Assembly (NCBI GenBank): GCA_030698405.1
Contig: JAUYMU010000049.1
Coordinates: 1-60,686, forward strand
Length of the DNA stretch: 60,686 nucleotides
Direction: 5' to 3'
DNA from: Bacteroidota bacterium
Lineage (GTDB): Bacteria > Bacteroidota > Bacteroidia > Bacteroidales > Prolixibacteraceae
Part shown: one piece after another, positions 1 to 60,686 of the stretch
Layout of the letters: the number at the start of each line of letters is the position of its first letter
Numbering within the stretch: the stretch's first letter is position 1
Notes under the pieces: generated by a model
What the model was told of the DNA's origin: nothing
Database searches by the model: none
Seen by the model: the letters and a program-made list of their open reading frames with translations, nothing else
Position numbers and translations under genes: made by a program

Positions 1-270
1 ACAAAATTCCCTCTTTGTCAAAATAACCACAACGTGGTTGAATATGAATAGCCCTGAGTGAAACTCAGGGGGTACGGGAAAGATAGGTGTTGCAACCCTG
101 CAAAGGGTTGAATATCAAAGATGAACAAATTCAACCCTTTGCAGGGTTGTTGTTCGTTAACATTATTTTACCCCGGATTCCATCCGGGGCTATTGACATT
201 AAATCCCTTCAGGATTTAAAAAAACATTTAATAACTAATTAATAGAAATTATTAGTTTAGGAATTTTGTC
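1..270. repeat. Hairpin-array, MITE-like dispersed repeat, left copy
   Basis: This 270-bp element is repeated in inverted orientation at 60417-60686 with a single mismatch (position 142). It begins ACAAAATTCC and ends GGAATTTTGT(C), so each copy has its own 10-bp inverted ends, as in MITEs. Inside is a series of short palindromes: AACCAC/GTGGTT (25-39), CCCTGAG/CTCAGGG (52-70), CAACCCT/AGGGTTG (93-110) and its inverted twin (132-149), CCCCGGA/TCCGGGG (171-189), AAATCC/GGATTT (201-217) and AACTAAT/ATTAGTT (about 232-257). The two CAACCCT hairpins can also pair with each other into one long stem. No protein is encoded. The hairpins preceded by TAG resemble REP elements. Naming it MITE-like or REP-like is inference. 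Confidence 0.85.
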
Positions 271-369
271 ATCGTAAAATCAGCAAAATATTTAACGTTC
301 AGGTACATGAAAAGCTGAATGAGAAATTGATGAATCTCAATACCGGCATATTGCGTTTTAACCGAAAGC

Positions 370-843
370 ATGTACTTTGCCCTTTTTACAATGATGTTCA
401 ATTCGTGCAAAAAAGACGATGCTGGCAACGGCGGTGAATATTTTATACGCTTTAAAGCCAACAGTACGCAAGTTGATTTTGCAGTGCAAGGATCGCTGAC
501 GGCTGCTTTTGGGCAGGCTGGAAGTCAGTTTAATGCAGTATTTTCCGGCGGAGATGCAACCAGCAACATTAGTCTGCAAGTATTTGACAATAAGGCCATA
601 GCTGAAGCCAACTACACAGGTTATGGAATTGTAGGTTCTTCAGTAGTTGGTGCATTAATTGGCTACAGCGATAAAACCGGAACACTTTACACCCAGGGAT
701 CCGTAGGTTCGAACGCTACAATTACTATAACAGGATTAACTGCAACTGCGGTTCGCGGAACGTTTGGCAGTACAGTTAAGGCCACAGGAAAACCTGACAT
801 TTTGATTACTCAGGGTGAATTTTTCGTCTGGCGCGCCAATTAA
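370..843 (+). CDS. Putative lipoprotein of unknown function
   Basis: A 157-residue protein with a short hydrophobic N-terminus followed by NSCKKDD, which looks like a Bacteroidota lipobox plus the charged residues seen after the cysteine in surface lipoproteins. The rest is rich in Gly, Thr, Ser and Ala and predicted beta-rich. Only 12 residues precede the cysteine and there is no basic n-region, which is too short for a good signal peptide. The frame is open upstream to 334 but has no better start. The gene lies 100 bp from the terminal repeat, so its 5' end may have been lost or altered there. No family recognised. It may be transcribed together with the GntP gene 71 bp downstream. Confidence 0.55.
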   Translation: MYFALFTMMFNSCKKDDAGNGGEYFIRFKANSTQVDFAVQGSLTAAFGQAGSQFNAVFSGGDATSNISLQVFDNKAIAEANYTGYGIVGSSVVGALIGYSDKTGTLYTQGSVGSNATITITGLTATAVRGTFGSTVKATGKPDILITQGEFFVWRAN

Positions 844-914
844 ATCCGAGGTGATCCGAATAGTCATCCGATGAAGGTTTTTGCAGAGAAAATTTAGATA
901 CTTTTAAAGCAAAA

Positions 915-2240
915 ATGGATTTGATTTCTGAAATTCTGATTCTCTCGGGCGGAATTCTTGCAATAATTCTCCTGACCTCGGTTTTTAAATTCAATACATT
1001 CCTTTCGCTGTTGATGGTGAGCTTGTTGATGGCTCTTGCAACACTTCCGACAGCTTCCATTGTACCTGTTTTAAAGAAAGGTTTTGGTGGCACGCTCGAA
1101 TCCATCGGACTAATTATTATTCTGGGAACCATCATCGGCATTGTTCTCGATCAAAGTGGGGCTGCGCTAAGTATTGCCCGGTTTTTCCTGAAACGAACCG
1201 GAGAAAAGAAAGCGCCGGCTGCAATGGCGATCACTGGTTTTATGACCGGACTACCCATTTTTTGTGACTCCGGATTTATTGTTTTAAGTGGCATCTGCCG
1301 TTCACTGGCTCATAGTTCGAAAACCGCAATAACAGTGATGGCGCCGGTCTTAGCTGTCTCGTTGTATGGGGTACATTGCCTTGTTCCGCCGCACCCCGGC
1401 GCAACTGCAGCAACCAGTATTATTGGCGCACCCATCGGAAATGTAATTCTACTGGGAACACTGGTCGCTATTCCCGGAATTATTGCTGCTTATTATTTTA
1501 TCCGCTTTCGCTCCCGGAAAGTTTCCTTTACTGCCACAGCAGATGATTCTCATAACCAGCCATCAGTTTCAACGCCGGCAGCATCTCTGGCATTCTTGCC
1601 GATCCTGGTTCCGCTTGCCCTCATTACGCTAAAGTCGGTGTTTTTTATGGTTTCAGACTTGCCCGAAGATTCGTTCCTGAAAAACGTAATTGGTTTTACG
1701 GGCGATCCTGTTATCGCGCTTTTGTCCGGCTGTTTTGTGGCTTTTCCATTGCTCCGGAATTTCAATATCAGTCAGTGGAACAAGCTGCTCGATACAGCCA
1801 TCGAAAAGGCAGGACCAATCCTGATTGTAACTGCTGCGGGTGGAACTTTTGGCGCGGTTATTAAAGAATCAGGAATTGTAAACAATCTGGGACAATTGGT
1901 GGCAACGCTCGGGTTGGGCCTTTTTATTCCTTACATCATAGCAGTTTTACTGAAGACCTCACAAGGGTCGTCAACCATTGCAATAATTACCGCCGCTTCC
2001 ATTGTTGCCCCGCTTTTGGATAGCCTCGGGCTGTCGGATGAATGGGGCAAAACGCTGGCAATACTTGCAATGGGCGCAGGTTCCATGATGTTGTCGCACG
2101 CCAACGACAGCTTCTTTTGGGTGATCAGTAAATTCTCGGGAATGACACCATCCGAAACCCTGCGCTATTATTCACTGCCAACTGTTGTGTTAAGCGTGGG
2201 TTCGTTCCTGATGATAAGTTTGCTGGCAATGGTAATTTAA
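915..2240 (+). CDS. GntP-family gluconate/organic-acid:H+ symporter
   Basis: A 441-residue, very hydrophobic inner-membrane protein with about 12 predicted transmembrane segments, matching the usual GntP length. It carries the family signature around residues 150-165 (PPHPGATAA, where GntP proteins have PPHPGP). Members import gluconate or related hydroxy acids with protons; the exact substrate cannot be read from sequence. The last four bases overlap the end of the convergent J-domain gene. No catabolic kinase or dehydratase is adjacent, so the pathway link is unknown. Confidence 0.85.
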   Translation: MDLISEILILSGGILAIILLTSVFKFNTFLSLLMVSLLMALATLPTASIVPVLKKGFGGTLESIGLIIILGTIIGIVLDQSGAALSIARFFLKRTGEKKAPAAMAITGFMTGLPIFCDSGFIVLSGICRSLAHSSKTAITVMAPVLAVSLYGVHCLVPPHPGATAATSIIGAPIGNVILLGTLVAIPGIIAAYYFIRFRSRKVSFTATADDSHNQPSVSTPAASLAFLPILVPLALITLKSVFFMVSDLPEDSFLKNVIGFTGDPVIALLSGCFVAFPLLRNFNISQWNKLLDTAIEKAGPILIVTAAGGTFGAVIKESGIVNNLGQLVATLGLGLFIPYIIAVLLKTSQGSSTIAIITAASIVAPLLDSLGLSDEWGKTLAILAMGAGSMMLSHANDSFFWVISKFSGMTPSETLRYYSLPTVVLSVGSFLMISLLAMVI

Positions 2241-2683
2241 GCTACCTGAAGGCTTTTCTTTGATTTTCGGTAGAGGTAAGTATTAAAGATGTTCCTTTTT
2301 GCAAAACGCAATTGCTTGTCAGAATTGATCATTTTTACATACACACTTTTCGGAACGCCAAAGTATTCATAGGTTGTTCCATCTACGAATGAAATTTCAA
2401 GCAAAAGTCCCTTGTGTTTGAAATCGGCAATACCCGATTCATAGGAAGCGTTGTATTCTTCTAAATTTGAGGCAATTGTTTCGGGAGCAATACTTACCAG
2501 AAAGTGATACGCATCAATAATTTGACGGCTTTTCATTTCAGCCTCAGCAGCCAACTCGTCACCTTCAGAAAACTTATCGGGATGCCACTCTTTTACTAAA
2601 CTTCTATAGGTAGTTTTTAGTGTTTTTAGATCTGTGTTGGGTTCAACATTAAATAACCGTTTGTATTCATTGATACGCTTCAT
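2237..2683 (-). CDS. J-domain plus KTSC-domain protein
   Basis: A 148-residue protein combining an N-terminal J-domain (about residues 6-65, with HPD at 34-36) and a C-terminal KTSC-like domain (about 84-146, with the pattern FVDGTTYEYFGVP). J-domains stimulate DnaK/Hsp70 ATPase and deliver clients. KTSC is a small domain named for lysyl-tRNA synthetase C-terminal fusions and may bind nucleic acid. There is no Gly/Phe linker or zinc finger, so this is not DnaJ itself. It converges on the GntP gene with a 4-base overlap and has its own promoter region before the divergent PQQ-type gene. The client is unknown. Confidence 0.75.
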   Translation of the reverse strand: MKRINEYKRLFNVEPNTDLKTLKTTYRSLVKEWHPDKFSEGDELAAEAEMKSRQIIDAYHFLVSIAPETIASNLEEYNASYESGIADFKHKGLLLEISFVDGTTYEYFGVPKSVYVKMINSDKQLRFAKRNIFNTYLYRKSKKSLQVA

Positions 2684-2876
2684 GGATGTTTCTTTTATAA
2701 ATAACTAATTCACTGACTGTTTAGGGCACAATTGCTCTTTTTTCTTCTAAAACAGCCGCAAAACTAAACAATTATAAAGTTCTGAATGCTAAGCAAATAT
2801 TAATTTATCAGAATAGCATGTGTCGGTCTTGTTAAATACCTATATTTATGTCTCGAAAAAAACAAAATTCAACCGT

Positions 2877-4217
2877 ATGAAACGATCAGTAAAAATCATT
2901 CTTGTAATTGTGGTTATTGTATTGGCAGCCGGAGCTTATTTCGGGTATCAGTTCTACAAGATCATTGCGGGAAGCGAACCATTATCAGGGAAACAAGACA
3001 ATATTCCTGAAACGACAACTTCAATGCCACCCGTTACGACTGGGGATGCAGATTGGACGAACTGGAGGGGTGCAAACTTTGAAGGGAAAAGTGCAACAAA
3101 GGGCATTCAGACCGATTGGTCGAAAGGCCTGGAAAAATTATGGCACGTGAACTACCTTTGTCAGGACAAAGCCACGGCTTCATGGGCGGCGCCGGTTGTT
3201 CAGGGAAACCGGTTGATCGTTCCGGGCAGGGACGATAAAAATGATTTGGTATTTTGCATTAACCCGGATAACGGAGAACTGATTTGGATGGGATCTTATG
3301 AAGCGGAGGCAGCCAGCAGTCACGGACCCGGTTCGCGTGCTACACCGTTTATCAGTGAATATAAAGTTTACACTTTTGGCCGAAGCGGTGACCTGGTATG
3401 CTGGCAACTGGAAGACGGCAAACTCCTTTGGCGTAAAAATGTAAAAGACGAGGGCGGCGCTGAACCAACATGGGGCTTTTCAACTACACCGCTTGTTTAC
3501 GAAAATATGGTAATTGTTCAGGGCGGGGGCACTGCCCTGGTTATTGCTTACGATAAATCAACAGGCGATCTGCTCTGGAAATCGATGGAAGGTGAAGCCG
3601 GTTACGCTGCCGCAATCACAATGAATATTAATGAGGAAGCGAAACTCCTGATTTATCACGGCACTGGTCTTTCCTGCCTGAATACAGCTGATGGCAAATT
3701 GTTATGGACTGCTCCTTGGCTGACTGACTATAATGTAAATGCAACGACACCAATCGTTTTCAACGACATTGTGTTTCATACTTCAGGATACAATATGGGC
3801 TGCCAAGCTCTTAAGGTCACAGAAAACGGATATTCAGTACTCTGGAAAAACAATCTGATGGAAGCACAACATTCCGATCCAATCCTGATTGATGGCTACA
3901 TTTACGGATATTCAGGAGAAAGTTCCAGAAATAACGGTCAGTTTAAGTGTATTGAACTTTTGAGCGGAAAAGAAATGTGGAGCACAAATGAGATTGGTCA
4001 GGGAACATGCACCTTTGTGGATGGCCATTTGGTTTGTCTGAATATCAAAGGAAATTTATTCCTCATTAAACCTGATCCTTCAGAATTTATAAAAGTGGGT
4101 GAAATTGCATCTGCGATAGAAGATGTAAAACACCCGGCATGGACTGTTCCGGTTATAGCCAATGGAAAACTGTATGTCAGGTATTTGCAGCAGTTGGTTT
4201 GTTATCAGTTGAACTGA
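2877..4217 (+). CDS. Membrane-anchored PQQ-like beta-propeller protein
   Basis: A 446-residue protein from the ATG at 2877. An in-frame start further upstream would add 19 residues in front of a classic N-terminal signal anchor, so it is not preferred. Residues 1-25 form a basic n-region and one hydrophobic helix; the rest is exported. The body begins with NWRGANFEGKS, typical of PQQ-like/BamB-type propellers (family pattern NWRGPNRDG), and contains repeated blades with GKLLW or GDLLW turns. Such propellers serve as quinoprotein-like or scaffold proteins. No PQQ ligands or cytochrome domain are evident, so enzymatic activity is doubtful. Confidence 0.75.
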   Translation: MKRSVKIILVIVVIVLAAGAYFGYQFYKIIAGSEPLSGKQDNIPETTTSMPPVTTGDADWTNWRGANFEGKSATKGIQTDWSKGLEKLWHVNYLCQDKATASWAAPVVQGNRLIVPGRDDKNDLVFCINPDNGELIWMGSYEAEAASSHGPGSRATPFISEYKVYTFGRSGDLVCWQLEDGKLLWRKNVKDEGGAEPTWGFSTTPLVYENMVIVQGGGTALVIAYDKSTGDLLWKSMEGEAGYAAAITMNINEEAKLLIYHGTGLSCLNTADGKLLWTAPWLTDYNVNATTPIVFNDIVFHTSGYNMGCQALKVTENGYSVLWKNNLMEAQHSDPILIDGYIYGYSGESSRNNGQFKCIELLSGKEMWSTNEIGQGTCTFVDGHLVCLNIKGNLFLIKPDPSEFIKVGEIASAIEDVKHPAWTVPVIANGKLYVRYLQQLVCYQLN

Positions 4218-4268
4218 TGAGAAATAAAAAAAATCTGCTTGGACAATTGTTTTAATTATGGATAATAA

Positions 4269-4685
4269 GCCGGAACCTCCAGCATTTATAACACGCTCAA
4301 AAATTCTATTTTCAAATTCCAGAAATCAAAGCAGCTCCGATTTTCAGACGTTACCCTTAGTTTTCTTCAGCGTTACACATCGTATCTTTTCAAAGAGGGA
4401 TTAACAGGGAACGGAATTAGTTTGTATATGCGAACGCTACGATCAGCCTATAACAAAGCTATTGCGCTTGGTGTTGCTGATTTGGCATTGTATCCATTTC
4501 ACAACCTCCAGAACCCGAACGGATATAAAATAAGTGAACTGGAAACGACGACCCCAAAGCGTGCCATAAAACTTGAAGATATAATATCTGAAGCGATGGG
4601 ACACCCGGACGAAAAGACAACACAGATTTATCTGGAAGATTTTGAAAATAGTGTTCTGGATGAAGCAAACCGAAAGTTACTATAA
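4269..4685 (+). pseudogene. Tyrosine recombinase (integrase) remnant, internally deleted
   Basis: The frame is open from 4269 after a TAA at 4266-4268, although an ATG appears only at 4422. Translated without requiring a start, residues corresponding to about 4290-4560 match the SAM-like core-binding domain of Bacteroidota phage-type integrases (SLYMRTLRSAYNKAIA, then KRAIKLEDI). The sequence then jumps in frame to the extreme C-terminus, MGHPDEKTTQIYLEDF, which contains the catalytic tyrosine. The arm-binding N-terminus and about 150 residues of catalytic core (the Arg, Lys and HxxR positions) are missing, so the protein cannot be an active recombinase. It marks an old mobile element beside the hic operon and tRNA-Gly. 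Confidence 0.8.
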
Positions 4686-4697
4686 AATCACATTTTT

Positions 4698-4730
4698 GTA
4701 ACTGTTTTTTAGTTACATTTTATATATTTG
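4698..4730 (+). promoter_or_regulatory. hicAB promoter with candidate operator
   Basis: TATATTTG at 4723-4730 is a perfect match to the Bacteroidota -7 element TAnnTTTG and lies only 4 bases before the hicA ATG. Just upstream, GTAAC (4698-4702) and GTTAC (4712-4716) form an inverted repeat, a plausible binding site for one of the HicB antitoxins (inference). A TTG at 4696-4698 could serve as a -33 element, although its spacing of 24 bases is slightly long. Confidence 0.5.
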
Positions 4731-4734
4731 TACC

Positions 4735-4983
4735 ATGAGTAAAATTGAAAAACTGATTAGTCGTTTTAATGCTAAGCCAAAGGATTTTAGTTATAACGAA
4801 TTGGTCACGCTGTTAAGTTACTTTGGATATAAGCAGAGCCAGGGAGCCGGGTCGAGGGTAGTTTTTGCCAACGCTGTGACCGGCCACAAAATTAAACTGC
4901 ACAAGCCACATCCGGGGAACATTTTAAAACGCTATCAGTTAGATTTGATTGAGCAGGAATTAAAAAACATGAATGTACTATGA
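4735..4983 (+). CDS. hicA: HicA-family mRNA interferase toxin
   Basis: An 82-residue protein with the HicA dsRNA-binding-like fold pattern: N-terminal helix, GYKQSQGAGSRVVF, then KLHKPHPGNILKRY and a C-terminal helix. HicA toxins cleave mRNA and are blocked by HicB. The usual GSHxxF catalytic histidine position is GSRVVF here; this Arg-bearing subfamily retains histidines in the HKPHP motif. That is seen in the sequence, while its effect on activity is unknown. It is first in a three-gene operon, and its last four bases (ATGA) overlap the start of the first hicB. Confidence 0.85.
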   Translation: MSKIEKLISRFNAKPKDFSYNELVTLLSYFGYKQSQGAGSRVVFANAVTGHKIKLHKPHPGNILKRYQLDLIEQELKNMNVL

Positions 4984-5330
4984 AAAACGTAATGGAATAC
5001 AAAGGATTTATTGGCACTGTAAATTATAGTGCTGAAGACCGGGTTTTCTTCGGCAAGGTTGAAGGGATTAACGACCTGGTAACTTTTGAAGGAACTACGG
5101 TTGACGAATTGGAAAGCGCTTTTAATGAAATGGTTAATCTGCATATTGAAGATTGCGAGCGGGAAGGGAAACCCGCCGAAAAATCGTACAAGGGAGTTTT
5201 TAACGTAAGGGTGAGCAGCGATTTGCATAAAAAGGTAGCGCAACAGGCAACCGCCAAAGGGATTACATTGAACCAATTTGTAAAACGTGCCTTAAAACGT
5301 GAGCTGCACGAAGAAAATGAAGTTGAATGA
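4980..5330 (+). CDS. hicB: HicB-family antitoxin with ribbon-helix-helix domain
   Basis: A 116-residue protein. Residues 1-65 show the HicB partial RNase-H-like fold (YKGFIGTVNYS, VFFGKVEGI, VTFEG, DELESAFNEMV). Residues 75-110 look like an Arc-type ribbon-helix-helix DNA-binding domain (FNVRVSSDLHKK, followed by NQFVKRAL). HicB binds and neutralises HicA and represses its own operon. It overlaps hicA by 4 bases at its start and the second HicB-like gene by 4 bases at its end, indicating translational coupling. Confidence 0.85.
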   Translation: MKNVMEYKGFIGTVNYSAEDRVFFGKVEGINDLVTFEGTTVDELESAFNEMVNLHIEDCEREGKPAEKSYKGVFNVRVSSDLHKKVAQQATAKGITLNQFVKRALKRELHEENEVE

Positions 5331-5737
5331 AAAAGATTTTAGTAATTATCGAAAAAGGGACCGACGGGCAATTTAGCGCCTATACCCCCGAAACCAAAAG
5401 CACTGTTTTAAACGGGCAAGGAAATACAGTTGATGAAGCTATTGCCGATATGAAAGAATCGTTACAGGAAGTGATTGAATCATATCAGGAAACGGAAGGA
5501 CAGATTCCGGATGAATTGCAAGGATCGGTTGAGTTCGAATATAAATACGATGTGCCCAGCGTGTTTAATCATTTCGATGAAATTAACCTGACCGCATTTT
5601 CGCGAAAAATTGGAGTTAATCCATCGCTTTTACGGCAATATAAAAACGGACTGGCATTTGCATCAAAAAAACAGGCCGAAAAAATTAAAAATGGATTACA
5701 TGAACTTGGCCGACAATTAAGTTCAGCCCAATTATAA
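5327..5737 (+). CDS. hicB: Second HicB-like antitoxin with helix-turn-helix domain
   Basis: A 136-residue protein with an N-terminal HicB-like domain (about 1-65: KKILVIIEKG, GQFSAYTPE, GNTVDEAIADM) and a C-terminal helix-turn-helix (about 80-130: FSRKIGVNPSLLRQYKNG). It differs from the preceding HicB, which uses a ribbon-helix-helix. It is coupled to that gene by an ATGA overlap. One toxin with two antitoxins of different DNA-binding folds suggests that one acts as neutraliser and the other as regulator, or that this gene is left from a second hic pair that lost its toxin. Either reading is inference. Confidence 0.75.
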   Translation: MKKILVIIEKGTDGQFSAYTPETKSTVLNGQGNTVDEAIADMKESLQEVIESYQETEGQIPDELQGSVEFEYKYDVPSVFNHFDEINLTAFSRKIGVNPSLLRQYKNGLAFASKKQAEKIKNGLHELGRQLSSAQL

Positions 5738-5869
5738 AGAAGAAATTGAGGCATTCATAAGTGTAAACTGGTTTACATCTTGGTTTACATGCCTATAAAT
5801 TCATATTAGGAAACCAGTATAAAAAAGAAATCAGTTAATCACATTTTACTGTAACTAACTGATTTTCTG
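5738..5869. other. Intergenic stretch between the hic operon and tRNA-Gly
   Basis: No gene is seen. The stretch holds a GTAAAC/GTTTAC inverted pair around 5763-5776 and a second GTTTACAT copy nearby. It is the downstream (3') flank of tRNA-Gly, where integrating elements often insert, but no duplicate of the tRNA 3' end was found near the integrase remnant. Confidence 0.4.
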
Positions 5870-5941
5870 AGCGGGAAACGAGGCTCGAACTCGCGACCCT
5901 CAGCTTGGGAAGCTGATGCTCTACCACTGAGCTACTCCCGC
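5870..5941 (-). tRNA. tRNA-Gly (anticodon CCC)
   Basis: A 72-base cloverleaf on the minus strand. The acceptor stem is GCGGGAG with TTCCCGC, the D-arm is AGCTCAGTGGTAGAGC, the anticodon stem-loop is TCAGC-TTCCCAA-GCTGA giving anticodon CCC, and the T-arm contains GTTCGAGCC. The discriminator base is T and CCA is not encoded. A canonical elongator glycine tRNA. Confidence 0.95.
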
Positions 5942-6095
5942 TTTTTATTGATGATTGATAATTTTTTGATCGTCCAAAAATAACAAAACAATTCTTTGAG
6001 CAGTTAACTTCCGAATTGTTTATTCAAGTTCTTTTAAAAACTGTTAGATTCCCTCCGGACTTCTGTCTTCGGTCTCCCATCTCCCATCTTCCTTC
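5942..6095. other. Intergenic, pyrimidine-rich tract
   Basis: No gene is seen between the tRNA-Gly 5' end and the end of the NUDIX-regulator gene. Bases about 6048-6093 are a pyrimidine-rich, quasi-repetitive run of CTTC, TCTTC and CCCATCT units of the kind dispersed in Bacteroidota intergenic DNA. Confidence 0.4.
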
Positions 6096-6788
6096 TTACA
6101 ATTCGAAATTGAAGCCTCTGTTCAGCAAATCCTCGTAATTCCTTGGTTCGAAACGGTAGTACCATGCGCCTTTACGCGAAGATTCTTTTTCTTTTTCTTC
6201 CAGTTTTTCCAACAAATTCATCGATAAAAGTTTACGCCTGAAGTTCCGCTTGTCAAGGGTCTTGTTGTAGATTGCTTCGTACAAGCCCTGTAACTGTGGA
6301 ATGGTAAATTTATCGGGCAGCAATTCAAATCCGATGGGTTGTGTCCGTGCCCTGACCTGCAGCTTTTTCAATGCGCGGGAGACCATTGCCGAATGGTCAA
6401 AAATGAGCTGGGGCATGGCTGAAATCGGAACCCAGGTGGCTCCGTGGGTTTTTACCAACTCGAGGTCGGAAGCATTGATCCTGATGAGTGCGAAATAAGC
6501 CACCGAAATAATGCGTGCCCCCGGATCGCGGTCGAGTTCTCCAAATGTGTATAGTTGTTCCATATACACATCAGAAAGACCGGTAAGCTGATGCAAAATA
6601 CGTTTTGCTGCTGTATCAATGGCTTCGTTGTTTTTCAGAAATCCGCCCATCAGTGACCATTCTCCTTTTGCCGGTTGAAAATTTCTTTTCAGCAACAGTA
6701 CTTTCAGCTCCCGGCCATCTTCATCGTATCCAAAAATGATGGAATCGACAGCTACGTGGAATTTTTCGTGTTCTTGATAGTAAGGCAT
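6096..6788 (-). CDS. NrtR/AraR-like NUDIX-domain transcriptional regulator
   Basis: A 230-residue protein with an N-terminal NUDIX domain (about 5-145) and a C-terminal winged helix (about 150-228, QPIGFELLPDKFT then LYEAIYNKTLDKRNFRRKLL), the NrtR-family architecture. It closely resembles AraR of Bacteroides, which senses L-arabinose, judged from memory of that family. The NUDIX box begins GGFLKNNEAI but lacks the REUxEE glutamates (RILHQLTGL instead), so it is probably a ligand sensor and not a hydrolase. It lies 8 bp after glsB on the same strand. A GH51 arabinofuranosidase lies far away at 53.8 kb and could be a target (inference). Confidence 0.8.
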   Translation of the reverse strand: MPYYQEHEKFHVAVDSIIFGYDEDGRELKVLLLKRNFQPAKGEWSLMGGFLKNNEAIDTAAKRILHQLTGLSDVYMEQLYTFGELDRDPGARIISVAYFALIRINASDLELVKTHGATWVPISAMPQLIFDHSAMVSRALKKLQVRARTQPIGFELLPDKFTIPQLQGLYEAIYNKTLDKRNFRRKLLSMNLLEKLEEKEKESSRKGAWYYRFEPRNYEDLLNRGFNFEL

Positions 6789-6796
6789 GGGTTCGG

Positions 6797-7756
6797 TTAT
6801 TCCGGCAAAGGCCAGTCTGATGTTTCTTTGTTTCGTAAATATGTTTCGATGTGGCGGTCTTTCTTCGCTTCGTAAATATCTGAAATGGTCAGGATAATTC
6901 CGGTTTCTTCCACATTCCCGAAATGATCGTTGATTACGGTGCCGAAGGTTTTCATCGACGGACTCAGGTTCATGTACGAATTGATCAATGGTGGAATGTT
7001 CTCGCCGAATTCGCGTACTTTCTGCGAAAGGATTTTATAGTCTTCCTTGTACGATCCGCCATCAAATGTTTTTTCCATTTCGGCCATGTCTATTCCCAAA
7101 TCCATCGGGTGGATAGGGGTTACCAAATTTTCATGGTCATTAAAATATTTCTGGAAGAAATACATAATCAGATTGCGGGCCTGTGTGTGAAAGTGTGTGT
7201 ACATGGTCACTTTCCCAAAGAAATATTTCATTTCCGGATGATCAACAATCAAAGCACCAAGTCCGTCCCATAAATTATCAAGTGCAAACAATGCTTTTGC
7301 CCCGGCCTTACTCGATTGGTAATGTGGCTGAACAAACGAACGACCCAATTCAAGGGTATATGGTAGATAATCTTTGATGAATTTTTCGGAAAAATTGAAA
7401 AGATGTGTAGTAGCAAGACGCACAATCCCGTTTTTGTCAACCGGAACGTCTTTGCACAAAATATATCGGTATCCTCCAATAATTTCAAGCGCCTGTGGGT
7501 CCCAAACAATCAGTTGTCTGTACGGATCGTCGCAGGTATCGTATTCGTCAATATCCACTTCATCTCCCATGCCGCCACCTGCATCCCGGAATGTTAATTC
7601 TCTCACCCTTCCAATTTCAAGCATTACATTTGGCGAATCCTGATGGGTAATAATATAGATTTCGTTATCGCCTTTGTTTGTTTTCCTCATCAATTTGTCC
7701 GGTGTCAATTCAGCCAGCAAGGCTTCCTTCGGCACTGGTGCAATTATATCCTTCAT
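6797..7756 (-). CDS. glsB: GNAT-type N-acyltransferase for glycine lipid synthesis (GlsB-like)
   Basis: A 319-residue protein counted from the ATG at 7756 (MKDIIAPVPKEALL). The frame opens 23 codons earlier, but that stretch looks non-coding. It belongs to the OlsB/GlsB-like GNAT group, with the conserved pattern EIGRVRELTFRDAGGG and later LELGRSFVQPHYQ. GlsB N-acylates glycine with a 3-hydroxy fatty acid in Bacteroides, making the precursor of glycine and serine-glycine lipids of the envelope. The partner O-acyltransferase gene lies 75 bp upstream on the same strand, as in known glsBA loci. Confidence 0.75.
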   Translation of the reverse strand: MKDIIAPVPKEALLAELTPDKLMRKTNKGDNEIYIITHQDSPNVMLEIGRVRELTFRDAGGGMGDEVDIDEYDTCDDPYRQLIVWDPQALEIIGGYRYILCKDVPVDKNGIVRLATTHLFNFSEKFIKDYLPYTLELGRSFVQPHYQSSKAGAKALFALDNLWDGLGALIVDHPEMKYFFGKVTMYTHFHTQARNLIMYFFQKYFNDHENLVTPIHPMDLGIDMAEMEKTFDGGSYKEDYKILSQKVREFGENIPPLINSYMNLSPSMKTFGTVINDHFGNVEETGIILTISDIYEAKKDRHIETYLRNKETSDWPLPE

Positions 7757-7831
7757 ACGATATCTGATATTTTTATTGAGGTACAAAACTAAAAAAAAAC
7801 TATCAGAATTGGTTTTGTCAACCAATTAATC

Positions 7832-8683
7832 TTAGGGTCCAACATCAATTGGTAATTTATACACAATGTCCCTGACTTCCGCAGCCCATTGATCCAATGT
7901 TTTGCTCTTGTCAAAGTGCTTATACGATATTGGTTTCCCGAACGTTATAGTAAATTTTTGATTTTTGTGCCTGAAAGTTTCGTCGGCCAGATAGAACATT
8001 TCAAGGTTCCATTTCAATTTGAAAAAAGAACGAAAATTTGCCAGCCGGTAAAAGAAATCAGAATTACGTCCACTAACATGTACCGGTATAATATCCCGCT
8101 GAAATTCAATTGATTTAGCAATGAAATGCTTTTTCCATTCAAAGTCCTGAATTTGACCTTTGATCATGCGTGATGCAAATCCTGAAGGAAAAATAAGAAT
8201 TTGCTTGTCGGAAGAGTATGCTTCATGAAGTTGTTTTAGTACTTCTTTGGGCAGGCCACCATGTTTGTTCAACGGAACAAAAACCGGGCGGAGTTGCGGA
8301 ATATTCATCAAAACATCGTTTACCAATGTATTTACTTCGCCCAGTATATTATAAACTGTGTTCATTATCAGAAAGGAGTCGAACCCACCCAGCGGATGGT
8401 TAGATGCAAAAATATAGCGTCCGGATGTCGGGATGTTTTCAATTCCGTTAATGGTTTGATGAACGTTAAAATGTTTCACCATGCTGTTGGCGAATTCAAT
8501 TCCTCTTTCGTTGCCGTGATTGATAAGTATTTCGTTTATTTCGTCAATGTGCATGATGCGGTTAATGTAACGGTAAACAAATCCGGGCAGCTTTTTCGCA
8601 AGCCCTGGATTCTTTTTCAGAAATACTTCTCTAATATTTATCAGTTGAACCGGCTCTTGATTTTCAACATTCATTGGATTCAT
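7832..8683 (-). CDS. glsA: PlsC-like O-acyltransferase for glycine lipid synthesis (GlsA-like)
   Basis: A 283-residue lysophospholipid-acyltransferase-family protein. The catalytic motif appears as NHPLGGFDS near residue 95, with the H and D of this OlsA/GlsA-type subfamily, followed by FPSGFASR as the glycerol-3-phosphate acyltransferase-like block III. GlsA adds the second acyl chain to N-acylated glycine. It is the upstream gene of the pair with glsB. The 5' region is shared with divergent mraZ (274 bp between them). Confidence 0.75.
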   Translation of the reverse strand: MNPMNVENQEPVQLINIREVFLKKNPGLAKKLPGFVYRYINRIMHIDEINEILINHGNERGIEFANSMVKHFNVHQTINGIENIPTSGRYIFASNHPLGGFDSFLIMNTVYNILGEVNTLVNDVLMNIPQLRPVFVPLNKHGGLPKEVLKQLHEAYSSDKQILIFPSGFASRMIKGQIQDFEWKKHFIAKSIEFQRDIIPVHVSGRNSDFFYRLANFRSFFKLKWNLEMFYLADETFRHKNQKFTITFGKPISYKHFDKSKTLDQWAAEVRDIVYKLPIDVGP

Positions 8684-8762
8684 TTTAAAAGGAATGCGAA
8701 AATATAAAATAATTGGTTTTTTTTAAGCATTTCAAAGTGATTTATTAACGATTATTTACAAT

Positions 8763-8826
8763 TGTGGATAAATATTAAAATACAGCTGTACAATATTTTA
8801 CATTCAGATTGTGTTGTTTATACACA
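8763..8826. other. Two DnaA-box-like sites upstream of the dcw cluster
   Basis: TGTGGATAA at 8763-8771 is the exact complement of the DnaA box TTATCCACA, and TTATACACA at 8818-8826 fits TTATNCACA. The two lie 55 bp apart on opposite strands in an AT-rich stretch, with the palindrome TACAGCTGTA (8781-8790) between them. This could be a DnaA-responsive regulatory site for mraZ or glsA. Function is inference, and single boxes occur by chance. Confidence 0.3.
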
Positions 8827-8867
8827 GCTTACCAACAGCTTGCTAACAATTTAAGCAATAAAAGAAT

Positions 8868-8931
8868 GTGACTGAAATAGACTGAAAATGGAAGAGAGTG
8901 ACTGATTGTGAATGATTTTTTCCTACTTTTA
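8868..8931 (+). promoter_or_regulatory. Candidate MraZ operator (10-bp phased repeats) and mraZ promoter
   Basis: Five consecutive 10-bp units begin at 8868, 8878, 8888, 8898 and 8908: GTGACTGAAA, TAGACTGAAA, ATGGAAGAGA, GTGACTGATT, GTGAATGATT. MraZ autoregulates the dcw operon by binding short direct repeats spaced 10 bp apart, so this array 40 bp before mraZ is a strong candidate operator. A -7-like element TACTTTTA (8924-8931) directly follows, so bound MraZ would cover the promoter. The repeats are seen; binding is inference. Confidence 0.6.
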
Positions 8932-8957
8932 CAGTTAAAATAAAGGTACTCGAAAAA

Positions 8958-9413
8958 ATGAATTTCTCAGCAGAAAAAGAAGCAACCTTCGATGAAAAAG
9001 GAAGGGTCGTTTTACCAGCTGATTTCAAGAATGAAATGGGCGGAAATATTCCCGGTGGCCAGATGGCTGTCGAGCTTGATCCGTATGAAAAGTGCCTGAA
9101 TATTTATCCGATGGCTGAATGGGAAACCAGGATAGCGTTTATCAAGTCGAAACTTAATCGGGACAATAAAGAACACAGCCGGGTGCTCGATTCATTTTAC
9201 CGGAAATTTAAAATCGTTCCGGTTCCCGATACATGCAGGATGAACATTCCGAACAACTTTCTTGAGAAGGTCGGAATAACCAAAGAGGTAGTATTTACAG
9301 GGCAGGGTGATCGCATCAGGCTTTGGGATGCAGCTGAGTACGGACGATATGTTGATTCGTTTGATGACTATGAAAGTAATTACGCACGATTGTTTGGAAA
9401 TGAAGAGGTATAA
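8958..9413 (+). CDS. mraZ: Transcriptional regulator MraZ
   Basis: A 151-residue protein with two SpoVT/AbrB-like MraZ domains, each with the DEKGRVVLP or CRMNIPNNF type motif (about residues 10-20 and 90-100). MraZ forms ring oligomers and binds repeats upstream of its own gene to control the division and cell-wall cluster. It is the first gene of the cluster, 2 bp before rsmH. Length is normal for the family. Confidence 0.95.
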   Translation: MNFSAEKEATFDEKGRVVLPADFKNEMGGNIPGGQMAVELDPYEKCLNIYPMAEWETRIAFIKSKLNRDNKEHSRVLDSFYRKFKIVPVPDTCRMNIPNNFLEKVGITKEVVFTGQGDRIRLWDAAEYGRYVDSFDDYESNYARLFGNEEV

Positions 9414-9415
9414 CA

Positions 9416-10321
9416 GTGGAAAGAGCATATCACATACCGGTTTTGTTGAACGAGAGTGTCAACGGATTGGAAATTAGGGAGAATGGCGATTATGTTGACG
9501 TTACTTTTGGTGGCGGTGGTCATTCACGCGAAATTTTCAGCCGTTTAAAATCGGGTCGCCTTTTTGCTTTCGATCAGGACGAAGATGCCGCAGCGAACCT
9601 CATTCACGACGACCGCTTTTTTTTCATCAGGCACAATTTTAAATACATCCGAAATTTTTTAAAGTATTATCAGGTCGAAAAAGTCGATGGAATTCTGGCC
9701 GACCTGGGCGTTTCGTCGCACGATTTTGATGTGGCAGAAAGAGGATTTTCCTTTCGTTTCGATGGAGACCTCGACATGCGGATGAACCGCGATTCGTCGC
9801 AAACAGCCGCCGAGATTGTTAACACCTATCCTGAAATACAACTCCGTACAATCTTCCGCGAATATGGCGAGATCGACAATGCCGGACGGTTGGCGCGTCA
9901 ACTGGCAGAAGCCCGCAACAACAAACCTATTAAAACCATCGAGCAATTCAGGGAAGCCATTGCACCATGCGTACCACGCCTTCAGGAAAGTAAATACCTG
10001 GCAAAAGTGTTTCAGGCATTGCGCATCGAAACAAATAAGGAGATGGACGTATTGCGCGAATTTCTGGAACAAAGCATCGAATTGCTGAAACCGGGAGGCC
10101 GGTTGGTGGTAATCACCTATCATTCGCTTGAAGACCGGATGGTGAAAAACTTTATACGTTCGGGCGATATGTCGGGCAAGCAGGAGCAGGATTTCTTCGG
10201 AAATGTTGATTCTCCTCTGGTGGCCATCAACCGAAAGGTAATTGTTCCGGGAGAAGAGGAACTTGACCGGAACCCGAGAGCCCGCAGTGCAAAATTGAGA
10301 ATCGCAGAAAAGAAAGCATGA
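9416..10321 (+). CDS. rsmH: 16S rRNA (cytosine(1402)-N4)-methyltransferase RsmH
   Basis: A 301-residue SAM-dependent methyltransferase starting at GTG 9416, 2 bp after the mraZ stop. Family marks include HIPVLLNE at the N-terminus, the SAM-binding DVTFGGGGHSR, DGILADLGVSS and TYHSLEDR. It methylates N4 of C1402 in 16S rRNA at the P site. Second gene of the cluster in its standard place; the stop overlaps the ftsL-like start by 4 bp. Confidence 0.95.
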   Translation: MERAYHIPVLLNESVNGLEIRENGDYVDVTFGGGGHSREIFSRLKSGRLFAFDQDEDAAANLIHDDRFFFIRHNFKYIRNFLKYYQVEKVDGILADLGVSSHDFDVAERGFSFRFDGDLDMRMNRDSSQTAAEIVNTYPEIQLRTIFREYGEIDNAGRLARQLAEARNNKPIKTIEQFREAIAPCVPRLQESKYLAKVFQALRIETNKEMDVLREFLEQSIELLKPGGRLVVITYHSLEDRMVKNFIRSGDMSGKQEQDFFGNVDSPLVAINRKVIVPGEEELDRNPRARSAKLRIAEKKA

Positions 10322-10683
10322 CAGAAAAGAAAGAAAAAACAGGCAAGCGAATTTCGAAGGCGGACCTGAAGAGTGTACTTGGGGGTACCATTTTGGCCAG
10401 CGAAAAAGTGACTAAACAGTTGCCATTCGTAATTTTTATCGCTTTTCTGGGTATCGGCCTAATCACCAACCGCTACTGGACAGAAAAAACAATCCGGAAA
10501 ATAGATATGGTGAGAGATTCTTTAAAAGAATACAAAGCCGAATCGGTAATCCACGAAACGCAGCTGATGTACATCAACCGCCCATCGGAAGTCACTAAAA
10601 AAGTGATTGAACGGAAGATTGACTTAGTTGAACCTCTTGAACCGGCTAAAAAAATTATAATAAAAAAAACAACAGCTAAATAA
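10318..10683 (+). CDS. ftsL: FtsL-like cell division protein
   Basis: A 121-residue bitopic membrane protein: a basic cytoplasmic N-terminus (1-35), one transmembrane helix (about 37-53, LPFVIFIAFLGIGLI) and a periplasmic helical segment (55-100) with coiled-coil character. This is the form and position of Bacteroidota FtsL, which with FtsB and FtsQ activates FtsWI. It overlaps rsmH by 4 bp and shares one base with ftsI (TAATG). Assignment rests mostly on topology and synteny, since FtsL sequence is poorly conserved. Confidence 0.8.
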   Translation: MTEKKEKTGKRISKADLKSVLGGTILASEKVTKQLPFVIFIAFLGIGLITNRYWTEKTIRKIDMVRDSLKEYKAESVIHETQLMYINRPSEVTKKVIERKIDLVEPLEPAKKIIIKKTTAK

Positions 10684-13247
10684 TGGAAATCAGGAAAGCC
10701 ATAACTATACGATTCGGTATCATCTATTTTTTGATTGCCATGTTCGGACTTGTTATAATTGGCAGGATTCTCATTATTCAGAATGTGGATACCGAAAAAT
10801 GGCAACAGATAGCAAAAGACCTGAGAAACAATACCACCGACATTTGGGCCAAACGTGGTAACATTTGTGCCGATGATGGCAGCATTTTATCTACATCGGT
10901 TCCCTATTACGAGATCAGGATGGACATGAAAGCGCCGCGTGTGCAGCAAGTATTTGAAAAGGAATCGGATGCGATGTCAGAAGAATTGTCATCTTTTTTC
11001 GGCTTCTCCAAAACTGATTTCAAAAAGCGCCTACAAATAGCTTTCGACAAAGGAAACCGTTGGTTTCTGGTCAGTCCAAAGCAACTCGATCACAATAAAT
11101 TTCAGACCTTCAGACAGCTTAAATATATGTCCCGCAGCTATTTTGGCTCTGGGTTGGTGGTAGTTACCGAGAACAAACGCATATTACCACATGGCGATTT
11201 GGCAAGCCGAACCATTGGAGTTTTAAACAAGGGTGTTTTTGGCGGAATGCACGGATATGTTGGTTATACAGGTGTTGAAGGATTATCAGAAAATTACCTG
11301 GCCGGTCAAAATGGGATGGCGCTAAAACGAAATTACTCCGGGAGCTGGATAAATACTCCGCTGATAGCGCCAAAGGAAGGGAAAGATGTGATCACCACTA
11401 TCAATGTTAATCTTCAGGATTATGCCCAATCTTCTTTAGGCAAACAAATGGAAATCAGCCAGGCCGAATGGGGAACAGCCATCGTAATGGAAGTTAAAAC
11501 CGGAAACATAAAGGCAATAGCCAATATGGGTCGTAAAAAAGACGGTACCTATGGCGAAACCTACAATTTTGCTTTTGGCCATGCAGGTTGCAGTGAACCC
11601 GGATCGACCTTTAAACTAATGTCGATGATGGTAGCCATGGAAGAAGGTTATGTGGATACAATGGATATGTTTGATACTGCAAATGGAAAATGGGAATATA
11701 AGCGGCAGACAATGTACGACAGTGATTTCGGCAAAGGGGGACATGGAATGATCAGTATGAAACGCATCTTCGAACTTTCATCAAATATTGGAACAGCAAA
11801 AATTATCACCAAATTTTATGAAGGGCGGGAAAAAGATTTTATCGACCGGATTTACAGTTTTGGATTAAACAAGCCACTTGGACTCGGATTTCTAGGTGAA
11901 GCCAATCCCGAAATCAAATATCCGACCGATGCAAGCTGGTGGGGACCTTCGCTTGCATGGATTTCTCACGGTTACGAAATAAAAATTACGCCCATTCAAA
12001 CCCTTACATTTTACAATGCCGTGGCAAACAATGGGGTAATGGTAAAACCCAAATTTATCGAAGAAATCAGAGAAAATGGGATGCCAGTCCGCAAGTTTAA
12101 TACTGAAATAATCAATCCTTCAATTTGTTCAAAAACAACTTTGACCAAAGCCCAGGACTTACTTAAAGGTGTTTGCACCCATGGAACGGGCAGAATACTA
12201 AAAAACCCATACTATACCATAGCCGGAAAAACCGGTACCGCAGTAATTGCAGACGACAACAGAGGATATAAAACTGGCGGGGTTAAAAAATACCAGGCTT
12301 CTTTTGTTGGTTATTTTCCGGCTGACAAACCTGAATTTACCTGTATCGTGGTTATTGTTGGCCCGAAAGGAAAATTTTATGGCGGTTCGGTTGCTGGCCC
12401 TGTTTTCAGGGGAATTGCCGATAAAGTGTATGCATCGTATCTTGAACCTGCTGCCGATTCAATTCCACCTTACAATGAAATACCAGTTGTAAAACCCGGG
12501 TTAAAAGATGATGTTCTGCTTTTCACACAGGAGCTGGGACTGAAAAACCAGTCTCAAAATATGACTGCTGAATATGTTGCAGTTGCCAATGATACAATGA
12601 CACTGTATGTAAAAGGTATAGCTGACGCTCCGGGTACTGTTCCTGATGTGGTTGGAATGGGCGCAAGCGATGCAGTTTATCTTCTCGAAAAGGAAGGCCT
12701 GACTACCAATATAAACGGGTTCGGTCGTGTATTCCGCCAATCATTAAAACCGGGAGTACCTATTGCCAGTGGCGAAACTATTTCTCTTGAACTTGGCTTC
12801 GATAAACTCGAAATCATGAAAAGGGATAGTATTAAAGCCAGAATTTTTATTCAGGAAGAACAATTGGGATTGGTTCAGGAAGGAGACTCAGCTAAAGTGG
12901 TGAAAGTTGAAGAAGCAAAACCAAAGGCCAGTAAAACTCCTGCGGAAAAGCAAAAACCAAGTCAGGAAGCCATTGACAAGTGGAAAGCAAAAGTTGCTGC
13001 GCAGAAAGAACTGGAGAAAAAAAATGCAGCAGCGGGAAATTCCGAAAAACCAAAACCAAGCCAGGAGGCCATTGATAAGTGGAAAGCAAAGGTTGCTGCA
13101 CAAAAAGAACTGGAAAAGAAAAATGCAGCAGCGGGAAAGACCGAAAAACCAAAACCAAGCCAGGAAGCCATTGACAAATGGAAGGCTAAGGTAGCTGCAC
13201 AAAAAGCCCTGGATGCAAAAAATGCGAATGCAAAAAAAACAGAATAA
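10683..13247 (+). CDS. ftsI: FtsI/PBP3 transpeptidase with PASTA domain and C-terminal repeats
   Basis: An 854-residue class B penicillin-binding protein for septal peptidoglycan. It has an N-terminal transmembrane anchor (about 10-30), a dimerisation domain, and a transpeptidase domain with nucleophile motif STFK (Ser308), SSN in LSSNIG, and KTG in AGKTGTAV. A PASTA domain follows (about 650-705, TVPDVVGMGASDAVYLL). The family is normally about 650-720 residues; the extra length is a Lys/Ala/Glu-rich tail with three 33-residue repeats (see the repeat entry). It sits between ftsL and murE and is probably part of the same transcript. Confidence 0.93.
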   Translation: MEIRKAITIRFGIIYFLIAMFGLVIIGRILIIQNVDTEKWQQIAKDLRNNTTDIWAKRGNICADDGSILSTSVPYYEIRMDMKAPRVQQVFEKESDAMSEELSSFFGFSKTDFKKRLQIAFDKGNRWFLVSPKQLDHNKFQTFRQLKYMSRSYFGSGLVVVTENKRILPHGDLASRTIGVLNKGVFGGMHGYVGYTGVEGLSENYLAGQNGMALKRNYSGSWINTPLIAPKEGKDVITTINVNLQDYAQSSLGKQMEISQAEWGTAIVMEVKTGNIKAIANMGRKKDGTYGETYNFAFGHAGCSEPGSTFKLMSMMVAMEEGYVDTMDMFDTANGKWEYKRQTMYDSDFGKGGHGMISMKRIFELSSNIGTAKIITKFYEGREKDFIDRIYSFGLNKPLGLGFLGEANPEIKYPTDASWWGPSLAWISHGYEIKITPIQTLTFYNAVANNGVMVKPKFIEEIRENGMPVRKFNTEIINPSICSKTTLTKAQDLLKGVCTHGTGRILKNPYYTIAGKTGTAVIADDNRGYKTGGVKKYQASFVGYFPADKPEFTCIVVIVGPKGKFYGGSVAGPVFRGIADKVYASYLEPAADSIPPYNEIPVVKPGLKDDVLLFTQELGLKNQSQNMTAEYVAVANDTMTLYVKGIADAPGTVPDVVGMGASDAVYLLEKEGLTTNINGFGRVFRQSLKPGVPIASGETISLELGFDKLEIMKRDSIKARIFIQEEQLGLVQEGDSAKVVKVEEAKPKASKTPAEKQKPSQEAIDKWKAKVAAQKELEKKNAAAGNSEKPKPSQEAIDKWKAKVAAQKELEKKNAAAGKTEKPKPSQEAIDKWKAKVAAQKALDAKNANAKKTE
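12954..13244 (+). repeat. Three 99-bp tandem repeats encoding the FtsI C-terminal tail
   Basis: Three in-frame copies at 12954-13052, 13053-13151 and 13152-13244, phased at exactly 99 bp (33 codons); the last is slightly shortened and diverged. The core of each unit reads KPSQEAIDKWKAKVAAQK. Copies 1 and 2 are almost identical in DNA. The peptide is highly charged and probably helical. Tandem homology of this kind allows copy-number change by slippage or recombination. Confidence 0.9.
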
Positions 13248-13264
13248 ACCAAAAAGCAACAACG

Positions 13265-14722
13265 ATGAAACTTTTGAATGACATACTGAACGGTATTGAG
13301 TTGCTTGAAACAAGAGGGGATCTGTCTGTTTCAATAAACAACATTCAATTCGATTCGCGAAAAGTGGAGGCGGGTGATTTGTTTGTTGCTGTAAAAGGGG
13401 TTCATGCCGACGGACATCAATTTATAGCGAAAGCCATTGAATTGGGAGCTGTTGCTGTAGTTTGCGAAGAGGTGCCCGAAAATTTTCCTTACGAAATCGT
13501 GCTGGCCCGAATTGAGGATTCGCAGAAAACTTTCGGAAAAATAGCCGCTGCTTTTTACGACAATCCGTCGGCCAACCTGAAAGTTGTGGGAATTACCGGA
13601 ACCAACGGAAAAACCACCATTGCAACACTTCTGTACAATACATTTACACTACTGGGTTATAAAGTTGGATTAATTTCGACCATTAAATATTACGTGGGCA
13701 GCGATGAATTTCATGCAACCCATACGACACCTGATGCTTTGCAAATTCAGGAACTGATGGCCCGAATGGTTGAGGCAGGATGCGAATATTGCTTTATGGA
13801 AGTCAGTTCCCATGCCATCGATCAGGATCGCATCAGCGGAATTCAATTCGATGGCGGTGTTTTCACCAACCTCAGCCACGATCACCTCGATTATCACCTG
13901 ACATTTGCTGAATACCTGAAAGCAAAAAAGAAATTTTTTGATTTACTTCCTGTAGGCGCTTTTGCCCTGACCAATGCCGACGACAAAAACGGCATGGTAA
14001 TGCTTCAGAACACATTTGCAACAAAACAGACTTATTCGTTGAGGTCGCTGGCAAATTTTCACGGTAAAGTGCTCGAAAAACACTTCGACGGAATGTTGCT
14101 AAGTATCGAAGGACAGGAAGTCTGGACCCATTTTACCGGTGTGTTCAATGCCAGTAACCTGATGGCAGTGATGGGTGCTTCAGTTCTCCTCGGAGTTAGT
14201 CATGACGATATTCTTCGGGTTTTAAGCGAGTTGCGCCCGGTTTCAGGGCGGTTCGAAATCATCCGTTCTCCTGATGGAAAATATGCCGTGGTTGATTATG
14301 CGCACACACCCGATGCCATTCAGAATGTATTGTCAGGAATAACAGATATACGGACAGGAAACGAACAGGTGATAACAGTAATTGGCGCAGGTGGCGACCG
14401 CGACAAAACAAAGCGACCTGAAATGGCACAGGAAGCGGTGAAACAAAGCGACAAAGTAATTCTTACCTCCGACAATCCGCGCTCGGAAGAGCCGGAACAG
14501 ATTTTGGCCGACATGGAAGCCGGAATTGAGGCACATCAGAAATCAAAAGTTTTGTCGATTGTGAACCGGAAAGAAGCCATAAGAACGGCTTGTATGCTGG
14601 CACGGCCGGGCGATATTATTCTGGTAGCCGGAAAGGGACACGAAGATTATCAGGAAATTAAAGGAATTAAATATCATTTCGATGACAAGGAAGTGATCAA
14701 CGAAATTTTTGGGAACAACTAA
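13265..14722 (+). CDS. murE: UDP-MurNAc-tripeptide synthetase MurE (DAP-adding type)
   Basis: A 485-residue Mur ligase. The ATP-binding loop is GTNGKTT (about 113-119), the central Mur domain carries [10 protein letters not shown], and the C-terminal domain has DNPRSEEP, the motif associated with meso-diaminopimelate as the amino acid added to UDP-MurNAc-L-Ala-D-Glu. It acts in the cytoplasm. It lies 17 bp after ftsI and 11 bp before mraY. MurF is not next to it and must be elsewhere. Confidence 0.95.
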
Positions 14723-14733
14723 AATATCAAACT

Positions 14734-15984
14734 ATGTTTTATCATTTGTATCAGCTTTTAAAGGATTGGGACATCCCGGGATTGGGAATGTTTCAGTACA
14801 TCTCATTCCGGTCGGGTGCAGCAATAATTGTTTCGCTGCTAATCACTGTCGGATTCGGGAAAAAGCTGATCGACTTTTTGCGAAAAAAACAAATTGGCGA
14901 AGAAGTTCGCGATTTGGGCCTCGAAGGTCAGATGCAAAAAAAAGGAACACCGACCATGGGCGGAATCATCATCCTTGCTTCAATCGTTATACCAACCCTG
15001 CTGTTTGCCCGGCTCGATAATATTTACATTGTGCTGATGCTCATTACCACTATTTGGCTGGGCTTAATCGGTTTTCTCGACGATTATATCAAAGTATTCC
15101 TGAAAGATAAAAAGGGACTGGCAGGTAAATTTAAAATTCTGGGTCAGGTTTCGCTGGGTTTTATAGTAGCGACTACCTTGTTCTTTTCTGATGAAGTGGT
15201 GGTTCGCGAACGGGTGGTTGATGCCAACGGAATGTTTGTTAAAGAGATGGTGATCGACAGCATTACTGGCAGGGGAAGGCTACAATATGTGACCAACGAA
15301 GTAAAATCTACAAAAACCACCATTCCTTTCGTTAAAAATCATGAATTTGATTATGGTATTCTCGTGGCTTTTTTGGGCAACCGTACAACAATATGGAGAT
15401 GGCTGATTTATGCACTGGCCATTATCCTGATTATCACCGCGGTTTCGAATGCGGCCAACCTTACCGATGGAATTGACGGGCTGGCAACGGGTACATCGGC
15501 CATCAGCGGCGCAACTTTCGGGATACTGGCTTATGTAAGCGGCAACGTAATTTATGCCGAATACCTGAATATCATGTACATACCCAACCTTGGCGAGCTG
15601 ACCATTTTTATCGCGGCATTTATTGGCGGTACGGTCGGTTTTCTTTGGTACAATTCATATCCGGCCCAGGTATTTATGGGCGATACCGGAAGCCTTGCCC
15701 TTGGCGGCATTTTGGCAGTTTTTGCGGTGATCATCCGCAAGGAATTTCTCATCCCGATTTTGTGCGGAATTTTCGTTATGGAGAACCTTTCAGTTGTAAT
15801 TCAGGTGGCTTATTTCAAATATACCAGGAAAAAATACGGTGAAGGACGCAGAATATTTCTGATGAGCCCGATCCATCATCACTTTCAGAAACAGGGAATT
15901 CCGGAAGCGAAAATTGTGACCCGTTTCTGGATTGTCGGAATCATTCTGGCAGTACTAACCATGGTGACATTGAAAATGCGTTAA
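14734..15984 (+). CDS. mraY: Phospho-MurNAc-pentapeptide transferase MraY
   Basis: A 416-residue multi-pass inner-membrane enzyme that transfers phospho-MurNAc-pentapeptide to undecaprenyl phosphate to make lipid I. Motifs include [28 protein letters not shown] and the metal-associated HHHF near the C-terminus ([11 protein letters not shown]). An insertion around residues 150-195 in a periplasmic loop is usual for Bacteroidota MraY. Continuous with murE. Confidence 0.95.
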
Positions 15985-15986
15985 AA

Positions 15987-16170
15987 AAAGCCCCCTTCCC
16001 GTTCCCCCAAGGGGGAAAGCTGAGGCGACTTAAATTACTGAAACAAAGCTCTGTATGAGCGAAATATTTGTAGCCCCGGGTTTTAACCCGGGGGAAAAGA
16101 GAACAAAGGGAAATCGTCCGCGAGAAAATGTTTTTCAAAGTAAAAACCTTGTTTCGGACGAAATAGAGTA
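15987..16170. repeat. Composite intergenic repeat, copy 1 (between mraY and murD)
   Basis: The stretch contains GCCCCCTTCCCGTTCCCCC followed by a complementary GGGGGAAA, then GTATGAG about 60 bp later, a REP-like hairpin GTAGCCCCGGG/CCCGGGG (about 16070-16093), and TTTCGGACG near 16152. The first block, GTATGAG and TTTCGGACG recur in the same order after murG at 19862-20025, so the two are likely degenerate copies of one element. No gene is present in the 233-bp gap. Confidence 0.5.
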
Positions 16171-16217
16171 AAGATTATCAGGTGACTATAAATAATAAAT
16201 GAAGTGAAATTTACAGA

Positions 16218-17555
16218 ATGAAGAGATTGGCAGTCATACTCGGAGCCGCAGAGAGCGGAGTTGGTGCAGCCATTCTCGCACGCAAACAGGGCTTCGATGT
16301 GTTCATTTCTGACTTCGGAACAATAAAGGAAAAATACAGAAAAGAGTTGACTGACCGCCAGTTCGATTTCGAAGAAGGCCGCCATTCCGAAGAAAAAATA
16401 CTGAATGCTGATTTGGTGATCAAAAGCCCGGGGATTCCTGACAAAGCGCCTCTGATTGTAAAGTTGAAAGAAAAAGGAGTGCCTGTTATTTCTGAAATCG
16501 AATTTGGCGGAAGATATACTTCAGCAAAAAAAATATGTATTACCGGAAGCAACGGAAAAACGACCACTACTTTGCTGACTTACCACATGCTGGAGAAAGC
16601 CGGGTACAATGTAGGACTTGCCGGAAATGTCGGGCAGAGTTTCGCCTGGCAGGTGGCCGAAAAGGAATTCGATTATTATGTGATTGAACTCAGCAGCTTT
16701 CAGCTTGACGGAATGGTTGATTTTAAAGCCGACATCGCTGTTTTACTGAACATTACCCCCGATCATTTGGATCGGTACAATTATAACATGCAAAACTATG
16801 TCGATTCGAAGTTTCGAATTACACAGAACCAAACCGCTGAAGATGTTTTCATCTGGTGCAGCGACGATCCGGTGCTGAAACTTGAAATGGAGAAACGAAA
16901 AATTGTCCCCCATTGTGTGCCTTTTGGTTTGGGACTGCCTCCCGCCGAAGGTGCCGGAGTGATTGATAACAACATGATTATTAACTGGAAACAAAATATT
17001 TTTACTATGTCGATTTTAGATATTGCATTACAGGGAAATCACAATACCTACAACTCAATGGCTGCGGGTATTTCAGGAATGGCTGTTAATATCAGGAATG
17101 AAATGGTTCGCGAGAGCATGGCTGATTTTAAAGGCGTTGAACACAGGCTCGAACGGTTTCTGAAAGTTCATGGTATCGAATTTATCAACGATTCGAAAGC
17201 AACCAACATTAACTCGACCTGGTATGCACTCGAAAGTATGAGCCAGCCAACAGTTTGGATTGTCGGCGGTATTGATAAAGGAAATGACTATACCCAACTG
17301 ACCGAATTGGTGAAGAAAAAAGTGAAGGCCATCGTTTGTCTAGGGAAAGACAATTCGAAAATTATGGAGGCTTTCAAACACATTGGAATCGACGTGGTTG
17401 AAACACAATCGATGCCTGATGCCGTTCGTTCTGCTTATTATCTGGCCCGAAATGGCGATACCGTGTTATTGTCGCCAGCCTGTGCAAGTTTTGATTTGTT
17501 CGAGAATTACGAAGATCGTGGTTATCAGTTTAAAAATGCAGTAAAAGAATTGTAA
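16218..17555 (+). CDS. murD: UDP-MurNAc-L-alanine:D-glutamate ligase MurD
   Basis: A 445-residue Mur ligase with N-terminal Rossmann-like domain (VILGAAESGVGAA), ATP loop GSNGKTTTT (about 110-118), ELSSFQLDG and C-terminal VNFVNDSKATN-type motif (EFINDSKATNINST). It adds D-Glu to UDP-MurNAc-L-Ala in the cytoplasm. It follows mraY after an intergenic repeat and is 1 bp from ftsW. Confidence 0.95.
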   Translation: MKRLAVILGAAESGVGAAILARKQGFDVFISDFGTIKEKYRKELTDRQFDFEEGRHSEEKILNADLVIKSPGIPDKAPLIVKLKEKGVPVISEIEFGGRYTSAKKICITGSNGKTTTTLLTYHMLEKAGYNVGLAGNVGQSFAWQVAEKEFDYYVIELSSFQLDGMVDFKADIAVLLNITPDHLDRYNYNMQNYVDSKFRITQNQTAEDVFIWCSDDPVLKLEMEKRKIVPHCVPFGLGLPPAEGAGVIDNNMIINWKQNIFTMSILDIALQGNHNTYNSMAAGISGMAVNIRNEMVRESMADFKGVEHRLERFLKVHGIEFINDSKATNINSTWYALESMSQPTVWIVGGIDKGNDYTQLTELVKKKVKAIVCLGKDNSKIMEAFKHIGIDVVETQSMPDAVRSAYYLARNGDTVLLSPACASFDLFENYEDRGYQFKNAVKEL

Positions 17556-17556
17556 G

Positions 17557-18762
17557 ATGGCAGGTGTACTGGGTAAAATATTCAAGGGCGACCGGACACT
17601 ATGGGTAGTGCTGATTTTCTTATCGCTTGTCTCACTGGTAATTGTGTACAGTGCCACTGGCAAACTGGCCTACCGCGAAGCCGATGGAAATACAGTTTAT
17701 TATCTGGTCAGGCAAATCGTATTTATCCTGACGGGTTTTGGGATAATGCTATTCCTTGTCAATATTGTTCCCGTGGTCGTCTATTTTAAGATATCGCCGG
17801 TACTGATCGGAATCACCATTTTCGCGCTGATTCTGGCCTTTGTACAGTATAAAATGACCGGCAATCCCAGCAAAGAAACTTCCCGTTCGCTCGATCTGGG
17901 AATATTAAGTTTTCAACCTTCAGAACTGGCAAAAATATCGCTGATCATGTTTGCATCGCGCATGTTGTCGAAATCGCAAAAATCAGAAGAAGAACTTACA
18001 AAAGCTTTCTGGTGGGTAATCGGTGTTTCCGGAGTGGTGTGTTTTCTCATTTTCCTGAGCAATATTTCAACGGCAGCAATCATCTTTTTAAGCATCATGG
18101 TTCTGATGCTGATAGCACGTGTGCAGATTAAGTTAATTTCAATGGTAGCCGGTGCAGGTGTTTTAATGGCGGTATTGCTGTTTTTTACTGCTGATTTTAT
18201 GCCAGCCAGCTTTGGCCGTGTACACACTTTTAAGGAACGTATTGTAGATTTCACCAAAGGCGACGCAAGCGAGGCCGTTGGCACGACACAGGCTGATTAT
18301 GCGAAACTGGCAGTTTTTGAAGGTGGCATGTTTGGGAAAGGACCAGGAAACAGCGAAGTAAGTAATTACATGGAAGCCGGTTACAACGATTTTATTTATG
18401 CCATTTTTATCGAGGAATACGGTTTGGTTGGAGGTGTATTTCTTGCAATGTTATATCTGATTTTATTGTTCCGGGGAGTCAGTATTGTCCGGCGTTGCGA
18501 TCGTACCTTTCCGGCTTTTATGGTCGCCGGGTTGATCGTTCTGATGGTATTTCAGGCATTTATCAATATGGCTGTTTCGGTCGGGGCTGCTCCTGTAACC
18601 GGACAACCATTGCCATGGGTCAGTATGGGCGGATCGTCGATGTTGTTTACGGCGGCATCATTCGGGATCATTCTGGCGGTCAGCTCGCAAAATCAGAAAA
18701 ATAAAGCGCCAACCGAACAGTTGGTGGTTGTTGATGTACCAAACGAAGATCAGGCTTTGTGA
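17557..18762 (+). CDS. ftsW: Septal peptidoglycan glycosyltransferase FtsW
   Basis: A 401-residue SEDS-family polytopic membrane protein with about ten transmembrane segments. It polymerises lipid II at the septum together with FtsI. Visible marks include PSELAKISLI, the extended periplasmic loop with GNSEVSNYMEAGYNDFIYA, FIEEYGLVGG, and PVTGQPLPWVSMGGSS near the end. It starts one base after murD ends and its stop lies next to the murG start. Confidence 0.95.
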   Translation: MAGVLGKIFKGDRTLWVVLIFLSLVSLVIVYSATGKLAYREADGNTVYYLVRQIVFILTGFGIMLFLVNIVPVVVYFKISPVLIGITIFALILAFVQYKMTGNPSKETSRSLDLGILSFQPSELAKISLIMFASRMLSKSQKSEEELTKAFWWVIGVSGVVCFLIFLSNISTAAIIFLSIMVLMLIARVQIKLISMVAGAGVLMAVLLFFTADFMPASFGRVHTFKERIVDFTKGDASEAVGTTQADYAKLAVFEGGMFGKGPGNSEVSNYMEAGYNDFIYAIFIEEYGLVGGVFLAMLYLILLFRGVSIVRRCDRTFPAFMVAGLIVLMVFQAFINMAVSVGAAPVTGQPLPWVSMGGSSMLFTAASFGIILAVSSQNQKNKAPTEQLVVVDVPNEDQAL

Positions 18763-18763
18763 T

Positions 18764-19861
18764 ATGAAAAAATTGAAAGTAATTGTAAGCGGAGGAGGAA
18801 CCGGAGGACATATTTTCCCGGCCATTTCGATTGCCAACGAGCTGAAAGAGCGTTATCCCGAAACGGAAATTCTTTTTGTGGGCGCTCTGGGAAAAATGGA
18901 AATGGAACGTGTTCCTGCTGCGGGCTACCGAATTATCGGTTTACCCGTAGTGGGCTTTCCGCGCAAGCCTTCGCTTAAAATGTTCGATTTTTTCCTGAAA
19001 TTATATAAAAGCATGCGCATTGCCCGAAAAGTAATTGCCGGCTTTAAACCTGATGTCGTTATTGGAGTGGGCGGATTTGCAAGTGGACCACTATTGAAGG
19101 CTGCTGTAAGAAGCGGAGTACCGGCTGTACTTCAGGAACAGAATTCGTACGCGGGCATGACCAACAAATTATTGTCGTCGAAAGTGAATAAAATATGCGT
19201 GGCCTATCCAAATATGGAAAGGTATTTTCCAAAGAATAAAATTGTATTGACCGGAAATCCAATCCGCAAAAATCTGCTTGAAACCATCGTCAACAAAAGC
19301 GAAGCATTTGAATTTTTTAAGCTGTACGATGGAGAACCGGTGGTCCTGATTATTGGCGGAAGCCTTGGTGCGCGCACCATCAACGAAAGTGTGATGGAGA
19401 ATCTTCAGTTGATTCGTCAAACGGAGGTGCAGATAGTCTGGCAGACCGGAAGTTTTTATTACAAGGAAATGCTTGAACGTTTGGGTGGCAATTGTCCTGA
19501 CAATCTGTTTCCTATGGAATTTGTATCGCGTATGGATTTGGCTTATGCTGTCGCCGATGTGGTTATTTCACGTGCCGGTGCCGGAACCATTTCCGAACTA
19601 TGTTTATTGGCAAAACCCTGCATTTTGGTTCCTTCGCCCAATGTGGCCGAAGACCATCAAACAAAAAATGCGATGGCACTTGTTGAAAATCAGGCTGCTT
19701 TGTTAATAAAAGATGCCGATTCGAAGGATCAGTTGTTGAAAGAAACGTTTAGCTTGCTGAACGATAAACAGAGGTTGGAAACCCTCTCCGAAAACATACA
19801 AAAACTGGGGCGACCCAATGCTGCAAAGGATATTGTGGATGTAATTCTGGGAGTTATATGA
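18764..19861 (+). CDS. murG: UDP-GlcNAc:undecaprenyl-PP-MurNAc-pentapeptide transferase MurG
   Basis: A 365-residue GT28 glycosyltransferase converting lipid I to lipid II at the inner face of the membrane. The ATG at 18764 is chosen because MKKLKVIVSGGGTGGH is the family N-terminus. Motifs include GGGTGGHIFPA, LQEQNSYAG, GGSLGARTINE and SRAGAGTISEL. Starts immediately after the ftsW stop. It is followed by a repeat-containing gap and an ORF6N gene, which is unusual before murC. Confidence 0.95.
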   Translation: MKKLKVIVSGGGTGGHIFPAISIANELKERYPETEILFVGALGKMEMERVPAAGYRIIGLPVVGFPRKPSLKMFDFFLKLYKSMRIARKVIAGFKPDVVIGVGGFASGPLLKAAVRSGVPAVLQEQNSYAGMTNKLLSSKVNKICVAYPNMERYFPKNKIVLTGNPIRKNLLETIVNKSEAFEFFKLYDGEPVVLIIGGSLGARTINESVMENLQLIRQTEVQIVWQTGSFYYKEMLERLGGNCPDNLFPMEFVSRMDLAYAVADVVISRAGAGTISELCLLAKPCILVPSPNVAEDHQTKNAMALVENQAALLIKDADSKDQLLKETFSLLNDKQRLETLSENIQKLGRPNAAKDIVDVILGVI

Positions 19862-20088
19862 AGCCCCCTTCCCGTTCCCCCGAAGGGGAAATGCCTTGGG
19901 CTGTGATTTGCTTTTATTTTTGCTTTAGAGGAGCATAATATTTTTAGAAAAAATGAATAAATGGAGACAGCCGTATGAGAGATAAAGCTAATATAGGTTG
20001 AACTATATTTCGGACGGTATGGAATATATTTTTTGAAATGATTTAAAACGGAATCAAACCACATGTGTGGTTAAATTTGAATATTTAA
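19862..20088. repeat. Composite intergenic repeat, copy 2, plus ACCACA hairpin
   Basis: The region after the murG stop begins with the same GCCCCCTTCCCGTTCCCCC block as copy 1, followed by GTATGAG (about 19972) and TTTCGGACG (about 20010). It then has ACCACA/TGTGGT (about 20059-20072) followed by an A/T-rich tail, like the first hairpin of the terminal repeats. No gene is seen. It separates murG from the inserted ORF6N gene. Confidence 0.5.
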
Positions 20089-20090
20089 AC

Positions 20091-20612
20091 ATGGATTTAG
20101 TTAGTATTCATAGAAAAATTTATGAGGTTCGCGGTTTGCGGATTATGCTCGATTACGATCTGTCAGATTTGTACGAGGTAGAAACAAGGGCATTAAAACA
20201 GGCAGTAAGGCGTAACAAGGATCGTTTTCCTGAGGATTTCATGATTCAATTAACAGCAGAGGAAGTGCAGGTTATGGTATCACAATTTGTGATACCTTCT
20301 AAACAACAATTGGGAGGGGCGTTGCCCTTTGCATTTACAGAGCAGGGAGTGGCAATGTTAAGTTCAGTCCTAAAAAGCAAAAAGGCACTGCAAGTAAATA
20401 TCGCTATTATGCGGGCATTTGTAGCACTTCGACAATATGCGCTCAATTACAGCGAAATAGCCAATAAGTTAAGCGAGTTGGAACAACAATACAACCGACA
20501 GTTTGCCGATGTGTATGATGCGCTGAATTATTTAATGAACGACAAACAGGCTCGGGAGTCATTTGAAGCCCGGAGGCCAATAGGCTTTAGCCCATTGCCG
20601 TCTGATGATTAG
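20091..20612 (+). CDS. ORF6N-domain DNA-binding protein
   Basis: A 173-residue protein from ATG 20091; a GTG start 8 codons earlier is less likely because it falls in a hairpin repeat. Residues 10-100 form an ORF6N domain (KIYEVRGLRIMLDYDLSDLYEVE kind of opening, then FPEDFMIQLT), followed by FTEQGVAMLSSVL and a helical C-terminus with coiled-coil tendency. ORF6N domains are phage-type DNA-binding modules common on mobile DNA in Bacteroidota. Its place between murG and murC, next to repeats, suggests insertion into the dcw cluster. Function unknown. Confidence 0.85.
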   Translation: MDLVSIHRKIYEVRGLRIMLDYDLSDLYEVETRALKQAVRRNKDRFPEDFMIQLTAEEVQVMVSQFVIPSKQQLGGALPFAFTEQGVAMLSSVLKSKKALQVNIAIMRAFVALRQYALNYSEIANKLSELEQQYNRQFADVYDALNYLMNDKQARESFEARRPIGFSPLPSDD

Positions 20613-20796
20613 ATTGGAGATTGATTCTTGTTCCACAAATGTGGGTAAGAATTCAAACAAGAGATCTTTCAGTGCTGATAGAATAGCAAATTTTTCAAAG
20701 TTCCGGGATTAAGGGTGCAGGCGCTTTTTACTTTCTTGTTTAAAAATAGCGCCACACATAACGACAATAACGCCATAATGAAGACACATAAATAGA

Positions 20797-22182
20797 ATGC
20801 ATAAATTAACCGACATAAAACAAGTGTATTTCCTGGGAATCGGGGGAATCGGGATGAGCGCACTGGCACGTTATTTTGCGAGTCAGGGCATTGCTGTTTC
20901 CGGATACGACCGGACTTCCACCGAACTGACACTTCAACTTGAAAGCGAAGGAATTGCAGTGCATTATCACGACGACCCTGACCAATTGCCTTCTAATCTG
21001 AATATTGACGACTCATTAATCGTTTATACACCGGCTGTTCCAGCCAATCATCAGGAATTAAATGTTCTGATTGACCGTGGCTTTTCCATTCACAAACGTT
21101 CGGAAGTGTTGGGAATCATTTGCAATAGCCAGCGAACCATCGCTGTTGCCGGAACACATGGAAAAACTTCGGTTTCAACCATGACTGCCCATATTTTGAA
21201 ATCCTCGGCTCTTGGGTGCGCAGCATTTCTGGGCGGAATTTCAAAAAATTACCAGACCAACTTGTTGCTCGATAATACCGGCAGTCCATGGGTGGTGGCA
21301 GAAGCCGATGAATTCGACCGATCATTTTTGCAACTCAAACCAGAACTGGCAGTTATCACCTCGATGGATGCCGACCACCTCGACATTTACGGTTCGCACG
21401 AAAAAGTCATCGAAAGTTTTCAATTATTTGCCGCCCAGGTTAAAGCAGGTGGCGCCTTGGTATTGAGAAAAGGACTTTCGGTTGGTGCAGATCTTCCGAA
21501 CATTCGGATTTTCACCTATTCGATTACCGAAGATGCCGATTTTTGTGTCGAAAATGTAATGTTAAAAGCAGGATTTTACCAGTTCGATCTGAAAACTCCT
21601 GATTTCCGGATTAAAAAAATGGTATTGAATTACCCTGGCTTGCTGAATGTTGAAAATGCGGTGGCAGCTTCAGCCCTCGCAATTCTCGCAGGTGTTTCTC
21701 CGGAAGAAATACGAAAAGCGCTTGCAACCTATTCAGGAGTGAAAAGAAGGTTCGATGTACAGCTGAACAACGGAATTTTTGTGCTGATCGATGATTATGC
21801 ACATCATCCGGCGGAATTGAGGGCAACCATTCAATCGGTAAGAGATATATACAAGGGTCGGAAATTGACAGGCATATTTCAACCACACCTTTACAGCCGC
21901 ACAAAAGATTTTGCAACCGGATTCGCAAAAAGCCTGGATTTGCTCGATGAAATTGTGCTGCTGGATATTTATCCGGCCCGCGAGCTACCAATAGAAGGAG
22001 TAAGTTCTGAACTGATTTTTAAACAGATAAAGAACCGTAAAAAAATAATTTGCACCAAAGAAGAGTTGCCCGTGATATCCGGATTGTTTAAACCTGGAAT
22101 TATTTTGATGATGGGCGCCGGGGATATTGACACACTGGTTGAACCGGTTAAAAAGCAATTGCTAAAGTATGGAGATAGTTAA
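20797..22182 (+). CDS. murC: UDP-MurNAc:L-alanine ligase MurC
   Basis: A 461-residue Mur ligase with N-terminal GIGGIGMSALARYF, ATP loop GTHGKTSVST (about 118-127), EADEFDRSFL, and C-terminal DDYAHHPAELRATI and QPHLYSRTKDF. It attaches L-Ala to UDP-MurNAc. It overlaps ftsQ by 14 bp. A 184-bp gap with no visible gene lies between it and the ORF6N gene. Confidence 0.95.
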   Translation: MHKLTDIKQVYFLGIGGIGMSALARYFASQGIAVSGYDRTSTELTLQLESEGIAVHYHDDPDQLPSNLNIDDSLIVYTPAVPANHQELNVLIDRGFSIHKRSEVLGIICNSQRTIAVAGTHGKTSVSTMTAHILKSSALGCAAFLGGISKNYQTNLLLDNTGSPWVVAEADEFDRSFLQLKPELAVITSMDADHLDIYGSHEKVIESFQLFAAQVKAGGALVLRKGLSVGADLPNIRIFTYSITEDADFCVENVMLKAGFYQFDLKTPDFRIKKMVLNYPGLLNVENAVAASALAILAGVSPEEIRKALATYSGVKRRFDVQLNNGIFVLIDDYAHHPAELRATIQSVRDIYKGRKLTGIFQPHLYSRTKDFATGFAKSLDLLDEIVLLDIYPARELPIEGVSSELIFKQIKNRKKIICTKEELPVISGLFKPGIILMMGAGDIDTLVEPVKKQLLKYGDS

Positions 22183-22924
22183 AAAGATATTGGTCCTATT
22201 AGGTTGGTTTTGTCTGGCAGGGTTTGTCGGATTCACAATTTATTTCACCTACACCCAAATGGAAGCGGTGAGGTGCCAGTCAATTGTGGTCTTTATCAAT
22301 CCCAATTCTCCACGATTTATGGATGAAGCTGAGATAACCGAAATGATCGAAAAATCGGGTGAACCAATTATCGGACACAGGCTTTCGGCCATTGACATTG
22401 AGATGCTCGAAACAAAACTGACCACATTTGCAACCCTGACCAATGTGGAAATTTACCGGAAAGTTGAAGCAAAAGGATGGTCGTTCAGCGGAAAACTTGT
22501 CATCCATGTTGATGAACGTACACCAATTCTAAGGATTAAAGATGCAAAAGAAGATTATTATCTCGATCGTGAGGGAGTAAAGATTCCGGTTTCATCGAAA
22601 TATATTGAACGAATCATGATTGCAAGCGGAACATTTCCTGATGAAACGATAAAAAGCAATTTGCTGAAAATGACCGACTTTGTGAACAAAGACGATTTCT
22701 GGAAAGCACAGATTGAGCAGGTATTAATTCAGCCGAACGGAGAATTGTTGCTCCTGCCACAGGTTGGCGATTATCTCATCGAATTTGGCCGTCCCGATGA
22801 TTATGAGTTGAAATTCAGGAATTTAAAAGCAGTTTACCAGCAAGGTTTTAAAAATTTTGGTTGGAACAAGTATAAAGCCATCAGTGTGAAATATCAGAAC
22901 CAGGTTGTTTGCACAAAAAAATAG
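22169..22924 (+). CDS. ftsQ: Cell division protein FtsQ
   Basis: A 251-residue bitopic protein with one N-terminal transmembrane helix (about 7-28) and a periplasmic part with a POTRA-like region (about 35-105, ATLTNVEIYRKV) and a beta domain (about 105-250, YLDREGVKIPVS). FtsQ scaffolds FtsLB in the divisome. It overlaps murC by 14 bp and is 3 bp from ftsA. Sequence is weakly conserved, but position and fold pattern agree. Confidence 0.9.
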   Translation: MEIVKKILVLLGWFCLAGFVGFTIYFTYTQMEAVRCQSIVVFINPNSPRFMDEAEITEMIEKSGEPIIGHRLSAIDIEMLETKLTTFATLTNVEIYRKVEAKGWSFSGKLVIHVDERTPILRIKDAKEDYYLDREGVKIPVSSKYIERIMIASGTFPDETIKSNLLKMTDFVNKDDFWKAQIEQVLIQPNGELLLLPQVGDYLIEFGRPDDYELKFRNLKAVYQQGFKNFGWNKYKAISVKYQNQVVCTKK

Positions 22925-22927
22925 ATT

Positions 22928-24217
22928 ATGGACAAGAACGAAAAAATATTTGCAGCAGTTGACATCGGATCCACAAAAGTGGTAGCTCTCGCCGGAAAAA
23001 AGGTTGACAACAATAAAATCCAGATTGTTGGACTTGGACACAGCCCCTCGCGAGGCATTAAACGGGGTGTTGTGCTAAATGTTGAGGAGGCATTTGCTGC
23101 CGTGAATGACGCTGTAAATCACGCCGAAAAAGAATGCGGTCAGGTGATTGAAAACGTTTTTGTCAATATATCAGGACAACATCTGACCACGCTGACCACC
23201 AGCATACAGGGAAGTATCGGGCGCGACCATTATGTGACCGAGGCCGATGTCAATCAAATGGCAGAGCAGGCCCGCAAAATTGAACTGCCCGATGGAATGT
23301 CCGTTTACCACATCAATTCCGAATTCTATACCGTTGACAATGAGTCAGGAATTGTCAATCCGGTTGGAGCCATCGGCGATAAAGTCGTAGGAACTTATAA
23401 ATTACACATTGCTCCTGAATATTATACAAGGAACATTGCCACTTGTTTCAGGCAGGGCTCCATCAATGTTCAGAAATCAATTCTGGATCCGATTGCCTCT
23501 TCCGAAGTGGTTCTGACGGAAGATGAAAAGGAAGCCGGTGTTGCCCTGGTTGATATTGGCGGAGGAACGACCAAAATTTCCATTTTCTGTGACGGAGTAC
23601 TTTGCTACACTTCCATGGTTCCGTTTGGAGGCAACGTACTTACACACGATATTAAAGAGGGATGTTCGATCACTGTGCGCCAGGCCGAATCGCTGAAAGT
23701 TCAGTTTGGTCAGGCAATTGCTGATTTTGCACCTGAAGACAAAGTAGTTACCATTCCTATTCAGGGTTGGGAGCCACGCCAGATTTCGTTTAAAAGTCTG
23801 GCCAATATTATCCAGGCGCGAGTGGAAGAAATTGTGGATGGATTTGCTTTCCAGATCAGAAAATCAGGATATGCCGATAAATTGGGCGCCGGAATTGTAA
23901 TTACCGGAGGAACCTCGCTGTTGCCCAACCTGGGTCAGTTGATTAAGTTTCGCACCGGTTTTGATGTCAGAAAAGGCAGTCCCAATCTGAATTATTTCGT
24001 TGCACGCAAAGAAGTGGACGATCCCCGGTTTTCAACCGTTCTTGGCTTGCTAAAAATGGCTGCGGAAGAAGAAGGCCCGGTTGGAAAACGCAAGAAAGTG
24101 AAGGTTCCAAAAGTGAAATCGAATGAACCCGGTTTAATTAAAGTAATGCAAAATAAAATATTTCAGGGTGTTCTCGGATTTTTTGAAGAAAACCCTGATG
24201 ATACTGAAATGTCTTAG
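22928..24217 (+). CDS. ftsA: Cell division protein FtsA
   Basis: A 429-residue actin-like ATPase that tethers FtsZ to the membrane. It begins AAVDIGSTKVVAL (phosphate 1), has VDIGGGTTKISIF (phosphate 2) and ITGGTSLLPN (adenosine motif). The C-terminus, IFQGVLGFFEENPDD, is a predicted amphipathic membrane-targeting helix. Normally FtsA binds the conserved C-terminal peptide of FtsZ; here it precedes two ftsZ genes of which only the second has that peptide. Confidence 0.95.
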   Translation: MDKNEKIFAAVDIGSTKVVALAGKKVDNNKIQIVGLGHSPSRGIKRGVVLNVEEAFAAVNDAVNHAEKECGQVIENVFVNISGQHLTTLTTSIQGSIGRDHYVTEADVNQMAEQARKIELPDGMSVYHINSEFYTVDNESGIVNPVGAIGDKVVGTYKLHIAPEYYTRNIATCFRQGSINVQKSILDPIASSEVVLTEDEKEAGVALVDIGGGTTKISIFCDGVLCYTSMVPFGGNVLTHDIKEGCSITVRQAESLKVQFGQAIADFAPEDKVVTIPIQGWEPRQISFKSLANIIQARVEEIVDGFAFQIRKSGYADKLGAGIVITGGTSLLPNLGQLIKFRTGFDVRKGSPNLNYFVARKEVDDPRFSTVLGLLKMAAEEEGPVGKRKKVKVPKVKSNEPGLIKVMQNKIFQGVLGFFEENPDDTEMS

Positions 24218-24242
24218 CTATAAATAAAATCATGTCTGCCTT

Positions 24243-25511
24243 ATGATCGACGAGATTCTTAATTTCGGAATAGAGCAAGCAAATTCTTCCATCATCAAAG
24301 TTATTGGTGTGGGGGGAGGTGGGTGTAATGCCGTCAAACACATGTTTGATGAAGGCATTGTAGGTGTTGACTTTATTATTTGCAACACCGATGCGCAGGC
24401 GATGCAAAACAATCCGGTGCCCATCCGGATTCAGCTCGGGGTAACCCTTACTGAAGGCCGTGGTGCGGGCAATTTACCTGAACAGGGTGAACAGGCTGCC
24501 ATCGAAAATCTGGACGATATCAGGAATGTTCTGGAAGGTACTACCAAAATGGTGTTTATCACCGCCGGAATGGGAGGTGGAACCGGAACCGGGGCTGCCC
24601 CCGTAATTGCACAACTTGCACGCGATTTGGGAATCCTGACCATTGCGGTCGTTACCCTACCCTCTCCGGCAGAAGGGAAACGGAGGTACGATCAGGCACG
24701 CGCAGGAATTGAAAAGCTGAAAGATCATGTGGATAGTATGCTGGTAATCAGCAACGAAAAACTTCATAAAATATACGGAAACCTTCCGGCATCGGTGGCA
24801 TTCAAAAAAGCCGACAACATCATCACAACAGCGGTAAAGGGAGTTGCCGAAATAATTACCCTTCACGGAAACATCAACATCGACTTTGCCGACGTGTGCA
24901 CGGTTATGGCCGGCAGCGAAGTATTTATAATGGGAACCGGCTTTGCAACCGGTGAAGGTCGCGCGATGAAGTCTGTTCAGCAGGCGCTCGAATCGCCTTT
25001 GCTCGACAGCAGCAGTATTAAAGGAACCAAAGATATATTGCTCAATATGATCTCCGGAACACAGGAAATCACGATGGGCGAAATTGGCGAAATCATTGAT
25101 TATTTGCAGGAAGCTGCAGGTCAGGATGCAACAATTATCTGGGGAAATGGCATCGATTTGCGACTTGGCGACCAGATAAGTGTCACAATTATTGCGACCG
25201 GTTTCGATGTGAACCCGAACCGGATTTTCCAACGGCCATCTGATGTGGTTGAATTGGTAATGGAAGACAATGGTTTTGAAATCAACCTTGAGGATGAAAA
25301 ATCACTCGAAGTGGTTGAAACGACAACTTCTAAAAGGGAGGTTTTGAAAGAAGTTAAAAACTTTCCGCTTCGGGAAGAAAAGCCCGGGAAACGAAAAACG
25401 CGACGAAAAAATGAACTCGTTGGCGAGTCAAATCCAGAAGACACAAACAGCTGGTTTTCGCGTCAGTTTTCGAAATTCTTTGAAGACAAGGAATCAGATG
25501 AAATGCAATAA
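24243..25511 (+). CDS. ftsZ: FtsZ paralog 1, divergent, without the usual C-terminal peptide
   Basis: A 422-residue tubulin-like GTPase. The nucleotide site is intact: GVGGGGCNAV (about 22-31), NTDAQAM, and the tubulin signature GMGGGTGTG (about 103-111). The T7 loop NIDFAD, needed for GTP hydrolysis between subunits, is also intact. Divergent points are VVTLPSPAEGKRR where FtsZ usually has a PF(x)EG motif, and MAGSEVFIMGTG after T7. The C-terminus (after about 325) has a basic linker (GKRKTRRKNE) and ends in SWFSRQFSKFFEDKE, with no IPAYxRK-type peptide. It lies 25 bp after ftsA and 33 bp before the second ftsZ. Confidence 0.93.
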   Translation: MIDEILNFGIEQANSSIIKVIGVGGGGCNAVKHMFDEGIVGVDFIICNTDAQAMQNNPVPIRIQLGVTLTEGRGAGNLPEQGEQAAIENLDDIRNVLEGTTKMVFITAGMGGGTGTGAAPVIAQLARDLGILTIAVVTLPSPAEGKRRYDQARAGIEKLKDHVDSMLVISNEKLHKIYGNLPASVAFKKADNIITTAVKGVAEIITLHGNINIDFADVCTVMAGSEVFIMGTGFATGEGRAMKSVQQALESPLLDSSSIKGTKDILLNMISGTQEITMGEIGEIIDYLQEAAGQDATIIWGNGIDLRLGDQISVTIIATGFDVNPNRIFQRPSDVVELVMEDNGFEINLEDEKSLEVVETTTSKREVLKEVKNFPLREEKPGKRKTRRKNELVGESNPEDTNSWFSRQFSKFFEDKESDEMQ

Positions 25512-25544
25512 ATATCAGAATATTAACAAGAAAAATATAGGATC

Positions 25545-26963
25545 ATGTCAAATGAAATAATGAATTTTGATATTGCCTCGGACTCAGGTTCAATCATAAA
25601 GGTAATTGGTGTAGGCGGAGGTGGTGGAAATGCGGTAAATCACATGTACCACCAGGGGATTCGTGATGTGGATTTTATGGTTTGCAATACCGATTCACAA
25701 GCATTGGTAAACAGCCCGGTTCCGTTCAAGGTTCAACTGGGGTCGTCGCTCACCGAAGGGCGCGGCGCCGGAAATAAACCCGAAACCGGTCGCGATGCTG
25801 CCATCGAAAATATTGAAGATGTAAAAAAGATACTGGGCAGCAATACGAAAATGGTTTTCATTACTGCCGGAATGGGCGGTGGAACAGGTACAGGTGGCGC
25901 TCCGGTAATTGCGCAGGCAGCCAGAGAATTGGGCATCCTGACAGTTGGAATTGTGACCATTCCTTTCCGTAACGAAGGTCGCCGCCGCATCAAGCAAGCC
26001 ATTGACGGGATTGCAGCCATGGAAACGCATGTTGATTCGCTGCTGGTGATCAACAACGAACGCATCCGCGAAATGTACGGCGATTTTAAAATCTCGGACG
26101 CCTTTGCAAAAGCCGATAATATTCTGGCTACCGCTGCAAAAGGAATTGCAGAGATCATTACTGTTCCCGGCTACATTAACGTTGACTTTGCCGATGTTGA
26201 AACGGTGATGCGCAACAGTGGTGTCGCCCTCATGGGAACCGGTGTTGCTTCAGGAGTAAACCGCGCTTTGATTGCCGTTGAAGAAGCTTTGAATTCGCCG
26301 TTGCTGAACAACAACGACATTTTGGGTGCACGCAATATTTTGCTGAACATTACATCAGGATCAGAAGAAATTACCATGGACGAAATTGGCGAAATCACCG
26401 ATTTTATTCAGGAAAAGGCCGGAAATTCTGCCGATTTAATCTGGGGAAATGGAGTTGACGAGGAATTGGGCGACAAGATTTCGGTAACAATTATTGCTAC
26501 CGGTTTCAGCACAAGCAGTATTCCTGAAATGGCAATGAACCAAAATCAGGAAAAAACCTATCATACACTGAGTGATGAAATTCAGGGGAATAATTCTTCA
26601 GCCAGGTCGGAAATAAAACCTTCGCTTGAAAATGAATTGTACGGTTCGAAGAATGTGAAGCAAAAAACATTCGAATTTGAGATAAACACCAGCGTGTTCG
26701 ACGAGTTTGAAGAACTGTACGGAAATAATCCCAAAAAGGAAACCTTCAACCAGGTAAACGAGCCGGTTGATTATACCCAAACAACTGAAGAAGCGGTAGA
26801 TGAACTGGAAAATATTCCTGCTTACCGTCGGAAAAATCTTCGGTTTTCAGGGTTTAAAAAAAAAGTTGAAGAAAAATTCTCCAGATTTTCTATTTCGCCC
26901 GATGAAAATAATGATGTAATTTTACGTGACAATAATTCATACCTTCACGACAACGTTGACTAA
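25545..26963 (+). CDS. ftsZ: FtsZ paralog 2, canonical Bacteroidota type
   Basis: A 472-residue tubulin-like GTPase that forms the Z-ring. It has GVGGGGGNAVNHMY, NTDSQAL, GMGGGTGTG and T7 loop NVDFAD followed by VETVMRNSGVALMGTG, all close to the usual sequence. A linker of about 100 residues leads to IPAYRRKNLRF (about 423-433), the conserved C-terminal peptide that binds FtsA and other partners. A further tail of about 40 residues follows (FKKKVEEKFSRF and an acidic end), longer than in many FtsZ. Probably co-transcribed with paralog 1 and the YqeY gene. Confidence 0.95.
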   Translation: MSNEIMNFDIASDSGSIIKVIGVGGGGGNAVNHMYHQGIRDVDFMVCNTDSQALVNSPVPFKVQLGSSLTEGRGAGNKPETGRDAAIENIEDVKKILGSNTKMVFITAGMGGGTGTGGAPVIAQAARELGILTVGIVTIPFRNEGRRRIKQAIDGIAAMETHVDSLLVINNERIREMYGDFKISDAFAKADNILATAAKGIAEIITVPGYINVDFADVETVMRNSGVALMGTGVASGVNRALIAVEEALNSPLLNNNDILGARNILLNITSGSEEITMDEIGEITDFIQEKAGNSADLIWGNGVDEELGDKISVTIIATGFSTSSIPEMAMNQNQEKTYHTLSDEIQGNNSSARSEIKPSLENELYGSKNVKQKTFEFEINTSVFDEFEELYGNNPKKETFNQVNEPVDYTQTTEEAVDELENIPAYRRKNLRFSGFKKKVEEKFSRFSISPDENNDVILRDNNSYLHDNVD

Positions 26964-26975
26964 TAAAATACGAAT

Positions 26976-27425
26976 ATGAATCTATTTGATCAGATAAGCA
27001 GTGACATTTTAACCGCCATGAAAGCCCGTGAAAAGGAAAAACTTGAGGCTTTGCGCGGAATTAAAAAAGTAATGATCGAAGCAAAATCAGCGGCTGGGGC
27101 AACCGGCGAGCTGACAGATCAGGAAGTGCTGAAGATTATCCAGAAACTGGCCAAACAGGGAACTGACTCTGCTACTATTTACAAGGAACAGGGCCGCGAT
27201 AGTCTGTATGAACAGGAAATGTTTCAGGTAAAAGTTTTCGAAACCTACCTTCCTGTAAAAATGTCGGATGCTGAGTTAACGGGCGTCGTTCAGTCGATTA
27301 TTACTGAAATTGGCGCTACCAGCATTAAGGAGATGGGAAAAGTAATGGGAATCGCCTCTAAAAAGCTGGCTGGTCTGGCTGATGGAAAAGATATTTCAGA
27401 AAAGGTAAAAGAGCTGTTAAGCTAA
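26976..27425 (+). CDS. GatB/YqeY domain-containing protein
   Basis: A 149-residue helical protein of the YqeY family, which resembles the tail domain of the GatB subunit of tRNA-dependent amidotransferase and may bind tRNA. Visible pattern: LRGIKKVMIEAKS, EVLKIIQKLAKQ, YLPVKMSDAEL, and MGKVMGIASKKLAG near the end. It commonly follows ftsZ in Bacteroidota, 12 bp downstream here, and appears to be the last gene of the dcw transcript before a strong hairpin terminator. Confidence 0.92.
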   Translation: MNLFDQISSDILTAMKAREKEKLEALRGIKKVMIEAKSAAGATGELTDQEVLKIIQKLAKQGTDSATIYKEQGRDSLYEQEMFQVKVFETYLPVKMSDAELTGVVQSIITEIGATSIKEMGKVMGIASKKLAGLADGKDISEKVKELLS

Positions 27426-27475
27426 AAATACAATGTCTAACCTGAGAATTCATAGGTATAGACATTTACGGTAAA

Positions 27476-27509
27476 CAAAGAAAGCGGGTTGAATGGCTCG
27501 CTTTCTTTG
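27476..27509 (+). terminator. Terminator after the dcw cluster
   Basis: A perfect 11-bp stem CAAAGAAAGCG (27476-27486) / CGCTTTCTTTG (27499-27509) with a 12-base loop, ending in a T-rich arm. It lies 50 bp after the YqeY gene. The rest of the gap up to 27669 shows only very short open frames and no recognisable gene. Confidence 0.75.
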
Positions 27510-27669
27510 TTTGGTTATCTTTTATTGCATCAAGGAATCCAATAAAGGAAAGCGCTTCAACAAAATCAGTTCAGAATAACCTGTTAATGACATTTCAAAG
27601 GGAAATTGAAAAGGTTGGCAGGTTGAAAACAAAATGAATAAAGATTATTTGAAATATTTTCTCGATTTA

Positions 27670-27701
27670 TTGCAGTAAAATTAACTAATAGCTTAACTTT
27701 G
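27670..27701 (+). promoter_or_regulatory. Promoter of the Xre/SecB-like operon
   Basis: TAACTTTG at 27694-27701 is a perfect -7 element (TAnnTTTG) and TTG at 27670-27672 lies 21 bases before it, a normal spacing for the Bacteroidota -33/-7 promoter. Transcription would start near 27707, within the possible first codons of the small frame that follows. Confidence 0.6.
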
Positions 27702-27856
27702 TGACCCGAAAGTTGATAAAATACAACACTGATCAATTTAAAAAGGAGTTTTCTGAACTGCAAAGCTCCCTTGTAGAAATCTATTTTGATGTAGAAAATC
27801 CAAGAGATTTTCAAAATTACTCCACACATCAAAAAGGTAAAAAGAAATCAAGATGA
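27701..27856 (+). CDS. Small 51-codon frame, unknown, possibly the toxin-position gene of a TAC-like locus
   Basis: The frame runs from GTG 27701 to TGA 27854-27856 and overlaps the next gene by ATGA (27853-27856). It is Lys/Glu/Ser-rich with FKKEFSELQSSLVEIYFDVE and a basic tail KGKKKS. The ATGA coupling and protein-like composition favour translation. Against it, the perfect -7 element TAACTTTG ends on the GTG, so that start could not be in the mRNA; TTG at 27713 would be the alternative, giving 47 residues. It matches no toxin family known to me, and could instead be leader sequence. Confidence 0.35.
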   Translation: MTRKLIKYNTDQFKKEFSELQSSLVEIYFDVENPRDFQNYSTHQKGKKKSR

Positions 27857-28326
27857 CCAAACCATTATCAACATCATTGAAAACATTAAAACCTACCACT
27901 ATGAGTTTTGAAAACGAACAGATGGTGAATGAGTTAGAATCTTTGTTGTCATTCAATAACAAAGAAGAGAAAATGGAACTTGAGGCAGAATTGCTTCACC
28001 TAAAATTCATAAAAGTAATCGAGGAGGCCATGAAGCTTGAGGGCATTTCAAAAGCCGAAATTGCGGCTCAGCTTGCTACTTCAAAAAGTTATATCACTCA
28101 ACTTTTTTCGGGCGATAAACTTTTAAACATGAAAATGCTGGCCAGATTACAGCAAGTTCTGGACATTAGTTTTCAAATTGATGCAGAACGTAAAAAGCCT
28201 GTATTTAAAGCAGTTGATTGTGGTGTATTTAAAACAACCTATACACTCAATAGCATCAATCCTCATATGAAAGGCTTAAAATATAGAATAAACACCACCG
28301 AATCGAAATTAAAACTGGTAGGATAA
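27853..28326 (+). CDS. Xre-family helix-turn-helix protein, antitoxin-like
   Basis: A 157-residue protein. Residues about 55-115 form an Xre-type helix-turn-helix (GISKAEIAAQLATSKSYITQLFSG, LLNMKMLARLQQVLDI in parts). The acidic N-terminal region is helical, and a C-terminal tail of about 40 residues follows the DNA-binding domain. A second start at ATG 27901 is possible. It is 2 bp from the SecB-like gene. In toxin-antitoxin-chaperone systems the antitoxin is an Xre protein with a C-terminal chaperone-addiction tail; this arrangement fits, but the role is inferred from layout. Confidence 0.7.
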   Translation: MTKPLSTSLKTLKPTTMSFENEQMVNELESLLSFNNKEEKMELEAELLHLKFIKVIEEAMKLEGISKAEIAAQLATSKSYITQLFSGDKLLNMKMLARLQQVLDISFQIDAERKKPVFKAVDCGVFKTTYTLNSINPHMKGLKYRINTTESKLKLVG

Positions 28327-28328
28327 TC

Positions 28329-28778
28329 ATGCATGCACATAAATCGACCTTAATACTCGAAGAATCATATATTATCGCAAGCAATATTTTGTCAGTACCT
28401 GAGCCTGATGATTTCGCGGGTAAATTGAATGATTTTTCTATTGATATTGACTTTGATGTCTTCACTAATGAGATAGATCAAGATGTTCGGAGAATTGTTG
28501 TAAGTGTACAAGGAAACGACCAGGAAAATCCTGTGCCTGGTTATTGTTTTAGCATTGTAGCTCAGGGGGCATTCAATTACGATAAGACGATAAAAGTGAG
28601 CAAGAAAGAAAAAGATACCCTTCTTACCCATTCAGCTATCCCACTGGTTATAGGACAAATCAGGAGCTATTTATCTTCGTTAACAGCTCATGGACCATTT
28701 GGTATTTATTTGCTCCCAGCTATTGATATGAATGATTTATTAAAGCAAAAGGCACAAATTGCAGCAAAAGAAGATTAG
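28329..28778 (+). CDS. SecB-like chaperone
   Basis: A 149-residue protein. The central and C-terminal parts follow the SecB pattern: a strand ending in IVAQGAFNYD (SecB has a similar QGGIF-type strand), then HSAIPLVIGQIRSYLSSLT, and GPFGIYLLPAIDMNDLL in place of FPQLNLAPVNFDAL. SecB proteins hold unfolded clients; SecB-like ones in toxin-antitoxin-chaperone loci protect the antitoxin. Since most Bacteroidota lack a housekeeping SecB and this gene is directly after an Xre gene, the dedicated role is favoured (inference). Alternative: an uncharacterised family with similar strand order. Confidence 0.6.
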   Translation: MHAHKSTLILEESYIIASNILSVPEPDDFAGKLNDFSIDIDFDVFTNEIDQDVRRIVVSVQGNDQENPVPGYCFSIVAQGAFNYDKTIKVSKKEKDTLLTHSAIPLVIGQIRSYLSSLTAHGPFGIYLLPAIDMNDLLKQKAQIAAKED

Positions 28779-28799
28779 CTATAAAATACAATGCAAAAA

Positions 28800-28831
28800 A
28801 AGAGGCTGTTCTCATTCGAAAACAGCCTCTT
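28800..28831. terminator. Bidirectional terminator between the SecB-like gene and guaB
   Basis: An 11-bp stem AAGAGGCTGTT (28800-28810) / AACAGCCTCTT (28821-28831) with a 10-base loop, preceded by an A-run, in the 69-bp gap between two converging genes. It can serve both strands. Confidence 0.75.
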
Positions 28832-28847
28832 CCAATAAATATAAGTT

Positions 28848-30344
28848 CTAAATATTTGTATCCTTCAAAATCACATCGTGTGCCCCACCCTCGATGATGC
28901 TGGTAGAGGAAACGAGTGTGATTTTTGCGTTCTTTTCAAGATCCGGTAAGCTGAGTGCACCGCAGCTAACCATGGTCGAAATGATCTTCCCAACAGTAAT
29001 GTCCAGATTGTCTTTCAGTTTTCCGGCGTAAGGAACATAGCTGTCAACACCTTCCTCGAATTTGAGGCTTTCGTTGCCACCCATGTCATAGCGTTGCCAG
29101 TTGCGCGCACGGTTTGACCCTTCACCCCAGTATTCTTTTACGTAGCTATTGCCGATTTTAAGCTTCTTGGTAGGGCTTTCATCGAAACGTGCAAAGTACC
29201 GTCCCATCATGATAAAGTCTGCTCCCATGGCCAAAGCCAGCACCATGTGGTAATCCTGCACAATGCCGCCATCAGAACAAATCGGTACATAAATACCGGT
29301 TTGCTGAAAGTATTCGTCACGTGCTTCGGCAACTTCAATCAGCGAAGTAGCTTGTCCACGTCCTATACCTTTTTGTTCGCGGGTAATACAAATTGAGCCA
29401 CCCCCAATACCAACTTTCACGAAATCGGCACCTGCTTCAACCAAATACAGAAATCCGTCTTTATCGACCACGTTTCCGGCGCCAACTTTTACTTTTCCGT
29501 TGTATTTTGTTTTGATGAATTCAATGGTTTCCTTCTGCCATTCTGAAAATCCGTCGGAAGAGTCGATGCATAAAATATCGGCGCCAGCTTCAACCAATTG
29601 CGGAACTCTTTCTTTATAATCGCGCGTGTTGATACCTGCACCAACCAATAATTTTTTATTCGGATCGAGCAATTCGTTAGGGTTTTCTTTGTGTTCGTCG
29701 TAATCTTTCCTGAAAACAAAGTATTGCAGATTTTGGTCTTTGTCGATAATAGGAAGCGTATTGAGTTTGTGCTCCCAAATGATGTCGTTTGCTTCGGTCA
29801 GCGAAATACCCAACTGCCCGGTTACCACTTTCGAAAAAGGTGTCATAAACTCATTGATGCTTGTGCCCAGATTGTCTTTGGTTTCGCGGTAATCGCGGCT
29901 GGTAACTATGCCAAGAAACTTTCCGTTAGAAGTTCCTGTTTCTGTAATACCAATGGTTGAATGGCCTGTTCTGGCTTTCAGTGCAATTACGTCGCCAAGT
30001 GTGTTATCGGGTTTCAGGTTTGCATCGCTAACAACAAATCCGGCTTTGAATTTTTTTACTTTTCTTACCATCTCAACTTGCGGTTCGATGGGCTGCGATC
30101 CGAAAATAAATGACAGGCCACCGTTTTTGGCCAATGCAATTGCCATTTTGTGATCGGATACAGATTGCATGATGGCTGAAACAAATGGAACATTCAGCTC
30201 CAATTCGGGAGCCGACCCTTTGTGGTATCTTACAAGCGGTGTTTTTAACGAAACATTGTCGGGATGACATTCTTTGGTTGTTAACCCCGGAATTAAAAGG
30301 TATTCGTTAAATGTTCTGGAAACATGGTTGAAATATCGAGCCAT
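28848..30344 (-). CDS. guaB: IMP dehydrogenase GuaB
   Basis: A 498-residue enzyme oxidising IMP to XMP with NAD, the committed step to GMP. It has the TIM barrel ([18 protein letters not shown]), a pair of CBS domains around residues 95-220, the phosphate-binding and catalytic loop [15 protein letters not shown], and flap region RYDMGG or similar at about 420. In most IMPDHs the loop reads GIGPGSICTTR; the P-to-G and T-to-I changes are noted as a variant. It follows the PpiD-like gene by 10 bp and is likely the last gene of that transcript. Confidence 0.92.
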
Positions 30345-30354
30345 ATCGTTTCTA

Positions 30355-32472
30355 TTAATAGAATTTTGATCGTCTGTCTTCGATATCGGCCAGCTTTTTT
30401 AGGCTTTCGAAAACCTGCGAGCCGGCTCTGTAATTCAAAGCTTGTGCAAGTCTGGTTTTTTCACCTTTCAGGTCGTCGCCGGGATTAGTAACAATAGCAG
30501 TTACCTTTGCCAGGTAAACACCATTAATACCCTGTATTGGTTCTGAAATTTTGTTTTCAGGAAGACTGGAAACTGTTCCAACTATTGCAGGTTCAAATCC
30601 GGCAACCGGAATTGAATATGTATCGAAGTTTAAGTTGGTCGCTTCATTCACAACGACTGATAGTTTTGAAGCGACATTTTCGAGACTGGTTTCTCCTGAA
30701 GCTGCCTCTTTCATTTTGGCTGCAAGCAACTGAGCTTTCTTCTCTTTCCGTACAGCAAGGTCAACAAGGATTTTAGCTTCTTCAAAAGTTGAAACTCCTT
30801 CTTCTGTTGCTTCTGTCAACATGCTGATCACGAATTTATTTCCAAACTCAAAAATTGAGGAGCCTTCATTATTTACCAAAATCTTACCTTTATCAGCAGT
30901 GAAAGCTGCACGAACCAATTGTCTCGATGATTCAAGACCAACAACTTCGCGATCATTTTCTTTCAAAGTGGCAATCCGTTTGTTCAGTTTTTGTTCCAGA
31001 ACAGCTTTGTTAAAACTTTCAGAATCTGGATTTTCACTTGCAAACTTGCTGGTTTCACCATATATTTTCTGGTAAGTGTCGGTGCTTGGTTCAACATTTC
31101 TTGAAAGTGTTGCAATTCGAACCTGATTGATTTCTTTTCCTTTTTTTGTTGGTTTAATAAGGTGCAATCCAAACTGAGTACCGGCAACGTAAAGTTTATT
31201 GACTTCACCATTGAAAGCTGCTTCCTCAAATTCAGGAACCATTTGTTTGCGTTTAAACCAACCAAGATCGCCGCCTTTTGAAGCCGAGCCCGGATCGCCT
31301 GAATATTTCATGGCCAGTTCGCTAAAGCTTGCTCCGTTTTCGATCAGCTTTTTAAGACTATCAACCAAAGCCTGTGCCTGTGGCGCACCACCAACAGTTT
31401 GCGGATTAATTAGTATATGGCTTGCCTGAACTGAGTCGGGTAAAAGTTTAAACTGATCAACTTTCGCCAGTTTGTATGCATTGTTTTCAAAATATGGTCC
31501 GTAAGTGTCGCCTGGCTGAGCAGCGAAAGCCCATTCAGCCAATTCAGGAGCCAATTCTTCTTTTTTGAAAAATGACGGATCAAACCGTGTTTCCGAATTT
31601 ACATTGATGTATTGTTCGTTGTCCTGAACGGTAGCAAATTCTGCTTTGCTGTCGGTAATCCATTTTTGGGTAGCAGTATTGTCAGCTGCTGATGGGAGTA
31701 CATCAAAAGTGATGTATTCTATTTTGCGGGTTTTTTCCTGTTTGTATTGTTCCTTGTTTTTGTTGTAGTATTCCTTTAATTCGCTGTCGGTAACTTTTAC
31801 CGCACTATCAGCAACCGAAGAATAGTTTAAAGCGATGAACTGGAAATTAGCATTTTTGTTCCTTGCTTCCAGGCTTTTCTTAGCTTCTTCAGAAGTGACA
31901 TACAAACCTTTTGAAACCAGATTGTTGTATTTTGAACGAAGTTTATCCTGCATTATTTGGTTTTCGATATACAACCAATACGATTTTTGCTGTGGAGAAG
32001 CATTGATATCAAGCGATTTTAAAAACTGAAGGATACTTGATTTATCAACTTCACCTGTTTGCTGATTTCTGAAAAGTTGCTGAATGATCTGATGGGGATT
32101 GTTTCCCTGAACCATGTCGAATAATTCGTCGGAACCAACTGTGAGGCCCAAATTCTCAGATGCTTTTCCCAAAATATTTTCCTGAAGCATTCCCTGCCAC
32201 ACTTGTTCCCTGATTTGTTCCCAGGTAGCTTCATCTATTTGGGTTTGCTGGGTATTCATCTTGTAAATCTCGGCAAGCTCTTCTACTTTCTTCTGAAATT
32301 GCGGATATTGCACTGATTCCCCGTCAATTTCAGCAATTTTCATTTGACTGGGTTTCATTAAGTTGCTTCCTGAACTCAGCATGTCGCCCAGAATAAATGC
32401 ACCTAAGGCAAGACCGATCACGATCGCTACCATTAAACTTCCCCGATTCCTTATGTTCTGTAATGTGGCCAT
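30355..32472 (-). CDS. ppiD: PpiD/SurA-type peptidylprolyl isomerase
   Basis: A 705-residue periplasmic chaperone anchored by one N-terminal transmembrane helix (residues 12-33, [17 protein letters not shown]). A SurA_N-like chaperone region follows (about 45-200), then a parvulin rotamase domain (about 345-440: [36 protein letters not shown]). It assists folding of exported and outer-membrane proteins. It belongs to the minus-strand envelope cluster with lptC and the CNNM protein. Confidence 0.9.
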
Positions 32473-32567
32473 TGACTTTTAGTTATTTTATAATAATTAT
32501 TTGTTTGATTTTTCGAGGTACGAAGATAATAATTTTCAATATTAAACCTCCGAATTCAATTTTTATT

Positions 32568-33839
32568 TTAGTTATTGTCCAATATATTAAGGTGTACCAG
32601 CTCAATTTTAGTATTGCTCGCCTTTAATATTTTGAAGCGGTACTGACCGATGTTAATCACGCTGTTTATTTTCGGAATACTTTGGTAATTGAAGAGGATA
32701 AAGCCAGCCAGTGTCTCGAAATTTTCGTTTTCAGGAAAATCGAGATTGAACTTATCGTTTATTTCATCGAGCTCAACTCGGCCCGAGAATACGAACTCAT
32801 TCGGCGAGATTTGTTTTTCAATCAAATAAACGGTATCATGCTCATCTTCAATTTCCCCGAAAATTTCTTCCAGTATATCTTCACTTGTCACCATTCCTGA
32901 AGTTCCGCCAAATTCATCGACAACAATTGCAATGCTGAGCCGGTGCTGAATAAATTTACCCAAAAGTTTGCTGGCAGGCATGGTTTCAGGAACAATCAAT
33001 ACTTTGCGTAAATTGGTTTTAATGGAATCAGGATTGGTGAAAATGACCGAATGGTGAATGTAGCCTACAATATTGTCGATGTTATCGTCATAAAATATAA
33101 TGCGGGAATAGCCTGTTTCAATAAATTTCTGGTGCAATTCGTCCACAGTGGAGTTGATGTCCAGTGAGACCATTTCTGTTCGTGGCACCATTATCTCGCG
33201 CAGTTTGACTTTCGAAAAATCGAGGGCATTGCGAAATAGTTTAACTTCATTGTCAATTTCTTCTTTGTTCTGCGATACATTGCTGTTGTTTTCCGGCTCA
33301 TTTACAAAATGGTCAAGATCGATCCGGCTAAAAACAATCCTTTCGTTCACATTTTTTATCTCTTCATTTAGAAATATTTTCAAAACTATTTTTGAAATAC
33401 CCATGGTGAATTTGGTAACCGGATAAAACAGAAAATAAAAAAATGAGATCGGAATTGTAAAGAATTTTAGCAGACCATTTGGATTGATCCTGAAAAACAT
33501 TTTAGGAAGATACTCGGCTGTTGCCAGGATAATGATGGTTGAAATAAGTGTTTGTACCAAAAGAACCAGCGAGTTTGGAAGGTATTCATTAAAAACAGGT
33601 TCGAGCAACCGGGCAAAGGCAATACCATAAATAACCAATGCAATGTTATTCCCGATGAGCATAGTGGCAATAAACTGTGCCGGATTTTGCGTGTAAATTG
33701 TAATAAGTTTCGAATACACGAAGTTTTGATTCTTATCAAGTTCGAGCCTGAGTTTGTTGGCCGAGATAAAAGCAATTTCCATTCCGGAGAAAAAGGCTGA
33801 GAAAAAGATGGTAATAAATATGATGAGAAGCAGATCCAT
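32568..33839 (-). CDS. CNNM/CorC-type membrane protein (hemolysin family)
   Basis: A 423-residue protein with an N-terminal CNNM (DUF21) membrane domain of about four transmembrane segments (1-140, FFSAFFSGMEIAFISANKLR), a CBS pair (about 210-335, MVPRTEMVSLD and VVDEFGGTSGMVTSEDILEEI) and a C-terminal CorC_HlyC domain (about 345-423). Members are linked to Mg2+ and other cation transport. It starts 8 bp from the lptC stop on the same strand, so the two are probably co-transcribed. Confidence 0.9.
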   Translation of the reverse strand: MDLLLIIFITIFFSAFFSGMEIAFISANKLRLELDKNQNFVYSKLITIYTQNPAQFIATMLIGNNIALVIYGIAFARLLEPVFNEYLPNSLVLLVQTLISTIIILATAEYLPKMFFRINPNGLLKFFTIPISFFYFLFYPVTKFTMGISKIVLKIFLNEEIKNVNERIVFSRIDLDHFVNEPENNSNVSQNKEEIDNEVKLFRNALDFSKVKLREIMVPRTEMVSLDINSTVDELHQKFIETGYSRIIFYDDNIDNIVGYIHHSVIFTNPDSIKTNLRKVLIVPETMPASKLLGKFIQHRLSIAIVVDEFGGTSGMVTSEDILEEIFGEIEDEHDTVYLIEKQISPNEFVFSGRVELDEINDKFNLDFPENENFETLAGFILFNYQSIPKINSVINIGQYRFKILKASNTKIELVHLNILDNN

Positions 33840-33847
33840 AGGAAGTT

Positions 33848-34456
33848 TTATTTATCATCTACATCAACGTACATTTGGCCTTTCAGGTTCTTTATCTTAT
33901 AGGAAGAAAAATCCTGATCGGATTCAAATCCAACTCCGGTATAAATCTGGTCCTTCTGGATGATCTTAACAAATTGGTCGGAGAAAATTTTGCCCTTTTT
34001 CTGGTCCCATACCAGGTATTCTGTTTTCAAGGTGTCACCTTTCAAGTTTACTGCCACTACATTGTTCTTAACTTCCCACCGATCGTCTGAATCAAAATTT
34101 TTGGCATAAAGTGCATTAATACTTGAAATTACATTCATGTTGGCATCGTATTTAATAATATTAACGCCTAACGGAAATTCGGTATAGGGTTCCTTTTCAT
34201 TATCGTGCCGGAGGAGGATCGGAGTTTGAAGCTTAAACCTTATAACGGTTGAATCGGAGTAAAGCATTTCATAACCTTCGGCTGTAAGACTTGGCACTAT
34301 ATCGGTAACTGAATAAATTTTAACCTTTTCAATATCGTTTGCACAAGAAATGAGCAACCCGCTGATTGCAATAATCAGAGATGCAATTTTTATCTTTTGA
34401 GAAGAATTGTAACTGCCTGATAAATAAAGATTTTTAAAAACTTCCCTGAAGCTCAT
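33848..34456 (-). CDS. lptC: LPS export periplasmic protein LptC
   Basis: A 202-residue LptC-family protein. After a cytoplasmic start and hydrophobic segment (about 24-38) comes LLISCAND, a lipobox-like cysteine, so it may be a lipoprotein instead of the transmembrane form of enterobacteria. The beta-jellyroll region (about 55-195) has NNVVAVNLKGDTLKTEYL and DQIYTGVGFES. LptC bridges LptBFG and LptA in LPS transport. Between it and the upstream TPR gene is a strong hairpin, suggesting a separate promoter. Confidence 0.85.
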   Translation of the reverse strand: MSFREVFKNLYLSGSYNSSQKIKIASLIIAISGLLISCANDIEKVKIYSVTDIVPSLTAEGYEMLYSDSTVIRFKLQTPILLRHDNEKEPYTEFPLGVNIIKYDANMNVISSINALYAKNFDSDDRWEVKNNVVAVNLKGDTLKTEYLVWDQKKGKIFSDQFVKIIQKDQIYTGVGFESDQDFSSYKIKNLKGQMYVDVDDK

Positions 34457-34550
34457 TGTTGTAAAAAAGAAAATCAGAATTAATTAATTCGAATGTGGTT
34501 TTTGCTTCTGATTGATGGGGCAAAGCTATGAATAAAAAGGTAATAAAAGA

Positions 34551-34589
34551 AAAGCATTGCATTTCGGTGAAAAGGAAATGCAATGCTTT
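34551..34589 (-). terminator. Terminator after the TPR gene (minus strand)
   Basis: A perfect 15-bp stem AAAGCATTGCATTTC (34551-34565) / GAAATGCAATGCTTT (34575-34589) with a 9-base loop, and T-rich sequence following on the minus strand. It lies just after the TPR gene stop and before lptC. Confidence 0.75.
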
Positions 34590-34615
34590 CAATATGTCAG
34601 GCAACAATCATGTTG

Positions 34616-36241
34616 CTATCTTTTCTCGCGGATAGTTGTGCTTTCGCCAATCCAACCGCCAACTGAATAAGATTGACCAACTGTTAAGCCGTTGAAGAAG
34701 ATATCCTCTTTTGCAGGAAAATATTGTGAATAAAGAGAAATCTTTTCGTTTGCTTCCGCCTCTACTGATGAGTCCGCTCTTTTTGCTTTGGCGTAATAAT
34801 CAACTGCCACCAGAAATACCATCGAACGTTCAAAATCATTGTCTCCATAAGATTTGCTGTTATGAGCATAAACATCGCCCAGTAAAAGGTATGGTTTTCC
34901 GAAAGAAGGATTGTTTTCGATGGATTTCTTTAAATAAGTCTTTGCCGTTTGCGGACTACTTGAGAAATTCAAAGTTGCCAGTTCGTAATAGTATTTTGAA
35001 AGGTTCAACGGATCTTTTTCAGCATCGATTGCCAATTTGTAATAATCCTGGGCTTTACTATGCTGATCAGCTTTTATATACATACGGGCCATGTTATAGG
35101 CGGCTTCGGCTGACGGTTCAAGATGATAAAGTTTATCGGCAGCTTTTGCATACAATGGGCTCGCATCACATTTCTGACGGTCAAGCAACCTGATCATTTT
35201 TTTAAGATCGTCGATATTGGTGGCAACCTGATCGAATTTTGGAGTATAAATACTGATCAATGCTTCACAATCAGCAGCTCCGCTCGATTGGAAAACCTGT
35301 TCAACATTGTCACGTGCTATGATGAAATTGTTGTTTGCAGGATCTTTTGCAAGAGCGCTACTAATAATTTTTGAGGCCAGGTCATAATTTTCGATCACTT
35401 TTTCTTTTCCCAGTTCGCCAAGACCAAATAGTCCACGGGTTGATTGCATCAACAGAATAAGAACCGGCGCTTCTGATTCAAGTCCCTGAAGTTTAACTGA
35501 TTCTTCAAGATAATTATAGCCTTTCTTTAGTATTGGTTTTCTCTCTGCATCGGTCATATCTTCATTGTCAAGATGATATTTTAGATAGTCAGTTCCCTGA
35601 CGTCCCAATATATAACCTTTCTGATCGAAGTATTTAATGCGGCGATCGTAAACCTGCATAAGTGTATCAACATACTTATGTTTCAGGTTATTATCGCTTG
35701 TTCCTTCAATCAGGCTTTGATACATGGTAATACCATGCAAATAAATATTGATGGTTGATAACGGATAAGTTCTGTAAAGTTTTCTCCACATTCCAAGAGC
35801 TGACTTATAGTCCTTTTGGTCGTAAAACTGTTTCTCGAGTGTGTAAAAACTCATGAAATCCTTGTCTTTGGCAGCAATCAGTTCGGCGGATGTTTTTAAT
35901 ATCGCACCCGACTCGCTAACTTCTGCAGCATCAGGAATTGCTCCATCGAAACTGAAATCAATAACATTGCTGGTATTGGTTTCGATGTCAAGTTTCCGTG
36001 AATCATCTATAAAAGTAAATTTCAGGTATTTCGATTTATCCGGAACTTTAATTTCATAAACACCATCGAAGCTAGTCCTAAATACCTCGTTTGACCGGTG
36101 AGCTTCAACGGTTACCCCTGCAGCTACTTTGCCTTCCCTGTAAACAGTTCCCTTAACGACACGTTGTGCAACTGCCGAGTATGAAATCAATGCAGCAACA
36201 GCCAGTGTAAGGAAAATTGATTTTGATTTGAACGTTTTCAT
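34616..36241 (-). CDS. Exported TPR protein with CarboxypepD-like N-terminal domain
   Basis: A 541-residue secreted protein with a signal peptide (about 1-25, ending SAVAQR). A carboxypeptidase-regulatory-like beta domain follows (about 28-95: VVKGTVYREGKVAAGVTVEA). The rest is helical with tetratricopeptide-type repeats, clearest at about 370-480 (AAYNMARMYIKADQHSKAQDYYKLA, in parts). Such proteins act as scaffolds in the periplasm; no enzymatic motif is seen. Its setting between the porin-like gene and lptC suggests an envelope role. Confidence 0.8.
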   Translation of the reverse strand: MKTFKSKSIFLTLAVAALISYSAVAQRVVKGTVYREGKVAAGVTVEAHRSNEVFRTSFDGVYEIKVPDKSKYLKFTFIDDSRKLDIETNTSNVIDFSFDGAIPDAAEVSESGAILKTSAELIAAKDKDFMSFYTLEKQFYDQKDYKSALGMWRKLYRTYPLSTINIYLHGITMYQSLIEGTSDNNLKHKYVDTLMQVYDRRIKYFDQKGYILGRQGTDYLKYHLDNEDMTDAERKPILKKGYNYLEESVKLQGLESEAPVLILLMQSTRGLFGLGELGKEKVIENYDLASKIISSALAKDPANNNFIIARDNVEQVFQSSGAADCEALISIYTPKFDQVATNIDDLKKMIRLLDRQKCDASPLYAKAADKLYHLEPSAEAAYNMARMYIKADQHSKAQDYYKLAIDAEKDPLNLSKYYYELATLNFSSSPQTAKTYLKKSIENNPSFGKPYLLLGDVYAHNSKSYGDNDFERSMVFLVAVDYYAKAKRADSSVEAEANEKISLYSQYFPAKEDIFFNGLTVGQSYSVGGWIGESTTIREKR

Positions 36242-36271
36242 TATAGTAATTTTTATAAGGTTTCACTTTTT

Positions 36272-37555
36272 CTAGTCAAATTTACGCTTAATGAACCAAT
36301 AGTCGTAAAAATTTAAATATATACTAAATTTTGCGTAATTGTTTTTTGCAAGGTCGTAATCAGTAGTTCCCTTTTTACCAAGTTCAAATGCGAAATTTGC
36401 GGTCGATTTTGATTTCGGGAACGGTAGTCCTGCTCCAAAACTTATGCCAAACTCACTTATCTGATGGTTGTTCAATTTCAGGTATGAATTTTCGTAATGA
36501 ATTCCGGCCCTGTATTTCACTCTTTTCAAGTAACTCCTGATTGAAAACGCTTCAGGAATGTATTCAAATCCGGCCGAGAATCTATTCCTGTCAGTTATTA
36601 ACGGATCTGAGATACCCAGAAAGGTAGCTTTACTCCATGCTGCATAGTAATAATCAGCATTTATTTCGAGTTTGTTAATGTTGTTATACGATACTCCGAT
36701 ACCAAATGTTGAAGGCATTCCGATTATATTCTTAGCTTCTACTGCATAGGTGGTATCTAGTTTATCTTGAAATTTTGTTGTTCCGATTACTATCTCTTTA
36801 TACGTAAGAGATTGATAAAGAACAGTGAAGTCGGATTTGTTTTCAAATGTGATCCCCAATGTGAGGTATTGGTTTTGTTTTAATTTGTAATCGTATTGAA
36901 GCCCGTATGAAAGTGTGAAGTCACGAAGCCGGGTGCTTTCAGTTTTTGACAGTGAAAAGACAGTCGGATCTGCAAATTCCAGCTTCGTATTTTTGTTGAT
37001 ACGACCAAAAATATAATTCAGATTTGCCCCTAATGAAAGACCTTTTAAGGGACTGACTGCTACTCCGAAAAAAGCCTTGGAAGAAGATCCTTCACCAAAA
37101 TAACTGTTATAGGTATTTCCAACGTTGCTAAGACTATCAATAAAACCAACTTCGTAACCCATATCGGAAAAAGGTTGAATACCCATTGCCCCGCCTAACC
37201 ATTTTGTAACTGGCCAACTTAGTGAAAAGTAGCGGAAATTGATGTCATCGGTTTTTGTATTTCCAAAATTGCTCTTGTAGTTGGACAGCGTACCATCCAA
37301 TCCAAATTCGAAAACAAAAGACAAACTGTCGTTGGCTGTATAAGAAGCCGGATTCGCCGAATTAATCTGCACAGCATGACGGCTTCCCAAAGAAGCGCCT
37401 CCCATTGCTGCGGTGCGACCATAGCCGTAATGATGTAAATCACCTAATCCATATCTCGAAAAGGGAGAAGATGTGTTGTTGTTTTGCGCAAAGCCAGATA
37501 ATCCGCAGATAATCAAAACCATCACGACTGATAGTGCATTATTTCTTTTTCGCAT
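36272..37555 (-). CDS. Outer-membrane beta-barrel protein, porin-like
   Basis: A 427-residue protein with a signal peptide (about 1-23, ending GFAQNN) and then alternating amphipathic strands throughout. It opens SPFSRYGLGDL and has repeated YxYxF-type aromatics, as in FadL/OmpP1-like Bacteroidota barrels. The last residue pattern, with aromatics before a short basic end (YWFIKRKFD), fits a barrel terminal strand. It overlaps coaX by 17 bp, so the two are coupled. Substrate unknown. Confidence 0.75.
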   Translation of the reverse strand: MRKRNNALSVVMVLIICGLSGFAQNNNTSSPFSRYGLGDLHHYGYGRTAAMGGASLGSRHAVQINSANPASYTANDSLSFVFEFGLDGTLSNYKSNFGNTKTDDINFRYFSLSWPVTKWLGGAMGIQPFSDMGYEVGFIDSLSNVGNTYNSYFGEGSSSKAFFGVAVSPLKGLSLGANLNYIFGRINKNTKLEFADPTVFSLSKTESTRLRDFTLSYGLQYDYKLKQNQYLTLGITFENKSDFTVLYQSLTYKEIVIGTTKFQDKLDTTYAVEAKNIIGMPSTFGIGVSYNNINKLEINADYYYAAWSKATFLGISDPLITDRNRFSAGFEYIPEAFSIRSYLKRVKYRAGIHYENSYLKLNNHQISEFGISFGAGLPFPKSKSTANFAFELGKKGTTDYDLAKNNYAKFSIYLNFYDYWFIKRKFD

Positions 37556-38276
37556 TGTGTTCCAAAATCCTGTTTAAACCTATGAGGGTTAAATTAAAGT
37601 GTACAAATATGGAATAATTTAATTTTTTATCAAAAAAATAAGAATCACCCCCGGTCATAATGATATGTAAATTTTGATAATTTCTGTTAAATAAATCAAT
37701 GGTTTGTGCAATCTCAAAAAGAATACCGTTCTGTACTCCTGCACGGATTGCATCAATTGTATTTCTTCCAACCGGTTCAAAATCATCACTGTAATTAACC
37801 AGAGGAAGCTTTCCTGTAAAATGGTTCAGGGCTTTGAAACGCATTTCAAGTCCCGGTGAAATATTTCCGCCAATGAACTGGTTTTTTTCTGAAACCAAAT
37901 CGTAGGTAATGGCTGTACCTGCATCAATAATCAATAAATTCTGATCAGGAAAGAGTTCGTTGGCGCCAACTGCCGCAGCAATCCTATCTTTACCAAGCGT
38001 TTCTGGCGTTTCGTACAAATTCTCTATCGGCAGTTCTGTCAGATGGTCAAGTTCAATAAACTGATCAAATTCGTCGGACAAAACACGCTTTAATTCATCA
38101 TCGTATAGTTTTACTGAAGATAGGATTACCTTATTTAATTGTGGATAATCCTCCTTAAGCTTCAATACATGACTGGCAGTTAAACGATCAATCGGAACAT
38201 TGAACATCAGATCATGCTGGTTGAACAAAGCGATCTTTGTCCTGCTATTCCCTATATCTATTACGAGGTTTATCAA
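37539..38276 (-). CDS. coaX: Type III pantothenate kinase CoaX
   Basis: A 245-residue ASKHA-fold kinase phosphorylating pantothenate, the first step of CoA synthesis. Motifs: LVIDIGNSRTKIALF at the N-terminus (phosphate 1), TLGKDRIAAAVGA (about 93-105), IIDAGTAITYDLV (about 118-130), and FIGGNISPGLEMR. Lies 3 bp after nadC and overlaps the porin-like gene. The operon joins NAD and CoA synthesis with envelope genes. Confidence 0.93.
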   Translation of the reverse strand: MINLVIDIGNSRTKIALFNQHDLMFNVPIDRLTASHVLKLKEDYPQLNKVILSSVKLYDDELKRVLSDEFDQFIELDHLTELPIENLYETPETLGKDRIAAAVGANELFPDQNLLIIDAGTAITYDLVSEKNQFIGGNISPGLEMRFKALNHFTGKLPLVNYSDDFEPVGRNTIDAIRAGVQNGILFEIAQTIDLFNRNYQNLHIIMTGGDSYFFDKKLNYSIFVHFNLTLIGLNRILEHNAKKK

Positions 38277-38279
38277 TGA

Positions 38280-39122
38280 TTAGTCTTCTATACGTTGACT
38301 GATATCCAAAGCAGTGACCGAATGGGTAAGCGCTCCGATTGAAATATAATCGACACCGGTTGCCGCCACTTCACGTAAACGTTCGAGGGTGATGTTTCCT
38401 GAAGCCTCTATTTTTGCACGGCCGGCAATCAATTCAACAGCCTTCCGCATGGTTTCATTGTCCATATTGTCGAGCATGATAATATCAACTTTCGTATCAA
38501 TTGCCTCCTGAACCTGTTCCAGATTGGTGGTTTCAACTTCAATCTTTATGCCGTGTTCAACGCCGCTTCTGACTGCTTTTACTGCTGCTGCAATTCCACC
38601 GGCCACTTCAATGTGATTGTCCTTTATCATGGCCATGTCGTGTAATCCATGACGATGATTGCTGGCTCCTCCTGCTTTTACCGCATATTTATCAAGCTTG
38701 TTAAATCCTGGCAAGGTTTTTCTGGTATCCAGAATCACTGTCTGGAAATCTTTAACCGCATCGGCGTATTTGGCTGACATGGTTGCAATTCCCGACAAAC
38801 GCTGTAAAAAGTTAAGGGCTGTCCGCTCTCCGGTTAGCAGTGCACGGTAAGTTCCTTCAAACTCTACCAACACATCGCCATTTTTCACCTTTGCGCCTTC
38901 TTCTACCCGTTCATTCCAAATCAGGTCATGATCGAGCTTCCTGAAAACCATTTCGGCTATTGGAAGTCCGGCAACAACGCCATCAGCTTTGGCAACCATT
39001 TTAGCCTTGCGCCTTGATTCAGAGGGAACAATGTTGTTGGTCGTGATATCACCTTCACCAACGTCATCCATTAAGGCAAGATCGATGAGTGTGTGTGCTG
39101 CTTTTCTTACTTGTTTGTTCAT
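38280..39122 (-). CDS. nadC: Nicotinate-nucleotide pyrophosphorylase (carboxylating) NadC
   Basis: A 280-residue quinolinate phosphoribosyltransferase converting quinolinate and PRPP to NaMN. Visible family motifs: DVGEGDITT, ERTALNFLQRLSGIAT, DTRKTLPGFN (PRPP and quinolinate contacts), GGASNHRHGL, and EASGNITLERL. One base separates it from the nadB stop. Cytoplasmic, second enzyme-coding step of this de novo NAD unit; nadA is not in the window. Confidence 0.95.
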   Translation of the reverse strand: MNKQVRKAAHTLIDLALMDDVGEGDITTNNIVPSESRRKAKMVAKADGVVAGLPIAEMVFRKLDHDLIWNERVEEGAKVKNGDVLVEFEGTYRALLTGERTALNFLQRLSGIATMSAKYADAVKDFQTVILDTRKTLPGFNKLDKYAVKAGGASNHRHGLHDMAMIKDNHIEVAGGIAAAVKAVRSGVEHGIKIEVETTNLEQVQEAIDTKVDIIMLDNMDNETMRKAVELIAGRAKIEASGNITLERLREVAATGVDYISIGALTHSVTALDISQRIED

Positions 39123-39123
39123 A

Positions 39124-40716
39124 CTATTCGTTGCGAATTTCCTGATATATATACGGTTGACCTATTTGCTGAACCAGATGGGCACAAAACTTCGGATCTT
39201 CCAGTTTGAAGTCTTCCCGAATATGCCCGCCACGGCTTTCTTCCCTGATTAATGCTGATTTGCAAATGAGGGTGCAAATATCAGCAATGTGTTTGATTTT
39301 TAAAAGATTGTATTCATTAATTTTTTGCGGTAATTGAATTCTTATTGCATTCAGTTCTTCAATTGCCTCCGCTAGTTTTACTGCCGACCGCACAATCCCG
39401 GCTTTTTTACTCATCAATGCGGCAATTTTATTTTTTGTTTCCAGAAAAATATTTTCATTTTCCTGATCAACATGAATGCTGTTTAATTCAGGTAAATCCA
39501 TTGGGATATCAGCACGTTGCATTGCTTTTTCAGCTGCACGCTTCCCGAAAACCAGACACTCCAGCAAGGAATTGCTTGCAAGCCTGTTGGCTCCCATAAC
39601 GCCCGTCGAAGCCACTTCACCGCAGGCAAATAGCCCTTCGATGTTGGTTTCTCCGTTCAGGTCGGTCTGGATACCGCCGACCATATAATGTGCTGCCGGT
39701 GAAATTGGCAACAGGTCGCGGGTAAAGTCGATACCGTATTTTAACAAGGTTTGATGGATGTTCGAAAAGCGTTTCTTTACTATTTCAGGATTGAGGTGTT
39801 TTAAACTGAGGTAAAGAAAATCGGTCTGGTGCGACTGTAATTCATTATAAATGGCATAAGCTACCACATCGCGCGGGGCAAGTTCTGCAAGCGGATGGAT
39901 GTATTGCATAAATCGTTCGCCCTTTGGGTTCAACAACCAGGCACCTTCGCCGCGAACAGCTTCGCTGATCAGAAATGCCTCCTCGCCGGGAATACTCAAC
40001 GCCGTTGGATGAAACTGAATAAATTCGATGTCGGAAAGTTTTGCTCCGGCATGGTACGCAAGCGCAATCCCGTCGCCGGTGGCAGTGTGTGGGTTGGTCG
40101 AACGGTCGTAAATGCGCGACAGCCCACCGGTTGCAATGATGGTTGATTTTGATTTGAAAACAATGTTTTTACTGCTCACAAAATCGAATGCCTGAACTCC
40201 TGCGCAAATCTGATTGCTGACCAGAAGTTCGACCACCGTGGTATATTCAAATGCCTGTATGTTTTCTTGTTCCTGAACTTTTTTCAGCATGAACATTGTC
40301 AGACCTTTTCCTGTTGCATCGCCTCCTGCATGTAAAATGCGGCGAAAGCTGTGGCCACCTTCAAGTCCCTGAACAAATTGCCCGCTTTCCTTGTCGAACT
40401 GCATTCCGAGACGAATCAGTTCAAGAACGCAATCCTGTCCTTCAGTAACCAGTATTTTCACAGCATCAAGATCGCAAAGCCCACGGCCGGCAACCAGTGT
40501 ATCCTGAATATGGGATTCAAAGGAATCATTTTCATCCATCACAACAGCAATGCCGCCTTGTGCATAATACGAATTGCTAATATCGAGCTGCGATTTTGTA
40601 ATGATGGCAACACTCCCTTTTTTTGAAGCATGAAAAGCCGCCGTCAGCCCAGCCAAACCGCTCCCAACGATAATGGTGTCAAACTCTTTAATCTCAATGG
40701 AATTAACTTGTGCCAT
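39124..40716 (-). CDS. nadB: L-aspartate oxidase NadB
   Basis: A 530-residue flavoprotein oxidising L-Asp to iminoaspartate for quinolinate synthesis. FAD-binding GSGLAGLTAAFHA at the N-terminus, then SYYAQGGIA, EGGHSFRRILHAGGDATG, and the C-terminal SRGGHIREDF typical of this succinate-dehydrogenase-like family. First gene of nadB-nadC-coaX. A -7-type element is seen just upstream. Confidence 0.95.
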   Translation of the reverse strand: MAQVNSIEIKEFDTIIVGSGLAGLTAAFHASKKGSVAIITKSQLDISNSYYAQGGIAVVMDENDSFESHIQDTLVAGRGLCDLDAVKILVTEGQDCVLELIRLGMQFDKESGQFVQGLEGGHSFRRILHAGGDATGKGLTMFMLKKVQEQENIQAFEYTTVVELLVSNQICAGVQAFDFVSSKNIVFKSKSTIIATGGLSRIYDRSTNPHTATGDGIALAYHAGAKLSDIEFIQFHPTALSIPGEEAFLISEAVRGEGAWLLNPKGERFMQYIHPLAELAPRDVVAYAIYNELQSHQTDFLYLSLKHLNPEIVKKRFSNIHQTLLKYGIDFTRDLLPISPAAHYMVGGIQTDLNGETNIEGLFACGEVASTGVMGANRLASNSLLECLVFGKRAAEKAMQRADIPMDLPELNSIHVDQENENIFLETKNKIAALMSKKAGIVRSAVKLAEAIEELNAIRIQLPQKINEYNLLKIKHIADICTLICKSALIREESRGGHIREDFKLEDPKFCAHLVQQIGQPYIYQEIRNE

Positions 40717-40741
40717 CTGAAGAATTTTTCTTTCGAGGGCG

Positions 40742-40749
40742 CAAAGGTA
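40742..40749 (-). promoter_or_regulatory. Candidate nadB promoter -7 element
   Basis: On the minus strand the sequence reads TACCTTTG, a match to TAnnTTTG, 26 bases before the nadB ATG. No clear -33 element is visible, so confidence is moderate. Confidence 0.4.
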
Positions 40750-40776
40750 TAAAAACTGGGCAACAGCATGATGTGA

Positions 40777-41472
40777 TTAAGAATTTTTTATTTCGAGCAT
40801 AAAACCGCTGCCGTGAATGTTACGGATTTCAATCGAAGGGTCTTCAGAAAAGAGCTTCCTTATTTTTGTGAGATAGACATCCATGCTTCGGGCGGTAAAA
40901 TATCCATCGTCGCCCCATATTTTTTTGAGAGCCGTTTCGCGGGGCAATAATTCGTTCAGGTTGTCGCACAGCATTTTAAGTAGTTCGGCTTCTTTGGGCG
41001 ATAGTTTCTGTTTTGAACCTTCATGCTCGACAGTGCGCAGTTTGAAATCGAACTGATAGCTGCCAATCTGATAAAAGTCCGACTCTTTGGTTTGTATTCC
41101 TGACTGTCTTTTCAGGATGGCCTTGAGTTTAAATATCAGAACTTCGGTATCGAATGGCTTTGTGATGTAGTCGTCGGCGCCAATCCGGTAACCTTTCAAC
41201 ACATCATCGCGAAGGTTTTTGGCAGTGAGAAACAGAATCGGTATGCCGGAATTTATTTTCCTGATTTCAGTGCCAATCGTAAAACCATCAACATTGGGCA
41301 ACATCACATCCAGGATGCAGATATCAAAACTGCCTTTTGTGAATGTAGAAACTGCGTGAAGTCCGTCGTCCACCCAATCAACTTCAAAATCGCTGATTTC
41401 GAGGTATGATTTTAACACGGCTCCGAAACTCAGATCGTCTTCAACTAAAAATATGCGTGGTTTTGTCGTCAT
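40777..41472 (-). CDS. OmpR-family response regulator
   Basis: A 231-residue regulator counted from ATG 41472, one base after the kinase stop; the frame is open further up but that overlaps the kinase end. The receiver domain (1-120) has acidic pair EDD, phosphoacceptor Asp55 in ILDVMLPN, and Lys in TKPF. The C-terminal winged helix (about 135-230) has LSPKEAELLKML and VYLTKIRKLF. It acts with the adjacent kinase; the divergently encoded secreted protein is a likely target. Confidence 0.92.
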   Translation of the reverse strand: MTTKPRIFLVEDDLSFGAVLKSYLEISDFEVDWVDDGLHAVSTFTKGSFDICILDVMLPNVDGFTIGTEIRKINSGIPILFLTAKNLRDDVLKGYRIGADDYITKPFDTEVLIFKLKAILKRQSGIQTKESDFYQIGSYQFDFKLRTVEHEGSKQKLSPKEAELLKMLCDNLNELLPRETALKKIWGDDGYFTARSMDVYLTKIRKLFSEDPSIEIRNIHGSGFMLEIKNS

Positions 41473-41473
41473 T

Positions 41474-43123
41474 TTATTCGCGGATAAATGGGATAAACAC
41501 TTCAAATCGACTACCTTTTCCGGGTTCACTGTGCACGCTGATGCTTCCGTGATTGGCTTCGAGGACCGCTTTCACGTAGCTCAATCCCAATCCGAATCCT
41601 TTCACGTTGTGGATATTTCCGCTGGTTTGCCGGTAAAAACGCTCGAAGATACGGCTTTGAACCGCTTTTGTCATGCCAATTCCTTTGTCTTCAACCGCGA
41701 TCAGCACCCCTTTGCCAGTATTGCTGGTTGAGATTTTTATTTCAGGAGCAACCGATGAGTATTTATTGGCATTGTCGAGCAAATTGTAAATCAGATTGGC
41801 AAAATGGCTTGAATCACTTGTTGCCACCGGATTTGCTGCAATCAGTTCACTGGTTACGGAACCACCTTTTTTCTCTACCTGAAGCACGATGCTTTCGATG
41901 GCGTCTTCAATCACCTCATGTAAATTAATTGCTTTCCAATTAAATTCGAAATCTTTCTTTTCGAGCCGGGCAATGGTCAGAATGTCTTCAACCTGTTGGT
42001 TCATCCGCGCATTTTCCTTTTTGATCATTTCAGTATAAAACCTGATGCGCTCAGGATTCTCAATAATCTTTTGATTGGTAATAGAATCGGCGGCCACGGA
42101 AATGGTCGCGATGGGTGTTTTAAATTCGTGTGTCATGTTATTTATGAAATCCGACTTCATTTCTGAAATTTTCTTTTGCTTCAAGATAAAATAAATACTG
42201 ACCCCAAAAGTGACCAAAACAATGACAGAAAAAAACAGCGAAATGAGCAACAACCAATTCAGCGTTTTGTATATAAATGATTCTTTTTCAGGAAAATATA
42301 CCGAAAGAAGTGCGTTCTTTTGAAAAATACCGTGGGGGTAAAGGTTTACTTTGTAATTGCTGCTACTCAAGAGCAAAGTGTCTGCAGTAAATGATTTGTC
42401 GGTAAAAATCGAATCCTTAATGATGCCCAACTCGAATGGAATTGGAATATTCCGGTTTTCGAGTTCTTTTTTTAATACCTCATTCACACGTTCTATCGGA
42501 ACATCTTCTTCCCAGGTCGAAATTTCATGAACCGCTTTATCGGCAAGCCGCTTCATTTGCCGCGTTTTAAATTCCATGCGTTGTTTCAGCTTCCCTGCCG
42601 AGTCGGTCCAGGTTTGGAATTGCCCAACCAATGAATCGAACTTGTTAATTCCTTGAGCATAAACCGATCCCAGATTTTGGATGATACTGTCAGAATTAAT
42701 AACAACGATATTTTCTATTTCTGAATTTAAACTATCACCCTTCGTTGAAATCTGGTACTGAAATCCATTCCTGTTTTTACCGGCTTTTACGATCATTTCA
42801 ATCTGTTTTGCCGAAGGTCTTTTCGGAATTACAATCCGCCGTGGCGCCCTATTTAAATTATTTGGAGGAACAGGCGGAGGTGGAGGTGGAGCAATTCCGC
42901 GGAAGTGCATAGAATCGCTAAAAGCAAAATGATTGATCATCCGAAAGTCCTGCATGGTTTCGAGCCGGTTGGTGGTGCTGGTCAGCGCTTCGTTCACGCT
43001 GCGGTCGAACAACTCATTTTTGACACGGATGGCATTGTTCATCCATACCAATTGTATGATGATGATTCCGATAATCGAAATACCCATCAGCGCGATCAAT
43101 CCGGTGATAATTTTTTTATTCAT
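41474..43123 (-). CDS. Sensor histidine kinase
   Basis: A 549-residue kinase from ATG 43123 (MNKKIITGLIALMG). Two transmembrane helices (about 5-27 and 284-310) bracket a periplasmic sensor domain of about 255 residues with a proline-rich patch (APPPPPPVPP). HisKA has His332 in THEFKTPIA; the ATPase domain has NLLDNANKYS, EDKGIGM and GFGLGLSYVK. It signals to the OmpR-type regulator one base downstream. Sensor ligand unknown. Confidence 0.92.
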   Translation of the reverse strand: MNKKIITGLIALMGISIIGIIIIQLVWMNNAIRVKNELFDRSVNEALTSTTNRLETMQDFRMINHFAFSDSMHFRGIAPPPPPPVPPNNLNRAPRRIVIPKRPSAKQIEMIVKAGKNRNGFQYQISTKGDSLNSEIENIVVINSDSIIQNLGSVYAQGINKFDSLVGQFQTWTDSAGKLKQRMEFKTRQMKRLADKAVHEISTWEEDVPIERVNEVLKKELENRNIPIPFELGIIKDSIFTDKSFTADTLLLSSSNYKVNLYPHGIFQKNALLSVYFPEKESFIYKTLNWLLLISLFFSVIVLVTFGVSIYFILKQKKISEMKSDFINNMTHEFKTPIATISVAADSITNQKIIENPERIRFYTEMIKKENARMNQQVEDILTIARLEKKDFEFNWKAINLHEVIEDAIESIVLQVEKKGGSVTSELIAANPVATSDSSHFANLIYNLLDNANKYSSVAPEIKISTSNTGKGVLIAVEDKGIGMTKAVQSRIFERFYRQTSGNIHNVKGFGLGLSYVKAVLEANHGSISVHSEPGKGSRFEVFIPFIRE

Positions 43124-43202
43124 AGCCCAAAGATAATCATTAAAAACAGCGTTCACAGGACTTTAACTTTTTGTTAACGGATTTTAACCTGTCATTAACT
43201 CA

Positions 43203-43230
43203 TTGTTTGACAGAAGCAAACGTATCTTTG
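43203..43230 (+). promoter_or_regulatory. Promoter of the secreted-protein gene
   Basis: TATCTTTG (43223-43230) is a perfect TAnnTTTG -7 element, with TTG at 43203-43205 seventeen bases upstream as a possible -33. It lies in the 140-bp divergent region between the kinase gene and the secreted-protein gene, where the response regulator would bind. Confidence 0.5.
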
Positions 43231-43263
43231 TTTCAGAAATTATTTCACTAAAATTATACAACC

Positions 43264-43932
43264 ATGAAAAACACATTTGCATTATTGGGAATGGGATTGG
43301 CAACATTTTTACTTTCATCGCCAGTCATCGCTCAAAACACGAAGGAAATAAAAGAAACCCGGCACATTAAAATGACGAAAATTGAAAATGGCAAAAAGAT
43401 GGAACTCGATACTGTTCTAACCGGTAACGATGTTTTTATCTGGAACGGCGATACAATCGGACCGGCTGTGCACATCAAAAAGTTCAGCCCTTCGGGATTC
43501 GATAAAATGCACAACATCGATGTAAAAGTTGATCGTAGAGATGGAATGGAAAAGGTAATGATCTACAAACATTTTCCGCCAATGCCTCCGATGCCTCCTA
43601 TGCCACCAATGCGTCATATGAAAATGATTAAAGGAGCGAATTCAGGCCGGGTAATAGATTTGAATGATCCAAATATCATATCCTTCAAGAAAAAGAATTT
43701 AAGCGGCAACCGCGAAAAGATCGAAATCATTCGGGAAAAATCGCAAGATTCTGAAAATATGACTTTTGATTTTGAAGTCGGTGATGAACCTATGGCTCCG
43801 GAAGCGCCTGTGCACATCAGGGAATCTGAGGACAACAACCGGAAAATGAGGATTACAGAGAAGAAAATCGAATTGAATGATAAAAAGGAAAAAGAAATCA
43901 AGGTTGAAGTAGAGACTGAAGAAAATAAATAA
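43264..43932 (+). CDS. Secreted protein of unknown function with Pro-Met repeat
   Basis: A 222-residue exported protein with a signal peptide (about 1-23, ending PVIAQN). Around residues 104-118 is a run of PPM units (FPPMPPMPPMPPM) followed by RHMKMI. The remainder is highly charged, with an acidic/basic helical C-terminus (KIELNDKKEKEIKVEVE). Methionine- and histidine-rich patches can bind copper in other proteins, but this is only a suggestion. Divergent from the two-component system and probably controlled by it. Ends at a strong terminator. Confidence 0.65.
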   Translation: MKNTFALLGMGLATFLLSSPVIAQNTKEIKETRHIKMTKIENGKKMELDTVLTGNDVFIWNGDTIGPAVHIKKFSPSGFDKMHNIDVKVDRRDGMEKVMIYKHFPPMPPMPPMPPMRHMKMIKGANSGRVIDLNDPNIISFKKKNLSGNREKIEIIREKSQDSENMTFDFEVGDEPMAPEAPVHIRESEDNNRKMRITEKKIELNDKKEKEIKVEVETEENK

Positions 43933-44010
43933 TGTTTTGAGCCGTTATTCGGTTGTTCAAGTCGGAATTACCACTTGAAACATGAGTACAATTAAACAGC
44001 AAACAGATGA

Positions 44011-44033
44011 AGCCGGGATTAGCCATCCCGGCT
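44011..44033 (+). terminator. Rho-independent terminator
   Basis: Stem AGCCGGGAT (44011-44019) / ATCCCGGCT (44025-44033) with a 5-base loop and a T-run after it, 78 bp downstream of the secreted-protein gene. Confidence 0.85.
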
Positions 44034-44151
44034 TTTTTATGTTTGCATTTAGTGGTAAAAGTGTAGTTTTAAAAAATTCACTGCAATCGATTGCAAAATT
44101 TGTATTGAATTTATATGATTGACAACACCTGTTAATCCGACTTTTTATTTC

Positions 44152-44159
44152 TAAATTTG
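44152..44159 (+). promoter_or_regulatory. Promoter -7 element of the ECF sigma gene
   Basis: TAAATTTG matches TAnnTTTG exactly and is 24 bases before ATG 44184. This supports the ATG over the upstream TTG that overlaps the element. A convincing -33 element at 19-21 bases is not visible. Confidence 0.5.
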
Positions 44160-44183
44160 GCATCTACTAAACCTGTTTTGAAA

Positions 44184-44786
44184 ATGTATCCGGTTGAAAA
44201 TAAAGAAGACGAACGCTTAATCTGGTCAAGATTCCTGAAAGGCGACAATCAGGTTTTAAGCCTCATTTATTTGCAGCACTCCAATGCATTGTTCGATTAC
44301 GGATGCCGCTTTACTGTTGACAGAGATTTGGTTAAAGATTGTATTCAGGAAGTATTTTGTTCCTTAATGCGAACCAGAAGTAGTTTGGGCGAAACCGACA
44401 ATATCAGACTTTATCTGCTTAAATCGCTGAAGCGAAAAATCATCAGGGAACTGAAAAATGCCAATAAACAATCGAGTTTACTGACCGATCAGGATTTTCC
44501 ATTTGACCTGCGCTGGGCTGAAAACATGGACGATCAGTTGCACGATTTGGATGAAAAAAAGCAATTGCTCTCAGAAGCCATGCAGTCATTGACCGACCGA
44601 CAGAAGGAAGCCATTTACCTCAGGTTCAACCGTGGCCTCGAATACGAAGAAATATCCTTTCTTCTCAACCTCAATTATCAATCGTCACGAGCACTGATAC
44701 ACCGCGCAATCGAAAAACTTCGCGAAATAATTCATATACCCAACAAAAAAATCAATCAAATTTTGTTCTATATCCTCCATCAATAA
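44184..44786 (+). CDS. ECF-type RNA polymerase sigma factor
   Basis: A 200-residue sigma-70 factor with region 2 (about 20-90: DRDLVKDCIQEVFCSLM) and region 4 (about 125-180: LTDRQKEAIYLRFNRGLEYEE then NYQSSRALIHRAIEKLR). ATG 44184 is chosen because the -7 element lies just before it. It is followed by a FecR-type anti-sigma gene and an STN-containing SusC, the standard trans-envelope signalling set in which the receptor, when loaded, frees the sigma factor to express the uptake genes. Confidence 0.9.
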   Translation: MYPVENKEDERLIWSRFLKGDNQVLSLIYLQHSNALFDYGCRFTVDRDLVKDCIQEVFCSLMRTRSSLGETDNIRLYLLKSLKRKIIRELKNANKQSSLLTDQDFPFDLRWAENMDDQLHDLDEKKQLLSEAMQSLTDRQKEAIYLRFNRGLEYEEISFLLNLNYQSSRALIHRAIEKLREIIHIPNKKINQILFYILHQ

Positions 44787-44876
44787 AGGAAACCTGTTTT
44801 TGAACATTAAAAAAAGTTAAAAAATCGCATCAACAAAAATCAAGTCCGTGTCTTTTCCGAGTAGAAATTACAAATC

Positions 44877-46076
44877 ATGGAGAAGTACAGGGATTATACA
44901 GCGGTTGATTTTTTGAATGATGAAAGTTTTCTGAGATGGCTAACCAACCCAACTCAAACTGAAAACGATTTTTGGAATGGGTTTCTAAAAGCATATCCAT
45001 ATAAAAAAGCTGAGATAAGAGAAGCAACACTTGTTTTCAACTTATTTCATTCAAGGGAAGAAAAACTTGGATTAAACGAGACTTACGAAATATGGAACCG
45101 TATTCAACAGGAAGCAAAAGTCTCAAAACGAACGCTTTTCCTGAAATTCCTGAAATACGCTGCCATTTTCCTGTTGGTGTTCCTTTCAGGCGGCATAAGT
45201 TACTATTTTATTCAGCAAACAGAAAAACCTATTCATTTTGAATTGGCTGAAACCGTGCAAACAGGCAGCAGTGAAGCCCGCATCGTTTTGGCGGATGGAT
45301 CGGAAGTATCGCTTGAAAAACAGATTTCAGAAATTTCGTACAGTAAAAACGGACGACAACTGATTGTCAACAACGACACCATCAATCAGCAGGCAGGAAA
45401 CCAAAAAGAGCAGATCAATAAAGTGATCATCCCGTATGGCAAAAAGTCGATGATCATACTTTCAGATGGCACAAAAGTATGGCTGAATGCAGGAAGCCAG
45501 CTAATTTACCCGTCAGTATTTATTAATAAAACCCGCCAGGTGATGCTTATCGGAGAAGCCTATTTTGATGTGGCAAAAAATCCGGATAAACCATTTATTG
45601 TTCGTGCCTCGGATATTCATGTCCAGGTATTGGGAACCAGATTTGATATTTCCGCTTATCCTGAAGATAAAATGATTCAAACAGTTTTGGAAGAAGGAAA
45701 AGTAACGCTGAAATATTCAGGAAAAGGAATTCTTAACCGTGAATATTCGGTTGACATGGTTCCGAACCAGAAGATTGAATTCAATAAATCGACCGGAGAA
45801 TCTAAGAGTCAGATGGTTGATGTAAGCAAATATGTTTCGTGGAAAGAGGGAATGCTCGAATTTGAGAAGGCTGATCTGATAAGGGCACTCAAACAGGTGG
45901 AACGATATTACGATATAAAGATACGATTGGCCGATCCGATGATTGGTTTGTATAAACTTTCGGGCAAGCTCGATTTGAAAGATGAACCGGAAGAAGTGCT
46001 GAATGTGATCAGGCTGACCGTGCCGATCGACTGGCAGAAAAAGAGCAACGGCGATTTTGTGATTCTTAGCAAATAG
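44877..46076 (+). CDS. FecR-family anti-sigma factor
   Basis: A 399-residue inner-membrane regulator. The N-terminal cytoplasmic part (1-85) would hold the sigma factor; one transmembrane helix follows (about 97-112, FLLVFLSGGISYYF). The periplasmic FecR domain spans about 120-270 (VIIPYGKKSMIILSDGTKVWLNAGS in parts, then GEAYFDVAKNPDKPF) and a DUF4974 domain ends the protein (about 325-399, LEFEKADLIRAL). The FecR domain contacts the STN domain of the SusC-like receptor encoded next. Confidence 0.93.
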   Translation: MEKYRDYTAVDFLNDESFLRWLTNPTQTENDFWNGFLKAYPYKKAEIREATLVFNLFHSREEKLGLNETYEIWNRIQQEAKVSKRTLFLKFLKYAAIFLLVFLSGGISYYFIQQTEKPIHFELAETVQTGSSEARIVLADGSEVSLEKQISEISYSKNGRQLIVNNDTINQQAGNQKEQINKVIIPYGKKSMIILSDGTKVWLNAGSQLIYPSVFINKTRQVMLIGEAYFDVAKNPDKPFIVRASDIHVQVLGTRFDISAYPEDKMIQTVLEEGKVTLKYSGKGILNREYSVDMVPNQKIEFNKSTGESKSQMVDVSKYVSWKEGMLEFEKADLIRALKQVERYYDIKIRLADPMIGLYKLSGKLDLKDEPEEVLNVIRLTVPIDWQKKSNGDFVILSK

Positions 46077-46185
46077 ACGACAATAAAGAACAAAAATAAA
46101 AAGATCCGGAAAATGTGGCTGCATTCCCCGGATCAAAATAACAAAGCGTAATTATTTAGTGTGTTAAACCAAACATTTCAAAAGT

Positions 46186-49100
46186 ATGAAAAAAAAGTTC
46201 TATGTACGAACTTTCCATGAGATTGGAGAGTTTAAAAAACTGTACCTTATTATGAGGCTATCTTTTATGATGTTGCTTGTCAGTTCCTTATCGGTTATTG
46301 GCAACTCTTATTCGCAGTCAACAAAGTTTTCTTTTCAGTTGTCGAATGCAACTGTAAAAGATGTATTTCAGCAAATCGAGCGTAACAGCGAGTTCATCAT
46401 CGTTTATTCCGACGATATGATTGATGTTACCCGCGAAGTTTCGCTGAAAGTTGCAGATGCCTCTGTTGAAAAGATTCTGGATCAGATCCTGAAAGTGACC
46501 AACAACGGTTATGAAATTAAAGAACGGCAAATTGTTATCACAAAGCTGAAAGATTTGCAATTGAATGAAATGATCGTTCAGACAGAACGCCCTCTTAAAG
46601 GTGTGGTCAAAACATCCGATGGCAGCACACTTCCCGGTGCAACTGTTATCGAAAAAGGCACCAACAACGGAACCATTACAGATTTTGACGGTAATTTCAC
46701 CTTGAACGTTAGCAAGGCAAACGCTGTAATTGTGTTCTCGTTTGTAGGGATGAGCAGTATAGAAATTGATTATACCGGTCAGGCAAACATGAATGTTATC
46801 ATGCGCGAAGATGCCATTGGATTGGATGAGGTTGTAGCAATTGGATACGGCACACAGACCAAACGTGAAATTTCAGGTTCTGTAACCAATATTTCTGAAA
46901 AAAACTTTAACAAAGGAGTAACCCGCACCGGCGTCGATTTATTAAAAGGTAAAGTAGCCGGTTTGACTATCACCAGTGGCAGTGGCGATGTTACTAAAGA
47001 CCAGACCATTCGGTTACGCGGAACTTCATCGTTAAACGCCAGCAGCCAACCCTTCATAGTAGTTGATGGTGTTCCGGGAATGAGTCTTAACTCCGTGGCT
47101 CCACAAGACATCGAATCAATAAGCGTATTGAAAGATGCTTCTGCAGCCGCAATTTACGGATCGCGGTCGGCCAGCGGTGTAATCCTTATCACTACAAAAA
47201 AAGGCAGGAAAGATCAAGCTGTCACTGAATATGACGGTTATGTTGCAGTTGATAATGTAACCAACGTGCCTGAACTTTTAAATGCTCAGGAATGGCGCGA
47301 TTATGCAACAAAAAACAGTATCAATACTTCAGGACTCGACAAAGGTGGTAATACCGATTGGTTTGACGAAATTATGCGCACCGGGATTACCCAAAACCAC
47401 AGTTTGTCTTTATCCGGAAGCACAAAATCGAGCAACTACAGGGCATCAATTTCATATTTGAACCAGGAAGGTGTAGTAAAAGACAATGTTCTTGAACGTT
47501 ATAACGCCCGCATGAGCTTTAACCAGAAAGCGCTGAATGATAAATTAGATTTGACATTCACCGGTGTGATGACACAGCGGAATTACAGTCCAACTGATAC
47601 ACGCAATTTTGTATTGGCTTATAACATGATCCCGGTTTACCCGGTAAAAAACGATGATGGTACATGGTACGACAATCAGGAATACGATCAGGGAAATCCG
47701 GTTCGCAACATTGAATACAACAAGCAGGAAAATAAAAACAGCCTCTATTTTGGTAATATTAAAGCCGATCTGGATATTTTCGAAGGTTTAAAAGCCAGTT
47801 TGAACGTATTGAAACAGCGTGAAACCAATGACTACAGCCAATATTACGATTCGCAAACCGAACGTGGTCGCAACGATATTGGTTATGCACAGCGAAATTC
47901 GTGGACTTCGGATAAAAAATTGCTCGAAACAACCCTTAATTACAAGAAAGCAATTGAAAATCACAACATGAATTTCCTTGCAGGTTATTCTTATGAAGAT
48001 AACTATTATCAAAACATGGGTGCTCAAAATCGCCAGTTTGTAACCGACCTCTTTGGAGCCAATAATCTAAGTGCCGGAGAAAACCTTCGTTCAGGCGATG
48101 TTTGGTCAGGCAAAAATATGAGCAAGCTTATTTCTTTCTTCGGAAGGGTAAATTACACATTGCTCGAAAAATATGTATTGACAGCGTCTATCAGGCGTGA
48201 CGGTTCTTCAAAATTTGGTAAAAACCATCAGTGGGGTACATTCCCTTCTGTTTCGGTAGCATGGCACATGAAAGAAGAATCTTTTCTTCAGAATGTAGAT
48301 GCACTTGACGATCTGAAATTCAGGGTTGGTTATGGCATTTCGGGTAACCAGGATGGACTCGATCCATATTTGTCACTTCCGTTGTATGGAAAAGCCGGTC
48401 AGTATTACGACAACGGAAAATGGTACAGTGCATACGAATTCAACCAGAACGAAAATCCAGACCTGCGGTGGGAACAAACTTCGATGTTTAACATCGGATT
48501 TGATTATAGTTTCATTAAAGGAAGGATTAATGGCAGTATCGATTATTACAACAAGAATACTGAAGATTTGCTCTATACTTATACAGTGCCTCAGCCACCT
48601 TATTTGAAAGGGACAATGATGGCCAATGTAGGCTCGATGAATAACAAAGGGGTTGAGTTTATGGTAAGCGGCGACATCGTAAGGAATGACAATTTCAGGT
48701 GGAACACGTCTTTCAACATTGCCCATAACAAAAACGAAATTACCAGCTTGTCAAACGATCAGTTCACTACCAGTGCCATTAAAACCGGTTCTGCATGGAT
48801 CCGTGGCGGATCAAGCAACACGACACACATTGTTGAAGAAGGTAAAGAACTAGGCACTTTCTACGGATGGCTTTGTACTGGCATCAATAGTGAAGGAAAA
48901 TATATTATGGACGATATGATTGACGGAAAAGCCGGTCTGACTGACGAAGATCGTACCTATATCGGTTCAGCGCAGCCATTGTTCACTTATGGCCTTGCCA
49001 ATGTTGTGTCGTATAAAAATTGGGAATTGAATTTCTTCTTCCGCGGGGTTTATGGAAACGATGTATTGAACTTCTCGAAGATGTCTTATGCAACTACACA

Positions 49101-49422
49101 GTGGTTGCCGGGAGCAAATGTATTGAAAGAATCGCTCACCATCGGGCTGAAAGAAAGCCCAAGGTACAACAGCTACTATATCGAAGATGGTTCGTTCCTG
49201 AGATTGGACAATGCCAGTGTTGCCTATAATTTTGATACCAAAGGCTTATATGGAATCAAAAAATTAAGAGTTTATGTGACCGGACAAAACTTGTTTGTAA
49301 TTACAAAATACACAGGTTTAGATCCGGAAATCGAAATGTCGGGTCTTGATCCGGGCGTAGAAGGTCGCGAATACTATCCGAAATCAAGAACTTTCTCTGT
49401 AGGCGTAAACCTTAGTTTCTAA
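46186..49422 (+). CDS. SusC/RagA-family TonB-dependent receptor with STN domain
   Basis: A 1078-residue outer-membrane importer. A long signal region (1-45) is followed by an STN domain (about 50-120), a carboxypeptidase-like domain (about 138-205, LKGVVKTSDGSTLPGATV), a plug (about 215-330, EVVAIGYGTQTK) and a 22-strand barrel ending in SVGVNLSF. The STN domain signals to the FecR anti-sigma factor. With SusD it would import an oligosaccharide; the nearby GH51 enzyme suggests an arabinose-containing one. Confidence 0.95.
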   Translation: MKKKFYVRTFHEIGEFKKLYLIMRLSFMMLLVSSLSVIGNSYSQSTKFSFQLSNATVKDVFQQIERNSEFIIVYSDDMIDVTREVSLKVADASVEKILDQILKVTNNGYEIKERQIVITKLKDLQLNEMIVQTERPLKGVVKTSDGSTLPGATVIEKGTNNGTITDFDGNFTLNVSKANAVIVFSFVGMSSIEIDYTGQANMNVIMREDAIGLDEVVAIGYGTQTKREISGSVTNISEKNFNKGVTRTGVDLLKGKVAGLTITSGSGDVTKDQTIRLRGTSSLNASSQPFIVVDGVPGMSLNSVAPQDIESISVLKDASAAAIYGSRSASGVILITTKKGRKDQAVTEYDGYVAVDNVTNVPELLNAQEWRDYATKNSINTSGLDKGGNTDWFDEIMRTGITQNHSLSLSGSTKSSNYRASISYLNQEGVVKDNVLERYNARMSFNQKALNDKLDLTFTGVMTQRNYSPTDTRNFVLAYNMIPVYPVKNDDGTWYDNQEYDQGNPVRNIEYNKQENKNSLYFGNIKADLDIFEGLKASLNVLKQRETNDYSQYYDSQTERGRNDIGYAQRNSWTSDKKLLETTLNYKKAIENHNMNFLAGYSYEDNYYQNMGAQNRQFVTDLFGANNLSAGENLRSGDVWSGKNMSKLISFFGRVNYTLLEKYVLTASIRRDGSSKFGKNHQWGTFPSVSVAWHMKEESFLQNVDALDDLKFRVGYGISGNQDGLDPYLSLPLYGKAGQYYDNGKWYSAYEFNQNENPDLRWEQTSMFNIGFDYSFIKGRINGSIDYYNKNTEDLLYTYTVPQPPYLKGTMMANVGSMNNKGVEFMVSGDIVRNDNFRWNTSFNIAHNKNEITSLSNDQFTTSAIKTGSAWIRGGSSNTTHIVEEGKELGTFYGWLCTGINSEGKYIMDDMIDGKAGLTDEDRTYIGSAQPLFTYGLANVVSYKNWELNFFFRGVYGNDVLNFSKMSYATTQWLPGANVLKESLTIGLKESPRYNSYYIEDGSFLRLDNASVAYNFDTKGLYGIKKLRVYVTGQNLFVITKYTGLDPEIEMSGLDPGVEGREYYPKSRTFSVGVNLSF

Positions 49423-49441
49423 CTCTTAAAATTTAAACAAC

Positions 49442-50974
49442 ATGAAAAATAGTAAAATATTCATTTTCATAGCTGTCGTAATCGCAACCCTTGGATTTCC
49501 GGGTTGTACAAACCTCGAGGAAGAAGTTTTCGACAAGCTCCCTGTTGACCAATTTGGAAAAAACACAAAAGAGGTTAACTCATTGATTGCTCCTATATAC
49601 AGAACTTTAAAAGGGGTTTTCCCTTCCAACTATTTCCTGCTCAGCGAATGTTCCTCAGATATGGCAATCACTCCAACCCGTAAGGGTGGTGACTGGTGGG
49701 ATGGGGGACAGTTCAAAGAATTGCGCTTTCACACCTGGACTCCTTCTACCAACCTGGTAGTTGGCTCATACAATTCGGCAGTTTCTGCTATTACGCTTTG
49801 CAACAAGATTTATGCAATGATCAACGAGAATCCGGCAATTGAAAATAAGGATCAGATCATCGCAGAAATCAGAGGAGTAAGAGCGTTCTGGTATTACATG
49901 CTGCTCGATTATTATGGAAATGTACCCATCGTTACTGATTTTAACGATAAAGAATTACCTAAAACAAAAACCAGAGTTGAAGTTTATACGTTTGTTCTTA
50001 CCGAACTGAATGCAATTAAAGATGTAGTTCGGACTGATGTTTCTGCTGCAAGTTATGGAAAAATCACCAAAGGAGTGGTTTATACCCTGTTAGCTAAAAT
50101 GTACCTCAATGCAATGGTTTGGAATCCTGCCGGAGGCGCTAAATGGCAGGAATGTATCAATGCTGCTAATGAAGTAATCAAACTTCCTTATCTTATTGAG
50201 CCAAGTTTCAAACAGAGTTTTATCGTTAAAAACCAAAACTCTCAGGAAATTATTTTTCCAATTGTTTTCAGTACCAGCGATGGTGGCAATCATATTGCTC
50301 AACGTACGCTTCACTACCTTGCAGCCCCTTCTCTGGGTCTGAAAATCGGAACATGGAATGGCATTTGCGCTATGCCTGACTTTGTTAAAGCTTTTGATCC
50401 TGCGGATAAAAGGGTAGGGTGGTCGTTCCTTACAGGTGCGATGAAAGATCCGGCTACCGGACTAACTTATGTAACTGCACATGGCCGTCCACTTATTCAT
50501 ACTGTTGATGTTACCATGAAATATGGTTTTGATGCGGATGGATGGGGTCAAACAGAACAGGAAGACGGTGCACGATGCTGGAAATGGGAATTTGAAAGTG
50601 GTCAGAATGGTGATGCTGAAAATGATATGGCCATCTTCAGGCTTGCTGATGTTTACCTCATAAAAGCTGAAGCATTGGTTCGTTCTGGCGGCGATATTGC
50701 AGAAGCAACCCGTTTGGTAAATGTTATCAGGAAAAGAGCTTTTGATGATCCTTCAAAACTTAAAACTACAGTCACCCTTGATGATGTTTACAATGAAAGA
50801 AGATACGAACTTGCATGGGAAATTAGTTCACGTCAGGATATGATTCGATTTGGAACTTTCCTTAACGCAATTCCAGATTGGAAAAGTGTTACAGCTTCAA
50901 AATACCTGTTATTTCCAATACCTCGTACCGCAAGAGATGCCAACCCTAACTTAACCCAAAACCCCGGATATTAA
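49442..50974 (+). CDS. SusD/RagB-family surface glycan-binding lipoprotein
   Basis: A 510-residue lipoprotein with signal peptide and lipobox FPGC (Cys about 22), then TNLEEEVFD. Helical TPR-like SusD fold, with patterns RGVRAFWYYMLLDYYGNVPIVTD (in parts), FRLADVYLIKAEALVRSGG and the C-terminal RRYELAWEISSRQDMIRFG. It caps the SusC barrel and delivers ligand. It lies 19 bp after susC and is followed by a terminator. Confidence 0.95.
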   Translation: MKNSKIFIFIAVVIATLGFPGCTNLEEEVFDKLPVDQFGKNTKEVNSLIAPIYRTLKGVFPSNYFLLSECSSDMAITPTRKGGDWWDGGQFKELRFHTWTPSTNLVVGSYNSAVSAITLCNKIYAMINENPAIENKDQIIAEIRGVRAFWYYMLLDYYGNVPIVTDFNDKELPKTKTRVEVYTFVLTELNAIKDVVRTDVSAASYGKITKGVVYTLLAKMYLNAMVWNPAGGAKWQECINAANEVIKLPYLIEPSFKQSFIVKNQNSQEIIFPIVFSTSDGGNHIAQRTLHYLAAPSLGLKIGTWNGICAMPDFVKAFDPADKRVGWSFLTGAMKDPATGLTYVTAHGRPLIHTVDVTMKYGFDADGWGQTEQEDGARCWKWEFESGQNGDAENDMAIFRLADVYLIKAEALVRSGGDIAEATRLVNVIRKRAFDDPSKLKTTVTLDDVYNERRYELAWEISSRQDMIRFGTFLNAIPDWKSVTASKYLLFPIPRTARDANPNLTQNPGY

Positions 50975-51001
50975 TCCGGCGGTTTATTGCGAATAATCAG
51001 G

Positions 51002-51032
51002 GCGGCTTTCCACAGGGAAAGCCGCTTTTTTT
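51002..51032 (+). terminator. Terminator after susD
   Basis: A 10-bp stem GCGGCTTTCC (51002-51011) / GGAAAGCCGC (51016-51025) with a 4-base loop and seven T residues. A second weaker hairpin, AAGCCAC/GTGGCTT (51127-51154), lies before the insertion sequence. Nothing else is seen between susD and the IS. Confidence 0.85.
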
Positions 51033-51181
51033 ACGCCTTGCAGGACGAAAAAATTGAAGAAGGCAAAATGGGAATTAATCGCGTTTCTACAATCTGATTT
51101 TTTTTAAACCTTATTTTGCATGAAAAAAGCCACCGAAGGGGGATTCAGTGGCTTAATACCTTTACAATAAGTGAAGGCATG

Positions 51182-53471
51182 GTTAACCCAAGTTGCATTT
51201 AGCTTGTTCCAATATTTCGATTTCGCATACTTATAATTGCCTGACAAACAAGTGTATAGAAATGTCATATTTTATCATGCTGATTAACAGACTGTTGCAT
51301 TGCAAATGCAATACATTGATATACAGATACATATAAATGATATAGTGATTTTATCGTTTGTAGTCCCCTGAACGTTTATGTTGTGCAACATATATTCGTT
51401 TTTTTAATATGCCTAATTCGTAATTTTAGCAAAATATTTTTTCGACATGTTTATAAAGAAAGTTACGAACAACAAAAAAGGCATGGTCTACCTTACCTAT
51501 AGGTTGGTAAAAAGCCAGCGGGTAAATGGCATTCCAAAGCATATCAATATCATAGAACTGGGAAGCCTGCCAGAGATTCCATTGGATAAGCATAAAGCAC
51601 TGGCTGACAGGATAGAGCAATTGATGTTTGAGGAAACTTTGTTGTTTTCCAACCAAGATGTACTGGTCGAAGAATGGGCTCATTTCTATTACAAAAAATT
51701 AATCAAAAACAGTTTCAATAAACCCCAACCAGTCGGCAATACTATTACTAATAAGTATGTTGGCGAATTGTTTGCTGATAATATTTACAGTGTGCCACAA
51801 GTTGACAATATACAGCAGGTAAAACTTGACACCTTTGAATCTATCAGTTCGCACGAAATTGGCGGGGAATGGTTATGCACACAGGCCATCAAAGAATTGG
51901 GGCTTGACCATTATCTTGGTGAGCAACCTGACTGGAATTTGAACGAGACATCGGTAGGGATGTTAGGACTCCTGGGCCGGTTGTTATACCCTGATTCTGA
52001 AAAGAAAACTGCTGAATGGCTAAACGAAAATTCAGCGGCGATGGAATTATACTGCCCTGAAAGTGGGACGGTTGACCGTAACCGGTTGATGCAGTGTACC
52101 AAGAAACTATATCAGGACAAGGACAAAATAGAAAAGCACTTGTCAGGCCAGATTGAAAGCATTTATAAAATTGAGAACAAGCTTATACTTTACGACCTTA
52201 CCAACACTCATTTTGAAGGCATGATGAAACAATGCCCAAAAGCAAAATATGGCCATAACAAGCAAAAAAGAAACGATTGCCGCCAAATAACGCTTGGGCT
52301 GATGGCCGACCAGGATGGTTTTGTCAAGCATAGCAACTATTACGCTGGCAATATCAGCGAGCCAAAAACATTTACAGATGTACTCTCTGAGCTGAAACCC
52401 TTTAAAAACGGGCTCCATCGGCCTGTAATCGTGATGGATGCAGGCATCGCCACCGAGGATAACCTGAAGATGAGCCTGGGCGAACAAATCGACTATCTAT
52501 GTGTTTCAAGGTCAGGTCATAAAGACCTTCTGGCAAAAGTGGATAAAGACAAGCTTGTTTGTTTTGTAAACAAAAACGGACAGGAGGTAAGAACGCAATT
52601 TTTTTATCAAAATATTGAGTACCAAATAGGGGAAGAAAAATTTACCTGTCAGGAAACATTGTTGTATGTTGAAACACCGGCCAAAGAAGCCAAAGAAAGA
52701 GGGATGTTCGGCAAGAAACAGCAAGGGTTTGAAACAGGTCTGGAGCAAATTAAACAGTCGGTTGCCAAGCCACAAAAAAACAAGAAGAACCAATCTATTG
52801 AAAAAATATGGGAACGCATTGGCCGGTTAAAAGAAAAGTATAGCGGGATTGGCCAGGCATATACTATTGATGTTGTCCAGCTGGATGGACAGGCTACCGA
52901 TATAGAATGGCAATTTATTGAAAACAACTCTATTGAGCCACAGCTTGGTACCTATTTTGTCCGTACCAGCATCAGCGCAGAAGACGAAGCCTTGTTGTGG
53001 AAAGTCTATCGTACGGTAGGCGAAATAGAATCGATATTCCGAACATTAAAATCTGATTTGAATTTCCGTCCGGTGTTCCACCAAAAAGAAATCAATATTG
53101 AATCCCATTTAAACCTGTCGGTGCTGGCATACTTTATTGTCAGTTTTATTCGATATAGGCTTAAACAGAACAACATACACCATAGCTGGACAGAAATAGT
53201 CAGGATAATGAACACTCAAAAATGCAACCTAAACTCAGTAATAAATACAAAAGGGGAGAAAATACTATTGAAAACATGTACACGGCCACAAATGAAGGCA
53301 AATGAAATATACCAGGCAATGAAATATAAACCCATGCCGTTCCATCGAAAAATAACAACACTCAATGTTGGGTAACCGAAACATCCTTTTGTAGTCCCGA
53401 CGACGAACGTGGCCACTGCTATGCCCTCATATTCTGTAATTTATAAAAATGAAAATGCAACTTGGGTTAAC
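51182..53471 (+). mobile_element. IS1634-like insertion sequence
   Basis: A 2290-bp element bounded by 19-bp inverted repeats GTTAACCCAAGTTGCATTT (51182-51200) and its complement (53453-53471). It contains one transposase gene. About 245 bp of non-coding DNA precede the gene, with short palindromes, including TTGCATT/AATGCAA-like ones around 51296 and ATGTTG/CAACAT at 51378-51391. The flanks GCATG and ACATA share only CAT, so no exact target duplication is seen. It sits between susD and the GH51 gene. Confidence 0.85.
51447..53375 (+). CDS. IS1634-family DDE transposase
   Basis: A 642-residue transposase of the IS4/IS1634 clan. The likely catalytic triad is Asp in LILYDLTNTHFEG (about 249), Asp in VIVMDAGIATEDN (about 331) and Glu in GEIESIFRTLKSDL (about 527), where IS4-type enzymes have YREK-like sequence. 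The frame is complete without stops, so the element may be active. Its length is at the upper end for the family. Confidence 0.9.
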   Translation: MFIKKVTNNKKGMVYLTYRLVKSQRVNGIPKHINIIELGSLPEIPLDKHKALADRIEQLMFEETLLFSNQDVLVEEWAHFYYKKLIKNSFNKPQPVGNTITNKYVGELFADNIYSVPQVDNIQQVKLDTFESISSHEIGGEWLCTQAIKELGLDHYLGEQPDWNLNETSVGMLGLLGRLLYPDSEKKTAEWLNENSAAMELYCPESGTVDRNRLMQCTKKLYQDKDKIEKHLSGQIESIYKIENKLILYDLTNTHFEGMMKQCPKAKYGHNKQKRNDCRQITLGLMADQDGFVKHSNYYAGNISEPKTFTDVLSELKPFKNGLHRPVIVMDAGIATEDNLKMSLGEQIDYLCVSRSGHKDLLAKVDKDKLVCFVNKNGQEVRTQFFYQNIEYQIGEEKFTCQETLLYVETPAKEAKERGMFGKKQQGFETGLEQIKQSVAKPQKNKKNQSIEKIWERIGRLKEKYSGIGQAYTIDVVQLDGQATDIEWQFIENNSIEPQLGTYFVRTSISAEDEALLWKVYRTVGEIESIFRTLKSDLNFRPVFHQKEINIESHLNLSVLAYFIVSFIRYRLKQNNIHHSWTEIVRIMNTQKCNLNSVINTKGEKILLKTCTRPQMKANEIYQAMKYKPMPFHRKITTLNVG

Positions 53472-53767
53472 ACATACCGTCGAATAAATGAATTTGTAGC
53501 TGTTTAATTCTTTACATGAAAAAAATCGCGTTATGTGCTTCCGGCAACAAACATAGAAAATAGAATCTTCGGAAAAGATTAAATTCTGCGAACGACCATT
53601 TTTTGCAGGTAAACGGAGGCAAAGCATCTAAAATAAAGGTTTTCACAAAAAAATACGGTGTGCAAATTCTGCAATATTTTTTAAAGTCTGGGTTTAAAAA
53701 TGTTTTTAAGTGTATATTATACCATTATATTTGTGTTCTATTATTAACTGAATTAACCGACTGAGAT
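53472..53767 (+). promoter_or_regulatory. GH51 upstream region with promoter -7 element
   Basis: The 296-bp stretch right of the insertion sequence holds no gene. TATATTTG at 53726-53733 matches the -7 consensus, 35 bases before the GH51 ATG, so the GH51 gene probably has its own promoter despite the insertion. Confidence 0.45.
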
Positions 53768-55732
53768 ATGAAACTAAAACTCACTTTTTTCCTGATCTGC
53801 TTTCTTTTTGCCGGAGTAACAGGAGTGAAAGCGCAATCCAAAACATTGGTTATAAATACAAAAACGACAATTGCCCCGATTCAGCCAAGCATGTGGGGAC
53901 TGTTTTTCGAAGACATTAATTTTGCTGCCGACGGTGGTATTTATGCCGAACTGGTCAAAAACCGATCGTTCGAATTTTACAAACCACTGATGGGCTGGAA
54001 AAAATTCGGAGAAGAATATGTCGGACAATTCCAGATCATCAATAGCCAAAATGAAAATAATCCACGTTTTCTGAGGCTTGAATCACTTCAGGGAAAAGAA
54101 CTGGGTTTGGTAAACGAAGGGTTTCGCGGAATGGGCGTGAAGGCTGGTGAGAATTACCTGTTTTCGATATTTGCCCGCCAAAGCGAAGGCGTTTCTGCCC
54201 TAAAAGTTGAATTGCTTGATTCAACAGATTCGGTCATCGGCAAAACCGAGGTGAAAAACTTTTCAGGAGAATTGAAAAAATACGAGACAAAATTGGCCTG
54301 TACTGCAAACGATGCAAAAGCCAGCCTGCGTGTAACACTTTCAGGAAAAGGGGCGCTCGAAATCGACATGGTTTCATTGTTTCCTGAAAATACATGGAAG
54401 AACCGGAAGAATGGTTTGCGTGCCGACATGGTGCAAAAACTGGCCGACATGAAGCCCGGTTTTTTGCGTTTCCCCGGTGGTTGCATTGTTGAAGGCCATG
54501 AACTTGAAACCCGCTACCAATGGAAAAAATCAGTCGGTAATGTTGAAAACCGCCAGATGATTGTCAATCGCTGGAATACCGAATTTGCACACAGAAATGC
54601 CCCCGATTATTTCCAATCGTATGGACTTGGATTTTATGAATACTTTTTGCTTTCGGAAGACATCGGCGCCGAGCCATTGCCTATCCTGAACTGCGGAATG
54701 GCCTGTCAGTATAATTCCTGCGAATTGGTTCCGCTGGATGCGCTCGATCCATACATTCAGGATGTGATTGACCTGATTGAATTTGCAAACGGCGCAACCA
54801 CCACCAAATGGGGGAAACTGCGTGCCGATATGGGGCATCCGGCGCCATTTAATATGAAAATGGTAGGCGTTGGCAACGAACAGTGGGGAACACAATACGT
54901 CGATCGGTTAAAAATATTCCTGGAAATATTAAATGAAAAACATCCCGAAATTATTTTTGTGGGCGGATCAGGTCCATCGCCCGATGGAAAGGATTTTGAC
55001 TACTTGTGGACAGAGATGCGCAATCTGGATGTAAAACTGGTGGACGAACATTATTACCGCAGTCCGGATTGGTTTTTGCAAAATGCCGCTCGCTACGATT
55101 CATACGACCGCAAAGGACCAAAAGTATTTGCAGGCGAATATGCTGCCCACGATAAAGAGGGAAAAGATGCCGAATCGCGCAATACCTGGAAAAGCGCACT
55201 GGCTGAAGCCGCATTTATGACCGGGCTGGAACGCAATGCCGATGTGGTGCATCTTGCTTCGTACGCACCACTTTTCGGAAACGTAAATGCCTGGCAGTGG
55301 CGTCCCGATTTGATTTGGTTCGATAACGAGCATGTGGTGGCAACTCCCAATTATTACGTGCAAAAAATGTTCTCGACCAATGCAGGAACCGATGTCGTTT
55401 CGGCTTTGGTTGATGGGAAAGCTTTAACCGGACAGGATAGTTTGTATGCCAGCGCAACCATCGACTCAAAAACTTCGGAGCTGGTGGTAAAACTCGTGAA
55501 TGTGGCAAAAAAACCGGCCAGCCTTAATTTATCTCTGGAAGGACGCAAAGTATCGTCCGGCGAAATTAGCCTTCAGGTATTGATAAATGAAGATTTGACA
55601 GCATACAACCGCATTGGAAAACCTGAAGTGGTTACTCCGGCGGAAACAAAACTGAAGATTTCAGGAAAAAAAATTGTACTGAATTTAGATGCTTATTCGG
55701 TGACAGTTGCAAGGATTCCGCTGAAGAAATAA
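53768..55732 (+). CDS. GH51 alpha-L-arabinofuranosidase
   Basis: A 654-residue exported glycoside hydrolase with signal peptide (about 1-22, ending VKAQ). An N-terminal carbohydrate-binding-like beta domain lies within about 75-210. The catalytic barrel has acid/base Glu371 in GVGNEQWG and the likely nucleophile Glu457 in FAGEYAAH, plus FLRFPGGCIVEG, all typical of GH51. A C-terminal beta domain follows. It removes terminal alpha-L-arabinofuranosyl groups from arabinan or arabinoxylan. Likely works with the SusCD pair 2.8 kb upstream. Confidence 0.93.
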   Translation: MKLKLTFFLICFLFAGVTGVKAQSKTLVINTKTTIAPIQPSMWGLFFEDINFAADGGIYAELVKNRSFEFYKPLMGWKKFGEEYVGQFQIINSQNENNPRFLRLESLQGKELGLVNEGFRGMGVKAGENYLFSIFARQSEGVSALKVELLDSTDSVIGKTEVKNFSGELKKYETKLACTANDAKASLRVTLSGKGALEIDMVSLFPENTWKNRKNGLRADMVQKLADMKPGFLRFPGGCIVEGHELETRYQWKKSVGNVENRQMIVNRWNTEFAHRNAPDYFQSYGLGFYEYFLLSEDIGAEPLPILNCGMACQYNSCELVPLDALDPYIQDVIDLIEFANGATTTKWGKLRADMGHPAPFNMKMVGVGNEQWGTQYVDRLKIFLEILNEKHPEIIFVGGSGPSPDGKDFDYLWTEMRNLDVKLVDEHYYRSPDWFLQNAARYDSYDRKGPKVFAGEYAAHDKEGKDAESRNTWKSALAEAAFMTGLERNADVVHLASYAPLFGNVNAWQWRPDLIWFDNEHVVATPNYYVQKMFSTNAGTDVVSALVDGKALTGQDSLYASATIDSKTSELVVKLVNVAKKPASLNLSLEGRKVSSGEISLQVLINEDLTAYNRIGKPEVVTPAETKLKISGKKIVLNLDAYSVTVARIPLKK

Positions 55733-55751
55733 AATACATTTAAAATATCAA

Positions 55752-55795
55752 AAAACATCAGCCCGTAAATATTCTCAGTTTTTGGTTGATGTTTT
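55752..55795. terminator. Possible bidirectional terminator
   Basis: AAAACATCA (55752-55760) and TGATGTTTT (55787-55795) flanked by A- and T-runs, with a long 26-base loop, between the converging GH51 and Xre genes. Weak because of the loop size. Confidence 0.4.
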
Positions 55796-55810
55796 TTGAA
55801 ACGAAATTAT

Positions 55811-56125
55811 TTAATGTCCCAGATTGATTTTTAAATGTGGTAATTCAACCTGAAATTTCACTTTTGCCTGTAACGCATTAAATACCCGCATTAAAGTGTC
55901 AACAGTAACATTGCTTGCATTGCTTTCAATTCTTGATATTTGAGCTTTTTGCACACCAATTAGTTTTCCAAGTTCTTCTTGTGTCAGATTGCGTTCCTGT
56001 CGTGTTTGTTTAATGGCTTTCCCTATTAAATCCATTTGTAATTCATACTCAAATACATCTCGTTTAGGAGTACCGATTTTTCCAATAAGTTTATCCTGAA
56101 CTTCGTCTAATGTGTAAGTTTTCAT
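55811..56125 (-). CDS. Xre-family antitoxin-like protein (HigA-type), apparently orphan
   Basis: A 104-residue protein with helix-turn-helix at about 38-92 (NLTQEELGKLIGVQKAQISRIES) and an N-terminal segment KIGTPKRDVFEYEL as in HigA-like antitoxins paired with Gp49/HigB toxins. Such antitoxins normally follow the toxin gene. Here only a 22-codon frame (56122-56190, minus) precedes it, with an ATGA-type overlap and no toxin similarity. It may be an orphan left after toxin loss, or a free-standing regulator. Confidence 0.75.
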   Translation of the reverse strand: MKTYTLDEVQDKLIGKIGTPKRDVFEYELQMDLIGKAIKQTRQERNLTQEELGKLIGVQKAQISRIESNASNVTVDTLMRVFNALQAKVKFQVELPHLKINLGH

Positions 56126-56314
56126 ATGACTTCAAAAAGTTTGTCCATTTGTTCATTTATTGACGACACAAAGCTAATGATAAGTTTCATTAAGTGGAAA
56201 CTATTTTGCGAATTGTTATTGGTTTCTATTTCTCTCCAATTCGTTTTTCAATTTACTATTCTTACCTTTCGGCGTTAAATGATTTAATTTAAAACCAACT
56301 AATAAATTTCATTC

Positions 56315-57757
56315 ATGACAAAATACAATGAAGCTTCGCGAAGATTGTTTCTGAAACAAGCTGCTGCCTTATCATCCATGATGGTATTTCCTACCATTCT
56401 CACCAAAGCCATGTCGGGCGTTACTGCCCCAACAGCCGGATTGGCCGCTGCAAACGAACGTGTAAACCTGGCCTGCATCGGCATCGGAAATCAGGGCGGA
56501 TCGGACATTAATTCGATGTACAATACCGGATTGTGCAACATCGTTGCCCTTTGCGACACCGACATGGGCGCGCCACACACTTTGAAAGCGCTCGAAAAAT
56601 TTCCGGATGTGCCGCGTTTTCAGGATTTCAGGAAAATGTTTGATAAAATGGCCAGTCAGATTGATGCTGTTTTGGTAGGAGTCCCCGATCATTCACATTT
56701 CCCGATCACCATGTTGGCCATGAGTTTGGGAAAACCTGTTTATGTTGAGAAACCAATGGGCCGCACTTTCAACGAAGTTGAACTGATGATTAAAGGCGCC
56801 GAAAAATACAAGGTGGTCACCCAAATGGGAAATCAGGGCCATTCGGATGCCAATTACTTTCAGTTTAAAGCATGGACCGAAGCCGGAATTATTAAAGATG
56901 TAACCTCCATTACTGCCCATATGAATTCGGCCCGTCGCTGGCACGGATGGGATACGAAAATGACCAAATTCCCAAATGCCGAACCAATTCCGGAAACACT
57001 GGACTGGGATACCTGGCTGATGGCCGTTAAAGAGCACGATTACAACAAAGACTTTATCAACGGACAATGGCGCTGCTGGTACGATTTCGGAATGGGCGCA
57101 TTGGGCGACTGGGGCGCTCACATTATCGATACAGCCCATGAATTCCTGAATCTGGGCTTGCCTTATGAAGTTGATCCGGTGAAACTCGAAGGTCACAATC
57201 CGTTCTTTTTCCCGATGTCGTCAACGCTGTCGTTTAAATTCCCGAAACGTGGCAACATGCCTCCGCTTGAAATTATGTGGCACGATGGCGTAAACAATAT
57301 TCCGCAGGTTCCTGAAGGTTTTGGTACTTCTGAACTTGACCCGAATATTCCGCCAACAAGCGTAGGTAAAATACAACCTGCCAAACTGAATCCCGGTAAG
57401 GAAATTTACAGCAAAGACCTGATTTTCAAGGGCGGATCGCACGGAAGCACTTTGTCTATTATTCCGGCTGAAAAAGCAAAGGAAATGGAATCGAAATTAC
57501 CTGAAGTTCCCGTGAGTCCATCGAACCATTATGCGAACTTCCTGAAAGCAGTAAAAGGTGAAGAAAAAACCCGTTCGCCGTTTGAAATCGCAGGTCCGTT
57601 GAGTCAGGTGTTCAACCTGGGCGTTTTGGCTCAGCAACTGAATACCAAAATTGTTTTCGACCGCGAAAAGAAACAGATTACCAACAGCAAACTGGCAAAT
57701 CAGATGTTGGTTGGCGCGCCACCCCGCAAAGGTTGGGAACAGTATTATAAAATGTAA
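56315..57757 (+). CDS. Tat-exported Gfo/Idh/MocA-family oxidoreductase
   Basis: A 480-residue protein with a twin-arginine signal (SRRLFLKQAAALSS, about 8-21), then the NAD(P)-binding Rossmann fold with CIGIGNQGG (about 53-61), VEKPMGRTFNEVE, and a C-terminal alpha/beta domain with GDWGAHIIDTAHEF. Periplasmic members of this group oxidise sugars or handle glycosides with tightly bound cofactor. The substrate is not evident, but proximity to the GH51/SusCD genes suggests sugar processing. Confidence 0.88.
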   Translation: MTKYNEASRRLFLKQAAALSSMMVFPTILTKAMSGVTAPTAGLAAANERVNLACIGIGNQGGSDINSMYNTGLCNIVALCDTDMGAPHTLKALEKFPDVPRFQDFRKMFDKMASQIDAVLVGVPDHSHFPITMLAMSLGKPVYVEKPMGRTFNEVELMIKGAEKYKVVTQMGNQGHSDANYFQFKAWTEAGIIKDVTSITAHMNSARRWHGWDTKMTKFPNAEPIPETLDWDTWLMAVKEHDYNKDFINGQWRCWYDFGMGALGDWGAHIIDTAHEFLNLGLPYEVDPVKLEGHNPFFFPMSSTLSFKFPKRGNMPPLEIMWHDGVNNIPQVPEGFGTSELDPNIPPTSVGKIQPAKLNPGKEIYSKDLIFKGGSHGSTLSIIPAEKAKEMESKLPEVPVSPSNHYANFLKAVKGEEKTRSPFEIAGPLSQVFNLGVLAQQLNTKIVFDREKKQITNSKLANQMLVGAPPRKGWEQYYKM

Positions 57758-57775
57758 TTTGGTCTATTACACTAT

Positions 57776-57811
57776 AAAAAAGTCCGGAACATTACACTCC
57801 GGACTTTTTTT
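57776..57811. terminator. Bidirectional terminator
   Basis: Stem AGTCCGGA (57781-57788) / TCCGGACT (57798-57805), extended by an A-run before and a T-run after, in the 60-bp gap between two convergent genes. Confidence 0.85.
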
Positions 57812-57817
57812 ATGATT

Positions 57818-59254
57818 TTATATCACCAGTCCTGCTTTTCGGAACTCATCTTTTAAAGCCGGTAAGTTTGGTTTTTGGTTGTATAGTTCCGATGTTAATT
57901 TTCGAATATCTTCACCCATACCCTCTATCTTTTTTGCTTTTTTAAGCATTGATGCAATTTCGCTGTAAGTTTCTCTTGAACGTAATTTCGCCATTTTATG
58001 AGTAATGCTTTTTTTAATCATTTCCCATGCAATAAGCGGGCGTTCGGTAAATAAATAATGAACAGCTTTGTCAAAATTAATCGAATAATACGAGTTCAGA
58101 TTTTTAAAATAGTCTTTGTTTATCAACTCAATAAGCTGATCAAACAATTTTTCGTGCGCATAAAACTTTGCTTTGGTGTCGCTACTATCCAACGATTCGA
58201 TAAATGGAACTATCTCTTCAGGTGTTATTTGTCTTTTCAACTTTTCAAAACTATCAATGTCAGCTTTGTAACTTGCATTTTTTTTCAATAACGAAATATG
58301 GAACGGGGTTCCTAAAACTACTTTATCCAATAAATATTCTAAGGTCTGCATGTTAAACCTTCCATATAAACCTGATGCCGATTTCTCAAATTTATTTCTA
58401 TCCTGGCCATAATAGTAATCCATTAATTCTATTGAAGTATCAAAATCCTGCAAAAAGCAGGATTCAAGGCTCTCTATCCAAATCTTTTTGTCGCCAATGA
58501 GTTTGGTTACCTTGTTCAATAAATTCGGAACTGCACTTAACCCGGCATTAAATTTTTGTTTCGCTTCCCATACAATCAGAGCCTGGGTTTTATCTTTAAC
58601 AACCGCTATCAGAATGTCCGAAATAAATCGAAGATATTCATTTTCATCCTTATAATACTGGTTGTTAAACGAGAAAGCCAGCTCCGTCGCATTTTTACAA
58701 TCAATTTTATTAAACGTCCGGTTTGCAAGGTTTTGTTGATTTTCTTTGCTGATTTTTTTTGTTTCTTCAATAAAAAAATCATTGGCCGGATCTCCCAGAT
58801 TAGAGTAAGGATCGTTTATTTCAGCACAAGTAATTCCATGGAAAACAGCAGTAAAATCGCGTATTATATCCACCAGGTTTCCTGTTTGCAGAACCATTTT
58901 CAAATCAGTGACATAATCTTCGAAAACCTCCGCAGCCTCATCCTCTGCAACAATTCGGGCAACTTCATACTCGGGAACATAATGGCTTGAACCTTGCCAG
59001 CGATCCCAATCCGGTTCCTCAAAATCGAGTTCTTCCAAAATTTCAATGATGCTTTCGGCTTTGTCAATAATGGCTATTATTGTTTCTTCCGGCGAAAATG
59101 GAGGCTCGTAATTCAACCGTAGATTCTCGTAATTGACTTCAAAATGTTTGATGAAATCCGCTCTCAGCGTTTGGTTGTTTTCAAGAAGTTGAAAAAGGTA
59201 ATTGCACTTTTCATCCTCCGTAAGGTTTTGAAATAAGTTGTTAAATAATTGCAT
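57818..59254 (-). CDS. Protein of unknown function, mostly helical
   Basis: A 478-residue soluble protein without signal peptide or transmembrane segment. It is acidic in the first third (FEEPDWDRWQGSSHYVP, VAEDEAAEVFEDYV) and predicted helical-repeat-like further on, ending LTSELYNQKPNLPALKDEF. The C-terminal pattern vaguely recalls helical regions of SWIM-zinc-finger-associated proteins, but no zinc ligands are visible. No confident family. It starts 12 bp after the coiled-coil gene on the same strand, so the two are probably one operon. Confidence 0.7.
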   Translation of the reverse strand: MQLFNNLFQNLTEDEKCNYLFQLLENNQTLRADFIKHFEVNYENLRLNYEPPFSPEETIIAIIDKAESIIEILEELDFEEPDWDRWQGSSHYVPEYEVARIVAEDEAAEVFEDYVTDLKMVLQTGNLVDIIRDFTAVFHGITCAEINDPYSNLGDPANDFFIEETKKISKENQQNLANRTFNKIDCKNATELAFSFNNQYYKDENEYLRFISDILIAVVKDKTQALIVWEAKQKFNAGLSAVPNLLNKVTKLIGDKKIWIESLESCFLQDFDTSIELMDYYYGQDRNKFEKSASGLYGRFNMQTLEYLLDKVVLGTPFHISLLKKNASYKADIDSFEKLKRQITPEEIVPFIESLDSSDTKAKFYAHEKLFDQLIELINKDYFKNLNSYYSINFDKAVHYLFTERPLIAWEMIKKSITHKMAKLRSRETYSEIASMLKKAKKIEGMGEDIRKLTSELYNQKPNLPALKDEFRKAGLVI

Positions 59255-59266
59255 AGCGATATTCCT

Positions 59267-60352
59267 TTATTCTTTCCCTGAACTTTCACGCGAATTCCCG
59301 AATAACTGCATTTTGCCTGAACTTTCAATTGCTTTCATGGCAATGTCTTTCACGCTGGTTTCGGCAGTCGTGGCTTTTTTCGAAGCTTCGTTCACCAAGG
59401 CCTCCATATCTTTAACTTTGCTTTTCAGCGTTTCGATGGTCTGCTCTTTTAGTTTAAGCTCACCTTCAGTCTGTTTGGCTGTCAGTTCTTTTTCGAACCT
59501 GAATTCGGATTGCAGTTTTTCAGTAGCCAATTTCACAGCGGCAACCACAGCCTTGTCAATTTCAGCAGGGAACGCCGCATTTTTTGTCCTCAATTCTTTA
59601 AGTTCATTTTCGGCTGCAACAACCTGTGCTTCACGCTGGGCAATTTCAAGGTCAAAAGTTTTTTTCTTTTCGGCCAATTCTTTTTCCTGACCGGCCTTTT
59701 TTTCTTCGTAAAGGTCGTTCTCTTTTTTTCGTGTCAGTTTCAGCGAATAGGCATATTCCTCTTCTTCGCGTTTCCGTTCTTTATCTGTTTTTTCTTTCTG
59801 TTCTTTTTGCTGATCTGCCCATTTTAACTGTTCAGTTTTCCAAAGTTCTTTTTGGGTTTTTATTGAAGTTTCGAATGCTTCAGTTTCATTCCTGATTTTT
59901 TCCTCCGAATTTAGCTTGTCTGCTTTCATTTTTTCCTCGAAAGCGTTTCGCTTCTCTGTCATTTCAGCTTCAAACAGGGCTTTTCGCTCTTTTTGTGCCT
60001 GAAGCATGGCTGCCAGCGAATCGGCATTGGCGGTAACCTGATAAAGATCTTCCAGGTTTTGTTTTTCAAGGCGCATGGCCAATTGGATGTCTTCCAGTTT
60101 TTTATATTCAGAGCTCAACTGTTCGCTTAATTTGTCGAGTTCTTTGGCAACATTTAGTTTGAGGGCGGTAATGCCGGTTACAATTCCTTCATTGGTATTG
60201 TCCGATGCTTTTTTGATCACTTCCTGCTGGCGCTTTTCTTCCTGTACCTGTTTCGGTTCAGAAGTTTTTTGTGACTGTATTTTTTTCAAAACATCCTCAT
60301 AAGCAGAGAGGATTTCATTTTTGGTGTTTTTTAAACTAATTTCTGGTTCCAT
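59267..60352 (-). CDS. Long coiled-coil protein of unknown function
   Basis: A 361-residue soluble protein, rich in Lys, Glu, Gln and Ala, with heptad patterns from about residue 70 to 345 and few prolines. No signal peptide, membrane segment or enzymatic motif. A short non-coiled C-terminus follows (SSGKMQLFGNSRESS). Coiled coils of this kind serve as scaffolds or structural rods. It is first in a two-gene operon with the unknown protein downstream, and its start is 64 bp from the terminal repeat, so its promoter may lie in or next to that repeat. Confidence 0.75.
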   Translation of the reverse strand: MEPEISLKNTKNEILSAYEDVLKKIQSQKTSEPKQVQEEKRQQEVIKKASDNTNEGIVTGITALKLNVAKELDKLSEQLSSEYKKLEDIQLAMRLEKQNLEDLYQVTANADSLAAMLQAQKERKALFEAEMTEKRNAFEEKMKADKLNSEEKIRNETEAFETSIKTQKELWKTEQLKWADQQKEQKEKTDKERKREEEEYAYSLKLTRKKENDLYEEKKAGQEKELAEKKKTFDLEIAQREAQVVAAENELKELRTKNAAFPAEIDKAVVAAVKLATEKLQSEFRFEKELTAKQTEGELKLKEQTIETLKSKVKDMEALVNEASKKATTAETSVKDIAMKAIESSGKMQLFGNSRESSGKE

Positions 60353-60416
60353 AGTATTTTTGTTTTAGATTAATTAAAAATTGAGTTCAATGCATTGTCT
60401 TTTTTCTGGTGTGTAA

Positions 60417-60686
60417 GACAAAATTCCTAAACTAATAATTTCTATTAATTAGTTATTAAATGTTTTTTTAAATCCTGAAGGGATTTAATGTCAATAGCCC
60501 CGGATGGAATCCGGGGTAAAATAATGTTAACGAACAACAACCCTACAAAGGGTTGAATTTGTTCATCTTTGATATTCAACCCTTTGCAGGGTTGCAACAC
60601 CTATCTTTCCCGTACCCCCTGAGTTTCACTCAGGGCTATTCATATTCAACCACGTTGTGGTTATTTTGACAAAGAGGGAATTTTGT
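60417..60686. repeat. Hairpin-array, MITE-like dispersed repeat, right copy (inverted)
   Basis: The exact reverse complement of 1-270 except for one base (T where the left copy has C, in the CCCTTTGCAGGG hairpin). Similarity ends precisely at 60417, so both copies share outer and inner borders. The 64 bp between it and the coiled-coil gene hold no recognised feature. Confidence 0.85.

Follow-up and report, generated by a model that had tools for sequence, protein, structure and literature searches.

Two adjacent ftsZ genes in a Prolixibacteraceae division cluster encode paralogs that may be tethered to the membrane in different ways

Analysis of a 60,686-nucleotide stretch of DNA (the window) from a Bacteroidota bacterium of the family Prolixibacteraceae (Bacteroidales; GCA_030698405.1, contig JAUYMU010000049.1) revealed an intact, adjoining pair of ftsZ genes 3′ of ftsA, whose products share the FtsZ core and differ at the C terminus. 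We consider it fairly probable that the pair descends from an old FtsZ duplication after which tethering was divided, the upstream product (FtsZ1) anchoring itself and the downstream product (FtsZ2) being anchored via FtsA. The sequences display two intact cores, purifying selection, a kept gene order, and, in FtsZ1, loss of the adaptor peptide together with a different conserved end; we infer that the FtsZ1 tail may bind the membrane, that FtsZ1 may be independent of FtsA, and that it may co-polymerize with FtsZ2 and serve in division.

Both genes lie on the (+) strand, with ftsZ1 (422 aa) at 24243..25511 and ftsZ2 (472 aa) at 25545..26963, and both reading frames are intact, in agreement with the original prediction of two neighboring ftsZ genes. 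Its statement that both directly follow ftsA is slightly loose: ftsZ1 does begin 25 bp after ftsA (22928..24217, + strand), but ftsZ2 comes after ftsZ1, across a gap of 33 bp. A further 12 bp separate ftsZ2 from yqeY (26976..27425, + strand; PF09424), the final gene of the likely transcript, 3′ of which lies a terminator-like hairpin (27472-27513). The two ftsZ genes probably share one transcript; a promoter scan returned 16 sites against 10.8 ± 3.0 expected and nothing decisive. The gene at 22169..22924 (+ strand) occupies the ftsQ position and is named from that position only, with no match in Pfam or NCBIfam. In the entire 5.49-Mb genome, only ftsZ1 and ftsZ2 match PF00091.

Both products exceed the curated cut-off (295 bits) of the NCBIfam ftsZ equivalog TIGR00065, with 357 bits for FtsZ1 and 364 bits for FtsZ2, and both match the Pfam families Tubulin (PF00091) and FtsZ_C (PF12327 in FtsZ1). 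Over 321 core residues, they align gap-free at 62% identity. The GTP-binding signature and T7 loop that had been predicted for both copies were indeed found in the translations. Specifically, FtsZ1 carries GGGTGTG at residues 111-117 (24573..24593, + strand; invariant in the 31-row alignment A1) and NIDFAD at residues 212-217 (24876..24893, + strand), while FtsZ2 carries GGGTGTG at 25875..25895 (+ strand; invariant in the 30-row alignment A2) and NVDFAD at 26178..26195 (+ strand). Across Prolixibacteraceae, GGGTG[TS]G and N.D..D occur in 32/32 FtsZ1 and 32/32 FtsZ2 sequences. FtsZ2 combines these core motifs with the conserved C-terminal peptide and is a canonical Bacteroidota FtsZ; FtsZ1 has the profile match and the motifs and lacks the peptide. 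On its core features, FtsZ1 belongs to the FtsZ family, though it is no canonical FtsZ of the FtsA-docking kind.

The pair is a family-wide trait. At least two PF00091 matches were detected in 105 of 108 Prolixibacteraceae genomes (one match in G013, none in G008 and G724), and they persist across 22 genera. In the set of 37 family genomes for which every match was listed, 35 contain two adjacent matches above the cut-off, the exceptions being G013, whose single match lies at a contig edge, and G008, which has none. The pair is also seen in a metagenome-assembled genome of Draconibacterium and in named strains, among them members of Prolixibacter, Maribellus, and Marinifilum. The copies stand in a row directly 3′ of ftsA in 59 of the 60 multi-copy loci fetched, and other families of Bacteroidales have comparable pairs or triplets. 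The pair had been called unusual, and it is: only 30 of 293 Bacteroidota genomes outside Bacteroidales have more than one PF00091 match, with no adjacent ftsZ pair among those 30.

The possibility of a decaying pseudogene or a misassembly of two strains, raised in the original prediction, can be given practically no weight. Decay should appear as a dN/dS near 1 and a lack of intact relatives, but the median core dN/dS was 0.027 for FtsZ1 (39 pairs) and 0.024 for FtsZ2 (57 pairs), pointing to purifying selection on both, intact FtsZ1 relatives occur family-wide, and none of the over-cut-off family matches listed contains an internal stop. Misassembly is ruled out by the recurrence of the pair across the family, including in one-contig genomes (e.g., G011, G033, and G417). 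We found no point in favor of either.

In the phylogeny that the original prediction had suggested, FtsZ1 of Prolixibacteraceae forms a clade of its own with 100/100 support, and its gene adjoins that of FtsZ2 in every family locus fetched. The old duplication proposed at the outset is supported; a recent genus-level duplication is ruled out by this clade. We then considered the number of origins across families, referring to copies with the FtsZ1 kind of end as tail-type copies. Independent duplication in all five groups (f1, f23, f100 with Marinifilum, f32/f67, and f81) was rejected in an approximately unbiased (AU) test (p = 0.0012; LG+F+G4), with the groups having been named after a first tree was seen. 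Neither a single origin of all tail-type copies (ΔlnL = 5.8, p = 0.41) nor separate duplications in f1, f23, and f100 only (ΔlnL = 27.6, p = 0.145) was rejected. When clades were constrained one at a time, p was 0.44 for all tail-type copies and 0.40 without the first copy of f32/f67; for a group's own duplication, it was 0.38 (f1), 0.20 (f23), 0.33 (f100 with Marinifilum), and 0.0135 (f32/f67). The tested trees omit 28 of 97 rows (22 loci and the FtsZ1 of L044) for long branches, redundancy, or distance; a quick tree retaining all 97 rows recovered both family clades (support of 100 and 98) with no resolved deep order. The trees contain no archaeal or plastid FtsZ.

The main difference between the paralogs, overlooked in the original prediction, lies in their tails, where paralog 1 has a W/F-rich end in place of the anchor-binding peptide. 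The conserved C-terminal peptide of FtsZ is the usual docking site for the adaptor FtsA. In FtsZ2, it reads IPAYRR (residues 424-429; 26814..26831, + strand), and the protein ends in NNSYLHDNVD (26931..26960, + strand), an end of a kind kept in most of the single-copy FtsZ proteins examined and absent from FtsZ1; a loose pattern for this end matched 84/93 single copies versus 0/46 upstream copies. FtsZ1 instead has a W/F segment, the proposed membrane-targeting segment, running from W404 to E417 (25452..25493, + strand) and followed by an acidic end. W404, F405, F409, and F413 are kept in at least 90% of 31 FtsZ1 rows, the preceding linker is not conserved, and W[FLI] lies close to the FtsZ1 end in 32/33. 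The peptide PA[YFH].[RK] was found in 0/62 upstream, 55/56 last, and 84/92 single copies, which is the distribution that divided tethering calls for, with one paralog carrying the adaptor peptide and the other lacking it. Conversely, W[FILV] within the final 35 residues was found in 51/61 unique upstream tails, 1/50 last tails, and 0/92 single tails. Most other tandem-ftsZ loci fetched follow the same tail rule, with L045 and L158 as exceptions; the FF pair is missing from the tail in two same-genus genomes (L072 and L186).

These counts bear on whether FtsZ1 might be a redundant dosage copy with a degenerate tail, a disfavored and highly improbable explanation. Two points favor it: adjacent, co-oriented genes would raise dosage, and the tail of FtsZ1 changes more quickly than that of FtsZ2 (tail dN over core dS of 0.22 vs 0.12), the second point also weighing against divided tethering. 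A dosage copy would, however, be expected to retain the ancestral tail, whereas the peptide is gone from every upstream copy while the W[FILV] pair is present in most of them, and at least two matches have been maintained over the 22 genera.

The FtsZ1 tail is W/F-rich and looks amphipathic, with acidic residues, resembling the tail of FtsA, whose C terminus (24128-24214, + strand) is likewise hydrophobic/basic and then acidic. The mean helical hydrophobic moment was 0.60 for upstream tails, compared to 0.39 for last, 0.37 for single, and 0.71 for FtsA tails (upstream above single, p = 7e-20; upstream below FtsA, p = 9e-10). FtsZ1 tails are moderately amphipathic: of 46 upstream tails, 17 exceeded their own shuffles at p = 0.05 (versus 105 of 137 FtsA tails), the window's FtsZ1 tail alone did not (p = 0.11), and in three f100 tails, a stretch other than the terminal one scored best. 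Within the family, alignment of the FtsZ1 tail with the FtsA tail of the same genome scored above composition-matched shuffles (z = 8.9, a value inflated by related sequences; 33 genomes); the FtsZ2 tail (z = -1.3; 32 genomes) and the FtsZ2 peptide region (z = -0.8; 31 genomes) did not. In f32/f67, the likeness is weak (z = 1.7 and -0.3; four genomes each). As judged from these alignments, what the FtsZ1 tail shares with FtsA is a pattern, hydrophobic/basic and then acidic. Literal capture of an FtsA tail by FtsZ1 is unsupported because few FtsA tails contain the W (18 of 152 unique ones).

The same data could be read differently, with FtsZ1 acting in the Z-ring through a tail that is a new docking peptide (for another site on FtsA, a Zap-type bundler, or a divisome protein) and no membrane anchor. 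Strong conservation of single residues (the W and three F residues above) is equally typical of peptide-protein docking, and the modest share of individually significant tails suits this idea as well. We regard it as unlikely, though as a serious competitor, given the likeness to the same-genome FtsA tail and the tails of other families, which share the hydrophobic-then-acidic pattern but not the exact residues, as is more readily expected of a segment that binds the membrane than of a single specific docking site.

Under divided tethering, FtsZ2 would be an ordinary FtsZ whose IPAYRR peptide docks on FtsA, and FtsZ1, which retains the GTPase and polymerization core and lacks the adaptor peptide, would most likely insert its W/F-rich, FtsA-type tail directly into the inner membrane. 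The two would act jointly at the division site, probably in one ring. In the simplest form, they would co-assemble via a common longitudinal interface, and part of the ring would therefore be anchored without FtsA. Alternatively, FtsZ1 could form a separate filament system outside the Z-ring, for example in cell shape or elongation, which we deem improbable. Most fixed core differences lie on the FtsZ1 side (derived at 11 of the 12 sites polarized by single copies), and FtsZ1 interfaces may therefore have diverged, but the gap-free core identity of 62% and the adjoining ftsA in 59/60 loci speak against separate filaments. Extending divided tethering to Bacteroidales at large, we would propose only tentatively, at slightly less than even confidence, an old second FtsZ lineage, inherited vertically and self-anchoring at the membrane, a heteropolymeric Z-ring with two anchors, and, in some families, a third copy with another tail.

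Compared with canonical Bacteroidota FtsZ (TIGR00065), FtsZ2 is alike in its core, IPAYRR peptide, and NN..LHDNVD end, while FtsZ1 is alike in its core and catalytic motifs and lacks that peptide and end; the locus differs in hosting a second ftsZ within the same cluster. Other bacterial cases of two ftsZ genes include the rhizobial and magnetosome copies. In a survey (PMC9871819), extra bacterial ftsZ copies are stated to lie outside the dcw cluster. Here, the extra copy lies inside it, adjoining the first, and the pair is an exception to the rule as worded there. A bacterial FtsZ pair with divided tethering did not appear among the papers listed in our literature searches.

Paralogs that divide tethering have a precedent in FtsZ1 and FtsZ2 of green-plant plastids, as described in PMC11285052, where the motif is RR/KLFF; the putative membrane binder here is a W/F segment that is longer and ends in acidic residues, the adaptor would be FtsA, and the lineage differs. 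In Odinarchaeota, according to the account in PMC12583498, one of two FtsZs attaches to the membrane through an amphipathic helix, its partner relies on an adaptor, and both co-pellet. Both settings have two FtsZs, and a comparable division of tethering is proposed here. In Odinarchaeota, however, the helix sits at the N terminus, SepF serves as the adaptor, and the neighboring genes are those for ribosomal proteins and tRNA synthetases (PMC12583498). If true, our reading adds a bacterial case to the plastid and Odinarchaeota theme. A bacterial FtsZ reported to bind the membrane itself is that of Mycoplasma genitalium (cited in PMC12583498). That lineage is another one, and here the presumed self-anchored copy coexists with an adaptor-type copy. 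FtsZ has reportedly also been engineered with a membrane-targeting sequence, as FtsZ-YFP-mts. On bilayers, this construct assembles into dynamic rings in the absence of FtsA, and according to PMC5979038, the need for an adaptor and the effect of self-anchoring have been studied with artificial constructs. FtsZ-YFP-mts is man-made, whereas the tail swap in FtsZ1, with its putative membrane binding, was seemingly made by nature within a division gene cluster, with both versions retained. A self-anchoring FtsZ lineage, if real, would be nature's equivalent of the engineered FtsZ-mts.

We found that both ftsZ genes of the window, ftsZ1 (24243-25511) and ftsZ2 (25545-26963), are intact and lie on the (+) strand between ftsA and yqeY, as the original prediction had placed them; the GGGTGTG signature and NxDFAD T7 loop that it read in both products were likewise confirmed. 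Each product is a full FtsZ in a curated profile search, and the 5.49-Mb genome has no PF00091 match besides these two. Their cores share 62% identity over 321 gap-free residues, and outside the core the alignable pieces reach only ~15 bits. Because the intergenic gaps are short (25 bp for ftsA-ftsZ1, 33 bp for ftsZ1-ftsZ2, and 12 bp for ftsZ2-yqeY) and a terminator-like hairpin lies at 27472-27513, the sequence suggests that ftsA-ftsZ1-ftsZ2-yqeY form one transcript. Elsewhere in the window, murG and murC of the dcw cluster are separated by an ORF6N-domain gene (20067-20612). This domain is typical of mobile elements and phages; genome-wide it gave nine match rows, of which eight passed the cut-off and some are pieces of one gene. 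The gene at 10683-13247 resembles, as judged by eye, one for a penicillin-binding protein; a 99-bp tandem repeat (2.8 copies; 12945-13225) at its 3′ end gives the product a repetitive lysine/alanine-rich tail.

Both cores are under strong constraint. Using the Nei-Gojobori method on same-genus pairs with a core dS of 0.1 to 1.2, we obtained a median core dN/dS of 0.027 (maximum 0.074; 39 pairs) for FtsZ1 and 0.024 (maximum 0.060; 57 pairs) for FtsZ2, with 0.047 for whole FtsA (20 pairs); tail dN over core dS was 0.22 for FtsZ1 and 0.12 for FtsZ2. Within the window's family, Prolixibacteraceae (f1; other families are likewise coded f, loci L, and genomes G), GGGTG[TS]G and N.D..D were matched by 32/32 FtsZ1 and 32/32 FtsZ2. 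Seventeen core sites showed fixed differences (at least 85% one residue in each family copy, differing between the copies), and polarization by 15 single copies placed the change in FtsZ1 at 11 of the 12 sites with a clear state. At one of these, residue 41, most FtsZ1 of f1, f23, and f100 have G, and D is found in their partners, in f32/f67 copies, and in most single copies. In f23, only one of the four downstream copies (L049, L164, L165, and L167) matched GGGTG[TS]G, with the adaptor peptide kept, and the first of the three copies in f32/f67 matched P.{2,4}E[GA].{1,2}R in one of four cases; some copies outside the window's family may therefore not be normal GTPases.

FtsZ generally docks onto FtsA and other adaptors through its conserved C-terminal peptide, and FtsA binds the membrane through its own C-terminus. 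Tails were counted in complete proteins of at least 300 residues (L047, L158, L171, and L172 set aside beforehand), grouped as upstream (non-last in a row), last, or single copies; the latter came from the order sample and named loci, many from Flavobacteriia and other Bacteroidota being chosen for FtsZ1 likeness. Single and downstream copies mostly end in the Bacteroidota style, with an IPAYxR-type peptide and then a final NN..LHDNVD, and upstream copies lack both. Specifically, PA[YFH].[RK] occurred in 0/62 upstream, 55/56 last (the exception being L045), and 84/92 single copies, and a stricter pattern on an earlier set gave 0/46, 38/40, and 81/93, respectively. W[FILV] lay within the final 35 residues of 51/61 unique upstream tails, 1/50 last, and 0/92 single ones. 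By eye, L047 (f16) fits this tail rule, its first copy having a hydrophobic/acidic end and its second a PAHKR peptide, and L158 (f87) breaks it, neither ftsZ having such an end. In the f32/f67 triplets, the first two copies lack the adaptor peptide and carry two different hydrophobic/acidic ends, and the third is canonical. The NN..LHDNVD terminus (26931-26960 in the window), beyond the adaptor peptide, was found in 84/93 single FtsZ by a loose pattern; the downstream FtsZ of L159-L163 (f100) are short (373-380 aa) and end soon after the peptide without it.

In family FtsZ1, W404, F405, F409, and F413 are at least 90% conserved (31 rows), the preceding linker is not, and W[FLI] occurs near the C-terminus in 32/33 proteins. 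On a helical wheel (100 degrees/residue), one half holds W404, F405, F409, F412, and F413, together with polar Q408. The mean hydrophobic moment was 0.60 for upstream, 0.39 for last, 0.37 for single, and 0.71 for FtsA tails, and, taken individually, 17/46 upstream, 105/137 FtsA, 0/40 last, and 0/93 single tails scored significantly above their own shuffles (0.05 level). When each tail was aligned to its own genome's FtsA tail and compared with composition-matched shuffles, family FtsZ1 gave a z of 8.9 (33 genomes); for FtsZ2, the tail gave −1.3 (32) and the peptide region −0.8 (31). Upstream tails of f23 and of f100 with Marinifilum gave 2.3 and 3.1 (6 genomes each), and the first, second, and third copies of f32/f67 gave 1.7, −0.3, and −0.6 (4 each); because the genomes are related, none of these z values is a probability. 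By these comparisons, the replacement tail of FtsZ1 looks like the membrane-binding end of FtsA. The window's own FtsZ1 tail did not exceed its shuffles at the 0.05 threshold (p 0.11). In the closest rival reading, the tail is a new protein-docking peptide. Since FtsZ1 lacks the peptide and its core is constrained, it would either reach the membrane another way or ride on FtsZ2. Our best reading from sequence is that FtsZ1 would anchor itself at the membrane and FtsZ2 would be anchored via FtsA, probably within one ring.

Next, we considered how widely the pair is distributed. Among the best 80 of 588 confirmed named loci, the FtsZ1 relatives that likewise belong to such a pair are 60 to 67% identical to FtsZ1 and come from Maribellus luteus and Prolixibacter bellariivorans and from two MAGs, one of Prolixibacteraceae and one of Draconibacterium. 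The three of these that were treed fall within the clades of the window's family, and the window is accordingly assigned to Prolixibacteraceae, in the order Bacteroidales. Two adjacent over-cut-off matches occurred in 35/37 family genomes with all matches listed, and at least two matches in 105/108 (at least 90% completeness, 22 genera; match positions listed in part), the exceptions being G013 (one match, at a contig edge) and G008 and G724 (none). Of 392 genomes drawn evenly from across the order, 53 were multi-match; all but five family members among these were re-listed, plus two more family members. In 25 genomes of the draw, two or three strong matches lay within a few kilobases of one another (f1, 7/7; f23, 6/6; f100, 5/5; f81, 1/1; f16, 1/1; f87, 1/6; and, with three copies each, f32, 3/3, and f67, 1/1). 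In the other multi-match genomes, the second match was weak, fragmentary, or elsewhere, and five genomes of the draw had none. A phylum draw of 296 genomes (293 outside the order) gave more than one match in 30, and no adjacent pairs were found among those 30. The family f129, which does not belong to the order, includes many genomes with an additional PF00091 match away from ftsZ, mostly of ~75-113 bits (>150 bits in four genomes), and the one-contig genome G318 (f58) has two full ftsZ genes ~147 kb apart (L171 and L172).

The copies stand in a row immediately 3′ of ftsA at 59/60 multi-copy loci, the exception being L158 (G207; ftsA-Z-yqeY-Z), with three consecutive ftsZ at L153, L154, and L155 (f32) and L156 (f67). 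The array is immediately followed by yqeY at 40/60; at the others, yqeY was not found in the stretch or had changed place. Of 96 one-match loci, 58 read ftsA-ftsZ-yqeY; another 37 read ftsA-ftsZ, with yqeY unmatched.

The original prediction had asked whether the first paralog forms its own clade: in a 69-row core tree with weak deep branches, family FtsZ1 forms one clade (100/100) and family FtsZ2 a second (98/94). The first copy of the Marinifilum sp. D737 pair (L078) groups with the f100 first copy (97/90). Uniting all tail-type (upstream-kind) copies in one clade cost 5.8 log-units without being rejected (p 0.41), and own duplications in f1, f23, and f100 only were not rejected either (p 0.145). 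Five independent duplications, one per group (f1, f23, f100 with Marinifilum, f32/f67, and f81), were rejected (p 0.0012); therefore, at least part of the duplication is older than these groups. The simplest account, though not proven, is one ancient origin followed by many losses.

Among the matches listed from the open-licence literature, none reports paired ftsZ in Bacteroidota, which is weak evidence of absence. According to PMC9871819, bacteria with two ftsZ are few and carry the extra copy outside the dcw cluster, the opposite of the window's arrangement, in which it lies inside. Divided tethering has been reported from plant plastids (PMC11285052) and Odinarchaeota (PMC12583498), and a membrane-targeted FtsZ has been made artificially (PMC5979038).
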